A stretch of 49,373 bases of DNA from contig CANKJK010000017.1 in NCBI GenBank assembly GCA_947482665.1, positions 1-49,373 on the forward strand. The letters run 5' to 3'. The stretch comes from Acidobacteriota bacterium. Its GTDB lineage: Bacteria; Acidobacteriota; Vicinamibacteria; Vicinamibacterales; UBA2999. Every line of letters begins with the position of its first letter. The first letter of the stretch is position 1. The notes below the pieces were generated by a model. The model was not told the origin of the DNA and made no database searches. It saw only the letters and a program-made list of their open reading frames with translations. Below are positions 1 to 49,373 of this stretch, piece by piece. The position numbers and the translations under genes are program-made.

Positions 1-940
1 AGCGCGTGCCGTGGTCGTGAAAGATCACCACCACCACATCGCTGGCCGTGAAACGGTCCTTCAACTGCAGCAGACCCGCCATCGCCGAGCCGGCTGAATT
101 GCCGGCAAAGATGCCTTCCTCCTGCGCAATGCGGCGAGTCATGAGCGCCGCATCCTTATCCGTGACCTTCTCGAAACCATCGATCACGGAGAAGTCCACG
201 TTTTGTGGCAGGAAGTCCTCGCCAATGCCCTCCGTGACATACGGATAGATCTCGTTCTTATCGAAGAGACCGGTCTCCTTGAATTTCTTGAAGACGGACC
301 CGTAGGTGTCAATGCCCCACACCTTGATCGCGGGATTGCGTTCCTTCAAGTAGCGGCCTGCACCGCTGATCGTGCCGCCGGTGCCGACGCCCACGACCAG
401 GTGCGTCACCGCCCCCTGGGTCTGCTCCCAGATCTCCGGGCCGGTGGACTCATAGTGCGCGGCGGAATTCGACAGGTTGTCGTACTGGTTGGCCTTCCAT
501 GAATTCGGGATCTCCCGCTCCAGCCGCGATGACACCGAGTAGTAGGAGCGGGCATCCTCTGGCTCCACGTTCGTCGGGCACACAATCACCTCCGCGCCAA
601 ACGCCCGGAGCGCGTCCACCTTCTCCTTCGACTGTTTGTCAGTAGTGGTGAAGATGCAGTGATACCCCTTCACCACGGCGGCGATCGCAAGGCCCATACC
701 GGTGTTACCGGACGTGCCTTCGATGATGGTCCCGCCCGGCTTCAAGTCGCCCTTCTGCTCGGCCTCCTCGATCATGCGGAGGGCCATGCGGTCCTTGATC
801 GAGTTGCCGGGGTTGAAGGTCTCCACCTTCGCCAGCACCGTCGCCGGGATGATTCCCTTTGGAATCCGGTTCAGGCGGACCATCGGCGTGCCGCCAATGG
901 TGTCAAGAATAGTGGCGCTGATCGGCGGCAGGGGTTTCAC
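1..940 (-). CDS. Cystathionine beta-synthase / cysteine synthase family PLP enzyme (3' end beyond window)
   Basis: PLP-dependent beta-replacement enzyme. The nearest match by eye is cystathionine beta-synthase, which condenses serine or a derivative with homocysteine in the cytoplasm. I translated the minus strand directly: about 313 residues are visible before the window edge. The Schiff-base lysine is K49 in NPGNSIKDR, followed by the phosphate-binding segment GTSGNTG near residue 75 and a glycine-rich GVGTGGTISG loop. The run NQYDNLSNSAAHYESTGPEI and the EGIGEDFLP segment favour CBS over CysK. Any C-terminal Bateman (CBS) domains would lie past base 1, so regulation cannot be judged. The chosen start is GTG at 940. 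No Shine-Dalgarno precedes it, but a TACAAT box lies just upstream, so the mRNA may be leaderless. It is transcribed divergently from the M49 lipoprotein gene. O-acetylserine sulfhydrylase is the alternative. Confidence 0.85.
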   Translation of the reverse strand, partial: MKPLPPISATILDTIGGTPMVRLNRIPKGIIPATVLAKVETFNPGNSIKDRMALRMIEEAEQKGDLKPGGTIIEGTSGNTGMGLAIAAVVKGYHCIFTTTDKQSKEKVDALRAFGAEVIVCPTNVEPEDARSYYSVSSRLEREIPNSWKANQYDNLSNSAAHYESTGPEIWEQTQGAVTHLVVGVGTGGTISGAGRYLKERNPAIKVWGIDTYGSVFKKFKETGLFDKNEIYPYVTEGIGEDFLPQNVDFSVIDGFEKVTDKDAALMTRRIAQEEGIFAGNSAGSAMAGLLQLKDRFTASDVVVVIFHDHGTR

Positions 941-947
941 GACGGGA

Positions 948-953
948 ATTGTA
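948..953 (-). promoter_or_regulatory. Candidate -10 box of the cystathionine beta-synthase gene
   Basis: The minus strand reads TACAAT here, one mismatch from TATAAT. Its 3' end is 7 bases from the GTG at 940, so transcription would begin at or next to the start codon. I found no convincing -35 hexamer at 16-18 bp. This is inference from a single short box. Confidence 0.3.
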
Positions 954-996
954 CAGTCGACGTTCGCCACGGGCGGCCTGTTGCTAAGCTGAGGGC

Positions 997-3045
997 ATGC
1001 TCAGCCGCGCGAGACTGATGCCGTTCGTCATCCTGCTGGGGCTCCTTGTGGGCTGCGGCCAGGTACCAACACCAGAGGAGCTGTCCCAGCTGCCAGGCGC
1101 TCCGGCCCCGGCGGACGACCCCGCCACGCGACCGCATCTGCTGGAGCGGGTCGACAACGCCGCCATCGCCCAGATCTACGCCGACGGCTTCACCAGCCTG
1201 ACACTCCCTCAGAAGGTGCTGGCGTATCACCTCTACGAGGCGGCGCTGGCCGGCCGGCCCATCTACTTCGATCAGCGGCATCGCGACGCAAACGAGATGC
1301 GCCGGTTTCTCCAACAGATCCTCATCCATCCTGCCAACGTCGACCGGGACACGCTCGCCGAGCTGACGCGATACACGAAGCTCTTCTGGCTGAACTCAGG
1401 TCCGTATGAACACCTCACCGCCCGCAAGTTCGTGCTGCGCTGCACGCCAGGCGCGCTCCTCGCCGCAGCCAGGGCCGCCCAGGCCAACGGCGCCAGGTTT
1501 GAGATGGCGAACGAGGAGTCCCTTGAGGTCGCGCTGACACGACTGACGCCGATGTTCTTCGACCCGGCGTTCGAACCGATCGTGACCAACAAGAACCCAC
1601 CTCCCGGGCAGGACATCCTCACGGCCAGCGCCAACAACCTGTACGCAGGCGGCGTGAGCATGGCCGACCTCATCGGCTTCACGGAGCGCATGCCGTTCAA
1701 CTCGAAGCTCGGGAAGGTGAACGGCACGCTCGTCGAATATCCCTTCAACTCGCTGTATTTCAGGGCGGTGGATCTGATCAAGAAGCACCTGACGACAGCG
1801 GCCTCGGTCGCGCCACCCGCCACGGCCCGTGCACTGAAGGCGCTCGTGCAGTGGTACACGACCGGCTCTGCCCAGGATCACACGGCCTACGACATTGCCT
1901 GGGTGCAGGACGCCGCGGCCGTCGTGGATACGATCAACGCTCCCACGGAGGTCTATCTGGACCCGCGCGGCGTCAAGGGCGCCTGGGAGGGCGCGGTCTT
2001 CTACGTGAACCGCCAGAAGACGGACCGCATTCGGACGATCGCGGCCAATGCCCAGTGGTTCGAGGACCACATGCCGTGGGATCCGAAGTACAGGAAGCCG
2101 GGCGTGGTGGGCATTGCTGCCGCCGCGGTCGACGTCGTCGTCGAAACCGGGGACGCCGGCCCGATTACGGCCATCGGCGTGAATCTGCCCAACGACTCGG
2201 CGGTGCGCGAGAAGTACGGCAGCAAATCTTTCAACCTCGCCAACGTCAATGAGGCCTACGACCGGTCGACACCCTCAACCCTGCGCTCCGAGTTCGTGTG
2301 GTCCGCCGAGGAAGCCGCCCGAGCCGAGAAGTGGGGGGCACTCTCCAACGACCTCATCACCGACATGCATGAGGTGATCGGCCACGCCTCCGGTCGTCTC
2401 TCACCTTCGCTCAAAACGGCCAATCCGGTTGAGGTCCTCGGCGATCTCTACGGCCCACTTGAAGAGGCGCGGGCGGAGCTGGTCGGCCTCTACTTCCTCG
2501 CGGACCCCAAGCTCGCCGCGCTCGGCGCGTTTGCCGCCGCCGATCAGCCCGCCATCGTGCAGGCGGAGTACGAAAGCCTGACGCGCAACGCCCTCGCCCA
2601 GCTCAGACGGGTCGGATCGGGAGCCGTGATCGCGGACGATCACATGCGCAGCCGCCAGCTCATCGTGGCGTGGATGATGGCCAACACGCGCGCGGCCGAG
2701 GTCCGCCAGCGCGACGGTAAGACCTACTACGTGATGGCCGACGCGAAGGCGTTCCGCGACGGGGTGGGCCGGCTGCTCGCGGAGATACAGCGCATCAAGG
2801 CCGAGGGCGACGCCGTGGCGGGGCGAAAGATCATGACGACCTACGGCACGAACGTCGACGCGGCCCTGCGCGATCAGGTCGTGGCGCGCGCCAAGGCGCT
2901 CAATCCCCCGACCTACACAGGGTTTGTGCAGCCGAAGCTTGCAGCGGTGACGGGGCCGGACGGCGCCATTGTCGACGTGCGCATCAGTTATCCCAGGGAC
3001 TTCATGCAGCAGATGCTGGAGTATGACGGGCTGAAGAAGCCGTGA
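997..3045 (+). CDS. M49 family (dipeptidyl-peptidase III-like) zinc peptidase, lipoprotein
   Basis: A 682-residue zinc metallopeptidase of the DPP III family, which removes dipeptides from the N-termini of short peptides. The zinc motif HEVIGH (HExxGH) is at residues 458-463, and the second M49 motif EEARAE is at 489-494, in the right order and at plausible spacing. The N-terminus is a lipoprotein signal: hydrophobic residues 8-18 and a lipobox ending in Cys20 (LVGC). The mature protein is therefore probably membrane-anchored and faces the periplasm, unlike cytosolic eukaryotic DPP III. GAGG lies only two bases before the ATG, so initiation is not textbook. The in-frame ATG at 1018 would lose the basic n-region, so 997 is preferred. 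The gene is divergent from the CBS-like gene and convergent with the peroxiredoxin gene 33 bp downstream. Confidence 0.9.
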   Translation: MLSRARLMPFVILLGLLVGCGQVPTPEELSQLPGAPAPADDPATRPHLLERVDNAAIAQIYADGFTSLTLPQKVLAYHLYEAALAGRPIYFDQRHRDANEMRRFLQQILIHPANVDRDTLAELTRYTKLFWLNSGPYEHLTARKFVLRCTPGALLAAARAAQANGARFEMANEESLEVALTRLTPMFFDPAFEPIVTNKNPPPGQDILTASANNLYAGGVSMADLIGFTERMPFNSKLGKVNGTLVEYPFNSLYFRAVDLIKKHLTTAASVAPPATARALKALVQWYTTGSAQDHTAYDIAWVQDAAAVVDTINAPTEVYLDPRGVKGAWEGAVFYVNRQKTDRIRTIAANAQWFEDHMPWDPKYRKPGVVGIAAAAVDVVVETGDAGPITAIGVNLPNDSAVREKYGSKSFNLANVNEAYDRSTPSTLRSEFVWSAEEAARAEKWGALSNDLITDMHEVIGHASGRLSPSLKTANPVEVLGDLYGPLEEARAELVGLYFLADPKLAALGAFAAADQPAIVQAEYESLTRNALAQLRRVGSGAVIADDHMRSRQLIVAWMMANTRAAEVRQRDGKTYYVMADAKAFRDGVGRLLAEIQRIKAEGDAVAGRKIMTTYGTNVDAALRDQVVARAKALNPPTYTGFVQPKLAAVTGPDGAIVDVRISYPRDFMQQMLEYDGLKKP

Positions 3046-3078
3046 CGGCTGGCGCCGCCACGGCCTGACCGCGGGACC

Positions 3079-3732
3079 TTACTTGGGCTGCGCGACGATA
3101 CGCAGATAGGGACGCGGCGCCTTCCATCCGTTCGGATAGATCGTCTTGGCTTCGTCGTCCTTCACCGAGCCGGCGATGATCACATCCTCGCCCTGCTTCC
3201 AGTTCGCGGGTGTGGCCACGCGGTGCTTCGCGGTGAGCTGGATCGAGTCGATCACGCGCAGAATCTCATCGAAATTCCGGCCCGTCGTCATCGGATAGAC
3301 GAGCACGAGCTTGATCCGCTTGTCGGGGCCGATCACGTAGACGTTGCGCACCGTGAGGTTGTCCATCGCCGTGCGACCGGCGGAACTCCCCTCGATATCC
3401 ACGGGTAGCATCTCGTAGAGCTTGGAGACGTTCAGGTCCGTGTCGCCGATCATCGGAAAGTTCGGCGCGAGGCCCTGGGTCTCCCGGATGTCCTCGGCCC
3501 ACTTGTGGTGGTCCTCAACCGGGTCCACACTCAGGCCGATCACCTTGACGTTGCGCTTGTCGAACTCGCCCTTCAGCTTCGCCACCGTGCCGAGCTCGGT
3601 CGTGCACACCGGAGTGAAATCCTTCGGGTGCGAAAAGAGCACGGCCCACTTGTCCCCGATCCACTGGTGGAACTGAATCGGACCCTCTGTGGTCTGCGCC
3701 TGGAAATCCGGCGCGATCTCACCAATTCTCAT
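3079..3732 (-). CDS. 1-Cys peroxiredoxin (Prx6/AhpC-TSA family)
   Basis: A 217-residue thiol peroxidase reducing H2O2 and alkyl hydroperoxides. The peroxidatic motif is FTPVCTTE, with the active Cys at residue 43 and the supporting Thr at 40. No second cysteine is present, so it is 1-Cys and must be recycled by an external thiol. The long C-terminal region with PANW and YPNGW segments is characteristic of the Prx6 branch. The start is ATG 3732, preceded by a perfect AGGAGG five bases upstream. A longer in-frame reading from 3825 has no such site and adds an unrelated N-terminus. There is no export signal, so the protein is cytoplasmic. The bacillithiol genes near 33 kb could supply the reducing thiol; this is inference only. 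Confidence 0.95.
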   Translation of the reverse strand: MRIGEIAPDFQAQTTEGPIQFHQWIGDKWAVLFSHPKDFTPVCTTELGTVAKLKGEFDKRNVKVIGLSVDPVEDHHKWAEDIRETQGLAPNFPMIGDTDLNVSKLYEMLPVDIEGSSAGRTAMDNLTVRNVYVIGPDKRIKLVLVYPMTTGRNFDEILRVIDSIQLTAKHRVATPANWKQGEDVIIAGSVKDDEAKTIYPNGWKAPRPYLRIVAQPK

Positions 3733-3836
3733 CACTGCCTCCTCACATGCGGGCACAGCCCTCAGAGGGCTGCCGGTCCCCCAGGGACCATCAGGGCACT
3801 GTACACCGGCCACCACGGGACGCATATGATCAAGGC

Positions 3837-4232
3837 ATGTTCAGTTCCCGCGCTCTCCTCACCGCCGGCCTCGGCGCCGCGCTCGCGTTCACGGTATCCG
3901 CCTTCGCTCAAACGGGCGTCGAGCGGAAGCCCCTCATCACCGTCGACCTCCCGATCGCCGGCTTTCAGGCGGTGCAGGCTCAGGTCACGATCGCCCCAGG
4001 CGGGCGCGAAGGCCGCCACTTACACGCAGGCACGCTGGTGACCCATGTCGTCGCGGGCGAGATGACACTTGAGCTGAAGGACCTCCCCACCAAGACCATC
4101 AAAACCGGCGAGTCGGTGCTGATCGAGGCGGGCCAGGTGCACGAGGGGGTCAACAAGGGCACCGCGCCGCTCGTCATGATCGGCACGTTCGTCGTCCCGA
4201 AGGACAAGCCGCTCACCACGCCGGTTCCGTAG
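3837..4232 (+). CDS. Exported small cupin-domain protein
   Basis: A 131-residue protein: a signal peptide (residues 1-24, cleavage expected after AFA) followed by one cupin domain. Cupin motif 1 contains the HxH pair H61/H63, and motif 2 contributes H102 (GQVHEG), so three histidine ligands for a metal are present. The usual motif-1 glutamate is not obvious. The start is ATG 3837 with AAGG immediately upstream. Upstream in-frame readings lack a signal peptide. It ends 25 bp from the convergent DUF5916 gene. The substrate cannot be inferred. Small exported cupins of this kind are often annotated only by domain. Confidence 0.75.
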   Translation: MFSSRALLTAGLGAALAFTVSAFAQTGVERKPLITVDLPIAGFQAVQAQVTIAPGGREGRHLHAGTLVTHVVAGEMTLELKDLPTKTIKTGESVLIEAGQVHEGVNKGTAPLVMIGTFVVPKDKPLTTPVP

Positions 4233-4257
4233 GCCGGTCCGCCGGGCGCGGGCGTGC

Positions 4258-6420
4258 CTAGAACGTGAGCATCTGGGTCATCTTCACCGCCACGGACCGC
4301 GAGACGGGCGCGCTGGTCGTGGGGTGCCCCTCGTTGTAGACGACATACAGGTCGCTCAGCGGGTGGTGGACGACGTTGAAGCGGACGTTGGAGAGGACCT
4401 CGCGGGTCGTGCTGTTGTACTGGATAAAGGCGTTCAGGAACATGCGCGTCGTGAATGACCCGTCGACACGCATCGACATCAGGTTCGTCGTGAACGACCC
4501 TCCAGGCAGGTCAATCACATCGTGGCTGTAGTTCAGGCTCGTCGCCAGCCGCACGTTCGCCCGGAACCGGGCGCCCGCCGTGAAGCCCTTCCGCGTCCCC
4601 GTCCAGAACTCGCCCCCGCGGACTTCGCCATTGAAGGCCAGCCGGTGTGACTGCGCCATCTTCCCCGTGGCCACCAGACTGTTGAAGTGATACCGGCCTG
4701 CGGCAATCGTCTGCGTCGGATGGATCCGGAACGGCGTCGAGAGCGCCTCCTCGTTCATCTGCCAGGTCACCGCCCCGGTGGACGCGTCCGAGAACACCAG
4801 GCCCATCGACGGACTGAAAGTCCCAGTCTCCGTGCCGAGGCCGTCTTTCACGAAGCGCGTGTACGAGATGCCCGGCGTGTATTCCCGGACGATCTTCGCC
4901 CGCGCTTTCGACGGCCGGATCCCTCGTGAGGCCAGTGCGGTATAGATATCGCGTCCCGGACGCTGGATGAAGCCCAAGTCGTTCCGGAAGGATGGGTCGA
5001 GGAGCGTCGCGCTGGCGGCCAGCCGCGTCAGAGAGGAATCGAAGTCCACTCCGGCGCGGAGGGCATTGCCCGACGCTCCATTCTCGGATGCCGAGTGCAT
5101 CGCCACCGCATCGATGACGGTCCGGCGCTTGAGCGTCAACTGCATGTCACTGCCGACCAGACGGTTGCTGCGCCCGCTCTGCTCGTGCCCCATGTAGAAG
5201 AGGCTCGCCGAGGAATTGTTGAGGAAGTCCCGCCCGTAGCGGGCGAACGAATAGTTGCTGCGCGGCAGCGGCGTCTGCCCTGGCCGTTCCTGCTCGTTTG
5301 TCGTGATGTTGAGGAGCCCAATCGTGCTCCGGCCCTGCTTGCCCGAGAGACGCGCCCCGCCGATGAGCGGTATCTCGGTACCCGCATCGCTCAAGCCGAT
5401 GCGGCGGCTGAAGAAGGGCACGAGGTTTGTGCCCGCCAGGGTCGAGTTGATCTGGAAGGCGCGCTGGTTCTCCAGGAAGAACTCCCGCTTCTCGGGAAAG
5501 AAGAGACTGAATCGCGTCAGATTGATCTGCTGCTCATCGGCCTCCACCTGCGCGAAGTCCGTCCGGAAGGTGCCGTCGAGGACGAGACTCGTGCCGACGC
5601 CGGCCTTCACATCCACGCCGCCATCCAGGGACCCGCTGGTGGTGCCCGCGCGGTTCGTGGTCGACGCGAGACCATACGGCTTCACGCGGAAGTCGCGACC
5701 GGGCTTCACGCCGGAAATCCCCGCCAGGGTGCCGGCAAACGATGGTTTTGAGAGCGGAAACGAGCGCGGCACGAAGCTCCAGGTCGTGATCTCGTTCGTC
5801 CGCCGGATCAAGCGCACGATGTTCATGCCCCAGAGCTGCGTATCCCGGCGTGGAAATCGCAGTGTCCGGAACGGGATGCCGTACTCGACCATCCAGCCGT
5901 CCTTGACGACCGATGTCCGGACCAGCCAGACGCCGTCCCAGTTCGCATTGTTGGCGCGGCCGTCGTCCGCCACCTGTGAGTCGCGCCAGGCGCCCATCGG
6001 CATGGTGAAGAAGCCGTAGCCATTCAGCTTGTCGAGAAACGTGTCGAGCGTGATGCCGAACATGTCGCTGTCGCGCGGAGCGAAGTCGCGCTTCAATTCG
6101 TTCGACACGAGTTTGTCCGGCTCGGGGTCATAGAGCATCGCCCCGATATAGAGCATCTCGTCGTCGTAGAGCACGCGGACATCGCTCTTGAAATTGCTCG
6201 GCGCCCCCTCCTGCGGCTCCTGCTGCAGGAAGTCGGTGAGCATCTCGGCCGTCGCCCACTCAGGTTCGGACAGCGTGCCGTCAACAGTGATGCGTCCCTT
6301 CTCGACGTGCGTGGCGTGCGCCTGCCGCGGCGGATGACTGACTCCACCACGGGGACGCTGGGCGAAGGCCGGAAGGGAGACGAGGCAGATCAGAGAGACG
6401 GCGGCGATGACGCGTTTCAT
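4258..6420 (-). CDS. DUF5916 outer-membrane protein with N-terminal CBM9-like domain
   Basis: A 720-residue exported protein. Residues 1-20 form a signal peptide (cleavage after AFA). A CBM9-like sugar-binding fold follows from about residue 37 (ITVDGTLSEPEW is its usual opening) to about 210. The rest is a beta-strand-rich DUF5916 region, probably an outer-membrane barrel. The family signature QVEADEQQINLTRFSLFFPE lies near residue 290, followed by the KREFFLEN stretch. The final residue is Phe, as in many outer-membrane barrels. A paralog sits at 38869-41130. The ATG at 6420 has only a weak ribosome site. The upstream neighbour on the same strand is the cupin gene 117 bp away, so co-transcription is possible. 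The biochemical role of DUF5916 proteins is not established; glycan or polymer handling at the cell surface is a guess from the CBM9-like domain. Confidence 0.85.
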   Translation of the reverse strand: MKRVIAAVSLICLVSLPAFAQRPRGGVSHPPRQAHATHVEKGRITVDGTLSEPEWATAEMLTDFLQQEPQEGAPSNFKSDVRVLYDDEMLYIGAMLYDPEPDKLVSNELKRDFAPRDSDMFGITLDTFLDKLNGYGFFTMPMGAWRDSQVADDGRANNANWDGVWLVRTSVVKDGWMVEYGIPFRTLRFPRRDTQLWGMNIVRLIRRTNEITTWSFVPRSFPLSKPSFAGTLAGISGVKPGRDFRVKPYGLASTTNRAGTTSGSLDGGVDVKAGVGTSLVLDGTFRTDFAQVEADEQQINLTRFSLFFPEKREFFLENQRAFQINSTLAGTNLVPFFSRRIGLSDAGTEIPLIGGARLSGKQGRSTIGLLNITTNEQERPGQTPLPRSNYSFARYGRDFLNNSSASLFYMGHEQSGRSNRLVGSDMQLTLKRRTVIDAVAMHSASENGASGNALRAGVDFDSSLTRLAASATLLDPSFRNDLGFIQRPGRDIYTALASRGIRPSKARAKIVREYTPGISYTRFVKDGLGTETGTFSPSMGLVFSDASTGAVTWQMNEEALSTPFRIHPTQTIAAGRYHFNSLVATGKMAQSHRLAFNGEVRGGEFWTGTRKGFTAGARFRANVRLATSLNYSHDVIDLPGGSFTTNLMSMRVDGSFTTRMFLNAFIQYNSTTREVLSNVRFNVVHHPLSDLYVVYNEGHPTTSAPVSRSVAVKMTQMLTF

Positions 6421-6537
6421 GCGGTAGGTCAGATGCGAAGTGGATTTTAGGCCGGGGGCCGCCCGGCGGATGTCGCGGTTGGTGGCAGCCGCGCACCTCA
6501 GCCGTGCGCGGCCCAGAAGACTGACGCGCGAGACGAC

Positions 6538-6900
6538 CTACGCGTCGCGGTGCACCGCTTCCATCGAGAAGGCCGGCAGGCAGATCGCCACGTACTCCGC
6601 ACCGCCCTCCTCTGGGGAGCTGTAGCGCACCCACTCTCCCGGCGCAGCAACGATCGCCTGCCCCGCACGGACGTCCGTGACGCCCTGCTCGTGCTCCACC
6701 CGGAGCAGGCCCCTGAGGACGACGGTGATTTCCTCGAATTCGGGGCGCTGGCCGGGCTCGACCCAGCCCCCCGGCGAAACCATCCTGGCCACGCTGAGCG
6801 CCGTGTGACCGGAATTCACGCGGCCGGCATATTCCTCGATGCGCTTGGGCGGTGTGCCAGCGGCGGGCACCACAGTCGGGGCGGCAATCAGTTTCGGCAT
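6538..6900 (-). CDS. Cytoplasmic cupin-fold protein lacking the usual metal ligands
   Basis: A 120-residue single-domain protein with a cupin-like succession of beta strands. At the place where motif 1 normally has HxH it reads PGQRPEFEEITVVLRG, and motif 2 reads PGEWVRYSS without histidine. The glutamate is kept but the His ligands are gone, which argues against a metal enzyme and for a binding or sensing role. There is no signal peptide. The start at ATG 6900 (MPKLIAAP) opens the conserved domain. Readings that begin farther upstream, up to 7623, overlap the divergent plus-strand gene and are not credible. It lies upstream of the DUF5916 gene on the same strand. Confidence 0.75.
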   Translation of the reverse strand: MPKLIAAPTVVPAAGTPPKRIEEYAGRVNSGHTALSVARMVSPGGWVEPGQRPEFEEITVVLRGLLRVEHEQGVTDVRAGQAIVAAPGEWVRYSSPEEGGAEYVAICLPAFSMEAVHRDA

Positions 6901-7135
6901 GATTGGCGACCGTACCACCCCGGTGCCCGTGTACGCAACGGCGACGCCGCCCCTCAGCGCACAAGGCGCGGCGCCACAAGCCCCCGGGCGCCGTCCGGGG
7001 TCAGGTGCGCCTCGTGATACGACATGCGGGCGGCATCGTACCATCCCATTGACTCCCGAGGCCCCTGCGCCTAACGTGTCCCTCGGGCCTGGCGCCGTCT
7101 CGCCATCGTGCCCTGCCGATTCAAGGAGTCCGCCC

Positions 7136-8275
7136 ATGCGCACATTCATCGCGTGTTCTCTACTGGCCGTCGTCCTCGCCGCGACGTCCCTGGCACCCTC
7201 AGCCCGCTCCCTGGCTGGTGAAGCCGGCACCGGCGCCGCGTTTGCCTCCATCGGGCCACTGACCTTCGCGCCCGACGGCACCCTGTTCGCCGGCGACACC
7301 GTTGGCGCCTCCATCCTGGCGCTCGACCTTGGCAAGGCTGCCGGCGCCAAGGGCACGGCCGACGTGGCGAATCTGGACCAGACCATTGCGGCCATGCTCG
7401 GCACCGACCGCACGCAGGTGCTCATCACCGATGTGGCCGTGCACCCCGTGTCGAAGAACACGTATGTCTCCGTGATGCGGGGCGAAGGCACCGGCGCGCA
7501 ACCCGCCCTCTTCAGGGTCGACGGCGCCGGCAAGGTGGAACTGGTCCCCTTCACGGGGCTGAAGTTCAGCAAGGTGATGCTGGCCGACGCGCCCAGGCCG
7601 GCCGAGTTCGTCTCGCCCTTCAAGATGGACTACGTGAAGGTCGGCCCCGAATACGTGCACCAGAACCCGCGCGTGCGGACCATCACCGACATGGCCTACG
7701 TGAACGGGCAGGTGATCGTGGCCGGACTCTCGAATGAGGAGTTCAACTCCACACTCCGCGCCATCCGCTATCCCTTCAAGCAGGCAGCCGGCACGACCAA
7801 CGTGGAGATCTACCACGGCAATCACCAGCAGCTTGAGACGCGCTCACCCATCTACGCCTTCGTGCCCTACACCATCGCCGGTGAGCCCTCGCTCGTCGCC
7901 AGCTACCTCTGCACGCCGCTGGTCACGCTCCCCCTCTCCAGCCTCACGCCCGGCGCGCACGTGCGGGGCAAGACCATCGCCGAGTTCGGCAGCCGCAACC
8001 GCCCGCTCGACATGGTGGTCTACAGCAAGGGCGGCAAGGACTTCCTGCTGATGGCCAACAACTCGCGCGGCGTGATGAAGATTCCGACCGACACGTTTGC
8101 CTCGGCCGCAGCCATCACCACGCCCGTCAAGGCCGAAACCGGTGGTGTGCCCTTTGAAACCGTGGCCGGCCTCACCGGCATCGAACAGCTCGACGCGCTG
8201 GACGCCACGCGCGCGCTCGTGCTGGCCCGGTCCGCCTCCAAGGGACTGGACCTCCGCGCCGTGGCGCTCCCATAG
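7136..8275 (+). CDS. Exported protein of unknown function, propeller-like
   Basis: A 379-residue protein I do not recognise at family level. The first ~24 residues are a Sec signal (hydrophobic core, then SARS/LAGEA). The body contains repeated short beta-strand motifs (LTFAPDGTLFAGD, VAVHPVSKNTYVSV, ITDMAYVNGQVIVAG, DMVVYSKGGKDFLLMANN) resembling propeller blades. There is no CxxCH heme site and no recognisable catalytic motif. The start is ATG 7136, preceded by AAGGAG eight bases upstream. The stop is followed after six bases by the next gene, so the two are almost certainly co-transcribed and may act together in the periplasm or at the cell surface. Confidence 0.7.
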   Translation: MRTFIACSLLAVVLAATSLAPSARSLAGEAGTGAAFASIGPLTFAPDGTLFAGDTVGASILALDLGKAAGAKGTADVANLDQTIAAMLGTDRTQVLITDVAVHPVSKNTYVSVMRGEGTGAQPALFRVDGAGKVELVPFTGLKFSKVMLADAPRPAEFVSPFKMDYVKVGPEYVHQNPRVRTITDMAYVNGQVIVAGLSNEEFNSTLRAIRYPFKQAAGTTNVEIYHGNHQQLETRSPIYAFVPYTIAGEPSLVASYLCTPLVTLPLSSLTPGAHVRGKTIAEFGSRNRPLDMVVYSKGGKDFLLMANNSRGVMKIPTDTFASAAAITTPVKAETGGVPFETVAGLTGIEQLDALDATRALVLARSASKGLDLRAVALP

Positions 8276-8281
8276 GACCCC

Positions 8282-9433
8282 TTGTTCAAAACCCTGATCC
8301 CCGCGACGGCCCTGCTCCTGGCCGTCGCGTGCCGCCTCTCCAGCATTCCCATCACGCCGGACATTCAGCTCGTACACTCCGCCGGTGCGCAGTCCTGGAT
8401 CGCCGTCAACGGCCTTCCCAAGGGCGACCTGGATAAGCTGCCCAAGAACTCCGCCGACCCGGTGTGGCCCGAGATCCTGCGCGTCTCGGTCAACGCCGAG
8501 GCGCCCGCGGTCGTTGGCTGGTATTCGGTGAGCGATGGCGCCATCCGCTTCACGCCGCAGTTCGCGTTTGACGCCGGGCGCACCTACGTCGTGCGCTTCG
8601 ACCCCTCGAAGCTCCCGCGCTCCAAGGGACGCTCCGACCCCTGGCGCGCGACGGTGGTCACTTCGGAAGTCGCCATGCCCGCGCACCAGGCGCTGGTCGC
8701 CACCGAAGTCCGGCGCATCTTCCCCGCCGGAGACGAGTGGCCCGCCAACCAGCTCCGCGTCTACATCGAGTTCACCTCCCCGATGAGCGGCAGCGGCGGT
8801 ATCGAGCACCTCCACCTCGTCGATGAGAAGGGCACGGAGGTCGTCAACCCGTTCCTGCCGCTCGACTACGACTTCTGGAACGCCGATCGCACGCGCTTCA
8901 CGGCCTTCATGGATCCGGGGCGCGTGAAGAGCGGCCTCGTCCCCCGCAAGGAGATGGGCCCGTCGCTGGTGCCCGGCCGTAAGTACACGCTGGTCGTGGA
9001 TCGCGAGTGGCGTGATGCCTACGGCCAGCCGCTCAAGGACGCCTTCCGGCGCGAGTTCAGAACCGTGGCGCCCGATGTGACGCCCATCGACATCGCGACA
9101 TGGGTGGTGACCCTGCCCAAGGCCGGCACCACGGGAGCCATTCGCGTGGCCTTCGGCGAACCGCTGGACCGCGCGCTGATGCTTCGGGCGCTGGCCATCC
9201 GCGCCTCCAACGGGCGGATCTTCCCGGGAGACGCGCACGCGGGCGAGGGCGACCGGAGCTGGTCCTTCGAACCCGAGGACCCATGGCCCGCCGGTCGCTA
9301 CGACCTGGTGGCGCTCTCGATCCTGGAAGACCTGGCGGGCAACCAGATCGGCCGCCCGTTCGAGGTGGATACGTTCACGAAGGTGGAAGCGGCCGAGCCG
9401 ACCACGTCGGCCCGGCCGCTTGAGATTCGCTAG
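8282..9433 (+). CDS. Exported protein with bacterial Ig-like (SbsA/Big_5-type) domains
   Basis: A 383-residue protein with a hydrophobic N-terminus ending in AVAC at Cys17, which could be a weak lipobox. The body has strand-rich segments of the Ig-like type that mixes 'functional' wording such as GEPLDRALMLRALAI with YDLVALSILEDLAGNQIG. The latter is the typical end of an SbsA-like Ig domain. Start is TTG 8282, with AGGA four bases upstream overlapping the stop of the preceding gene. Its stop codon overlaps the stop of the convergent PEGA gene in a shared CTAG. It forms a two-gene unit with the 7136 gene. Function is unknown; a surface or binding partner of that protein is inference. Confidence 0.65.
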   Translation: MFKTLIPATALLLAVACRLSSIPITPDIQLVHSAGAQSWIAVNGLPKGDLDKLPKNSADPVWPEILRVSVNAEAPAVVGWYSVSDGAIRFTPQFAFDAGRTYVVRFDPSKLPRSKGRSDPWRATVVTSEVAMPAHQALVATEVRRIFPAGDEWPANQLRVYIEFTSPMSGSGGIEHLHLVDEKGTEVVNPFLPLDYDFWNADRTRFTAFMDPGRVKSGLVPRKEMGPSLVPGRKYTLVVDREWRDAYGQPLKDAFRREFRTVAPDVTPIDIATWVVTLPKAGTTGAIRVAFGEPLDRALMLRALAIRASNGRIFPGDAHAGEGDRSWSFEPEDPWPAGRYDLVALSILEDLAGNQIGRPFEVDTFTKVEAAEPTTSARPLEIR

Positions 9434-10317
9434 GCGCCAGCCTGTCTGGACAAGCTGACGTTGACGGGGGCTGTCTCCCCCGGCCGCACGTCGATGTCAC
9501 GGGTGAAGGGCTTGAAGCCCGGCGCCGAGATGTCCACACGATGCGTTCCTGCCGGCACTTCGATGGAGAAGTGAACGCCGTCCGAACTCATCCACGACAT
9601 CCCATCGATCTGCACGACAGCGGTCGGAGGCTGCACGGTGATCTGCATCGTGCCGGTCGGCGTCCGCTCCAGGGAGACCGGCCCTGCTGGCGGTGGAGCC
9701 GGGCGCGGGACCGGTGGCGGCATCGGCCCGACGGTCACGGGGCCGCGATACGAGCCCTCTGGCGGCGCCGGCGGCAGTGGCGCCATGACAGGGGGCTCGC
9801 TCAACTCACCTGGCGCCAGGTGCTCCAGGGGCCGATGCAGCTTCATCGTCGAGTTGGGACTCAGATAGAGAGACTGCCGCTCGGTGCGGTACCCCTCGCG
9901 ATAGATCTCGATCGTGTGCCCGCCTGGCGTCAGAGGCAATCCCTGGAAGACGCCGTCAAAGTCATCCACGATACCCGCGTAGAAACCGTCCACGTAGACG
10001 GCGGCGTCTCTCGGCGTCACCTGCAACCTGACGATGGCGCGGCGTTCGTAGACCGGGTAGTACGGGTGACGGTAGACGCCCCCAGCCCACCACGGATATG
10101 GCCCGAAGTAGGGGTCGTAGAAGAACCCCCCGACGAACACGAACTGACCCCGCGCGCGGGGTCGATACGGTGCGTGGGCCGAGCGAGGCGGCGGCGAGAC
10201 CCGCCGTTCCCGTTGCCGTTCACGCCCTCGCTCCTGAGCCGACGCTCCCCCGGCTGCCAGCACCAACGCGGCGGCCACTGAGAGACACCCGAGATACCGA
10301 AACAGTCGAGAAGCCAT
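9430..10317 (-). CDS. Exported protein with two PEGA domains
   Basis: A 295-residue protein with a Sec signal (residues 1 to about 28, AGGASAQ). A basic, low-complexity stretch follows (RERQRERR), then an aromatic Gly/Tyr/Pro-rich segment (FFYDPYFGPYPWW). The first PEGA domain is at about residues 90-155 (RLQVTPRDAAVYVDG, LTPGGHTIEIYREGY). A proline-rich linker leads to a second PEGA domain at the C-terminus (TVQPPTAVVQIDG, VPAGTHRVDISAPGFKPF). PEGA domains are short surface-layer-like beta modules. The start is ATG 10317, with GAGGTG five bases upstream. The stop overlaps the convergent neighbour's stop. A strong hairpin separates it from the upstream operon, so it probably has its own promoter. 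A cell-envelope structural or regulatory role is inferred. Confidence 0.8.
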   Translation of the reverse strand: MASRLFRYLGCLSVAAALVLAAGGASAQERGRERQRERRVSPPPRSAHAPYRPRARGQFVFVGGFFYDPYFGPYPWWAGGVYRHPYYPVYERRAIVRLQVTPRDAAVYVDGFYAGIVDDFDGVFQGLPLTPGGHTIEIYREGYRTERQSLYLSPNSTMKLHRPLEHLAPGELSEPPVMAPLPPAPPEGSYRGPVTVGPMPPPVPRPAPPPAGPVSLERTPTGTMQITVQPPTAVVQIDGMSWMSSDGVHFSIEVPAGTHRVDISAPGFKPFTRDIDVRPGETAPVNVSLSRQAGA

Positions 10318-10409
10318 CTGACACCTCAGCCGGCAGACATCGCCGGTCACCTGTCAGTGAGAGCAAGAGGCGTTCCGGGGAGGGGACTGACCGAATCTGG
10401 AGGAGAACG

Positions 10410-10445
10410 AGGTTGGCGGGATGATTGTCATCTCCCCGCCAACCT
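10410..10445 (-). terminator. Strong hairpin downstream of the molybdenum-hydroxylase operon
   Basis: An 11-bp perfect stem: AGGTTGGCGGG at 10410-10420 pairs with CCCGCCAACCT at 10435-10445. The loop holds a further ATGA/TCAT pairing. On the minus strand it lies 95 bases after the stop of the dienelactone hydrolase gene and 93 bases before the PEGA start. The downstream minus-strand sequence is pyrimidine-rich (TCGTTCTCCTCC) but not a run of T, so it may be a weak intrinsic terminator or a 3'-end stabilising structure. Confidence 0.55.
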
Positions 10446-10540
10446 TTCAGCATGGCGTGCGCACTTTCGCGGACACCGGCGGGTGGCCGCTCCTGCGGCC
10501 TGGCCACCACCGGTACCTGATCTGGAGACTGTCCGCCGCC

Positions 10541-11404
10541 CTAGGCGAGCGCCTTGCCGTAGAGCGCCAGCAGGCGCGCCCAGGCCTTCTCGGCCAGCGG
10601 CTCGCTGTAGACGCCCGAGTCCGGCGGGCACCAGCCGTGCGCGGCGCCCGTGTAGACCTCGATCTCCGCGGCCAGGCCGGCCTTCGCGAAGGTCTCCTTC
10701 ATCACGGTCTTGTCCGTGGGGGCGCGCTCGTCATCGTTGGCCGCAATGGCGATGAGCAGATGCGCCTTCGCCTGCGCAGCCTGCAGATGCGGGCTGTTCG
10801 CATCCTTGGTCACCAGTCCGCCACCGTGGAACGACGCCACCGCGCCCATGCGGCCTGGCATGGCCGCAGCCGTGCGGAGCGCCATCGGTCCGCCCATGCA
10901 GTAGCCCTGTGCGCCCATCTTCCGGTTCTTCGCCACGGCCTTTTGCTGATCCAGCCACGCGATGAACGCCTTGGCGTCCGTCATGTGCGTGGCTTCGGTG
11001 AGGGCCTGCATGTGCGGCATCACCTCGCTGATGGGGGTCGCGGCGCCCTTCGGGGCCGTCGGTGCCTTCATCATGCGATAGAAGGGATTCACCACCACCA
11101 CCGCATAGCCGGACTCGGCCAGGCGCTTGCCCATCTGGCGGAACGCCGGGCGCAGCCCGAAGATGTCCGGCCAGATCAACACACCTGGCGCGGTGCCACT
11201 CGCCGGATGCACGAAGTACGCGTCGGCCATGCCGTCAGGTGTCTTGATCGTCACCTCGGATTCCGTGACGGACACGGCCCCCACCACCTCGGGCAGCATC
11301 ATGGCCACGCCAGCGCCGAGCAGCACGCCGAACTGCCGGCGCGTCACGAGCCCGTTGCGTTCAAAGGCCAGCCGGTCGTCGTCAAAATGATCCTGATCGC
11401 ACAT
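10541..11404 (-). CDS. Dienelactone hydrolase family protein with Tat signal
   Basis: A 287-residue alpha/beta hydrolase of the dienelactone hydrolase type, which opens lactone rings in aromatic catabolism. The nucleophile elbow is GYCMGG with Cys169. The triad is completed by Asp224 (ANDDER) and His256 (AAHGWC), the family's Cys-Asp-His arrangement. The N-terminus carries a twin-arginine signal: TRRQF at residues 21-25, followed by a weakly hydrophobic stretch (GVLLGAGVAMMLP). It is therefore predicted to be exported folded to the periplasm, unusual for this family. The start is ATG 11404, with AGGAGGAG 6-8 bases upstream. It is the last gene of the four-gene operon that begins at 14741, 16 bp after the NTF2-like gene. 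Confidence 0.88.
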   Translation of the reverse strand: MCDQDHFDDDRLAFERNGLVTRRQFGVLLGAGVAMMLPEVVGAVSVTESEVTIKTPDGMADAYFVHPASGTAPGVLIWPDIFGLRPAFRQMGKRLAESGYAVVVVNPFYRMMKAPTAPKGAATPISEVMPHMQALTEATHMTDAKAFIAWLDQQKAVAKNRKMGAQGYCMGGPMALRTAAAMPGRMGAVASFHGGGLVTKDANSPHLQAAQAKAHLLIAIAANDDERAPTDKTVMKETFAKAGLAAEIEVYTGAAHGWCPPDSGVYSEPLAEKAWARLLALYGKALA

Positions 11405-11420
11405 GGTCTGCTCCTCCTGG

Positions 11421-11900
11421 TCAGTCGATCTGAAAGTCGATGAATTCGTGAATCTTGCCGTCCACAACACTGAAGACGCCGAACCACGTGCCCGACCCAA
11501 GGTTGCTGCCGTCCTGCATCACCATCGTGTCGACACGCTCGTGGGTGATCATCGGCCCCACGGCCCGCGTGGTGCCCGGCTTGACCTTCATGCTGATGGA
11601 CTTCGTCCGGCTGATGAAGCCGTCGAAGGACGTCTTCGGATCGCTCAGTTGCGTGAACTTCCCCGGTCGCGCGGCCGCGAAGCGGGCGCCCGGCGCCAGA
11701 TAGGCCGCCACACCAGCGGCATCCCGCGCATTGAACGCCACCAGGAAGTCGTCAATGACCTTCATGTTGGCCTTCTCCTGCACGGACGGCGCCTTGCTCT
11801 GGGCTGACGCCACGCCCGCGAAACCCATCGCGGCGGCGGAAAGGCCCGCGGCCGTCAGGGCCTGGCGGCGGGAGAGGGTGGTGCGTTTCGTCGTCGGCAT
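11421..11900 (-). CDS. NTF2/SnoaL-like protein with Tat signal
   Basis: A 159-residue protein. A twin-arginine signal (LSRRQALTAAG, Arg11-Arg12) with a hydrophobic region to about residue 34 is followed by an NTF2-like cone domain. Recognisable segments are an N-terminal helix (VIDDFLVAFNARDAAGVAAYLAP) and the strand-rich end (GTWFGVFSVVDGKIHEFIDF). The family includes SnoaL cyclases, ketosteroid isomerase and limonene-1,2-epoxide hydrolase. The invariant residues of a specific enzyme cannot be assigned here. ATG 11900 is preferred: AGGAG lies seven bases upstream and overlaps the stop of the molybdopterin subunit gene. A GTG at 11906 would be too close. Operon position between the molybdenum hydroxylase and the lactone hydrolase suggests a step on the same substrate. 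Confidence 0.82.
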   Translation of the reverse strand: MPTTKRTTLSRRQALTAAGLSAAAMGFAGVASAQSKAPSVQEKANMKVIDDFLVAFNARDAAGVAAYLAPGARFAAARPGKFTQLSDPKTSFDGFISRTKSISMKVKPGTTRAVGPMITHERVDTMVMQDGSNLGSGTWFGVFSVVDGKIHEFIDFQID

Positions 11901-11910
11901 GTACACACTC

Positions 11911-14214
11911 CTAGGCGTTGAGGATGGACTTCACATATTGCGGCGCCAGCGGGATGCGGCGCGGCATCACGCCGGTCGCATCGAAGAAGGCCGCCATGAT
12001 CGCCACCGGGGCCGACGCGTTGGCCGCCTCGCCGCCGCCGTTGATGCCCCGGTCGTCGCGCGACGTGAAGATCGTCTTGATCTCCGGGATGTCGCCCATG
12101 CGCGGGATGCGGTACTTCGTCCAGTCGGTGCTCGTCACCTTGCCCGTGTCGAAGGTGACCTCCTCGAAGAGCGCCTCGCCGACACCCATCACGGCGCCGC
12201 CCTGCATCATGCTCGTGAGGTGCCGCGGGTTCATCACCTTGCCCACGTCCACACCCACCGTCATGGCGGTCACCTTCACGACGCCCGTACCAGGCGTCAC
12301 CTCCACGTCGGCCATGGCCACCCACCAGCCGCCGCTGCGCATCACGACGCCCACGCCGCGGCCCGTGACCGGTGTCGTACCGGTGCGCGACGCCTTCGGG
12401 TTGGGTGACGGGCGGGGCGTCCAGCCGTGCTTTGCCGCCGTGGCCTTCATCAGGTTGATGAAGACGTCGTTGGTGGTGTGCCGGATGCGGAACTCAACCG
12501 GGTCGGCCTTGGCCGCGGCCGCCGCCTCCGTGATGATGCCCTCGACGGCGTAGTTCTGCTGCCGCTGCTGCGGCGTCCGCATGATGTTGCCGCGCAGGCC
12601 ACCACTGACGGCGTTGCCCGCGAGGTTGTCCGTGACGTAGGCCGCTTCAAACGCCGGCGACTGCTCATAGACCCACACCGAGTGCAACGCGCCGAATCCC
12701 GAAACCGGCCCGGTCGGCAGCGTCGGCAGTCCGGCGAGCAGCGCGCCCAGCATCCGGGCGTCGTTCTCGTGGGGCTGATACCACTCGCTTTTCAGACCGA
12801 CCATGTGGCCCGTGGCATCCAGGCCGACCTTCACGTCCGCATACCAGGCCGGCGAGGCACTCGACCAGGCCAGGTCCTCCGGCATCGTCCACTGCACGCG
12901 CACCGGCTTCTTCAGGAGCGTCGAGAGAATCGCCGCATCTGCCATGGCGCCGTCGCCGCCGTAGGTGGTCCGGCCGTACTGGCCCGGGCCCTGTGCCCAC
13001 TTGATCGTCACCTTCTCGAACGGGATACCGAGTGTGTGGGCAATATTGGCGCGCGCACCCTGAGCCTGCGAGGTCTGCGAGTAGAGCGTCACCGACCCAT
13101 CGGCCTTCGCGTCGGCCAGCGCCACGAACGCCCCCATCGGAGCATGCCGCACGTAGGGCTGCTCGTAGGTCGCCGAAATCACCTGGGCCGCTCCGGCCAG
13201 CGCCGCATCGATCTTCGCCGCGTCTCCACGCTTCTCCGCCGGCGTCCACGTCGCGGCGCGGAGCGCGGCGGTCACCTTGTCGCTACCCGGCAGGCCCGAC
13301 CACGGCGTCCACGTCGTGGCCGCGGCCACGGCCTGCGCGGCCTGCACGGCTTCCCATTCGTTCGGCGAGACAACCGCAACAAGGTTGCCCTTCGTCACCA
13401 CTTCGGCCGTCGGGAACTTCGCGTGATCCAGGGCGCCGGCCGCGACGAGCGTGGAGCCGAGAGTCGCCGGCCGCACCATGCGCGCGTGCAGCATGCCGGG
13501 CAGGCTCACGTCCCCGCTGTACTGCGCCTTGGCCGTCACGATCTCGCGGATGCCGGGCCGGGCAAACGACTGCCCGATGACCGCGTAGTCCTTGAGCGGC
13601 TTGAGCGTGGGATTGCTCGTCACGCGCAGGCCCAGCAGACCCGAGAGGCCGATGCCGTCCTTCGGATTGATCTTCGGGAAGTCACCGGTCACCGGAATCG
13701 CGAGGTCCAGTTGCTGTCCCTTCACGAGCTCCGTGTAACGCACGCTCTTGCCGCCGCCGCTCACGACACCCTTGGTCACGGTGAGCGTATCGACCGGCAC
13801 GCCCAGCTTCGTGGACGCCAGGCCCAGGAGCGCCACGCGGGTCATCGCCGCCACCTTCTTCAGATTGGCGGCGCCACCGAGAAAGCCGGCCGAGAGGCCG
13901 CCGTCCGGTGTGTCATCGGTGCTCCCCATCACCATCGTGATGACAGCCGGGTCCACATCCAGCTCTTCGGCCACCGCCTGCGCATAGAACGCGCTGGCGC
14001 TGGTGCCCGTTTCCGTCTTCCCGGTGCGGACCACGATGCGCCCATCATCGTGCAGTTCCAGCCATGAGGCCAGCTTGGTTGCATCCATCGTCGAGGGATG
14101 CCCCTCGACGCCTGCCGCGCCGACTGCGAGCGAGGGGAACACCGCCGCGCCGACAAACAGGGCGCCGCCGGCCTTCACGAAACCGCGCCGCGTGAGTGTG
14201 AGTTCGTTGTCCAT
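11911..14214 (-). CDS. Molybdopterin-binding subunit of an isoquinoline 1-oxidoreductase-type hydroxylase
   Basis: A 767-residue large subunit of the xanthine-oxidase superfamily, IorB branch. It hydroxylates N-heterocycles or oxidises aldehydes with water as the oxygen source. A Tat signal is clear: LTRRGFVKAGG, with Arg9-Arg10, then a hydrophobic stretch ending AVGAAG. The catalytic glutamate is expected in GINGGGEAANA, at Glu729. The segment GQYGRTTYGGDGAMADAAIL is in the expected Moco-contact region. The start is ATG 14214: GAGG lies nine bases upstream, overlapping the stop of the iron-sulfur subunit gene. ATG 14223 would abut that GAGG directly and is less likely. It is co-transcribed with the 2Fe-2S subunit 11 bp upstream. 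No Moco maturation gene (xdhC/mocA type) is nearby. The substrate is not predictable from sequence alone. Confidence 0.9.
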   Translation of the reverse strand: MDNELTLTRRGFVKAGGALFVGAAVFPSLAVGAAGVEGHPSTMDATKLASWLELHDDGRIVVRTGKTETGTSASAFYAQAVAEELDVDPAVITMVMGSTDDTPDGGLSAGFLGGAANLKKVAAMTRVALLGLASTKLGVPVDTLTVTKGVVSGGGKSVRYTELVKGQQLDLAIPVTGDFPKINPKDGIGLSGLLGLRVTSNPTLKPLKDYAVIGQSFARPGIREIVTAKAQYSGDVSLPGMLHARMVRPATLGSTLVAAGALDHAKFPTAEVVTKGNLVAVVSPNEWEAVQAAQAVAAATTWTPWSGLPGSDKVTAALRAATWTPAEKRGDAAKIDAALAGAAQVISATYEQPYVRHAPMGAFVALADAKADGSVTLYSQTSQAQGARANIAHTLGIPFEKVTIKWAQGPGQYGRTTYGGDGAMADAAILSTLLKKPVRVQWTMPEDLAWSSASPAWYADVKVGLDATGHMVGLKSEWYQPHENDARMLGALLAGLPTLPTGPVSGFGALHSVWVYEQSPAFEAAYVTDNLAGNAVSGGLRGNIMRTPQQRQQNYAVEGIITEAAAAAKADPVEFRIRHTTNDVFINLMKATAAKHGWTPRPSPNPKASRTGTTPVTGRGVGVVMRSGGWWVAMADVEVTPGTGVVKVTAMTVGVDVGKVMNPRHLTSMMQGGAVMGVGEALFEEVTFDTGKVTSTDWTKYRIPRMGDIPEIKTIFTSRDDRGINGGGEAANASAPVAIMAAFFDATGVMPRRIPLAPQYVKSILNA

Positions 14215-14225
14215 GGCAGCCATCC

Positions 14226-14741
14226 TCAGGCGCGCATCAGCTTCGCGGCCTTGAGGACAGCCGCGGCAATGCCGTTGTAGGTGCCGCACCGGCACAAGTG
14301 CGGCGAGGGAGGTGTGTTGGTGAACGCGTCCTTGACCTGTGCGAGCGTGGGGTTGGGGTTGCGGCCCAGCAGGTCGGCCGCCGCCATCATCATCCCGCTC
14401 TGGCAGTAGCCGCACTGGGGCACCTGCTCCTCAATCCACGCGGTCTGGATAGGGTGCAGCGTGTCCGCCGTCTCCGGAATGCCCTTCTTGCCGGCCCACA
14501 GACCCGGCAGCCCTTCGACCGTGTGAATCTTCTTCCCGACCAGACGCGAGACCGGCGTCGAGCACGACCGGATCTCCTTGCCGTCGGCGAGCACCGCGCA
14601 GGAGCCGCATTGCGACAGGCCGCAGCCCAGGCGCGTGCCGGTGAGCTTGAGGTCATTCCGCAGCACGTAGATGAGCGGCGTATCGGCCGCCGCGGTCACA
14701 GTGCGCGGTGCGCCATTGATGGTCAGTGCGTAGCTGGGCAT
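14226..14741 (-). CDS. [2Fe-2S] subunit of an isoquinoline 1-oxidoreductase-type hydroxylase
   Basis: A 171-residue small subunit that passes electrons from the molybdenum centre. The N-terminal plant-ferredoxin-type domain carries Cys40, Cys45, Cys48 and Cys60. The C-terminal helical [2Fe-2S] domain carries Cys110, Cys113, Cys150 and Cys152 (QCGYCQSG, HLCRCGTY). The complete eight-Cys pattern is present. It has no signal peptide of its own, so if the complex is periplasmic this subunit must travel with the Tat-targeted large subunit, as known for other molybdenum hydroxylases. The start is ATG 14741, with GGAG six bases upstream. It is the first gene of the operon. There is no FAD subunit, as in other IorAB-type enzymes. 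Confidence 0.92.
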   Translation of the reverse strand: MPSYALTINGAPRTVTAAADTPLIYVLRNDLKLTGTRLGCGLSQCGSCAVLADGKEIRSCSTPVSRLVGKKIHTVEGLPGLWAGKKGIPETADTLHPIQTAWIEEQVPQCGYCQSGMMMAAADLLGRNPNPTLAQVKDAFTNTPPSPHLCRCGTYNGIAAAVLKAAKLMRA

Positions 14742-14882
14742 AGGGACTCCGGAAGGCGTCGCGAGCGGTGACTAGCATGCCAGTTTTCCCTGACCGGAAC
14801 CACTCCGCAGGCCACACGGTCCGGGGGTGCCGATGGCCCCGAATGCACAGACGACCAGGGCGGGGGATGGCAAGCTAGACGG

Positions 14883-15635
14883 ATGACATCCCTGCGTGCG
14901 CTCACGGTCGCCCTGGCACTTGCCGGGAGCGCCGCCGCAGCCTCGGCACAAACGACCGGCCCTCCGCTGGCGACAGCCATGCCGTCGTGGGCGTCACTCA
15001 TCCGCGATCTCCCGCGCGATCTCGGGCGGCTCCCCTCTCGGACCAATGCCCTCTGGCTCGGGGGTGCCGGAGGGCTCGCCTGGGCGGTGCACCCCGAGGA
15101 CGCCACGCTGACACGCAGGGCGGCGGGGTCCCATGCGCTCGACGTGACACTGCGCGCTGGCGCGGCCCTGGGCAGCGGCGGCACGCAGGCGGGATTCGCG
15201 CTGGCCGTGTTCACCGCCGGGCGGCTCAGTGGACACGCGGCCACGGCCTCGATCGGCGCGGATCTCGTCCGCGCGCAGATCATCACTGGCGCCCTCACAC
15301 AGGGACTCAAGCGAGCCGTCAACCGCCCGCGGCCAAATGGCGGGCGCCTCTCGTTCCCGTCAGGCCATACGTCGGCCACGATCGCGACGGTCACGGTCCT
15401 TCAGCGGCGATTGGGCTGGCGGGTCGGGGTGCCCGGCTACGCCCTCACCGCCTACGTCGCCGCATCAAGACTGCAGGACAACCAACACTATCTGAGCGAT
15501 GTGATCATGGGGGCCGGACTCGGCCTGGTCTCAGGCCGGATCGTGACGCTCGGACACGGCCCGCACGGCTTCAGCGTTGCGCCGCTCGCCCTCCGTGGTG
15601 GCGGTGGCATCGGCTTCACCACCGCCTGGCCGTAA
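14883..15635 (+). CDS. Exported PAP2-family phosphatase
   Basis: A 250-residue protein with a signal peptide (residues 1-22, ASAQ) and the three PAP2 motifs. They are KX6RP at Lys143-Pro151, PSGH at 159-162, and SRX5HX3D at Ser195-Asp206 with catalytic His202. The family dephosphorylates lipid phosphates such as undecaprenyl pyrophosphate or phosphatidate. The predicted site of action is the periplasm or the outer face of the inner membrane. Hydrophobicity is moderate, so it could be soluble or have few membrane segments. ATG 14883 gives a well-formed signal peptide. The stop is three bases from the stop of the convergent DUF5666-like gene. Confidence 0.9.
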   Translation: MTSLRALTVALALAGSAAAASAQTTGPPLATAMPSWASLIRDLPRDLGRLPSRTNALWLGGAGGLAWAVHPEDATLTRRAAGSHALDVTLRAGAALGSGGTQAGFALAVFTAGRLSGHAATASIGADLVRAQIITGALTQGLKRAVNRPRPNGGRLSFPSGHTSATIATVTVLQRRLGWRVGVPGYALTAYVAASRLQDNQHYLSDVIMGAGLGLVSGRIVTLGHGPHGFSVAPLALRGGGGIGFTTAWP

Positions 15636-15638
15636 CCT

Positions 15639-15956
15639 CTACTTCCCCGCTGGCGGCGGGACGATTTTCACCTCCACGGCAACGAGGTTCTCGTCGTCAT
15701 CCTCGTGCGCGTCCACGACGACCGCCATCCCGGCCTTCAGGTCCAGCACCGACGCCTTCTTCCCGTCCCTGGTGACCTTCGTGGATGGCGCGAGCGTCAC
15801 CGACACGCTCCTGCCATTCCGCTGCGTCACGGACAGGCCGGTGAGTGTCACCTGGGTGATCGTGCCCTCCACGTGCTCGTCCTCGTGGGCGCGAAGCGGC
15901 GCCAGTCCCACGGCGAGCAGCGCGATGAGCGCGGTCAACACGGTGCGGCGGTGCAT
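15639..15956 (-). CDS. Small exported DUF5666-like (OB-fold type) protein
   Basis: A 105-residue protein. A signal peptide (residues 1-23) is followed by a compact beta domain (VEGTITQVTLTGLSVTQRNG, VTLAPSTKVTRDGK, VLDLKAGMAVVVDA), the pattern of DUF5666. The mature N-terminus begins with HEDEH, and a second acidic/His patch HEDDDEN lies near the C-terminus. The clusters could bind divalent metal, though this is only a suggestion. The start is ATG 15956, with AAGGAGA 3-4 bases upstream. It faces the PAP2 gene in convergent orientation. Confidence 0.75.
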   Translation of the reverse strand: MHRRTVLTALIALLAVGLAPLRAHEDEHVEGTITQVTLTGLSVTQRNGRSVSVTLAPSTKVTRDGKKASVLDLKAGMAVVVDAHEDDDENLVAVEVKIVPPPAGK

Positions 15957-16044
15957 GGGTCTCCTTCTCACATCACCTGAAAGCACAACCGGCGGATGGC
16001 TGTGTGCCACCCGCCGGTCAGGTCTTGCGAAACGCGACGGCGCG

Positions 16045-19000
16045 CTACCAGTCGAGCTGGCCGCCGAACTTGAACAGACGCGGCCCGACCAGGGTGAGCG
16101 GACGCTGCCAGGCGTTCGTGCCGGCGCTGCCGTTACCAGGCGTCGTGCCGCTGCCGTAGGTGCCATTCACCTGGACCGGCGTGCCGTTGTTCAGGACGTT
16201 GTAGGCGTCCAGATTGCCGAGCAGCCGCGCATGGCCCAGCTTGACCGACTTGCTGAAGCGCAGGTCCATCTGAGTGAAGCGCGTGCCGTAGAAGGTCGTC
16301 GCGGGAATCATGTTCACCGTCGTCGTGCCCGTGCAGGTAGCCGCGCCGCGGCAGGACCCGAGGTCCCGGCCGAGCGACGACTTGACTTCGGCATTGGTGA
16401 ACGTGCGATTCGCATCCACGGCGAACGTGTTGATGTTCTGCAGGGTGCCGCTCAACTGGAGCCCCCACCACGGCAGCGGGTAGACGCCCTGCAGCTTGAG
16501 CTGGGCGCTGGAGGACCACGGCTGCACGATGTGGCAGTAGTCCTTGCTCCGGGGGATGGACGCCGCCACACCCGTCGCCGTGATGTCCGGCCGGTCGGCC
16601 AGGGCGCAGTTGTCGGTGATCGTCCGGCCGAAGCTGACGCCACCGGCCAGGAGCTTCCCGCCGCCGAACCGGGTATTCACGCTCATGTCGAAGCCGTCGT
16701 AGACCTGCTGGAGGTCTCCGAACACGTTGGCCTTGGTGACCAGGTTGTCCGCCAGCCCGAACTTGGCCGGCTTGATGTCATAGAGGCCGCAAATCTGTGC
16801 GGCGCTGTTCGGCAGCCGAGAATCGGAGGGCGCCGTCACGCAGTACTGGTCGAAGTCGGCCGCGGTGACCGCGCGGTTCTGCGTCACGGTGAAGTTGCCG
16901 TACCAGGTGCGGTAGTAGCCAAAGCCCGCCGCCACGCGCTCGCCGAGCTGGTGCTGCAGATTCGTGTTGAACTGCCAGTTGTAGCCGCGCTGCTGCCAGC
17001 CGCGCATCTGAGCCAGATCGAAGTTGGTGCCCGCACGCGTCGAGCCGAGCGTGAGGTTCGCCAACTGGCCGCACTCGCCGTTTGCCAGCGGGTTGGCCAA
17101 TTCACAATCCGGGTTCAGGTTGCCGTTGGCGTCGTTCCAGATACGCGTCGTGCTCGACGTGATCAGGTTGGCAAAGTTGTTGGCACCGGCCAGCCCAGAC
17201 GGAATACCGGAGGCACCGGTAAAGGACACATACCGGCCGAGCGACGTCTTGACGGCTGTCTTGCCATTGCCAAACACGTCATAGGCCGCACCGATACGCG
17301 GGCTGATGTCCTTGCCGATCCAGCCCGGCTTGTCGGCCGGGTACTCGGCCGCGGACCGGAAGAGACCCGCCTTGCCCGAGACAGCCGGCGTCGACGAGTT
17401 CAGCATGTCGACGCGCACGCCGCCGTTGATCGTGAGGTGGCTCAGCGTCCACTGGTCCTGCCCGAAGAAACCGAACTCGTGCGCCCTCGTGTCCTCGTAG
17501 TAGGGCGTGGCGAACTCGGTAATCTGTGCCGGCACGCCATTCCGGAGCTGCAGGCGATAGGGCTGAATGCCGTATGTCTCAGGGCCGCTCTTCACCAGGC
17601 TCGCCGCCAGCCGGCCCACTGCACCGGCCTTGAAGGCATGCGAACCGGTGACGTAGGACGCACTCGCCCGATACGGATTGCGACGGTAGCGGGTGGATCC
17701 ATAGTCGTTGGCCGCGCCCACGGCCTCCATGCGGGCGCCCCACTTGAAGCTCGTTGACAGCTCTTCCTTCGCGATGTCACCAGCCGTGGCGCCGCCGACC
17801 GGCTTCTGCGTGGACGAGTCCCTGAAGTAGGTCGTGCCGGCCTCCAGGAGCAACCGGTTCGTGGCGGGGTACTGCCACGTGAGCTGATTGATCACCGGCT
17901 TCCCGCGCTGGTCGAGCGACGCCTCGGGGGAACGGTTCGCGTCCACGCCGCCGGAGAGCTTGTAGCAGAGGCAGGAGTACTGCCAGCTGGTCAGAAACGC
18001 GATCTTCTGCTTGGCCGTGGCCTGCCAGGTCACGCGGGCCGAGTGGTCGCGGATGTCGTAGGTCGTGTACTTCTTCTGGGCCCGGTCCGGCGTATAGAAG
18101 AACGACGTGTGCTGCGTGGCGTTGAAGTAGACGCCCGGAGAGTACTCGCCACTGCCCTGCCACATGTTCGCGTCGTAGAACCACAGCTTGTCCTTGACGA
18201 TCGGCCCGCCAAGGCCCTGGGCAAACTCGTAGACATGCTTGATGCCGGCCACTTCGGAGATGCCGTACTGCTTCACGAGCGCGGTCAGATTGTTGCCCTG
18301 CAGGCTCGGGCTGGTGCCGCTGCCGACCGCATAGAGCTTCAGCGCGTTGCCGCCGTCCTTGGGAATGGTGTTGATGAGCACGCCGCCGTTCTCGGTCTCG
18401 GCGGACATCCCTCGGGTCTGGAGCGCGACTTCCTGAATGAGCGCCTGGTTCACCGAGTTGCGGCGCGCGAGCGTGCCACCGTAGGCGATGTCCATGCCGT
18501 CCAGCAGCGACCGGGCGTCACCCGTGCTGCCACCGTGGACACTGAACGCGAGGAAGGTCTCGCCCTTGTTGCCGCCGACGTCAACAGTGGGAGACGACAT
18601 GCCGGTCACGCCGAGGGTGAGGTTGGCAAAGGCGCTGACGGACTTGGCCGTGGGCAGCGCATCCAGCACGGTGCGCGAGAGCACCTGCTGCGACCGCACG
18701 TTCTGCACGTCGACAACCGGGCTGGCGCCGCTGACGACGACCGTCTCTTCCAGCTGACCGACCTTGAGGTCGGCGTTGACCGCGGCCGTGAAGCCGGAGG
18801 TGATTTCGACACCTTCCCGCTTGACGGTCGAGAACCCGGGCAGGGCGAACGTGACGCTGTAGACGCCCGTCCGGAGCTCGATGATCTTGTAGTTGCCCTG
18901 GGCGTCGGTGACGACGCTGCGGACCTTCTCGATGAGGGCGGGACTGGCCGCCTCGACCGTCACACCCGGCAGGACGGCGCCGGAGGCGTCACGCACGACG

Positions 19001-19095
19001 CCGGCAATGGAACCCGTGGACACCTGCGCCCACAACGGTGTGGACAGGCACGCAAGAGCCGCGACAAAGAAGCCGACCAATAGTCGACGCTGCAT
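16045..19095 (-). CDS. TonB-dependent receptor, Oar-like, with carboxypeptidase-regulatory domain
   Basis: A 1016-residue outer-membrane protein. It has a signal peptide (residues 1-23, LWAQ). A CarboxypepD_reg-like beta domain spans about 27-110 (GSIAGVVRDASGAVLPGVTV, DAQGNYKIIELRTGVYSVTF). The plug region starts near 118 (EETVVVSGASPVVDV), and the rest is a long beta-barrel. The shape matches Oar-type receptors common in Acidobacteria and Myxobacteria. The C-terminus ends in an aromatic residue, as expected for BAM-inserted barrels. The start is ATG 19095: GAGGAGG lies six bases upstream. The upstream gene on the strand is an NTF2-like protein, about 100 bp away with dyad sequences between. 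The ligand is not predictable. No tonB/exbBD genes are in the window. Confidence 0.9.
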   Translation of the reverse strand: MQRRLLVGFFVAALACLSTPLWAQVSTGSIAGVVRDASGAVLPGVTVEAASPALIEKVRSVVTDAQGNYKIIELRTGVYSVTFALPGFSTVKREGVEITSGFTAAVNADLKVGQLEETVVVSGASPVVDVQNVRSQQVLSRTVLDALPTAKSVSAFANLTLGVTGMSSPTVDVGGNKGETFLAFSVHGGSTGDARSLLDGMDIAYGGTLARRNSVNQALIQEVALQTRGMSAETENGGVLINTIPKDGGNALKLYAVGSGTSPSLQGNNLTALVKQYGISEVAGIKHVYEFAQGLGGPIVKDKLWFYDANMWQGSGEYSPGVYFNATQHTSFFYTPDRAQKKYTTYDIRDHSARVTWQATAKQKIAFLTSWQYSCLCYKLSGGVDANRSPEASLDQRGKPVINQLTWQYPATNRLLLEAGTTYFRDSSTQKPVGGATAGDIAKEELSTSFKWGARMEAVGAANDYGSTRYRRNPYRASASYVTGSHAFKAGAVGRLAASLVKSGPETYGIQPYRLQLRNGVPAQITEFATPYYEDTRAHEFGFFGQDQWTLSHLTINGGVRVDMLNSSTPAVSGKAGLFRSAAEYPADKPGWIGKDISPRIGAAYDVFGNGKTAVKTSLGRYVSFTGASGIPSGLAGANNFANLITSSTTRIWNDANGNLNPDCELANPLANGECGQLANLTLGSTRAGTNFDLAQMRGWQQRGYNWQFNTNLQHQLGERVAAGFGYYRTWYGNFTVTQNRAVTAADFDQYCVTAPSDSRLPNSAAQICGLYDIKPAKFGLADNLVTKANVFGDLQQVYDGFDMSVNTRFGGGKLLAGGVSFGRTITDNCALADRPDITATGVAASIPRSKDYCHIVQPWSSSAQLKLQGVYPLPWWGLQLSGTLQNINTFAVDANRTFTNAEVKSSLGRDLGSCRGAATCTGTTTVNMIPATTFYGTRFTQMDLRFSKSVKLGHARLLGNLDAYNVLNNGTPVQVNGTYGSGTTPGNGSAGTNAWQRPLTLVGPRLFKFGGQLDW

Positions 19096-19116
19096 TCTTC
19101 CCCTCCTCAGTACAGG

Positions 19117-19139
19117 CCGGCGCAAAGACGAGGCGCCGG
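19117..19139 (-). repeat. Inverted repeat in the leader of the TonB-dependent receptor gene
   Basis: CCGGCGC (19117-19123) pairs with GCGCCGG (19133-19139) around a 9-base spacer, 21 bases upstream of the receptor ATG. A second dyad, GGGGC/GCCCC, is at 19169-19183, just after the stop of the NTF2-like gene. The two could be a leader hairpin and a weak terminator. No T-run follows either on the minus strand. Confidence 0.4.
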
Positions 19140-19196
19140 TAACCTCCGGAGGGTCCGCTATTTAGACTGGGGCGTCAAGCCCCGTTTGGTCGCCGG

Positions 19197-19889
19197 CTAC
19201 TTCGCCGGTGCAGGTGCCTGCGGCAGCGGAACCGGGGCCCCGGTGGCGTCCCGCTTCATGCCCCGAGCCCACAGGCGCTGAATCTCCTGCTCGGTCCGCG
19301 TCGTCCACGTGCTCGGGTCGGCCAGCACGGGCGAGGGCGCCACATCCTGGTAGGAGCCCACGTGGCTGTCGGAGGTCCAGATGCGCTCCTTCATCCGCCA
19401 GCCGTCCGGCGTCCGGACGTAGATATCCTCGTACTTGCCCATCAGGTCGATGGTGGGCTTCTCGCCAGGCCCTTTGATGGAGATGCCCATCATGTAGGAG
19501 GAGCCGCGGGCGGTGCCATCGGGCAGGCCGATGATGATGGGCGACATGTTGAAGTGCCGATTGCCGGCCTTTCTGGCCTGGCCCTCCTTCGCGATGAGGC
19601 TGCCATAAAAGAACCGGTGATCCTGCGGCGTCACCATCGGGGCGCCCGACATGCCCACCGAGTGCGCGTCCTTGGTGAACATCCACGAGGCATCGCGCAC
19701 GGCCCCGGCATCCACATCGCGCGGGTACTCATTGATGAGCTGGAGAATCTCGACGTAGTCCTCGGCGGAGAGATTGACGTGCGTGCCTTTCTTGACCGTC
19801 GCCTTCGCGTCCACCGCGTGGGTGGCAAGCACGGTGATCAACGTCATGATCGAACCCGCGAAGAAATAGACCAGCTTTGAGTACCGCAT
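19197..19889 (-). CDS. Exported NTF2/SnoaL-like protein
   Basis: A 230-residue protein. A signal peptide or membrane anchor at residues 1-28 is followed by an NTF2-like domain with the typical first helix (DYVEILQLINEYPRDVDAGAVRDASWMF) and later strands (YEDIYVRTPDGWRMKERIW). A Pro/Ala-rich tail ends the protein. Proteins of this group are usually annotated as nuclear transport factor 2 family with unknown substrate. The start is ATG 19889, with GAGAGGA seven bases upstream. It lies just upstream of the TonB-dependent receptor gene on the same strand. Its downstream neighbour on the chromosome, the EamA gene, belongs to a different transcription unit. Confidence 0.78.
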   Translation of the reverse strand: MRYSKLVYFFAGSIMTLITVLATHAVDAKATVKKGTHVNLSAEDYVEILQLINEYPRDVDAGAVRDASWMFTKDAHSVGMSGAPMVTPQDHRFFYGSLIAKEGQARKAGNRHFNMSPIIIGLPDGTARGSSYMMGISIKGPGEKPTIDLMGKYEDIYVRTPDGWRMKERIWTSDSHVGSYQDVAPSPVLADPSTWTTRTEQEIQRLWARGMKRDATGAPVPLPQAPAPAK

Positions 19890-19965
19890 CGTCGTGTCCT
19901 CTCCCCATGACGCCAGCCTGAGACCGGCCGGTGGGCGGACTGTATCCGATCTCCGAGCCGGGCGG

Positions 19966-20394
19966 CTAGGCGCCCCAGCGGACGATGACGAGCGTTCCCA
20001 ACGTGATGAGGGTGAGTCCGACGCCAGCGGCCCAGTTGATCCGCTCCCCGAGGAGGAGGGCCGCGAGCACGATGGTGAGCGGCAGGCTCAGCTTGTCGAT
20101 CGGCGAGACGAGCGAGGCGGGGGCCAGCTGCAGCGCGCGGAAATAGGCGAGCCACGAAACGCCCGTGGCGAGGCCCGAGACCACGAGCAACAGGAGCGAC
20201 CGGCGGGAGATCTGCGAAAGGGCCTTGTGCTCACCGAGCGCGAACACCAGCGCCCAGGCCACGACCAGCACGACTCCGGTGCGGATGGCCGTGGCGGTAT
20301 TTGAAGCCACGCCGCTCATCAGTCCGGCCTTGGCCAGGAGCGTCGTCGCCGCCGCGGCCAGGGCCGAGAGCAGCGCCCACCCGACCCATGTCAC
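19966..20394 (-). CDS. EamA/DMT-type half-size transporter
   Basis: A 142-residue very hydrophobic protein with about five membrane segments (for example residues 4-25, 37-53, 66-86, 101-115, 120-138). It has the conserved EamA end segment LLLGERINWAAGVGLTLITLGTLVIV. Only one EamA unit is present, so it should work as a dimer, in the manner of half-size DMT carriers. The start is GTG 20394, whose GTGA overlaps the TGA of the DUF4175 gene, so translation is coupled. An earlier ATG in another frame was rejected. It is the last gene of the 14-gene minus-strand array. The substrate is unknown. Confidence 0.85.
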   Translation of the reverse strand: MTWVGWALLSALAAAATTLLAKAGLMSGVASNTATAIRTGVVLVVAWALVFALGEHKALSQISRRSLLLLVVSGLATGVSWLAYFRALQLAPASLVSPIDKLSLPLTIVLAALLLGERINWAAGVGLTLITLGTLVIVRWGA

Positions 20395-23300
20395 TTGCCG
20401 CCCTGAGCGCCCGCCTTGGAGAGCGACCGGTAGTACTGCTCGACCAACGGGCGGAAGGCATCCGGCACTTCATCTGCGGCCGAGAGCACGACTTCCTTGT
20501 CCTTATCCTGAGTCTGCCGGCGCAGCGCGTATTCAAAGCGCTTGAGGCCCTCCGACACAAACGACTGCAGCTTCTGGAGCTCCGCGACGTCCTTGTAGGC
20601 TCGGTCGTCGTCGAGTTGACGCAGACGCTTCAGGATGTCCTCCAGCTCCGCCGGGTCCATGCCTTCCTTGAGCACGCGGCTTCGGAGCTGCTGCGCCTCG
20701 TCGGCCCACTGCCGCGCCTCGTTCCGGAACTGCCGGATGTCCTCCGGGTCCAGCCGCCAGCTGCCGCCGTTCCAGCCGCCGTAGGCAAAGCCATTCCCGG
20801 TGTAGGTGCCGCCGTTGCCCACACTGCCGCCACCGGCCTGGGCCTGCTGGCCCCCCTGACCTTGTTGACCGCCCTGGCCAGACTGCCCACCCTGACCGCT
20901 CTGTCCCTGCTGTTGGCCCTGACCTTGTTGACCCTGGCCCTGTTTCCCCTGCTGGCCGCTCTGCCCCTGGGACTGACCCTCTTTCCCCTGCTGGCCCTGT
21001 TTCCCTTGCTGGCCCTGTTGACCGTTCTGCGCCTGCTGCCCCTGCTGCTGGCCCCGGCCCTTCTCCAGCCGCTCGCGCGTGCGCTGCTCCAGGGATTCGA
21101 GCCCTCGCGCCAGACGCTGGGCGCGCTGCACGGTGTCGTCGGCGGTGTCCTTCTTATCGCCGCCCTTGCCCACCGCGGCGCCGGCCTGCGCGAGCTTCTG
21201 GCGCAACCCGTCGATGCCGTCGGCGATATCGCGCTCCACGGCGTCCATCGTGTCCTTCGATGCGCGGCCCAGCATCTGACGTGAATAGCGAACCTTGTCC
21301 TTGAGCCGCTCGTCACGGATGGTGCTGGCGGCCTCGGCCATGCGGCGGCCGGCCTCCTTCTCGTCGCGGGCGGCATCGCCAGAGGCGCGGTCCAGCTGAC
21401 GCTCCAGCTGGCTGAGCCGGTTCTCCAGCTCCGCCTTGCGCTGATTGAGCTGCGCGGTGCTCTGCCGCTTGGCGTCGCCGTTCTTCTGATCGAGGCCACG
21501 CACGTCGTCCGCAATCTCCTGCTGACTCCTGGCAATCTCCTCGGCCTGCTGCCGCGCGTCATCAATGTCCCGATGCGCGCGATCGGTCTGCAGACTCCGC
21601 AGGCGCTTCTCGGTGTCCTTCAACCGGTCGAGCGCGGCCTGCGCCTGCGCCTGAGCCTGCGCCTGGCTGCCCTGCCCGTTGCTGGCCGCCGCCTTCCGCA
21701 TGGCGTCGGCCGCGTCGCGCAGCTTCCTGGCGTTGTCGGCCAGCTCCTGCTTCTGCTGCTCCCGCGACAGCTTCTCCAGTCGCCGGGCCGCCTCCTCCAC
21801 CTGTTCGGCCAGGCCGCGCTGCGCGGCGCCACTGCCGCTCGACGGCGACCCCATCGCCCGCCGCCGCTGCTGCTCGGCCTCCTGCTCCTGGCGCCGGGCC
21901 AGTTCCTTCAGCTTCTCCAGCAGTTCGTCGAGCTGCTGGTCGCCGCTCTGCTGCTCGGCACGGTCAGAGGTCTCGTATTGGTTGGCGAGCTTGTCGAGAT
22001 CCATCTCGAACATCTCCGCCAGCTCACGCGCGACCGAGCTCTGCTGCCCGCCGCCGCCACCGCCGCCACCACGGCTCATGCTGATCTGGGTTTCGTATTC
22101 CTCCTCGGCCTGCTGGAGGAAGCCGAGCGCCTTGTGCTCGGCCTGGAGCGCCAGGTCCGGGCTCACGGCCGTGAGCTTCTCCTCGGCCACCTTCATCTCG
22201 GCGATGGCCTTGGGGAGCAGATCGCCAATCTTCTTGAAGGCGGGGTCGGGCGAGATGAAGCGGCTGGTCAGGCGCGTGACGAGCCCTTCCACCTGCTCGC
22301 GCAGCCGCGACTGCGAGAGTCCGACGACCACGGAGTTCTGCTTCAACTTGTCGGGCGTGACGCTCTTCCGGTCGCGCTGCACGTTGAAGGTGGCGGAGAT
22401 TACTTGACGCTGCTGCTCGGAGAGCGCCGTCACATCCCCGCCGCCCATCCCGCCACCACCACCGCCGCCGGCATTGGACTGCGCGGCACGGAAGTCTTTC
22501 TTGAACGGCCGCACGCGGACGAAATAGAGATCGCTGGTGGTCACGCGGTCCTTGCCGGCCGCCGCATCGGTCGCCCGCGCGTAGTAGGAGACGGCGTCGC
22601 CCTGCTTGACGCCCATCTCTTCGAGATAGAACGTGTGGCCGGCCGTCACCTCGGGCATGCGCTTGCTGCCCTGGAAGAGCGGCAGCGTCTTCTCCGGGCC
22701 ACCGTTGACCGAATAGACCAGCTCAAGGTTCTTCACGCCGTAATCGTCGGTCGCCCTGGCCTCGACAAACACTTCCTCGATGGGCGAGGCGGTGGTGTCG
22801 CGGCCCGGCTTGGCGAAGCTGACCCGAGGCGCCTCATCAGCCAGCACATCGATCGTGTATTGCGGAGAGGCGGCCACGTGCTCTCCGGTGGGGGCGTCCA
22901 GCTCCACGCGGTAGAACCCGTCCTTCTCCACGTGGAAAGCGCCCGAGAGTGTGCCGTCGGCCCCCAGCTGCAGCGGGGTCACATCCTTCTCATTGAGGCG
23001 GATCCGTCCGCCGGTGACCTTCATCGTGGCGGTGATGCGGACACGGACCTCCGTGCCGGTGAGCACGGCGATGTCTCCGCCGTTTTCCACGACCTCTGGC
23101 GCCTTCCCCGTGTAGGGCGGGAAGTGATACTCCAGCGTCAACTGCTGCACGTAGGGCAGGTCCACGACGGTGAGTGTGAAGATGCCGGACTTCGTGCCCT
23201 CCGCCTCCACCTGGTACTCGACCGGCGCCGCCACATTGAAGAGGAGTCCCTCGAAGGCGGCCTTGCCGCTCTTCGCCAGCGGCAGCTTCTCGAACGGCTG

Positions 23301-24005
23301 CCCCGGATCGCGCCGCACCAGGAGCGTCGCCTCGGCGGCGTCAAACCCCTGGAGCGCGGCCGTGATCTGCTGGTCGGCACCTTTGGGTACCCGGATCGAA
23401 CCGGGCGTCACCGTCACCTTGTAGGGCATGGCGGCTTCCACATCGCGGGTGATGAGCAGGGCCGACAGCGCGTTCCGGAGCATGGCCGGCCCGGCGCCGA
23501 AAATCGCGAACCCGACAACCAGCACAGCCGTGGCGGCCACGGTGTAGCGCTCGAGCCGGCGCTGCTCCACCTGCTTGGGCGCATCAGTCGTCAGGCACTG
23601 CTCGATGGCAGATTCAATCAGACGCGACACCAGTGCCGGCGACCGGTGGTTCGGGTCCACGACCTCCTGCTGTGCCGCATCCACCGCGCTCACGATTGCG
23701 GACTCAAGCCCGGGTTCGTGCTCTTCCAGGTAGAGCGCCACCTGCTGGTCCGTGACTTTCCGGCGAAGCGGACGGACGACGAACACGCCAACGATCACCG
23801 CCACAGCGGCCGCGAGGGCCACGCGGAGACCGATGATGAGCGTGGGGTTGTAGCGGCCGTACTGAATGCTGATGGCCGCGGCCACGAGCAAGAGCACGCC
23901 AAGGGCCAGGGAGGAAGTGGCGCCGCGCAGCGCCAGCTTGATCCGCCAGCGGCGGCGTACGTCGCTGATGATGGCCGGCAGGTCCCGTTGGCGTGGTTCA
24001 GACAT
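20391..24005 (-). CDS. DUF4175-family giant membrane protein with coiled coil and Gln/Gly-rich tail
   Basis: A 1204-residue protein. Three membrane segments lie near the N-terminus (about 32-48, 58-78, 154-172), after which the chain is predicted to be extracytoplasmic. Beta-rich Ig-like portions run to about residue 500. Two glycine runs precede a long charged Gln/Glu/Arg/Lys-rich coiled coil (about 620-975). A QQGQ/QGKEG-type low-complexity region spans about 980-1063, and a final helical domain ends the protein (residues 1070-1204, DPEDIRQFRNEARQWADEA). The domain order matches DUF4175, which occurs beside MoxR/BatA genes in several phyla. The start is ATG 24005, 36 bp after the BatA-type gene. 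A structural or scaffolding role in the envelope is plausible but not established. Confidence 0.88.
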   Translation of the reverse strand: MSEPRQRDLPAIISDVRRRWRIKLALRGATSSLALGVLLLVAAAISIQYGRYNPTLIIGLRVALAAAVAVIVGVFVVRPLRRKVTDQQVALYLEEHEPGLESAIVSAVDAAQQEVVDPNHRSPALVSRLIESAIEQCLTTDAPKQVEQRRLERYTVAATAVLVVGFAIFGAGPAMLRNALSALLITRDVEAAMPYKVTVTPGSIRVPKGADQQITAALQGFDAAEATLLVRRDPGQPFEKLPLAKSGKAAFEGLLFNVAAPVEYQVEAEGTKSGIFTLTVVDLPYVQQLTLEYHFPPYTGKAPEVVENGGDIAVLTGTEVRVRITATMKVTGGRIRLNEKDVTPLQLGADGTLSGAFHVEKDGFYRVELDAPTGEHVAASPQYTIDVLADEAPRVSFAKPGRDTTASPIEEVFVEARATDDYGVKNLELVYSVNGGPEKTLPLFQGSKRMPEVTAGHTFYLEEMGVKQGDAVSYYARATDAAAGKDRVTTSDLYFVRVRPFKKDFRAAQSNAGGGGGGGMGGGDVTALSEQQRQVISATFNVQRDRKSVTPDKLKQNSVVVGLSQSRLREQVEGLVTRLTSRFISPDPAFKKIGDLLPKAIAEMKVAEEKLTAVSPDLALQAEHKALGFLQQAEEEYETQISMSRGGGGGGGGQQSSVARELAEMFEMDLDKLANQYETSDRAEQQSGDQQLDELLEKLKELARRQEQEAEQQRRRAMGSPSSGSGAAQRGLAEQVEEAARRLEKLSREQQKQELADNARKLRDAADAMRKAAASNGQGSQAQAQAQAQAALDRLKDTEKRLRSLQTDRAHRDIDDARQQAEEIARSQQEIADDVRGLDQKNGDAKRQSTAQLNQRKAELENRLSQLERQLDRASGDAARDEKEAGRRMAEAASTIRDERLKDKVRYSRQMLGRASKDTMDAVERDIADGIDGLRQKLAQAGAAVGKGGDKKDTADDTVQRAQRLARGLESLEQRTRERLEKGRGQQQGQQAQNGQQGQQGKQGQQGKEGQSQGQSGQQGKQGQGQQGQGQQQGQSGQGGQSGQGGQQGQGGQQAQAGGGSVGNGGTYTGNGFAYGGWNGGSWRLDPEDIRQFRNEARQWADEAQQLRSRVLKEGMDPAELEDILKRLRQLDDDRAYKDVAELQKLQSFVSEGLKRFEYALRRQTQDKDKEVVLSAADEVPDAFRPLVEQYYRSLSKAGAQGGK
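20815..21060 (-). repeat. Imperfect tandem repeat encoding the Gln/Gly-rich tail of the DUF4175 protein
   Basis: On the minus strand the sequence is built from drifting copies of CAGGGCCAGCAGGG-like units, read as QGQQG/QGKQG. The copies diverge, so it is an in-gene low-complexity tract rather than a CRISPR or mobile repeat. Unit number is likely to vary between strains. Confidence 0.7.
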
Positions 24006-24041
24006 CTCGCCCGTCTCCCTCAGATCCGCGTAAGCCTCAGC

Positions 24042-26069
24042 TTAGGCCTTCGACAACCGGTTCGCCAGAATCGTTTCGGCCCCGAAGACGGCCAGACCGG
24101 CCGCCAGGAGCAGCCACCAGAGGCGCTGCCCGCGCTCCTGTGCCTCTGGCGAGAGCGGCAGCCCCGCCTGCTCCACCCGCGCGGACCCGCTCGTCGAGGT
24201 GGCGGCCGCAACCAGCGCCTTCGGGTCGATCGACTCCAGCGCTGACTCGCTCACGTCCACGTTTGCCGCAATCACCGAGGCGGCCCCGGGCGCCCGTGCC
24301 CCGCGCACTTCATAGAACCCCTGCTCCGCGACGGTGAGCACCTGCGCCAGCGAGCCCGACAGAGGCACACGGGAGCCTGAGGGTGTGAGGGCGACCGGCT
24401 CGCTGATCTCGCCGGCCAGTTGGCCAGGGTCGAGCACCTGGCCGACCGTGAGATAGGGCGGCGGCACGGCATAGGCCGCGAGGTGCTTGAGCGCGCCGTG
24501 AACAAAGGGGAGAAACACGGGCTTGAGCGCCAGGTCGTTCCACTCCAGATCCACAGAAGACGCCCATAGCAGGACGCGCCCCTTCCCCACCGTGTGCTCC
24601 ACGAGAGCGGGCGCGCCGGCGTCAAACCGGGCCAGCACGCGGGAGTCGGCCGTGGCCGTCAGCATCCGATATCCAAAGAACTGCGCGGCCGTGAAGTCGC
24701 CGCTTCGGGCCGCGCGAAACGCCTCGAACATGGGGTGCCCGTATTCCACGGCCCCGAGCCGGGCCGCGTCACCACGGGTGTGGTCGGAAGTGCCGCCGAT
24801 GGACGCCGGGAGCAGATCGCCCCCGCCGGACCAGGCGGTCCGCGGACCGGCGATCACGAGCAGACCGCCGCCGCGTTCGACGAAGGTCCTGAGCCGTGTG
24901 CCCAGGCCACTGCTGATGGCCACGTCGTTGACCACCACGACGGAGGCATGACGCAGATCATCCTCGGAAACGGCGTCTGGCGCGCGGAGCACGCTGGCGA
25001 AGGACGGCCGCTCGCCAATCGCGGCGGCACGCGTGAGATAGAGGCTCGAGGCCGGCGAACCCGGCGCGCGGTCCACGACCACGACGGACACGGCGGTGAG
25101 CGGCGACACCACGAAGTGGCGGACGTTGTCGCGCGCCAGCGCATCGGCAGGCAGACGCACACTGCCGCGCATGTTCGGCCCGGTGACCGTCACCGGCTGA
25201 AAGGTGACGCTGGCCGCGGCGCCAGGGGCCACGTCCGTCTTGAGCGTTTGAACGGCCCGGCCCCCGATCTCAAGCGCCACGTCGAGGCCTGCGAGTGGCG
25301 CCGCGCCGACGTTGGCGATCGATGCGGTGACGATGACGCGCTCCTGGTTTTCAAACGTGGCACGCTCCAGGCTCACCGCGGCCACACCCGCGTTGGGCGT
25401 CGTCGCGGGCGCATCCACGGACACAGGCGTCAGCGTCGCCGTCGCGGGCAACTCCACCGCATCGGACCCGATCCAACCCACGCGCTGGAAGTCCGAGATC
25501 AGTGTGGCTTCAAGACGCGGGAGGGACGATTCGCCGAGGATCGTGCCGGCCACCTTCAGACCCGGCGCGTAGCGCGTGCCCCCGGCGGAGACCTCCGCCT
25601 TGTCGATGGCGGCGAGGAGCCGCGCCTTGTCCTCCGTGGAGCGGACGGCCACTTCGGCGTTGCCGTCCACCAGCACGAGCGAGGCCCGGTCCGACACCGA
25701 AAGGCTTGCAGCCACCGCCTTCGCCGCCGCGCGTGCCTTCGGCCAGCGGTCGCCGTAGCCCATGCTGTAGCTGTGGTCGAGCAGGATGACGACCTCCCGC
25801 GCACCGGTGCCCGTCACCGTCCGCTGCGGCCGGGCCAGGTAGGGCCGCGCGAAGGCCAGCACGACCAGCGCAATCGCCGCCAGCCGGAGCAGGAGCAGCA
25901 GCCAGTTATGGATGCGGCGCCGCCGCACGCTCTGATACGGAATGCGCGCCAGGAACATCAGCGACGGAAACTGAATGACGCGCTTCTTCTCCCGCTGGAT
26001 CAGGTGGATGTACACCGGCACGGCCAGGCCGGCCAGCCCCACGAGAAAGAGCGGCGCGAGCAGACTCAC
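24042..26069 (-). CDS. BatA-type membrane protein with VWA domain
   Basis: A 675-residue protein opening with the BatA N-terminal signature (residues 1-80: hydrophobic segment, PVYIHLIQREKKRVIQFPSL, second membrane segment around 55-78, then FARP). A VWA domain follows, with the MIDAS motif LLDHSYSM (Asp98, Ser100, Ser102). The middle has a CARDB-like beta region (SIANVGAAPLAGLDVALEIGG) and a glutamine-amidotransferase-like segment (VVVVNDVAISSG, FVERGGGLLVIAGP). A C-terminal membrane segment is at about 650-668. BatA-type proteins bind ligands or partners through the MIDAS metal. The start is GTG 26069, directly abutting the TAG of the DUF58 gene. A specific function for this subgroup is not established. 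Confidence 0.88.
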   Translation of the reverse strand: MSLLAPLFLVGLAGLAVPVYIHLIQREKKRVIQFPSLMFLARIPYQSVRRRRIHNWLLLLLRLAAIALVVLAFARPYLARPQRTVTGTGAREVVILLDHSYSMGYGDRWPKARAAAKAVAASLSVSDRASLVLVDGNAEVAVRSTEDKARLLAAIDKAEVSAGGTRYAPGLKVAGTILGESSLPRLEATLISDFQRVGWIGSDAVELPATATLTPVSVDAPATTPNAGVAAVSLERATFENQERVIVTASIANVGAAPLAGLDVALEIGGRAVQTLKTDVAPGAAASVTFQPVTVTGPNMRGSVRLPADALARDNVRHFVVSPLTAVSVVVVDRAPGSPASSLYLTRAAAIGERPSFASVLRAPDAVSEDDLRHASVVVVNDVAISSGLGTRLRTFVERGGGLLVIAGPRTAWSGGGDLLPASIGGTSDHTRGDAARLGAVEYGHPMFEAFRAARSGDFTAAQFFGYRMLTATADSRVLARFDAGAPALVEHTVGKGRVLLWASSVDLEWNDLALKPVFLPFVHGALKHLAAYAVPPPYLTVGQVLDPGQLAGEISEPVALTPSGSRVPLSGSLAQVLTVAEQGFYEVRGARAPGAASVIAANVDVSESALESIDPKALVAAATSTSGSARVEQAGLPLSPEAQERGQRLWWLLLAAGLAVFGAETILANRLSKA

Positions 26070-26981
26070 CTACCGCGTCCTCATCAGGCGCTCTCGCATG
26101 TTCAGGTAGCTGAAGAGCGCGAAGTCGAGCGGCTTGGATGTATCGAGCACGGCGTAGTCCACGCGGTTGGCGGCAAAGCGCTTCTGCAGGGCTTGGGTGT
26201 GCGCCTGCACGAGCGCGCGGTACTCGTCGCGCAGCCCCTCGGGCACGATCGGCATCTGGACGCCGCTCTCCAGATCCTCGAAGCTGGAGGCATCCGGGAA
26301 CGAAAAATCGAGTTCGGACGGGTCCATCACGTGGAAGACGATGATGTCGTTCCCGCGGAAACGCAGCGGGAAGATGGCTTCCGCCACCGCGTCCGGCTCC
26401 TCGTAGAAATCCGAGATCACGACGAGCAGACCGCGCCGGCCGAAGAACTCCGCGAGCTTCTTGAGCGGGGGGCCGAGCTTACCTGGGCGGGAGGGCGTGA
26501 GCTTCTCGAGCGTGTGGAGCACGACCTCCATGTGCTTGGCCGAGGGCGGCACGTGCTCGACGATGTCTGAGTCGAAGGCCACCAGACCCACGCGGTCGCG
26601 CTGACGGTGCACGAGATTGGTCAGGCACGCCGTCAGGAACCGGGCGTAGTCGAACTTGGTGATGCCCCGGGTGCCGAAGTCCATGGACTTCGACATGTCG
26701 AGCAGCACCGAGAAGTTCATGTTGGAGTCGGCCTCGTACTCCTTGACATAGAAGCGCTCGGTCCGGGCGTAGACCTTCCAGTCGATCCGGCGCACATCGT
26801 CGCCGGGGACATACCCCCGGTGCTCGGCGAAATCCACCGACGAGCCGAAGAAGGGCGCCTTGTGCAGCCCGTTGATGAACCCGTCGACCAGCGACTTCGA
26901 GACCAGCTCGAGGTTGCCGATCCGCGCGAGCACGGACGGGTCTACGAAACGGGCGCCGGGGATGGGCGACGCGGCGTCCAT
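26070..26981 (-). CDS. DUF58 domain (VWA-like) protein
   Basis: A 303-residue protein with the DUF58 signature at residues 55-72 (RGYVPGDDVRRIDWKVYAR) and a VWA-like MIDAS pattern DMSKS at Asp95-Ser99. DUF58 proteins are regular partners of MoxR ATPases and are thought to be presented to, or remodelled by, the ATPase. No membrane segment or export signal is visible, so it is likely cytoplasmic. The start is ATG 26981, one base after the TGA of the MoxR gene. It stops immediately before the BatA-type start. The tight spacing supports equal translation of the three. Confidence 0.92.
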   Translation of the reverse strand: MDAASPIPGARFVDPSVLARIGNLELVSKSLVDGFINGLHKAPFFGSSVDFAEHRGYVPGDDVRRIDWKVYARTERFYVKEYEADSNMNFSVLLDMSKSMDFGTRGITKFDYARFLTACLTNLVHRQRDRVGLVAFDSDIVEHVPPSAKHMEVVLHTLEKLTPSRPGKLGPPLKKLAEFFGRRGLLVVISDFYEEPDAVAEAIFPLRFRGNDIIVFHVMDPSELDFSFPDASSFEDLESGVQMPIVPEGLRDEYRALVQAHTQALQKRFAANRVDYAVLDTSKPLDFALFSYLNMRERLMRTR

Positions 26982-26982
26982 G

Positions 26983-28020
<1,038 letters not shown>

Positions 28021-28064
28021 GGGCTGCCCTCCTGGTTCACTCAGTGCTGTTCGTCCCGACGCTG

Positions 28065-28082
28065 GCGCCGGCTCCCCGGCGC
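28065..28082 (-). repeat. Intercistronic hairpin between DUF4159 and moxR
   Basis: GCGCCGG (28065-28071) and CCGGCGC (28076-28082) form a perfect 7-bp stem with a 4-base loop, four bases after the DUF4159 stop on the minus strand. No T-run follows. A partial terminator or a site that sets mRNA stability is possible. Confidence 0.5.
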
Positions 28083-28086
28083 ACGG

Positions 28087-28899
28087 CTAGTGCGTCAGTG
28101 CGTAGATCGCGTAGTTCACGCCGTACTTGTAGGCCTCGTTCGAGGTATCCACGGGCACGAAGCCCTGGTCCGAATACTCCCAGTACTCGCTGATGTCGTT
28201 GTTGACGTTGGCGATGGCCAGCATCCGCCGGTTCACATCGTTGCCCTCGAAGATGCCCCAGTAGGACACCGGCAGCCCGCCATAAGGCGCGGGCAGCACC
28301 AGTGGGTTGGGAATCTCAAAGAAGGCGTGCCAGATGGCCTCACGGCCCGTGAGTTCGATAAAGCGCAGCTCGGGCAGCACCTGGTGCATCTGGAACTGCA
28401 GATTGTCCCAGTCCGCGCCACGGAAGTCGTCGAAGATCACGAAGCCGCCCTTGAGCAGGTAGTTGCGAAACCCCATCGCGTCTTCAGGCGTAAGCCGCCA
28501 GAAACCCGGCTCGGACATATAAGCGAAGGGAAACTTCGTCAGCTCGGGGCTGCTCAGGGGGAACGTATTGGACCCGCCCGTCCGCCCCCGCACCATGGTC
28601 AGGTCCGTGAGGATCTGCATGAAGTGCGCGTCGCCCCGCGGATAGTCGTGGGCCCAGGGTGCGACGCGACCCGCCCGGCCGACACCGGAGAGCCCGTAGG
28701 GATAGCTGAGGCGCACAAACTGCAGGCGGCCGTCGTACGGTTTGTTCTCGGAGCCGTCCGGCGTGTACTCCTCATCCGAGACAATGCCAAAGGTGTTCTT
28801 CTTCTGCTGCGCGGCCAGCGAGACGCCGACCGCGAGCAGTAGCCCCGCCATCACGAGTGCCGCACCGGCACTGCGCGGCCACCGCCGCGACGCGCGCAT
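28087..28899 (-). CDS. DUF4159 domain exported protein
   Basis: A 270-residue protein with a signal peptide (residues 1-31, ending SLAAQ). The DUF4159 domain has RLSYPYG, the YPRGDAHFMQILTDL segment, and GGFVIFDDFRG at about 150-160, where this family keeps a glutamine-amidotransferase-like turn. Catalytic Cys/His cannot be pointed out in it, so it is probably a non-enzymatic variant of that fold. I chose ATG 28899, whose A is shared with the stop of the upstream gene, since GGAGG lies seven bases upstream. A GTG three bases earlier is the alternative. It is exported and likely binds other cluster proteins in the periplasm. Confidence 0.85.
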   Translation of the reverse strand: MRASRRWPRSAGAALVMAGLLLAVGVSLAAQQKKNTFGIVSDEEYTPDGSENKPYDGRLQFVRLSYPYGLSGVGRAGRVAPWAHDYPRGDAHFMQILTDLTMVRGRTGGSNTFPLSSPELTKFPFAYMSEPGFWRLTPEDAMGFRNYLLKGGFVIFDDFRGADWDNLQFQMHQVLPELRFIELTGREAIWHAFFEIPNPLVLPAPYGGLPVSYWGIFEGNDVNRRMLAIANVNNDISEYWEYSDQGFVPVDTSNEAYKYGVNYAIYALTH

Positions 28900-29753
28900 C
28901 ACTTCGCCTCCGCCTGGCGCAGCTCGCGCGTCTTGAGGGCCAGCGCGGTCACGAGCCGCTCCAGCTCGGCCTCGTACTTCGCCGGCTCAAGGCTGCCCTT
29001 CAGCACCTTGAGGGATTCCACCTGCTGCTCAAGCGCGCGCCGCTCGGCCTGCAGCGCGCGTACTTTCGGGTCGGCGGACTGCGCCTCGCCGCCGGAAGTG
29101 CCGAGGGCAAAGACTGTCGCGAGCTTGCCGGTGTCGTCGATGACGGCATGCTCCGTGGCGAGGAGGCCTGTCCGCTCGTACGCCTTGGTCACTTCCCGCT
29201 GGGCGTACTCAAACGCCTCCTGCACCGTGACGCGACGGTTCTTGTCGAGATCCGCCGCATCCGAGGCGAAGGCATCCGCGAAGTAGCCCCCGAAGAGGGT
29301 GGCGAACTGCTCGGCGCCGCTGCGGGTCGCCGTGATGATGGTCCGGTTCGGGCCGGCCATGGCGTCCTTGAACGGACCGCTCGCGCTCGTCGTGTTGACC
29401 AGCACCAGCCGTTTGGACGCCACGCTCTTCAGCATGGCCTCGAGATCCGCGGGGGCCAGGTCCGGTCCCTTGAGGTTGAACTTGGCCACGCGGCCGTCAA
29501 AGGTGCCGTGCCCGACGAGCACGATGAACAGCACGTCATCCGGCCCGGCCGCCTTGGCGATGCGGCCCATGGCCTGCTCCATGTCGGCACGGGTCGGGTC
29601 GCCCTTCAGATGCTGGATGCGGTCCGCTGGCACGCCGAGCTGTGCGGCGCTCGCCGCCAGTGAGTCGCCCCACTTCTCGAAGAGCGTGGCGTGCTCCGGA
29701 TCGCCGGCGAGGCCGACGACCACGAGCAGGAAGGCGCGCGCCAGTGCCGTCAT
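28899..29753 (-). CDS. Caspase/C13-fold protein lacking the catalytic cysteine, with C-terminal coiled coil
   Basis: A 284-residue protein. A short hydrophobic N-terminus (residues 5-16) may be a signal peptide. The first half follows the clan CD peptidase fold: VLFIVLVGHGTFDG gives the conserved His82, and LVLVNTTSASG is the position of the second catalytic segment. In active members this reads C-x-S-G. Here it is S123-A-S125-G126, so the nucleophile is Ser, not Cys, and the protein is probably not a cysteine peptidase. The C-terminal ~60 residues are a charged heptad-like coiled coil (ALQAERRALEQQVESL). The start is ATG 29753, overlapping the stop of the VWA/amidotransferase gene in ATGA. 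It lies in the same operon as DUF4159 and MoxR. Confidence 0.75.
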   Translation of the reverse strand: MTALARAFLLVVVGLAGDPEHATLFEKWGDSLAASAAQLGVPADRIQHLKGDPTRADMEQAMGRIAKAAGPDDVLFIVLVGHGTFDGRVAKFNLKGPDLAPADLEAMLKSVASKRLVLVNTTSASGPFKDAMAGPNRTIITATRSGAEQFATLFGGYFADAFASDAADLDKNRRVTVQEAFEYAQREVTKAYERTGLLATEHAVIDDTGKLATVFALGTSGGEAQSADPKVRALQAERRALEQQVESLKVLKGSLEPAKYEAELERLVTALALKTRELRQAEAK

Positions 29754-32032
29754 GCGAGACCCGTCTGACGCCGGTAGCCCCACTCCGCGAACGCGAGACC
29801 GATGAGCAGCAGGAAGACGATCGGCAGGCTCCAGAGGTCGCGCTCCTCGGAGGTGGTCACGCCGCGCCCGCCGTAGCGGATGTCCTCGGCGAGTCCGCTG
29901 ACCCGGCCGGCGTCGTAATAGCGGCCACCGGTGTCCTCGGCGATGCGGCGCAGCGTCTGCACCTGCATCCCGACGTTGAAGTACTCTGCCGTGCTCGCGC
30001 CGGCCTGCACGTGCGCCACGCCGCTGCCGAGCGCGACGCCGGCGCGCTCCGCCTCCACCTTCACTTCGTACCGGCCCGCCGTGTGGCTCGCGAAGGTGCC
30101 CCGATACTGACCGGCCCGGTCGCCCGAGAGGGCCAGCGCCACCGTCTCGACCGCGCCGTCCGGCATCGTGACATGGGCCGTGACCTTCGCATCGCCTACC
30201 TCGTTGTAGGTCTTGTCCGCGACCGTGGCTTCCACCACGACCGGCTCGCCCGGCTCCACATGGTCCGACGACGTGCGGACGTCCACCGCACCCGGGACAC
30301 CATCGACGAGCCAGCGCAGGAGCTGGCGCCAGAGATTCTCGTGCGTCTGATCCTCGAGCGGAATGCTGGCGTGCATCTGCCAGATCCATGAATCCTGCAC
30401 CGCAAAGGCGAGGGTCTTGCCTCGCCCGTAGCGCTGCGAGGCCAGCACGACCTGCGAGCGCCCGCGCTCGTCCTTGCCCTCGAGCAGCACCGTCGCGCCC
30501 GGCTTGACCTGCGTCAGGAGGTTCACACTGGTCACCTGCGGGAGTTCATCCCACCGCTTGAGCGACCGCGCCTGCGTCTCGGCGATCTGCGTCACGGCGT
30601 GCTCGGCGCCCTCGCGCGTCGGCGACACTTTGAGCCGCATCAGCGGAGGTTCCCCGGCCTGCGCACGCTCCACAACCACCGGGAGCGCGTCCGCCACGGG
30701 CGTGCCTGCCCAGTTGCCCTGCGCGAAGGACCGGCCGCCGCCCAGCACGAGCAGACCGCCGCCGCGCTTATCCACGAATTCCGCGATCATCCGGAGCTGA
30801 TCGCCGGTGAAGGCGCCGGCCTCGACGCTGCCCAGGACGATGGCGCGATACGCGAAGAGCTCCTCGCGCGTCTTCGGGAAGCCGCCCGCGAGCTCGTCGG
30901 GGCCATCGATATCCAGCCGCAGGTACTTGTTGTCCGCCGTGCGCTGCAGGGCCACCAGCTGCAGGTTCTTGTCGTCCGCCACGGCGCGGCGGATGAACTT
31001 CATCTCGAATCGCGGCTCACCCTCGTAGTAGAGGATCTTCTCGCGCGCGCCCCGGACGTCAATGGTCGTGTCGCGCACATTGTTTTCCGTGACCACCTCA
31101 CCCGGGAGCGTGGCTGCGCGGAAGCGGAACACGCGTGGCCCGATCTCGGAGGCCGTGACCCGCAGGCGCACGGTGGCCGGCGCGCCGTCGGCCCCGAGCT
31201 TCACCTTCTCGCTGCCGACGATGCGGCCTTCGTCCTCGACGTCCACTGTGGCGGTCTCACCCGCGAACCCTGAGTGGGAGAGCGTGACATCCACGAGGAG
31301 CGAGTTGCCGACCAGCACCGAGGGGGGCGCGCTCACGCGGTCGACCTGCAGGTCCTTGGCCAGGTGGGTCTGCCCCACGCCGACGGTGTAAACCGGGAGC
31401 TTCTCCGCCTTGAGGCCGAGGAGCGCCGGCGCCAGCGCCATCTCGCTCGTATCCGCACCGTCGCTGACGAGGACCATTCCTGCCACCGGGAGGCCCGCCA
31501 GTTCCTGCCGTGCCGCGTCGAGCGCCGCGCCGAGGTGCGTCCCGGTGCCGGCAAACGTCAGCCCGCTCTCGGGGTCCATCCGCGCCGCGGTGGACGAAAA
31601 GTGGAACGTGCGGATCAGGAACTTGTCCGACAGCGCCTTCATCAACGGCCGATCCGGCGCGCCGAACTGCTCCTCCTCGAAGGCGCCGCGGGGCTTCTCG
31701 TTCCAGTCACGCACCTGCATGCTGCGCGAATCGTCGAGGAGTACCGCGAGGACGTTCTGCTGCGGCACCGCGGTCTTCACCACCAGCACGGGCCGGAAGA
31801 GGCAGAAGACCACGAGCGCAATGAGGGCGAGGCGGAGCGAGAAGAGGACGGCGCGGGCACGGGGGGTCGACTGCCCGCCGACCCGGCGGTACGTCAGGAA
31901 TGCGGCAATGGCGAGTCCGAGCCCGGCGACGGCTGCAGCGTAGGACCCTGCGGACGGATCAAACCTGAAGGCACCCTGCTCGAAGACGACCGGCCGATAT
32001 GTGAACAGCGCCTGAAAAACCGATTCGAGCAC
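29750..32032 (-). CDS. Membrane VWA / glutamine-amidotransferase-like protein
   Basis: A 760-residue protein. Two membrane segments at about 33-47 and 62-82 are followed by a VWA domain with MIDAS LLDDSRSM (Asp100, Ser102, Ser104) and a later VLVSDGADTSE. CARDB-like beta stretches come next, then a class-I glutamine-amidotransferase-like domain (about 385-560, FVDKRGGGLLVLGGGRSF, YGRGKTLAFAVQDSW). The amidotransferase active-site cysteine is not apparent. A further Ig-like region and a C-terminal membrane segment (about 735-752) end it. It resembles proteins that accompany BatA-type genes. The start is GTG 32032; a perfect hairpin in the preceding 66-bp gap lies close to its ribosome site. 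First gene of the MoxR-cluster portion. Confidence 0.85.
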   Translation of the reverse strand: MLESVFQALFTYRPVVFEQGAFRFDPSAGSYAAAVAGLGLAIAAFLTYRRVGGQSTPRARAVLFSLRLALIALVVFCLFRPVLVVKTAVPQQNVLAVLLDDSRSMQVRDWNEKPRGAFEEEQFGAPDRPLMKALSDKFLIRTFHFSSTAARMDPESGLTFAGTGTHLGAALDAARQELAGLPVAGMVLVSDGADTSEMALAPALLGLKAEKLPVYTVGVGQTHLAKDLQVDRVSAPPSVLVGNSLLVDVTLSHSGFAGETATVDVEDEGRIVGSEKVKLGADGAPATVRLRVTASEIGPRVFRFRAATLPGEVVTENNVRDTTIDVRGAREKILYYEGEPRFEMKFIRRAVADDKNLQLVALQRTADNKYLRLDIDGPDELAGGFPKTREELFAYRAIVLGSVEAGAFTGDQLRMIAEFVDKRGGGLLVLGGGRSFAQGNWAGTPVADALPVVVERAQAGEPPLMRLKVSPTREGAEHAVTQIAETQARSLKRWDELPQVTSVNLLTQVKPGATVLLEGKDERGRSQVVLASQRYGRGKTLAFAVQDSWIWQMHASIPLEDQTHENLWRQLLRWLVDGVPGAVDVRTSSDHVEPGEPVVVEATVADKTYNEVGDAKVTAHVTMPDGAVETVALALSGDRAGQYRGTFASHTAGRYEVKVEAERAGVALGSGVAHVQAGASTAEYFNVGMQVQTLRRIAEDTGGRYYDAGRVSGLAEDIRYGGRGVTTSEERDLWSLPIVFLLLIGLAFAEWGYRRQTGLA

Positions 32033-32045
32033 CGGGCCCCCGTAA

Positions 32046-32068
32046 GGCGGCGATCATATATCGCCGCC
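32046..32068 (-). promoter_or_regulatory. Perfect dyad in the bshA-VWA gap, overlapping a -10-like box
   Basis: GGCGGCGAT (32046-32054) and ATCGCCGCC (32060-32068) form a 9-bp perfect stem with a 5-base loop. On the minus strand the centre reads TATATGAT, which contains a TATGAT box close to the -10 consensus. I see no good -35. It is 14 bases upstream of the VWA start codon. It could be an operator on an internal promoter, a weak terminator after bshA, or a stem shielding the ribosome site. Confidence 0.5.
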
Positions 32069-32098
32069 CAGGTGTGATGCGGTGCTTTATGGTGTGTC

Positions 32099-33226
32099 TC
32101 AGCGCGTCGCGGCCTGATAGCAGGCCTCGTAGAGCGGCACAACCTTGTCGGCCGAGAATCGCTCGATGACACGCTGGCGAGCCGCCTTCCCCGCCGCGCA
32201 GCGCCGGGCAGGGTCGCGCAGCAGCTCGACGGATGTGGCCGCCATCGCCGCCACGTCTTCCGGGTCGTGCAGGAACCCGGTGACGCCGTCCTCCACGACC
32301 TCGGGCAGGCCGCCAACGCGCGAGGCCACCACCGGCACCTCGCAGGCCATCGCCTCGAGCGCCGCCAGGCCAAAGCTCTCCATGGATGACGGCAGCAGGA
32401 ACACGTCCGCGATGGAGAGCAGCGGGAGCACCTCTTCCTGTGCACCCAGCGCTTCCACCAGATGGGAGATCCCCATCTGCCGTCCGAGGCGGTAGGCCGT
32501 CCCCAGTTCCGGACCGTCGCCCACGAGGAGGAGCTTCGCCGGCACCTCCCGGCGGATGCGGTCGAACGTCTCCATGACAAGGTCGATGCGCTTCACCGGC
32601 CGGAAGTTGGACACATGAATCACGAGCCGGGTGTCGTCGTCCGCATAGCGGCGGCGCAACTCCGGGAGGTGCTGCCGGCGATGGACACCGGGGTCGAGGA
32701 AGTTCGGGATCACCTGGATAGGCCGAGTGACGCGCAGCTCCTTCCGCGTGTCCTCCTTGAGGCTGTCGGACACGGCCGTCACCACATCCGACTGCTCGAT
32801 CGAATACGCGACGATTTCCGAATAGGACGGGTCGTTCCCGACCAGTGTGATGTCCGTGCCGTGGAGCGTCGCTACGAGCTTCGGCGCCGAGCTGAGGGTC
32901 GAGGAGAGCACCTGCTTGGCCAGGAGCGCGGCAGTGGCATGGGGCACGGCGTAATGCGCGTGAATCACGTCCAGCCGGAACTCGCGGGCGACCTGTACCA
33001 CCTTGTTCGCCAGCGAGAGCAGGTACTGCGGCTCGCGAAACAGCGGATACGTCGGCGTCAGCACCTGATGAAACGAAAGGCCCGCCTGGAACTCGCCCAT
33101 GCGGAAGGGCATTTCCGTACTGATGACGTGAACGGAGTGCCCCCGGGTGGCCAGCGACTTCCCCAATTCGGTCGCGACGACACCCGAGCCGCCGACCGAC
33201 GCATAGCAGATGATCCCGACGTTCAT
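32099..33226 (-). CDS. bshA: N-acetyl-alpha-D-glucosaminyl L-malate synthase (bacillithiol synthesis)
   Basis: A 375-residue GT4-type glycosyltransferase that joins UDP-GlcNAc to L-malate, the first step of bacillithiol synthesis. The N-terminus GIICYASVGGSGVVATELGK and the segments HAHYAVPHATAALLAKQ and ATLHGTDITLVGNDP closely follow Bacillus BshA. The donor-binding EX7E motif is Glu283 to Glu291 (ESFGLAALE). The start is ATG 33226, overlapping the TGA of bshB1 by four bases. The next gene, 66 bp downstream, is the VWA/amidotransferase gene. Cytoplasmic. No bshC homologue is visible in this window, so the final ligase step must be encoded elsewhere. Confidence 0.95.
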   Translation of the reverse strand: MNVGIICYASVGGSGVVATELGKSLATRGHSVHVISTEMPFRMGEFQAGLSFHQVLTPTYPLFREPQYLLSLANKVVQVAREFRLDVIHAHYAVPHATAALLAKQVLSSTLSSAPKLVATLHGTDITLVGNDPSYSEIVAYSIEQSDVVTAVSDSLKEDTRKELRVTRPIQVIPNFLDPGVHRRQHLPELRRRYADDDTRLVIHVSNFRPVKRIDLVMETFDRIRREVPAKLLLVGDGPELGTAYRLGRQMGISHLVEALGAQEEVLPLLSIADVFLLPSSMESFGLAALEAMACEVPVVASRVGGLPEVVEDGVTGFLHDPEDVAAMAATSVELLRDPARRCAAGKAARQRVIERFSADKVVPLYEACYQAATR

Positions 33227-33963
33227 CCCCGGTTCCCTTCTTCAACTCCACCAGGACCGGCGGGCAGGAGCCCCGTCAGTACGACCGGCGCCTTGACGAT
33301 AAAGCCCTCGGCCCACGCCACGTTGGCGAGCGCCCCGAACTGCGCATCGCGGCTCTCAATGAGCTGGCGGAAGTGCGGTGACGTCAGGCGCGTCGCCACG
33401 CTCCCGGCCGCCGCCGGGGTGAACTGCGTGCCGTAGCAGGCGAGCGCGGCCCGCTTGGCCTCGTAGTGTGCCGATACGTCGACGACGAACGACGGCGGCA
33501 CGGAGTCATTGATGAAGTAGTAGCAGACCGACTGCGGCTTCCAGGCCGGACCGCCTGCCTCGAACCGGCGCAGGCCCGCGTTGAAGACCGCCTCCGTCAG
33601 CACCTGACTGGCGGACACATGATCGGGATGACGGTCGGACCAGTACGGGATGGCGACGGTGGCCGGGCGTGTCCGGCGAATCAGCGCGGCGGCAGCGCGG
33701 ATGTGCTCGGGTCCGCCGATCCCCCGGTCCGGCCAACGGAGGTTCACGCGCCAGGCCGCTCCCAACGCTGCGCACGCCGCCTCCCCTTCCGCGATCCGCT
33801 CCTCGACCGACCCGTTGCTCCCCATCTCGCCAGCCGTGAGATCGCAGAGGCCGACACGCGCGCCAGCCGCGGTGTGCAGGGCGACGGTGGCGCCCATCCC
33901 AATTTCGATGTCGTCGGGATGCGGGCCGAACACAAGCAGATCAACGGGATCCATCCCGTCCAT
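33223..33963 (-). CDS. bshB1: Bacillithiol biosynthesis deacetylase BshB1-type (PIG-L/LmbE family)
   Basis: A 246-residue zinc deacetylase that removes the acetyl group from GlcNAc-malate to give GlcN-malate. The zinc site is PHPDD (His15, Asp18) together with His112 or His115 in SDRHPDH, where His115 is the usual third ligand. The run CDLTAGEMGSNGS and WPDRGI are typical of BshB1. The ATG at 33963 has no clear SD. The ATG at 33954 is an acceptable alternative with GGACGGG ahead of it. It is translationally coupled to bshA through a 4-bp overlap. An 18-bp gap separates it from the TPR gene upstream. Confidence 0.9.
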   Translation of the reverse strand: MDGMDPVDLLVFGPHPDDIEIGMGATVALHTAAGARVGLCDLTAGEMGSNGSVEERIAEGEAACAALGAAWRVNLRWPDRGIGGPEHIRAAAALIRRTRPATVAIPYWSDRHPDHVSASQVLTEAVFNAGLRRFEAGGPAWKPQSVCYYFINDSVPPSFVVDVSAHYEAKRAALACYGTQFTPAAAGSVATRLTSPHFRQLIESRDAQFGALANVAWAEGFIVKAPVVLTGLLPAGPGGVEEGNRG

Positions 33964-33981
33964 GTTATCTGGGGCGAGCCG

Positions 33982-34488
33982 TTACTCGAGCATGACTGGC
34001 GTGGCGGGCTCCTCGTCGGCTTCCAGCAGCTCCGGATGTTCGTTCAGCAGCCTCGCACAGGCATTCCATCGGAGCAGGGCGTCGTCGTTGTCGGCAGGCC
34101 GGACGGCTTCGGCCGCTTCATAGCAGTCCATGGCCTCGCGGAGCCAGCCGCCCGCCGGCCTCGCGCGGACGGGTCCGCCAGCCCGCTCGAGCAGGGCTCT
34201 GGCACGTCGTTCTTCCACCAGACCGGAGAAATACGCCCGCTCGTACGGGGCGGAGAGGCCGTGCGCCAGCTCACGGGCGCGACTGACGACCCGTCCATCC
34301 ATCTGTGGAAACTGATCCGTCAAGGCCAGGATCAGCCCGGTCAGCGCCTGGGTGTGGCCCGGCTGTTCCGCCAGCACGTCCTCGCAGATGCTGACGGCCT
34401 GCGCGGGCTCATTGAGCAGACGGTATCGCTCGGCCTTGGCCAGCGCGGAGGGAACCGCCGAGGGAGAAAGCTGCTTCAGTCTGAACAT
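33982..34488 (-). CDS. Small TPR-like protein between sdhB and bshB1
   Basis: A 168-residue, all-helical protein with two or three loose TPR units (AERYRLLNEPAQAVSICEDVLAEQPGHTQALTGLILALTDQ; later MDCYEAAEAVRPADNDDALLRWNA). There is no signal peptide, so it is likely cytoplasmic and a protein-interaction adaptor. The start is ATG 34488, with AGGAG about six bases upstream. It lies 30 bp after sdhB and 18 bp before bshB1, so it is in the same operon. Its partner is not evident. No residue-level function can be assigned. Confidence 0.75.
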   Translation of the reverse strand: MFRLKQLSPSAVPSALAKAERYRLLNEPAQAVSICEDVLAEQPGHTQALTGLILALTDQFPQMDGRVVSRARELAHGLSAPYERAYFSGLVEERRARALLERAGGPVRARPAGGWLREAMDCYEAAEAVRPADNDDALLRWNACARLLNEHPELLEADEEPATPVMLE

Positions 34489-34518
34489 GAGGTCTCCTGC
34501 CGTTCGACGCGCGCTCCC

Positions 34519-35265
34519 TCAGCCCTGGAAGACACGAAGCAGCCGCATCACCGGATCGTAGAACCGGTCCACCACGCGCTCCTTGAGCGGAATAATGGCG
34601 TTGTCGGTGATGTGGATGTGCTCGGGACACACCTTCGTGCAGCACTTCGTGATGTTGCAGTACCCGATGCCGTTCTGGTTTTTCAGATCAGGCAACCGGT
34701 CCGCGGTGTCGAGCGGGTGCATCTCCAACGCCGCCGTGTAGGTGAGAAAGCGCGGACCAATGAACGCGTCGTGCTTCTCATGATCGCGGAGCACATGGCA
34801 GACGTCCTGGCACAGGAAGCACTCGATGCACTTCCGGAACTCCTGGACGCGGTCGACATCCTTCTGCGCCATCCGCCACGTGCCATCGGGCGCGTCGGGC
34901 TTACGGGGCGCGAACTTCTTCAACCCCTTCTTCACCCGGAAATTCCAGGACACGTCGGTGACCAGGTCCTTGATCGCCGGGAACGTGCGCATGGGTTCCA
35001 CCGTGACCGGCTGCGTGAGGTCCAGCGAGTTGAGCCGGCTCATGCACATCAAGCGCGGCGTGCCGTTGATCTCGGCCGAGCACGAGCCGCACTTGCCCGC
35101 CTTGCAGTTCCACCGGCACGCGAGGTCCTGGGCTTGCTCCGCCTGGATCTTGTGCACGGCATCCAGCACGACCATGCCTTCCGAAATCTCAGTGGTGTAG
35201 TCGATGAACCCGCCGTTCTCGCCGCCGGGTTTGCTTCTCCAGATTCGAAAGGTGGCTTGGCTCAC
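34519..35265 (-). CDS. sdhB: Succinate dehydrogenase/fumarate reductase iron-sulfur subunit
   Basis: A 248-residue subunit that carries electrons from the flavoprotein to the quinone site. The [2Fe-2S] ligands are Cys54, Cys59, Cys62 and Cys74. Two further Cys groups for the [4Fe-4S] and [3Fe-4S] clusters are CIECFLCQDVC (Cys146, 149, 152, 156) and CNITKCCTKVC (Cys203, 208, 209, 213). All expected cysteines are present. The start is GTG 35265, overlapping the sdhA stop in GTGA, so translation is coupled. It lies on the cytoplasmic side of the inner membrane with sdhA. The TPR gene follows 30 bp later. Confidence 0.95.
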   Translation of the reverse strand: MSQATFRIWRSKPGGENGGFIDYTTEISEGMVVLDAVHKIQAEQAQDLACRWNCKAGKCGSCSAEINGTPRLMCMSRLNSLDLTQPVTVEPMRTFPAIKDLVTDVSWNFRVKKGLKKFAPRKPDAPDGTWRMAQKDVDRVQEFRKCIECFLCQDVCHVLRDHEKHDAFIGPRFLTYTAALEMHPLDTADRLPDLKNQNGIGYCNITKCCTKVCPEHIHITDNAIIPLKERVVDRFYDPVMRLLRVFQG

Positions 35266-37076
35266 TGCTTCTGCTCCTCGATGATCTGCTTCAGCTCCGC
35301 GGGCATCTCCGGCAGCGGGATACGGGACACCTGCATGGATCCGTCCGCCTGACGCCGTGTCGAGACGTTAAACGTCGCGAACTCCGCCACCTTCTCGGGG
35401 TAGTCCTCGCGGAAGTGCCCTCCACGGCTCTCCTTCCGCTCGATGGCCGAGCGGGCGATCGCTTCCGACACATCGAGCAGGTTCCGGAGATCGATGCAGG
35501 TGTGCCACCCGGAGTTGTACTCGCGATGGCCATCCACGGCTGCGCGCGCCGCTCGTTCATTAAAGCCCGCCAGCAGCCGCACGGCTTCCTGCATTTCGTC
35601 CTCGGTCCGCACGATGCCGACCAGCGACTGCATCGCCTCCTGCAGGTCCTGCTGCACCTTGTAGGGGTTCTCGCCGGTGCCGCGATCAAACGGCGCGAGT
35701 GCATTCGCGATCGCGCGGTCCACCGCGCCGTCATCGACGGCTGGCTGCGCGCTCGCACGCGCCAGCGTGGCCGCGTACTCACCGGCACGCTTGCCGAAGA
35801 CGATCAGGTCTGACAGCGAGTTGCCGCCCAGACGATTGGCACCGTTGATTCCGGCCGCACACTCACCGGCCGCGAACAGGCCGGGGATGGTCGATTCCTG
35901 GGAGTCGGCGTTCACCCGGATGCCGCCCATGATGTAGTGGGTCGTGGGGCCGACCTCCATGGGCGTCGTCGTGATGTCGAGGTCCGCCAGCTCCTTGAAC
36001 TGGTGGTACATGCTCGGGAGCTTCCGCTTGATGTGCGCGGCCGCGTCGGGCAACTTCTCCTTGATCCACGCGATATCGAGGAACACGCCACCGTGCGGGG
36101 ATCCGCGCCCCGCCTTGACTTCCCGGTTGATGCAGCGCGCCACGTGATCGCGCGTGAGGAGCTCGGGCGGACGACGAGCGGTCTTGTCGTTCTGCGTGTA
36201 CCGCCAGCCCTCTTCCGGATCCGCCGCGGTCTGCGGTTTGTAGTTGTCGGGGATGTCGTCGAACATGAAGCGACGGCCTTCGCTGTTGCGCAGCACGCCA
36301 CCTTCACCGCGGACGCCTTCCGTGACGAGAATGCCGCGGACGCTGGGCGGCCAGACCATCCCGGTCGGATGGAACTGGATGAACTCCATGTCGATGAGGT
36401 CCGCACCTGCGCGATACGCCAGTGCGTGGCCATCGCCCGTGCCTTCCCAGCTGTTGCTCGTGATCTTGAAGGCGCGGCCCGCACCGCCCGTGGCCATGAC
36501 GATTGCCTTGGCGGCAAACACATGGAAGCGCCCGCGCTCGCGGTCGTAGGCCACCACACCGGCCGCCCGCCCGCCGTCGCGCAGCAGGTCGATCACCGTG
36601 TGTTCCATGTGCACGGTCACACCGAGATAGGTCGTGTGATCCTGAAGCGTTCTGATCAGCTCAAGGCCCGTGCGGTCGCCCACATGCGCCAGGCGCGGAT
36701 AGCGGTGTCCGCCGAAGTTGCGCTGGTTGATGCGGCCGTCAGCCGTGCGGTCAAACACCGCACCCCACGCCTCCAGTTCGCGGACGCGATCGGGTGCTTC
36801 CTTGGCGTGCAGTTCGGCCATGCGCCAGTTGTTGACGTACTGGCCGCCACGCATGGTGTCGGCGAAGTGCACCTTCCAACTGTCGCGATCGTCGTTGTGC
36901 GCCATGGCGGCCGCCATGCCGCCTTCGGCCATCACCGTGTGCGCCTTCCCGAGGAGCGACTTGCAGATGAGCCCCACGGAGACGCCGGTGCCAGCGGCCT
37001 CGATGGCCGCGCGGAGACCGGCACCACCGGCGCCGATGACGAGGACGTCGTAGGTATAGGTCGCGTGCGCCGCCAT
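35262..37076 (-). CDS. sdhA: Succinate dehydrogenase/fumarate reductase flavoprotein subunit
   Basis: A 604-residue flavoprotein that oxidises succinate to fumarate (or the reverse). The FAD dinucleotide-binding motif GAGGAG is at residues 15-20. The covalent-FAD histidine is His46 in LLGKAHTVMAEGG. The conserved QFHPTG, GIRV and the RLGGNSLSDLIVFGKRAGEYAA segments of the family are present. The length is standard. The start is ATG 37076, sharing its A with the stop of sdhC (TGATG overlap). The operon order sdhC-sdhA-sdhB is unusual only in that no separate sdhD gene follows. Cytoplasmic face of the inner membrane. Confidence 0.96.
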   Translation of the reverse strand: MAAHATYTYDVLVIGAGGAGLRAAIEAAGTGVSVGLICKSLLGKAHTVMAEGGMAAAMAHNDDRDSWKVHFADTMRGGQYVNNWRMAELHAKEAPDRVRELEAWGAVFDRTADGRINQRNFGGHRYPRLAHVGDRTGLELIRTLQDHTTYLGVTVHMEHTVIDLLRDGGRAAGVVAYDRERGRFHVFAAKAIVMATGGAGRAFKITSNSWEGTGDGHALAYRAGADLIDMEFIQFHPTGMVWPPSVRGILVTEGVRGEGGVLRNSEGRRFMFDDIPDNYKPQTAADPEEGWRYTQNDKTARRPPELLTRDHVARCINREVKAGRGSPHGGVFLDIAWIKEKLPDAAAHIKRKLPSMYHQFKELADLDITTTPMEVGPTTHYIMGGIRVNADSQESTIPGLFAAGECAAGINGANRLGGNSLSDLIVFGKRAGEYAATLARASAQPAVDDGAVDRAIANALAPFDRGTGENPYKVQQDLQEAMQSLVGIVRTEDEMQEAVRLLAGFNERAARAAVDGHREYNSGWHTCIDLRNLLDVSEAIARSAIERKESRGGHFREDYPEKVAEFATFNVSTRRQADGSMQVSRIPLPEMPAELKQIIEEQKQ

Positions 37077-37870
37077 CAGAAGAGCCTCAGGTCAGTGAGG
37101 ATGCCCATCGAGCACAGCCGCACGTAGAGGTCCGACGACATCACCGAGAAGAGGCTGCACCAGGCAAACAACTGATGGCGCCCGTTCAGTCCACTCACGC
37201 AGGCGTAGGCCATGCCGCACTGCGACTGGTCGTCCCGTCGCCCGCCGACCAGATGGCGCAGGACGTGACATCCCCACGTGTAGCAGGCCAGGAGCACGAC
37301 GTTCACACCGAGAATCAACGTTCCGATGCCGATGCCGAAGACCGTCCCGCCGGTGGCCGGATCGGGAAACCACATGGCGAGCCAGACGTCATACGCCAGC
37401 AGGGCGATGAAGACCAGCGCCACCCACATGAAGAAGCGGTGGGCGTTCTGCAGAATGAGCGGGAAGCTGTGCTCGCCCCAATAGGACTTGCGCGGCTCGC
37501 CGACCGCGCACGAGGGCGGGTCCGCCCAGAAGGATTTGTAGTAGGCGCCTCGGTAGTAATAGCAGGTAAAGCGGAAGAGACCGGGGAAGGGCAGGATCAG
37601 CAGTGCCGGTGAGAACGGAAGCAGAGCCGGCCAGGCCGCCGGTTTCGGACCGAACCACGCATGTGGTGAGTCGCCGAAGATCTCCGGGGAATAGAACGGA
37701 GAGAGGTACGGACCGTAGGTGTAGTGCGCGCCCTGAAACGCCGCCCACGTTGCGTACACCACGAACGCCGACAGACCAACAAACACCGCGAGGGGAGCCG
37801 CCCACCATGTATCGCGCCGGGATGTCGTCCCGAAGCCACGGCGAACGGCGGTCACCGGAATTACCTGCAT
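37076..37870 (-). CDS. sdhC: Succinate dehydrogenase membrane anchor, mycobacterial Sdh1-like cytochrome b type
   Basis: A 264-residue membrane protein with about five helices (25-45, 80-100, 143-163, 178-197, 229-250). Residues 102-116 (CYYYRGAYYKSFWAD) and 137-148 (PLILQNAHRFFM) resemble the single anchor subunit of mycobacterial Sdh1, as does the C-terminal ILTDLRLF. Candidate haem or quinone-site histidines are His144, His202 and His206. One anchor subunit is used instead of the usual sdhC/sdhD pair. The start is ATG 37870, with GGAGG eight bases upstream. It is the first gene of the 14-gene array. A short dyad CCAA-cga-TTGG lies at 37889-37899 in its leader. Confidence 0.88.
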   Translation of the reverse strand: MQVIPVTAVRRGFGTTSRRDTWWAAPLAVFVGLSAFVVYATWAAFQGAHYTYGPYLSPFYSPEIFGDSPHAWFGPKPAAWPALLPFSPALLILPFPGLFRFTCYYYRGAYYKSFWADPPSCAVGEPRKSYWGEHSFPLILQNAHRFFMWVALVFIALLAYDVWLAMWFPDPATGGTVFGIGIGTLILGVNVVLLACYTWGCHVLRHLVGGRRDDQSQCGMAYACVSGLNGRHQLFAWCSLFSVMSSDLYVRLCSMGILTDLRLF

Positions 37871-38029
37871 AGGGACCGCCTCCGAGCGCCAACGATTGGT
37901 TGAAAAGCGGGGTCACGTTAACACAGATATGGCGCGAGGCCACCTCCCCGCCTTGAAAATCAGGCGCGGGATGCGATCTCGGCAGGCGACACGACAGCCA
38001 CACCGGGCCGCCCCCTCGGGCTTGTGGCC

Positions 38030-38848
38030 TCAGCCGAGATGAGCCGGGGCGACCAGCGGGGCGAGGAGAGCCAGAATTTCGTCGTGGAGCAGACCGTTCG
38101 AATAGATCGCCGATCCGGCGTCGAGCCGCGTGTCGCCGGTGACGGTGGTAAACCGCCCTCCAGCTTCGGCGACGATGAGGGCAGGCGCCGCGATGTCCCA
38201 CACTCCACCGGTAAAGAGCACGGCCGCATCCCCGCGGCCGGAGGCAAGCTCGGTGGCCGGGTGATAGGGAAAGCCCCCCGTGCCCGACCTCGCCTCGACG
38301 GCCTCGGCCATCTGCCGGGCACTGGCGTCCGGCACGTAATGCGCGGGCGGGAGATAGGTACGCGCTGAGGCCAGGTCCGCCGTCCGGCTCACGGTGATGC
38401 GTGCCGCGGCCTCACCATCCCTGCAGGCCCAGGCACCGCCGCCCCGCACCGCCCAGGTGCGGAGATGCCTCGCCGGCGAGACACACATGCCCACCACTAC
38501 GACATCGTCAACCTCAAGGGCGATGAGCGTGCCCCAGTCGACCTCGCCGGCTGCAAAGGCCACCGTGCCGTCGATGCCATCGAGGATCCACCGGCGCCGC
38601 GAACTCCCCGACTGGCCGCGCTCCTCGCCAAGCACGGCGTCGCCGGGGCGACTCTCGGCCAGCATGGCGCGGAGGCGATCCTCCGTTGCGAGGTCCGCCT
38701 CGGTCGCCAGGCTCCCGTCCGCCTTGGTCCAGCGCTCTGGGTCCTTCCGCCAAAAGGAGAGCGTGACCTGGGCTGCGGCGTCAGCCAGCTGGTGCGCGAG
38801 CGCGAGATCGTCGTCGAGGGTGGGGGCGCCGGAGGTCATGTCCACCAT
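38030..38848 (-). CDS. Inositol monophosphatase family phosphatase
   Basis: A 272-residue Mg-dependent phosphatase of the IMPase fold. Metal-site motifs are GEE (Glu75-Glu76), DGIDGT at Asp90-Thr95 (Pro of the usual DPIDGT replaced by Gly), and the late GVWDIAAPALIVAEAGG. The family includes inositol monophosphatase, 3'(2'),5'-bisphosphate nucleotidase and histidinol-phosphatase; the exact substrate is open. The start is ATG 38848 or ATG 38839; neither has a strong ribosome site. It is 20 bp after the stop of the second DUF5916 gene and may share its operon. No signal peptide, so cytoplasmic. Confidence 0.85.
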   Translation of the reverse strand: MVDMTSGAPTLDDDLALAHQLADAAAQVTLSFWRKDPERWTKADGSLATEADLATEDRLRAMLAESRPGDAVLGEERGQSGSSRRRWILDGIDGTVAFAAGEVDWGTLIALEVDDVVVVGMCVSPARHLRTWAVRGGGAWACRDGEAAARITVSRTADLASARTYLPPAHYVPDASARQMAEAVEARSGTGGFPYHPATELASGRGDAAVLFTGGVWDIAAPALIVAEAGGRFTTVTGDTRLDAGSAIYSNGLLHDEILALLAPLVAPAHLG

Positions 38849-38868
38849 TGTGGCGCGGAGCGGACCGC

Positions 38869-41130
38869 TTAGAACCGCAGCAAGCGGTTGATCTTGACGA
38901 TGAAGGCCCGGTTCTGGAGTTCGGGAATCCCACGCACCAGCGTGTCACGCTGGTCGTTGTAGACGACGAAGAGCTCGCTGCCCGGGGCGTACTCCCAGCG
39001 GAGCCGCACGTTCGACGCCAGGCTGTGCGCGGTGGTGTTGTACTGCACGAGGGCGCTGACGAACATGAGCGGCGTCATCGTGTAGGTGGCGCGTGTGCCG
39101 GCCAGCGTGGTGGTGAACTCCCCCTGCGGCAGCGAGACGCGGTTGACCGAGACGGTTGGCTGCGCCGAGAACTGCGGCGTCAACTCCACGCGGCCGCTGG
39201 CCACGCCGAAGATCGTCCGGTGCCCGCCGTAGAACGTGCCGTGCTCGGTCGAGACCGTGCCTGAGATCTTCCGCTGCTGCCCGAAGGTGTAGGAGATGCG
39301 TCCGGCCTGGTAGGTGTAGCCGCCGGTCGGCACGGCGATGCCCGTCGCGATCCGAAAGGGCGCCGGCAGGTACTCGAAGGTGCGGTTGTAGGCGAGGACG
39401 AAGCGATCGCCTTTCTGAAACTCCGCGGTGGCGCTGCCGTCGAGCTCCCGCGTATCGACCCGATGCGCGCCGGTTTCGATGTAGGTCTCCGAGGCGACGA
39501 ACGAGTACCGGCGGACGAGGCCCTTCTTCTTGGGTCGGGGACTGAAGCGAGCCTGGGCGAAGGACCGCCGGATATCCACGCGACGGACGAAGCCCATATC
39601 GGGGTTGAAGTCATTACCCACCGAGAGCTGCTCGAGCTGTAGACCATAGCGGTCACCGGCATAGTCGACCTGACCGCGGTAGCTGGTGTCGTCGCGCCCG
39701 AGTCCGGGTGTCTGGGTTCGGGCCCAGTAGGTATTGACCGTGAGGTTGTCGTAGAAACCGAAGGCCCCATCCACGCCGTAGGTGTCGTTCGTCCCAGGCC
39801 GCCGTTCGCCGACCGACCGCCGCCCGACCAGCACGCCGACGTTGCTCTTGCGGAGGATGTCGCGCTTCAGCCGCAGCACTGAGAAGTTCGTGGCGGGTGA
39901 GGCCGACACGGGCTCGTCTCCGGCCTGGATGCTGATCACCCCGAGGCTGAATCGGCCGAGCCGGCCGGTGAGCCGGCCGCCGCCGTCGATCGGCACGGAC
40001 CGTCCAAGATTGAGTCCGATCCTGCGGCTGTAGAACAGAGTCGGCGTATCGCCGCTGGCCGCGCCAAACGTCCCGGCGCCGCCGAAGGCAAACGTGCCGG
40101 AGTTCTCCAGGAAGAACTCGCGCTTCTCCGGAAAGAAGAGGCTGAACCGGGTCAGGTTGACCTGCTGCTCGTCGGCCTCGACCTGCGCGAAGTCCGTGTT
40201 GTAGGTGAAGTCGGCGGTCAGGCTCCGGCCCAGGCCGTACTTCACGTCGACGCCAACCTCCCCACCAGGGTCATTCGAGACAGGCGGCCGCGCCGTGTGG
40301 TCCGAGGTGAGGTTCCCCGTCACGTACGGTTTGATCTCCAGATTCATGGCTGGGGGCGGCGCTTCCACGCCCACCAGCGTGCCTGCCAGCGACTGGATGA
40401 ACATGCCGCGCTGGGCCAGGGCCCGAGGAATGGGCGTGAGGTGCGCCATTTCGTTCTTCCAACGGCTCAGCCTGCGGACGTTGAAGCCCCACACCTGCTC
40501 GCGTCCGGGGCCATACCGCAGCGACTTGAACGGCACGGCCATCTCCACCGTCCATCCCCCGTCGAAGCGGCTGACAGCCGCGTCCCACACGGGATTCCAG
40601 TCGCCGTTGTAGATCCGCTCGTCCGAGAACTGCCCGTCCATGCGTCCGCCGGCGGCGGACACCGTGAAGGACACCGCGTTCCGCCGGTCGAGGAAGGTGT
40701 CGAGCGTAAACGACACGTGATCGCTCTGCGCAACGCCGCCGTGATCGCGCCGCATCTCGTTGGCAATCATCCGGTCCGGGCGGCTCTCCCAGCAGCGCAT
40801 CGACACGTAGATGGCCGTGTCATCAAAGAAGACCCAGGTCTCGTGCCGTTCCGTGAACGGCACGTTGTCATTGGGGTCGGCCTGTATCAGGCCATCGGCT
40901 GGATGGATGGTGGTGTAGACGGCCTCATCGAGGCGGCCGTCAAGCCGCAACGGCGCCGGGAGCCGTACGGCGCGGATCGTCACCCGCCCGTCGGCCGCGC
41001 GAGTCATCGTCTCAGGCAGCGTCGGCGGCGGCGGATAGGCGGCGGGGGCCACCTGCCCCATCGCCGTCGCGCACAACCCGACGAGGAGCAGGAGGGCGAC
41101 GCCTGCCTGTCGGGTCCGGAACATCAACAT
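38869..41130 (-). CDS. DUF5916 outer-membrane protein with CBM9-like domain (second copy)
   Basis: A 753-residue exported protein that is a paralog of the protein at 4258-6420. Signal peptide residues 1-26 (CATAMGQ). The CBM9-like domain begins near residue 65 (LDGRLDEAVYTTIHPADG). The family signature FAQVEADEQQVNLTRFSLFF is at about residues 305-335, followed by KREFFLENSG. A barrel follows and the last residue is Phe. Start choice: ATG 41130 opens the signal peptide. A GTG at 41151 adds seven non-hydrophobic residues, and an ATG at 41124 also lies in frame. None has a strong SD. It follows the first propeller gene on the same strand at a short distance and may be its operon partner. Confidence 0.85.
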   Translation of the reverse strand: MLMFRTRQAGVALLLLVGLCATAMGQVAPAAYPPPPTLPETMTRAADGRVTIRAVRLPAPLRLDGRLDEAVYTTIHPADGLIQADPNDNVPFTERHETWVFFDDTAIYVSMRCWESRPDRMIANEMRRDHGGVAQSDHVSFTLDTFLDRRNAVSFTVSAAGGRMDGQFSDERIYNGDWNPVWDAAVSRFDGGWTVEMAVPFKSLRYGPGREQVWGFNVRRLSRWKNEMAHLTPIPRALAQRGMFIQSLAGTLVGVEAPPPAMNLEIKPYVTGNLTSDHTARPPVSNDPGGEVGVDVKYGLGRSLTADFTYNTDFAQVEADEQQVNLTRFSLFFPEKREFFLENSGTFAFGGAGTFGAASGDTPTLFYSRRIGLNLGRSVPIDGGGRLTGRLGRFSLGVISIQAGDEPVSASPATNFSVLRLKRDILRKSNVGVLVGRRSVGERRPGTNDTYGVDGAFGFYDNLTVNTYWARTQTPGLGRDDTSYRGQVDYAGDRYGLQLEQLSVGNDFNPDMGFVRRVDIRRSFAQARFSPRPKKKGLVRRYSFVASETYIETGAHRVDTRELDGSATAEFQKGDRFVLAYNRTFEYLPAPFRIATGIAVPTGGYTYQAGRISYTFGQQRKISGTVSTEHGTFYGGHRTIFGVASGRVELTPQFSAQPTVSVNRVSLPQGEFTTTLAGTRATYTMTPLMFVSALVQYNTTAHSLASNVRLRWEYAPGSELFVVYNDQRDTLVRGIPELQNRAFIVKINRLLRF

Positions 41131-41151
41131 CGAACCGTGAACGCCCGGCAC

Positions 41152-42411
41152 TTAGTTCATCGTCGACGGCCGGAGCCCCTTATAGAGAAAGCGCTGGATG
41201 CGCTGCCCCGTCAGGCTCTCGGTGACGTAGATGTTCTGCTTCGAGTCGATGGCGATGTTGTGGGCAATGGTGAACTGCCCGCCGAAGTGGCCGGCGCTGC
41301 CAAAGGAGCCAACCACCTTCATGTCGCTGTGGCGCAGGATCCAGACCTTCTCGTTGCGGCCGTCAGCCACGAACATCCACTTCTGCTCCTTGTCCTTCGA
41401 GAAGGCGATATCGAGCACCGAGCCACGCATCGTCGCGGGCGCCACGGACGCCTCCTTGATGAACGTGCCGTCCTTCTTGAAGACCTGGATGCGCGAGTTG
41501 GCGCGGTCGCAGACGTAGACCTCGTCCTTGTTGTCGATCCAGACGCAGTGCACCGTGTTCATCTGCTGCGAGGGCGGCCCGGTGGGGCTGTACTTGAAGG
41601 GCACGCTGTCATCCGGCTTCTTGCCGTATGCGCCCCAGTGCCGCTTATAGGCGCCGGTGTCGGCGTCCCACACGATGACGCGCCGGTTGCCATAGCCGTC
41701 CGCCACGTACAGCTCGTTCGTCTTCGGGTCGACGGTGACGCCGGCGGGGCTGCGCATGGCGGTCGTGTCGTTGCTGTCGGCCTTCTTGCCTGGCACGCCG
41801 ACGGTCAGCAGATACTTCCCGTCCCGCGTGAACTTCAGAATGTGGGAGCCACCGTTGTTGCCCACCCAGACGTTGTCCTTGTGGTCCACGAAGATCGTGT
41901 GCTCGGACTCCGGCCACACATAGCCCTGCGGCTTCTTCCACATCAGGAACCGCTCCTGAATGGCGGAGGTGCCGCCCACGCCGGTCTTCTTGAAGGTGTC
42001 GGCATTGGGACCGCCCCAGGCCTGGACCACGTTGCCGAGCTGATCGAACTCAATCACGGCCGGAGCCGGCACGCAGCATTCGGACTCGGGCACGTCATAG
42101 GCCGCGTCGTCCTCGTGCCCCTGGAGCAACGTCCTCGGACGATGCACGACCCAGACGTGGTCCTTGGCATCGACGAAGGCGCCGACCATGTTGCCGACCG
42201 CCCAGTGATTTGGCAGCGGCCGCTTCGGCCAGGTCGGGTCCCACTCGTAATAGGGCACCATCTCGCCCTTGGCCCCGGTTTGCGCCGCCGGCGCGGCACT
42301 GAGGGAGGCCGTGAGGCTGGAGGCCGGTGTGGCCCGTGGCAGCCAGCCAGCACCAAGGAAGATGGCCAGCCCGAGGGCCGCCGCAAGAAGGGAGAGTCGT
42401 GTGCGCGTCAT
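41152..42411 (-). CDS. Exported NHL-type propeller protein with vicinal cysteines
   Basis: A 419-residue protein with a signal or anchor at residues 1-30 and then six-blade NHL-like repeats (FVDAKDHVWVVHR, FVDHKDNVWVGN, VTVDPKTNELYVADGYGNRRVIVWD, VWIDNKDEVYVCDRANSRIQVF, IAIDSKQNIYVTE). Four cysteines are present: adjacent Cys112-Cys113 in ESECCVPAP, plus Cys289 and Cys301. All four align with cysteines in the paralog at 45418-46656. The start is ATG 42411, with AGGAG five bases upstream. Similar proteins are sometimes labelled peptidyl-alpha-hydroxyglycine alpha-amidating lyase-like, but no enzymatic residues can be confirmed here. Function unknown. Confidence 0.8.
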   Translation of the reverse strand: MTRTRLSLLAAALGLAIFLGAGWLPRATPASSLTASLSAAPAAQTGAKGEMVPYYEWDPTWPKRPLPNHWAVGNMVGAFVDAKDHVWVVHRPRTLLQGHEDDAAYDVPESECCVPAPAVIEFDQLGNVVQAWGGPNADTFKKTGVGGTSAIQERFLMWKKPQGYVWPESEHTIFVDHKDNVWVGNNGGSHILKFTRDGKYLLTVGVPGKKADSNDTTAMRSPAGVTVDPKTNELYVADGYGNRRVIVWDADTGAYKRHWGAYGKKPDDSVPFKYSPTGPPSQQMNTVHCVWIDNKDEVYVCDRANSRIQVFKKDGTFIKEASVAPATMRGSVLDIAFSKDKEQKWMFVADGRNEKVWILRHSDMKVVGSFGSAGHFGGQFTIAHNIAIDSKQNIYVTESLTGQRIQRFLYKGLRPSTMN

Positions 42412-42501
42412 GGAGGCTCCTCGTGTGAACCCGGGAAGCCTACGCGAAAGTCGGCGCTGATCACCCCCTCGTTTCCCTAGGGCGCCATTCTCTCAAGCTT
42501 C

Positions 42502-42808
42502 AGCTGGTCCGAGAAACCCCACGCAGGTCACATTTTCGATGGCTTCAGACGCTCGCGTTCGGTGGTGGTCAGGCCTGGGCGCTGGCCTTCATCACGCTCG
42601 GCCTGACGCCCCCGGCAGCGTAAGACCTCCGTCGTGCAATCCCGTTTCTCCGCGACCGACTTGATCGTGGCCCACCGCGACGGGTGCTCGTGCACATGCT
42701 CGAAGACCATTCGTACGGCGCGCTCACGCAACTCTTGGGGGTAATTGCTCGGTCGGCCCATGGGCTCCATCCTTTCTCCGAATGAGCCCTCCCACAGAGC
42801 TGGTCCGA
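42502..42808. repeat. 11-bp direct repeat bracketing the IS3 remnant
   Basis: AGCTGGTCCGA occurs on the plus strand at 42502-42512 and again at 42798-42808, on either side of the orfA remnant. It is longer than a normal IS3 target-site duplication (3-4 bp), so it is more likely part of the element's end sequence copied or left by a deletion. Confidence 0.45.
42528..42770 (-). pseudogene. Truncated IS3-type transposase OrfA remnant
   Basis: An 80-residue reading frame. Its start (MGRPSNYPQELRERAVRMV) and the helix-turn-helix region (WATIKSVAEKRDCTTEVL) match OrfA of IS3-family elements, the DNA-binding half of the transposase. The usual KWV after the HTH is replaced by CRG, and the frame stops after ERLKPSKM, where intact copies continue into the leucine zipper. 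No orfB follows. It is therefore a broken remnant of about 240 bp. The initiator is likely ATG 42761, with GGAG four bases upstream. An 11-bp direct repeat flanks the remnant. Confidence 0.8.
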
Positions 42809-42820
42809 TTCACGCTCGCC

Positions 42821-44092
42821 TTATGGCTTTGCCTGCTTCTGCAACATCCCGACAATGACCCTCCGCGCGGAGACCTGTTTCTTGACGGCTTCGATAGAGC
42901 GACTCAGGTGTGTCTTGGGATTGCCGGATGACGTGAGCGATTTCAGATAACCACCCATGTCCAAGAAGAGCGAGGTATTCAATGGGCAATCATGAGACTT
43001 GTCGCCGTCGTCCAGATTCCTTAACCAATCGGAAGCGCCAATGACAGGCTGGAGTCCTGGCGGTGTTGTCGTCGTGGCCTGACCACTTGAGTTGCGGTTG
43101 CTTCCTGTCTTGACGCCTTTCTTCTCTTTGGCGAAGAAAGCCTGCACTTCGCGCCTGAGGTCGGGATTCTGAATGCGCTCGGCGGTATGGTCGGCACGCG
43201 CAAATGTTTTATACGCTCCCGCCGCGTCGCCGGCGAAGGCTTGCGCCACTGCAATATTGAATTGGGCCTGACTCTTCACGCTGTCATCTTGAAGCTTATC
43301 GGCGGATTGAAGCGCGCCCTTGATGTCTCCGGTGCCTGCATGTCCAGACGCAATTTGCACGATCGTAGTGAGTAACACGTCGTCGTAATGCTTGCGTCTG
43401 ATGGCGGTTTCCATGGCGGCGCGAAATGTCTGCCGTGCCCCTTTCAGGTCGCCCGCGTTCATTTGCGCCCATCCAATGTTCTTTTGCAGCATTGATTTGT
43501 AGAAGTCGCCTATGACGCCACCTGTGAAACCATCGGCAGTCTTAAGCGCGGCGGAATAATCACCGTGCTTCTGCCACAGATCCGCCACTTCCAGCAAGGC
43601 GTCCCTTCGAGCGTCTCCTACGGGCCATTGACCGTCCAGCCATGCTCTCGATTTCGGTATCTGATTGGCCGCTTCCTCCGCAGCCTTGATCAATTGTGAA
43701 ACGTTGCCTTGATTTGTCATGTCCAGTTGGGTGACCTGAGCTCTTACCGCTGCTGCACTTGGTGAATTCGGATAGGCCGCGAGGTACGCACCAAACCAAG
43801 CCATAGCCCGCAGTTCCCGCCCAGGAACTCGCGACTCTGCCAAGCCAAGGTTCAAGTAGATCGGCGGTGCCATCGGAGCGACCTTGCGCGCCTCCTCGAA
43901 GAACCGGATCGCTAGGAGGTAGTCTGCCTTCTTCGCAGCAACAATCCCTTTGTCGACCGCATCCTGGGCGGTGGGCGGCAATGGTGGAGATGCGTTGCCC
44001 TGACCCCAAGCAAGAGCCGGCGCGATGGTCAGCAGCAGTAGCAGCGCAGCCAAGCACAGCAGATTGCCGGGCTGTTTGTTCGTGGAGATCAT
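42821..44092 (-). CDS. Exported TPR-repeat protein
   Basis: A 423-residue protein. Signal peptide residues 1 to about 32 (LLCLAALLLLLTIAPALAWGQ) are followed by several TPR-like helical pairs (AKKADYLLAIRFFEEARKVAP, VADLWQKHGDYSAALKTADGF, GWAQMNAGDLKGARQTFRAAM, AVAQAFAGDAAGAYKTFARADH). A Ser/Thr-rich linker and a C-terminal segment of unknown fold end it. ATG 44092 begins a clean signal peptide, whereas a longer reading to 44290 adds a Cys/Arg-rich non-secretory extension and was rejected. It follows the neighbouring TPR gene after 11 bp, so the two are a pair. Local GC is lower than in the flanking genes. Partner and function are unknown. Confidence 0.75.
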   Translation of the reverse strand: MISTNKQPGNLLCLAALLLLLTIAPALAWGQGNASPPLPPTAQDAVDKGIVAAKKADYLLAIRFFEEARKVAPMAPPIYLNLGLAESRVPGRELRAMAWFGAYLAAYPNSPSAAAVRAQVTQLDMTNQGNVSQLIKAAEEAANQIPKSRAWLDGQWPVGDARRDALLEVADLWQKHGDYSAALKTADGFTGGVIGDFYKSMLQKNIGWAQMNAGDLKGARQTFRAAMETAIRRKHYDDVLLTTIVQIASGHAGTGDIKGALQSADKLQDDSVKSQAQFNIAVAQAFAGDAAGAYKTFARADHTAERIQNPDLRREVQAFFAKEKKGVKTGSNRNSSGQATTTTPPGLQPVIGASDWLRNLDDGDKSHDCPLNTSLFLDMGGYLKSLTSSGNPKTHLSRSIEAVKKQVSARRVIVGMLQKQAKP

Positions 44093-44103
44093 CAAAGGAG
44101 CCC

Positions 44104-44964
44104 TCACCGAGCAGGGTGAGCGCGGGGCGGCAGCCCGAACATCGCGTCTATGGCATCCATCACCCCCTCGTCTGTCATCAAGGGCACCCGTGGTGCGGAG
44201 TTGTCGAGCGCAGCAAGGAGATGCTTGAGACCGGCATTGCCAGGATCTCGATTGAGGGCGTCCTCGAACCAGGCGCGAGCAACCTTCCAATCGCGATCCA
44301 TCACTGCCTGGAATCCCTTTCGGACCCTGTCACTGACGCCGGCCGGCGCAGTTGAATACGCGCCAACTATCGCATCTTCCACGGATTTCGGCAGGCCCGA
44401 TGGCACCTTGCGCGCATCCACCACGCGTGCATTGCCGCTGCCTGGTGCGGCCGTGGAGTGGCCTCCATCAAAATCCAATCCTGCGACGGACGGCGCGGCC
44501 TTCAATGATTCCGCCAATGTCCGACTCGACTTCTCCAAGTTGGCAGCCGCGGCTTCGACAGCTGCGTCTTGGCGCTGCCTGTCCGTCGCCGCAATTTGCT
44601 GGAGGGCGATGTCAAGATTCTTGCGTATGACCGCATCGTCAGGACTGTTCTTCAGCGCCTCTTGAAAATACGAAGCCGCAGCGGCCCAATCGCCTCTGTT
44701 CTCAGCCTCTATACCCTTGTTGTTCTGCTCTTGCGCCGCGGACTCGCGACGGTCAGCGTCCGTGGGCTTTCTGCTCTGGCGTCGTCGGCCCGAGCCACTG
44801 CCGGTGCCCCTACCTGAGTCCGGACAATTCCCTACGCACCTCCCGGTTGGCACCGGCGGGCGCTGCCCCGCCACCATCGCAGGAGCGGAGGCCAAGAACA
44901 CCATTCCAAGGGCAGTGGTGCGTAACACGCGGACAGTTGCCAGGCGGAGCAGGCACTTTGTCAT
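44104..44964 (-). CDS. Exported TPR-containing protein
   Basis: A 286-residue protein. A signal peptide (residues 1 to about 33, SAPAMVAGQ) is followed by a short Gly/Ser/Arg-rich region with a CVGNC pair. A first TPR unit (GIEAENRGDWAAAASYFQEALKNSPDD) comes next, then a long helical coiled stretch (ATDRQRQDAAVEAAAANLEKSSRTLAESL), and a second TPR (GFQAVMDRDWKVARAWFEDALNRDPGN). The start at ATG 44964 has only a distant AGGGG. It lies 11 bp upstream of the second TPR gene, so the pair is probably one operon. It is the first gene of the insert between the propeller genes. Function unknown. Confidence 0.75.
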   Translation of the reverse strand: MTKCLLRLATVRVLRTTALGMVFLASAPAMVAGQRPPVPTGRCVGNCPDSGRGTGSGSGRRRQSRKPTDADRRESAAQEQNNKGIEAENRGDWAAAASYFQEALKNSPDDAVIRKNLDIALQQIAATDRQRQDAAVEAAAANLEKSSRTLAESLKAAPSVAGLDFDGGHSTAAPGSGNARVVDARKVPSGLPKSVEDAIVGAYSTAPAGVSDRVRKGFQAVMDRDWKVARAWFEDALNRDPGNAGLKHLLAALDNSAPRVPLMTDEGVMDAIDAMFGLPPRAHPAR

Positions 44965-45066
44965 GACGGGAGAGCCCCTATGAACAAGAAGACAGCTGGG
45001 CCGCGTGATCCGATAGGGTTCAAGGCGAGGACGGCTCAGTTCCTCACCGGCATCGTGAACCTAGCG

Positions 45067-45088
45067 GTGGTCGATGTCAATCGACCAC
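45067..45088. repeat. Perfect 9-bp inverted repeat with a 4-base loop
   Basis: GTGGTCGAT (45067-45075), loop GTCA, ATCGACCAC (45080-45088). The stem can be prolonged by a G-T and a C-G pair. No T-run flanks it, so an operator or structured leader of the TPR genes is more likely than a terminator. Confidence 0.5.
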
Positions 45089-45340
45089 TGAATCGGGTGT
45101 GCGGAAGTGCGTCACACGGTGACGATAGGCGCTCTTAGAAGGTGCGCCGCGTTCTCGGAAGGGTCGTTATAGGCTCCTTGCCCCTGAGACAGCCTCCTGA
45201 CGCAGCGCGGATGAGTGGGGTACGGCCATCGCGCGCCAGGATCACGTGTGATCGAGCGCCTGAGGCGGCCGCTCCGAGTGCCGCGGATCGCGTCGAAGGC
45301 AGACTTCCGGCGTCACGGCCACGCAGCGCGTGATGGACGG

Positions 45341-45369
45341 GGTTGACCGTTGGTTACGGGGCGGTTGAC
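45341..45369. repeat. GGTTGAC direct repeats 22 bp apart
   Basis: GGTTGAC occurs at 45341-45347 and 45363-45369, a spacing close to two helical turns, as for tandem operator half-sites. Two 7-bp copies can occur by chance, so support is weak. Confidence 0.25.
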
Positions 45370-45417
45370 TACGCTGCGTCGGCTTGCCCACCGGACGCCT
45401 GAACACCGAGCGCGCGC

Positions 45418-46656
45418 CTACTTCATCCCGACGAACTTGAACTTCTGGATGCGGTCGCGTACGACTGTTTCTCCCACATAGAGATTTCCCTGGGAGTCGG
45501 ACGCCAGCACGTGGACGACCCCGAACTCGCCGCCTGCACGGCCGCCGTGGCCGAAGGAGCCGACCACTTCCAGCGAGTCGCGACGCAGGATGTGCACCTT
45601 GTGGTTGCGGCCGTCGCCCAGGTAGAGGAAGCGCTGCTCAGGATCGGGTGAAAGGGCGATGTCGAAGGCCGCGCCGTTGGCTTTTGTCTGCGGCGCCACC
45701 ACCACTTCCTTCACGAACGTGCCGTCGCGCTTGAAGACCTGGATGCGGTTGTTCTGCCGGTCGCACACATACACGAGGCCGTCGCGGCTCAGCTCGATGC
45801 AGTGGACCGAGCTGCCGAAGGAGCGCGAGAGCGGCGCGGCCGGATCGTAGGGCACGGAGAAGCCCGCCGTCGACTTCTCCACAGGCTCGCCGTAGGCGCC
45901 CCACATGCGCTTGAAGGCGCCCGTCTTCGCGTCGATCACGATCACACGGCGGTTGTAGTACCCATCCGCGATGTAGGCCTCGTTGGTCGTGGCGTCCACG
46001 AAGATGCCGGCCGGTTCGCCGAAGTTCTCCGTGTCGGTATTGCCCTTGGACTCGCCCGTCTTGCCCTTCTGCCAGATCACCTTGCCGTCGTGGGTGAACT
46101 TCGTCAGCACCGCACAGTGTTGCCCGTTGATGGTGTCGTTGCACCCCATCCACACGTTGTGTTCGCTATCGACGAACAGACTGTGCTCGCGCGGCCACTC
46201 CACCCCTTGAACCCGCGGGATTTCGCCGGTTCGTGGCATGCCGATGCCAGTGGACCTGTTGGCTTTGGCGCCCGGTCCACCCCAGGCCTGCACGATGTTC
46301 CCGGCCGGATCAAATTCCACGACGGAGGGCGCCGGTGTGCAGCACTCCGCCGCACCGGTTTCGAGGTAGTCGTCGCCCAGGTCGAGCTGAACGGTGTTCC
46401 CGCGCTGAAGGATCCAGACGTGGTCCTTTTCGTCCACATGGACGCCGCTCATGTTGCCGAAGATCCAGTTGTTCGGCAGCGGGAGCTTCGGCCACGTGGG
46501 GTCGAATTCGAACTGCGGCACGCCCGGTCCGGCGAAGGCAGCCGGGCCAGGGCCCGCGCCAGACGAGCCCGCCTGCTTCTGACATGCGCTGAGCGTCAGT
46601 GCCATGGCCGCCAGTAGTGCTGCGGCCCGAATCGTGTTCCGGCTGATCTCGCGCAT
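45418..46656 (-). CDS. NHL-type propeller lipoprotein with vicinal cysteines (second copy)
   Basis: A 412-residue paralog of the protein at 41152-42411. The N-terminus is a lipoprotein signal with lipobox LSAC (lipid Cys25). The repeats again include FDPTWPKLPLPNNW, VDEKDHVWILQR, FVDSEHNVWMGC, YIADGYYNRRVIVID and VYVCDRQNNRIQVF. Conserved cysteines are adjacent Cys105-Cys106 (AAECCTPAP), Cys286 and Cys298. Two further cysteines (172, 181) occur only in this copy. The start is ATG 46656, with GGAGG six bases upstream. It stands alone as a transcription unit separated from the first copy by the TPR pair and the IS remnant. Function unknown. Confidence 0.8.
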   Translation of the reverse strand: MREISRNTIRAAALLAAMALTLSACQKQAGSSGAGPGPAAFAGPGVPQFEFDPTWPKLPLPNNWIFGNMSGVHVDEKDHVWILQRGNTVQLDLGDDYLETGAAECCTPAPSVVEFDPAGNIVQAWGGPGAKANRSTGIGMPRTGEIPRVQGVEWPREHSLFVDSEHNVWMGCNDTINGQHCAVLTKFTHDGKVIWQKGKTGESKGNTDTENFGEPAGIFVDATTNEAYIADGYYNRRVIVIDAKTGAFKRMWGAYGEPVEKSTAGFSVPYDPAAPLSRSFGSSVHCIELSRDGLVYVCDRQNNRIQVFKRDGTFVKEVVVAPQTKANGAAFDIALSPDPEQRFLYLGDGRNHKVHILRRDSLEVVGSFGHGGRAGGEFGVVHVLASDSQGNLYVGETVVRDRIQKFKFVGMK

Positions 46657-46796
46657 CGTGTCCTCCAGGCGACCGCCAGGTTCGGCGTCGCGGCGCCTAT
46701 CCTACCCTCAACGCGCCGTTCACGCGCGTGTCCGTGGGCGTGACAATCAAAATCACCACCCGTGGCACGTAGCGCCAGCGCCCTGGGTGAGCCACA

Positions 46797-47201
46797 TCAC
46801 GGCTGTGCAGGCTGGGAGGCCATGTGAAGCAGCCCCCATCCATGACCATCCGGGTCGACGAAGCTGTGTGTGTACATGAACCCGAAGTCCTCGGGCTTGT
46901 CGTAGGTGGAACCACCCGCCACCAGGGCCCTGGCGACCAGGTCATCCACCTGTTCGCGGCTCTCACAGCTGAGAGAGAGCAGGACTTCGACGGCCTGGCT
47001 CGTGTCGCACACCGCCTTCGGCGTGAACTCGCGAAACTTGGCGTGGGTGCCCAGCATGACGGAGATCGCGTCACTGATGACGATGCACGCAGCCGAGTCG
47101 TCGCTGAACTGCGGGTTGTACGTAAAGCCCAGCGCGGTGAAGAAGTCGATCGATCGCTGGAGGTCAGCGACCGGGAGGTTGAGGAAGATCCGGTTGATCA
47201 T
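46797..47201 (-). CDS. VOC-family (glyoxalase-like) protein
   Basis: A 134-residue protein of the vicinal-oxygen-chelate fold with paired beta-alpha-beta-beta-beta modules: MINRIFLNLPVADLQRSIDFFTALGF at the start and the terminal SFVDPDGHGWGLLHM. The metal-binding residues of specific subfamilies cannot be fixed by eye. Proteins with this N-terminus are often labelled lactoylglutathione lyase or extradiol-dioxygenase-like without proof. ATG 47201 is chosen: GGAG lies eight bases upstream, and a start at 47228 adds an unconserved tail. Cytoplasmic. Neighbours are the propeller lipoprotein and the acyl-CoA dehydrogenase-type genes; functional linkage is not evident. Confidence 0.85.
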   Translation of the reverse strand: MINRIFLNLPVADLQRSIDFFTALGFTYNPQFSDDSAACIVISDAISVMLGTHAKFREFTPKAVCDTSQAVEVLLSLSCESREQVDDLVARALVAGGSTYDKPEDFGFMYTHSFVDPDGHGWGLLHMASQPAQP

Positions 47202-47443
47202 GTCAGGTCTCCAGTCGGCACGGCGCACTGCCTACAGCGACGATGCACGGCAGCGTACCGCACGCAGGCCGGCGGCCTTCGACGATCAGCGACCGGGCAG
47301 ATCCTGCGTACGGTCCGAGCGCCGACGTCAACCACTCCTGCCAGGCACTCACTGGCAGCGTCAGTTCGCGGCTCTGGACCCTGACGTTGTGCGCGGCGCA
47401 GTGCGCGCCCGGCGCGGAGGACAAAGGCCGGAGCCTGCGCGGC

Positions 47444-48292
47444 TCAGTACTTGTAGAAGCCCTGGCCGCTCTTCTTGCCCAGGTACCCGGCCAGCACCAT
47501 CCGCTTCAGGAGCGGCGGCGGCGCATACATCGGCTTGCCGAACTCGGCGTGCATGATCTGCGCGATGTAGTAGGTGGTGTCGAGGCCGATGAAGTCGAGC
47601 AGCGTGAACGGACCCATCGGGTGGCCGCAGCCGAGCTTCATCGCGGTGTCGATGTCCGCGAGCGAGCCGAGCCCCTCTTCGTAGGCGCGGATGGCATCGA
47701 GCAGATACGGAATGAGCAGCCGGTTCACGATGAAGCCCGGGCGGTCGACCACGGTGACCGGGTCCTTGCCGAGCGCCTTCGAAAACTCAAACACCGCGTG
47801 GTACGTCTCGTCCGTCGTCGTGAGGCCACGGATGACCTCGACGAGCTTCATCACGGGGACGGGATTGAAGAAGTGCATGCCGATGAAGCGGTCGGGCCGC
47901 TTGGTGGCGGCGGCCAGCTCGGTGATGCACAGCGAGGACGTGTTGGACGCCAGGATCGTGTGCGCGCCCACCACCTTCTCTACTTCGGCGTAGAGCGTGC
48001 GCTTGTCCTCGAGGTTTTCGGTGATGGCCTCGATGACGATGTCGCAGTCCTTGAGGTCGGCGAACGACGTCGTGCCCTTCAGGTTCGCGAGGGTCGCGTC
48101 ACGCTGTTCGGCGGTGAGCTTGCCCTTCGTCACGCCGCCGTCGAGCAGGCCCTTGATGCGGCCGAGCCCCTTCTCGAGGAACGCGTCGTTCACTTCCTTG
48201 ACGACGGTCTTGTAGCCGGCCGCTGCGCAGGTCTGCGCGATGCCGCCGCCCATGAGTCCGCACCCGAGCACGCCAATAGTCTTGATAGCCAC
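47444..48292 (-). CDS. 3-hydroxybutyryl-CoA dehydrogenase (3-hydroxyacyl-CoA dehydrogenase family)
   Basis: A 282-residue enzyme that oxidises 3-hydroxyacyl-CoA with NAD or reduces acetoacetyl-CoA with NADPH. The dinucleotide-binding motif GCGLMGGG begins at residue 10. The catalytic dyad is His140 and Glu152 in IGMHFFNPVPVMKLVEV. NTSS (117-120) and PGFIVNRLL complete the signature. The length is that of single-domain enzymes of butyrate or fatty-acid metabolism rather than the large FadB fusion. The start is GTG 48292, three bases after the stop of the E2 gene, so the two are co-transcribed. Cytoplasmic. Confidence 0.95.
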   Translation of the reverse strand: MAIKTIGVLGCGLMGGGIAQTCAAAGYKTVVKEVNDAFLEKGLGRIKGLLDGGVTKGKLTAEQRDATLANLKGTTSFADLKDCDIVIEAITENLEDKRTLYAEVEKVVGAHTILASNTSSLCITELAAATKRPDRFIGMHFFNPVPVMKLVEVIRGLTTTDETYHAVFEFSKALGKDPVTVVDRPGFIVNRLLIPYLLDAIRAYEEGLGSLADIDTAMKLGCGHPMGPFTLLDFIGLDTTYYIAQIMHAEFGKPMYAPPPLLKRMVLAGYLGKKSGQGFYKY

Positions 48293-48295
48293 GGT

Positions 48296-49373
48296 CTACT
48301 CCTCGCTCCAGGTCTGGAGCGCCTGTTTCACGGCCGCCAGATACTGGTCGGCCAATGCGCCATCGATCAGCCGGTGATCAAACCCCATCATCAGGTTCAT
48401 CATCGGCCGGACGGCAATCTGATCGTCCACCACGGCGGCGCGTTTCTCCACCGTGCCCATCTCGAGGATGGCCACCTGCGGCTGGTTGATGATCGGCGTC
48501 GCGAACGCGCCGCCGAAGTTGCCCGGATTGGTGACGGTGAAGGTGCCGCCGGTCACTTCCTCGGGTTTGAGCTGTTTACTGCGCGCCCGGGTGGCGAGGT
48601 CGGCGATGGCCTTCGCCAGTTCCACGAGCGAGAGCTGGTCCGCGTTCTTGATGACGGGCACGATGAGGCCCGTCTCCAGCGCCACCGCCACGCCCACATT
48701 GATGTCGTGACGGTAGATCACCTGATCGCCGATGAGCGACGAATTCAGCAGCGGGAAGTCGCGCAGCGCCCGAGCCGCCGCCAGTGTCACAAACGGCAGC
48801 ACGCTGACCTTGACGCCGGCGGCTTCCCAGGCGGGCTTCTTCGCCTTGCGGACCGACTCAACCCGGCCCATGTCCACCAGAAACACCGAGTGCGCGTGCG
48901 CGGAGGTGCGCCGGCTCTCGATCATGTGCTGGGCGATCTTCTTCCGCATCACGGACATCGGCTCGACGATGTCGCCCGGATTGACCGTAAGCTTCGGACC
49001 GCTGAGGAACTTCTCGACGTCGGCCTTTGAGATGCGCGACCCACTCGGTGTCACGTTGGCCAGGTCGATGCCGTGCACCCGGGCCATGACGCGCGCCACT
49101 GCCGAGGCACGGCCCTTGTAGTCGCTGTGTGCCGTGGGAGGCGCCGCGGCCTTGGCCGGCACCGCCGCCGGTGCAGCCGCAGCGGGCTTCGGCGCCTGGG
49201 CGGCCGCAGCCGGCACCGCGGCGCGTGCGCCACCACCACCCGGCGCTTCGATGACGGCGACCACCGAGTGGACCTCGGCCGTCTCCCCCGCCTTCACCGT
49301 GATCTCGATGAGCGTGCCTGCCACCGGCGAGGGAATCTCGGCGTCGACTTTATCCGTGGAGATTTCCAGCAGG
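48296..49373 (-). CDS. 2-oxoacid dehydrogenase E2 dihydrolipoyl acyltransferase (5' end beyond window)
   Basis: The C-terminal ~358 residues of an E2 subunit that transfers acyl groups from lipoate to CoA. Direct translation to the window edge shows a lipoyl domain with the lipoyl-lysine in STDKVDAEIP (codon at 49349-49351), an Ala/Pro-rich linker, an E1/E3-binding domain (RASAVARVMARVHGIDLANV), and a catalytic domain. The latter ends with the acyltransferase motif FDHRLIDGA. The substrate class (pyruvate, branched-chain or 2-oxoglutarate) cannot be settled without E1. It is the upstream partner of the 3-hydroxybutyryl-CoA dehydrogenase gene. The start is not in the window. Confidence 0.95.
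   Translation of the reverse strand, partial: LLEISTDKVDAEIPSPVAGTLIEITVKAGETAEVHSVVAVIEAPGGGGARAAVPAAAAQAPKPAAAAPAAVPAKAAAPPTAHSDYKGRASAVARVMARVHGIDLANVTPSGSRISKADVEKFLSGPKLTVNPGDIVEPMSVMRKKIAQHMIESRRTSAHAHSVFLVDMGRVESVRKAKKPAWEAAGVKVSVLPFVTLAAARALRDFPLLNSSLIGDQVIYRHDINVGVAVALETGLIVPVIKNADQLSLVELAKAIADLATRARSKQLKPEEVTGGTFTVTNPGNFGGAFATPIINQPQVAILEMGTVEKRAAVVDDQIAVRPMMNLMMGFDHRLIDGALADQYLAAVKQALQTWSEE

Follow-up and report, generated by a model that had tools for sequence, protein, structure and literature searches.

Gene organization at the locus

The window (the whole 49,373-nt stretch of DNA that was analyzed) is one contig (C17) of a genome of 3.53 Mb that is 97% complete. It contains four consecutive genes on one strand, given here from the first to the last of the row.

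14226..14741, minus strand: P0004, [2Fe-2S] subunit, 171 aa; Fer2/Fer2_2 domains (Pfam), eight cluster cysteines, no signal peptide
11911..14214, minus strand: P0001, molybdenum large subunit, 767 aa; MoCoBD_1/MoCoBD_2 in permuted order, twin-arginine (Tat) motif TRRGF
11421..11900, minus strand: P0003, NTF2-fold protein resembling limonene-1,2-epoxide hydrolase (LEH), 159 aa; LEH-type profile matches, Tat motif SRRQA
10541..11404, minus strand: P0002, dienelactone-hydrolase-like (DLH) protein, 287 aa; Pfam DLH domain, Tat motif TRRQF

With only 11, 10, and 16 nt between successive genes, the row is probably a single operon. Both the ORF positions and the Pfam domains agree with the layout and the gene identities proposed earlier from the letters alone (the sequence-only reading). 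A pattern scan for promoters and terminators returned nothing on the operon strand and a single terminator-like site on the opposite strand; the missing patterns count against the one-operon explanation and say little in such a genome. Elsewhere in the window, a SnoaL_4 protein with a hydrophobic N-terminus (judged by eye) is encoded at 19197-19889, some 4.5 kb away on the upstream side of the operon, and two genes for NHL beta-propeller proteins (41152-42411 and 45418-46656) flank a short ORF (42528-42770) that by eye resembles the start of a transposase.

In the large subunit P0001, the MoCoBD_1 and MoCoBD_2 domains are permuted in such a way that part of MoCoBD_2 lies at the N-terminus (Pfam). 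The best PDB match of its subfamily profile is the large subunit of an aldehyde dehydrogenase (8gy3_C, E 1.4e-42); when P0001 is compared as a single sequence, 7dqx_A is the top match and 8gy3_C comes in sixth place. The profile aligns 8gy3_C with P0001 along almost the full length, and both the RR start and the region of the catalytic glutamate fall within the alignment. Entry 8gy3 is presumably the membrane-bound aldehyde dehydrogenase of Gluconobacter, which has a cytochrome subunit. It is a distant relative, and a Pfam scan of four window ORFs flanking the pair found no cytochrome. Residue E729, which we take to be the catalytic glutamate near the C-terminus of xanthine-oxidase-family enzymes, is invariant in 65/65 subfamily members and in 4/4 outgroup sequences and aligns with the GEP of 8gy3_C. 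In the alignment of the [2Fe-2S] subunit, cysteines C40, C45, C48, C60, C110, C113, C150, and C152 are invariant in all eight sequences. With its MoCoBD domains, the cysteines for two [2Fe-2S] clusters, and E729, the pair has the features of the xanthine oxidase family.

The RR motifs of the three other proteins, each ahead of a hydrophobic stretch, are kept in their relatives. The large subunit has one in all 66 related loci, and 59 of the 64 sequences in one alignment read RRxF. The motif is found in 12/12 rows of the DLH family, window included. The RR pair of the NTF2 family is present in 12 of 13 rows (window included), with the remaining row beginning after the motif; because the query for this set (A3) was P0003 with its signal, relatives that keep the signal are favored. 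The three Tat-type motifs of the sequence-only reading thus hold up, and the ortholog sets retain the RR rather than lacking a Tat signal. As background, a loose RR motif occurs in 4/29 ORFs of the window: the DLH gene, the NTF2 gene, and two ORFs named by eye as receptor-like (QRRLL) and transporter-like (SRRSL); P0001 was missed by the script, which took an upstream GTG as its start. In other loci of the genome, 4/43 ORFs match, three of which encode one molybdenum large subunit and two NTF2 relatives. Single chance matches therefore occur, and conservation among orthologs is the stronger evidence. Based on the conserved motifs, export of the molybdenum pair, P0003, and P0002 via Tat is predicted.

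The [2Fe-2S] subunit P0004 opens straight into its Fer2 domain. It thus indeed has no export signal of its own, and its carriage by the partner subunit (hitchhiking) is plausible by analogy. According to PMC4273604, E. coli PaoABC, an enzyme of the same family, was experimentally shown to be exported whole by Tat on the signal of one subunit, while the signal-less subunits hitchhike. The periplasm, which had been called an unusual location for such chemistry, therefore has a shown precedent and is not very unusual. The Pao signal is on the [2Fe-2S] subunit, whereas here it is on the large subunit. The Pao genes also include one for an FAD subunit and one for the chaperone PaoD, neither of which is present in the window operon.

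The two hydrolase-like proteins

P0003 alone scores below the Pfam gathering cut-offs of both SnoaL_2 (19.1 bits, cut-off 27) and LEH (18.7 bits, cut-off 24), and as a single sequence it matches PDB entry 9gol at E 0.0092. All 13 members of its family match Pfam LEH at E 0.01 or better, the best at 4.5e-13. When the A3 profile of these 13 members was compared with the PDB, the best 18 rows were of LEH type (E 7.5e-15 to 1.3e-10; 17 so named and one named MB2760), and the first ketosteroid isomerase appeared only at 1.6e-4. Residues R122, D124, and D155 are invariant in 13/13 members, being three of only ten invariant columns, and align with Arg99, Asp101, and Asp132 of LEH. As described in PMC3734700, the water is activated by Asp132 and held by Tyr53 and Asn55, and the epoxide receives its proton from Asp101; Arg99 positions the two aspartates. 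P0003 has Phe74 and Ala76 at the places of Tyr53 and Asn55, so its activity may be altered or lost and should not be assumed; read from the alignment, the family has Tyr in 7/13 and Asn in 0/13 members at these columns. P0003 thus has the fold family and the Arg-Asp-Asp triad in common with the LEH structures (1nww, 4xby, 9gol, and others), and differs from them in its Tat motif, its two substitutions, and its sub-threshold Pfam score. From its profile matches and conserved residues, we conclude that the P0003 family is a putative Tat-bearing relative of limonene-1,2-epoxide hydrolase, which supports the ‘epoxide handling’ suggested earlier for the NTF2-like protein as a lead. A cleavage-like ASA site was seen in P0003 by eye. 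A single-sequence structure prediction reached a mean pLDDT of 38.5 and was left out of the evidence.

The A3 profile search gave at least 14 genomes in the sample of 396 and six matches in the genome of the window, with 10 candidates scored per genome. In the class-wide search, an NTF2 match at 1e-12 was present in 6/193 genomes, including the window's own. Relative G018 has an NTF2 homolog of 80% identity, and the contig stretch that carries it contains no molybdenum pair. Two LEH-like domains are found in one 321-aa open frame at G000:C8:155832-156683 (L176, L177), possibly a fused two-domain member.

P0002 matches Pfam DLH with 123 bits (cut-off 21; E 1.7e-35). The TRRQFG motif and residues C169, D224, D225, and H256 are invariant in the 12 aligned rows (12/12), and C169, D224/D225, and H256 are candidate residues for what is presumably a Cys-Asp-His catalytic triad. 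The DLH domain and this candidate triad are shared with dienelactone hydrolase/carboxymethylenebutenolidase (3f67, 1din), which P0002 is unlike in its Tat motif and in the acidic n-region conserved ahead of it. Within window positions 11330-11404, this motif is preceded by an acidic stretch starting with MCDQD that is invariant in 12/12 rows and is odd for a Tat n-region. A DLH match of some kind was present in 88/99 relatives, and a full-length ortholog of 73-79% identity in 19 genomes of the order. Neither a molybdenum pair nor an NTF2 homolog was detectable near the DLH orthologs in the 11 loci fetched, some of which lie on short contigs. Listed by eye, the neighbors in these 11 loci varied and none was recurrent.

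The molybdenum subfamily in other genomes

The genome searches sampled 99, 193, and 396 genomes, and genes in related loci were called with our own script, by which some were missed or over-extended. The scan of the genome collection yielded 67 loci, of which 66 were used; L155, a weak haloarchaeal match, was left out. The hosts are acidobacteria, Novosphingobium and other sphingomonads, Peristeroidobacter, and a few others. The [2Fe-2S] gene adjoins the large-subunit gene in 64/66 loci (the [2Fe-2S] match being partial in L102 and split in L137), and the remaining two contigs begin 58-76 nt before the large-subunit match. Members of the subfamily are 39-66% identical to P0001 and group apart from four other relatives with a tree support of 1.0, in a tree that took in 62 of the 66 loci after four were dropped for length or stops. 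Among the matches listed, with 10 candidates scored per genome, full-length sequences outside the subfamily reach at least 38% identity, so identity alone gives no clean boundary.

Two further FAD-less molybdenum pairs are encoded in the genome of the window, at C2 and C13. The C2 copy is 76% identical to a copy in G018 and the window copy only 66%; a missing ortholog in G018 is weak evidence because this genome is 81% complete. An ORF of 156 aa (L069, 5646-6116) is found beside the C2 pair, adjoining an aldo/keto reductase; its start is of RR type, and no Pfam match was returned for it at 0.001. The commoner neighbors of the molybdenum pairs in 69 loci are aldo/keto reductase (22/69), LysR (13), AraC (8), and cupin (5) proteins. 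We considered aldo/keto reductase as a fixed partner and rejected it as not defining, as it is found in 22 of these 69 loci and is lacking at the window.

Searches of the 66 related loci with tblastn and with family profiles detected neither the NTF2 nor the DLH gene beside the molybdenum pair; eight of these loci have less than 1.5 kb of downstream sequence. A scan with the two family profiles recovered the window genes as a positive control and nothing in the 68 other loci scanned, which comprise C2, C13, and these 66. The synteny check proposed with the sequence-only reading thus fails: the four genes do not occur together in these relatives. We reject a conserved four-gene pathway on the basis of these 66 loci and of the fetched NTF2 and DLH orthologs, which lie elsewhere. 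As judged from gene order, the cassette looks like a local assembly and not like a conserved new pathway.

The locus of the nearest relative (L072 in G018) contains genes for secreted-looking SnoaL_4 and DUF4440 proteins, which belong to two NTF2-fold families other than that of P0003, within about 4 kb of the molybdenum pair; exported NTF2-fold proteins may thus be associated with these molybdenum enzymes in some looser way. The SnoaL_4 protein beside this pair is located at 7355-8026. An NHL protein is also found beside it, as NHL proteins are also present in the window.

Electron acceptor and interpretation of the operon

The only PF00941 (FAD subunit) match of the genome lies at C3, beside another large subunit. 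The operon therefore has no FAD subunit, as noted earlier, and a different acceptor must serve the three FAD-less pairs. The accompanying statement that no maturation gene is present stands for the operon and falls for the genome, which elsewhere encodes one XdhC and one MoaA-type protein for Moco synthesis, along with TatC; maturation could therefore be supplied in trans. Enzymes of the isoquinoline 1-oxidoreductase (IorAB) type are FAD-less and consist of two subunits, a layout that, as generally described, they have in common with the window pair.

We infer the co-transcription, the activities, and the electron acceptor of the operon enzymes along the following lines. The large and [2Fe-2S] subunits would be put together with Moco in the cytoplasm, and the pair would then be exported via Tat on the signal of the large subunit. 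It would oxidize an aldehyde or N-heterocycle with water as the oxygen donor, and electrons would pass through the two [2Fe-2S] clusters to a cytochrome or quinone instead of FAD/NAD. The NTF2-like protein would be a Tat-exported, epoxide-hydrolase-like enzyme with an Arg-Asp-Asp triad, and the DLH protein would use a Cys-Asp-His triad to hydrolyze a lactone or ester. Points against this explanation are that no cytochrome was found in the four flanking ORFs scanned, and that P0003 scores below the LEH cut-off and has Phe74/Ala76. Among the relatives, L075 encodes a PQQ-propeller ORF (10941-13391) that ends 18 nt before the [2Fe-2S] gene on the same strand and contains a cytochrome-like stretch that narrowly misses the cut-off (26.9 bits against 27). 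This arrangement fits periplasmic alcohol/aldehyde oxidation and suggests a linked alcohol-to-aldehyde-to-acid oxidation in L075. In L072, a cytochrome-like protein is encoded about 4 kb upstream of the molybdenum pair.

As to the row as a whole, we consider it probable that separately inherited periplasmic enzymes share one operon that was recently assembled in one lineage. Separate inheritance of the parts is proposed because the molybdenum pair, the NTF2, and the DLH orthologs lie apart in relatives. An orthologous operon to confirm co-function is lacking among the relatives, which counts against this explanation, and the SnoaL_4 and DUF4440 proteins of L072 slightly lower our confidence in it. 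The four genes might also be functionally unrelated neighbors joined by random rearrangement, an account that we regard as possible and somewhat doubtful. The full-length DLH ortholog of the 19 genomes, with its varied neighbors in 11 loci, and the NTF2 homolog that lies away from any molybdenum pair on its own contig are what such rearrangement would leave, whereas three exported-type enzymes with gaps of 10-16 nt on one strand at least suggest shared expression.

A joint periplasmic pathway acting on one substrate would comprise molybdenum-dependent hydroxylation of an aromatic or terpenoid-like compound, opening of an epoxide by the LEH-like protein, and opening of a lactone or enol-lactone by the DLH-like protein. 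The tight row, the three Tat motifs, and the conserved catalytic residues of both hydrolases speak for this pathway, which we nevertheless judge unlikely, as the genes are never together in the 66 molybdenum loci and the fetched accessory orthologs lie elsewhere. Moreover, LEH needs an epoxide and the operon contains no epoxide-forming enzyme; to our knowledge, molybdenum hydroxylases do not form epoxides. Non-catalytic NTF2-fold binders exist, and P0003 could be a small ligand-binding or accessory protein with its triad as a relic, given the lost Tyr53/Asn55 equivalents and the secreted-looking NTF2-fold proteins near the pair in L072. The presence of R122, D124, and D155 among only ten invariant columns in 13 members makes this quite improbable, and a role as standard subunit is opposed by the absence of its own family from all 66 molybdenum loci. 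Overall, the earlier observation is confirmed and its interpretation is partly supported.

Going further, some acidobacteria might hydrolyze epoxides outside the cytoplasm via a Tat-exported LEH branch, here co-expressed with an exported FAD-less molybdenum oxidoreductase and an exported lactonase. The three would form a module in the periplasm that detoxifies or catabolizes electrophiles derived from terpenoids or aromatics; we put this forward as a speculative idea that is unlikely to hold. If the separate-enzymes reading is correct, this locus is an example of exported enzymes being reshuffled to give a new operon. There would be an FAD-less molybdenum oxidoreductase subfamily across acidobacteria and sphingomonads whose large subunit bears the Tat signal. 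The epoxide-hydrolase-like proteins would also be a family that is exported via Tat, retains the catalytic triad, and can be put to the test; this Tat-bearing LEH-like family is the part of most experimental value.
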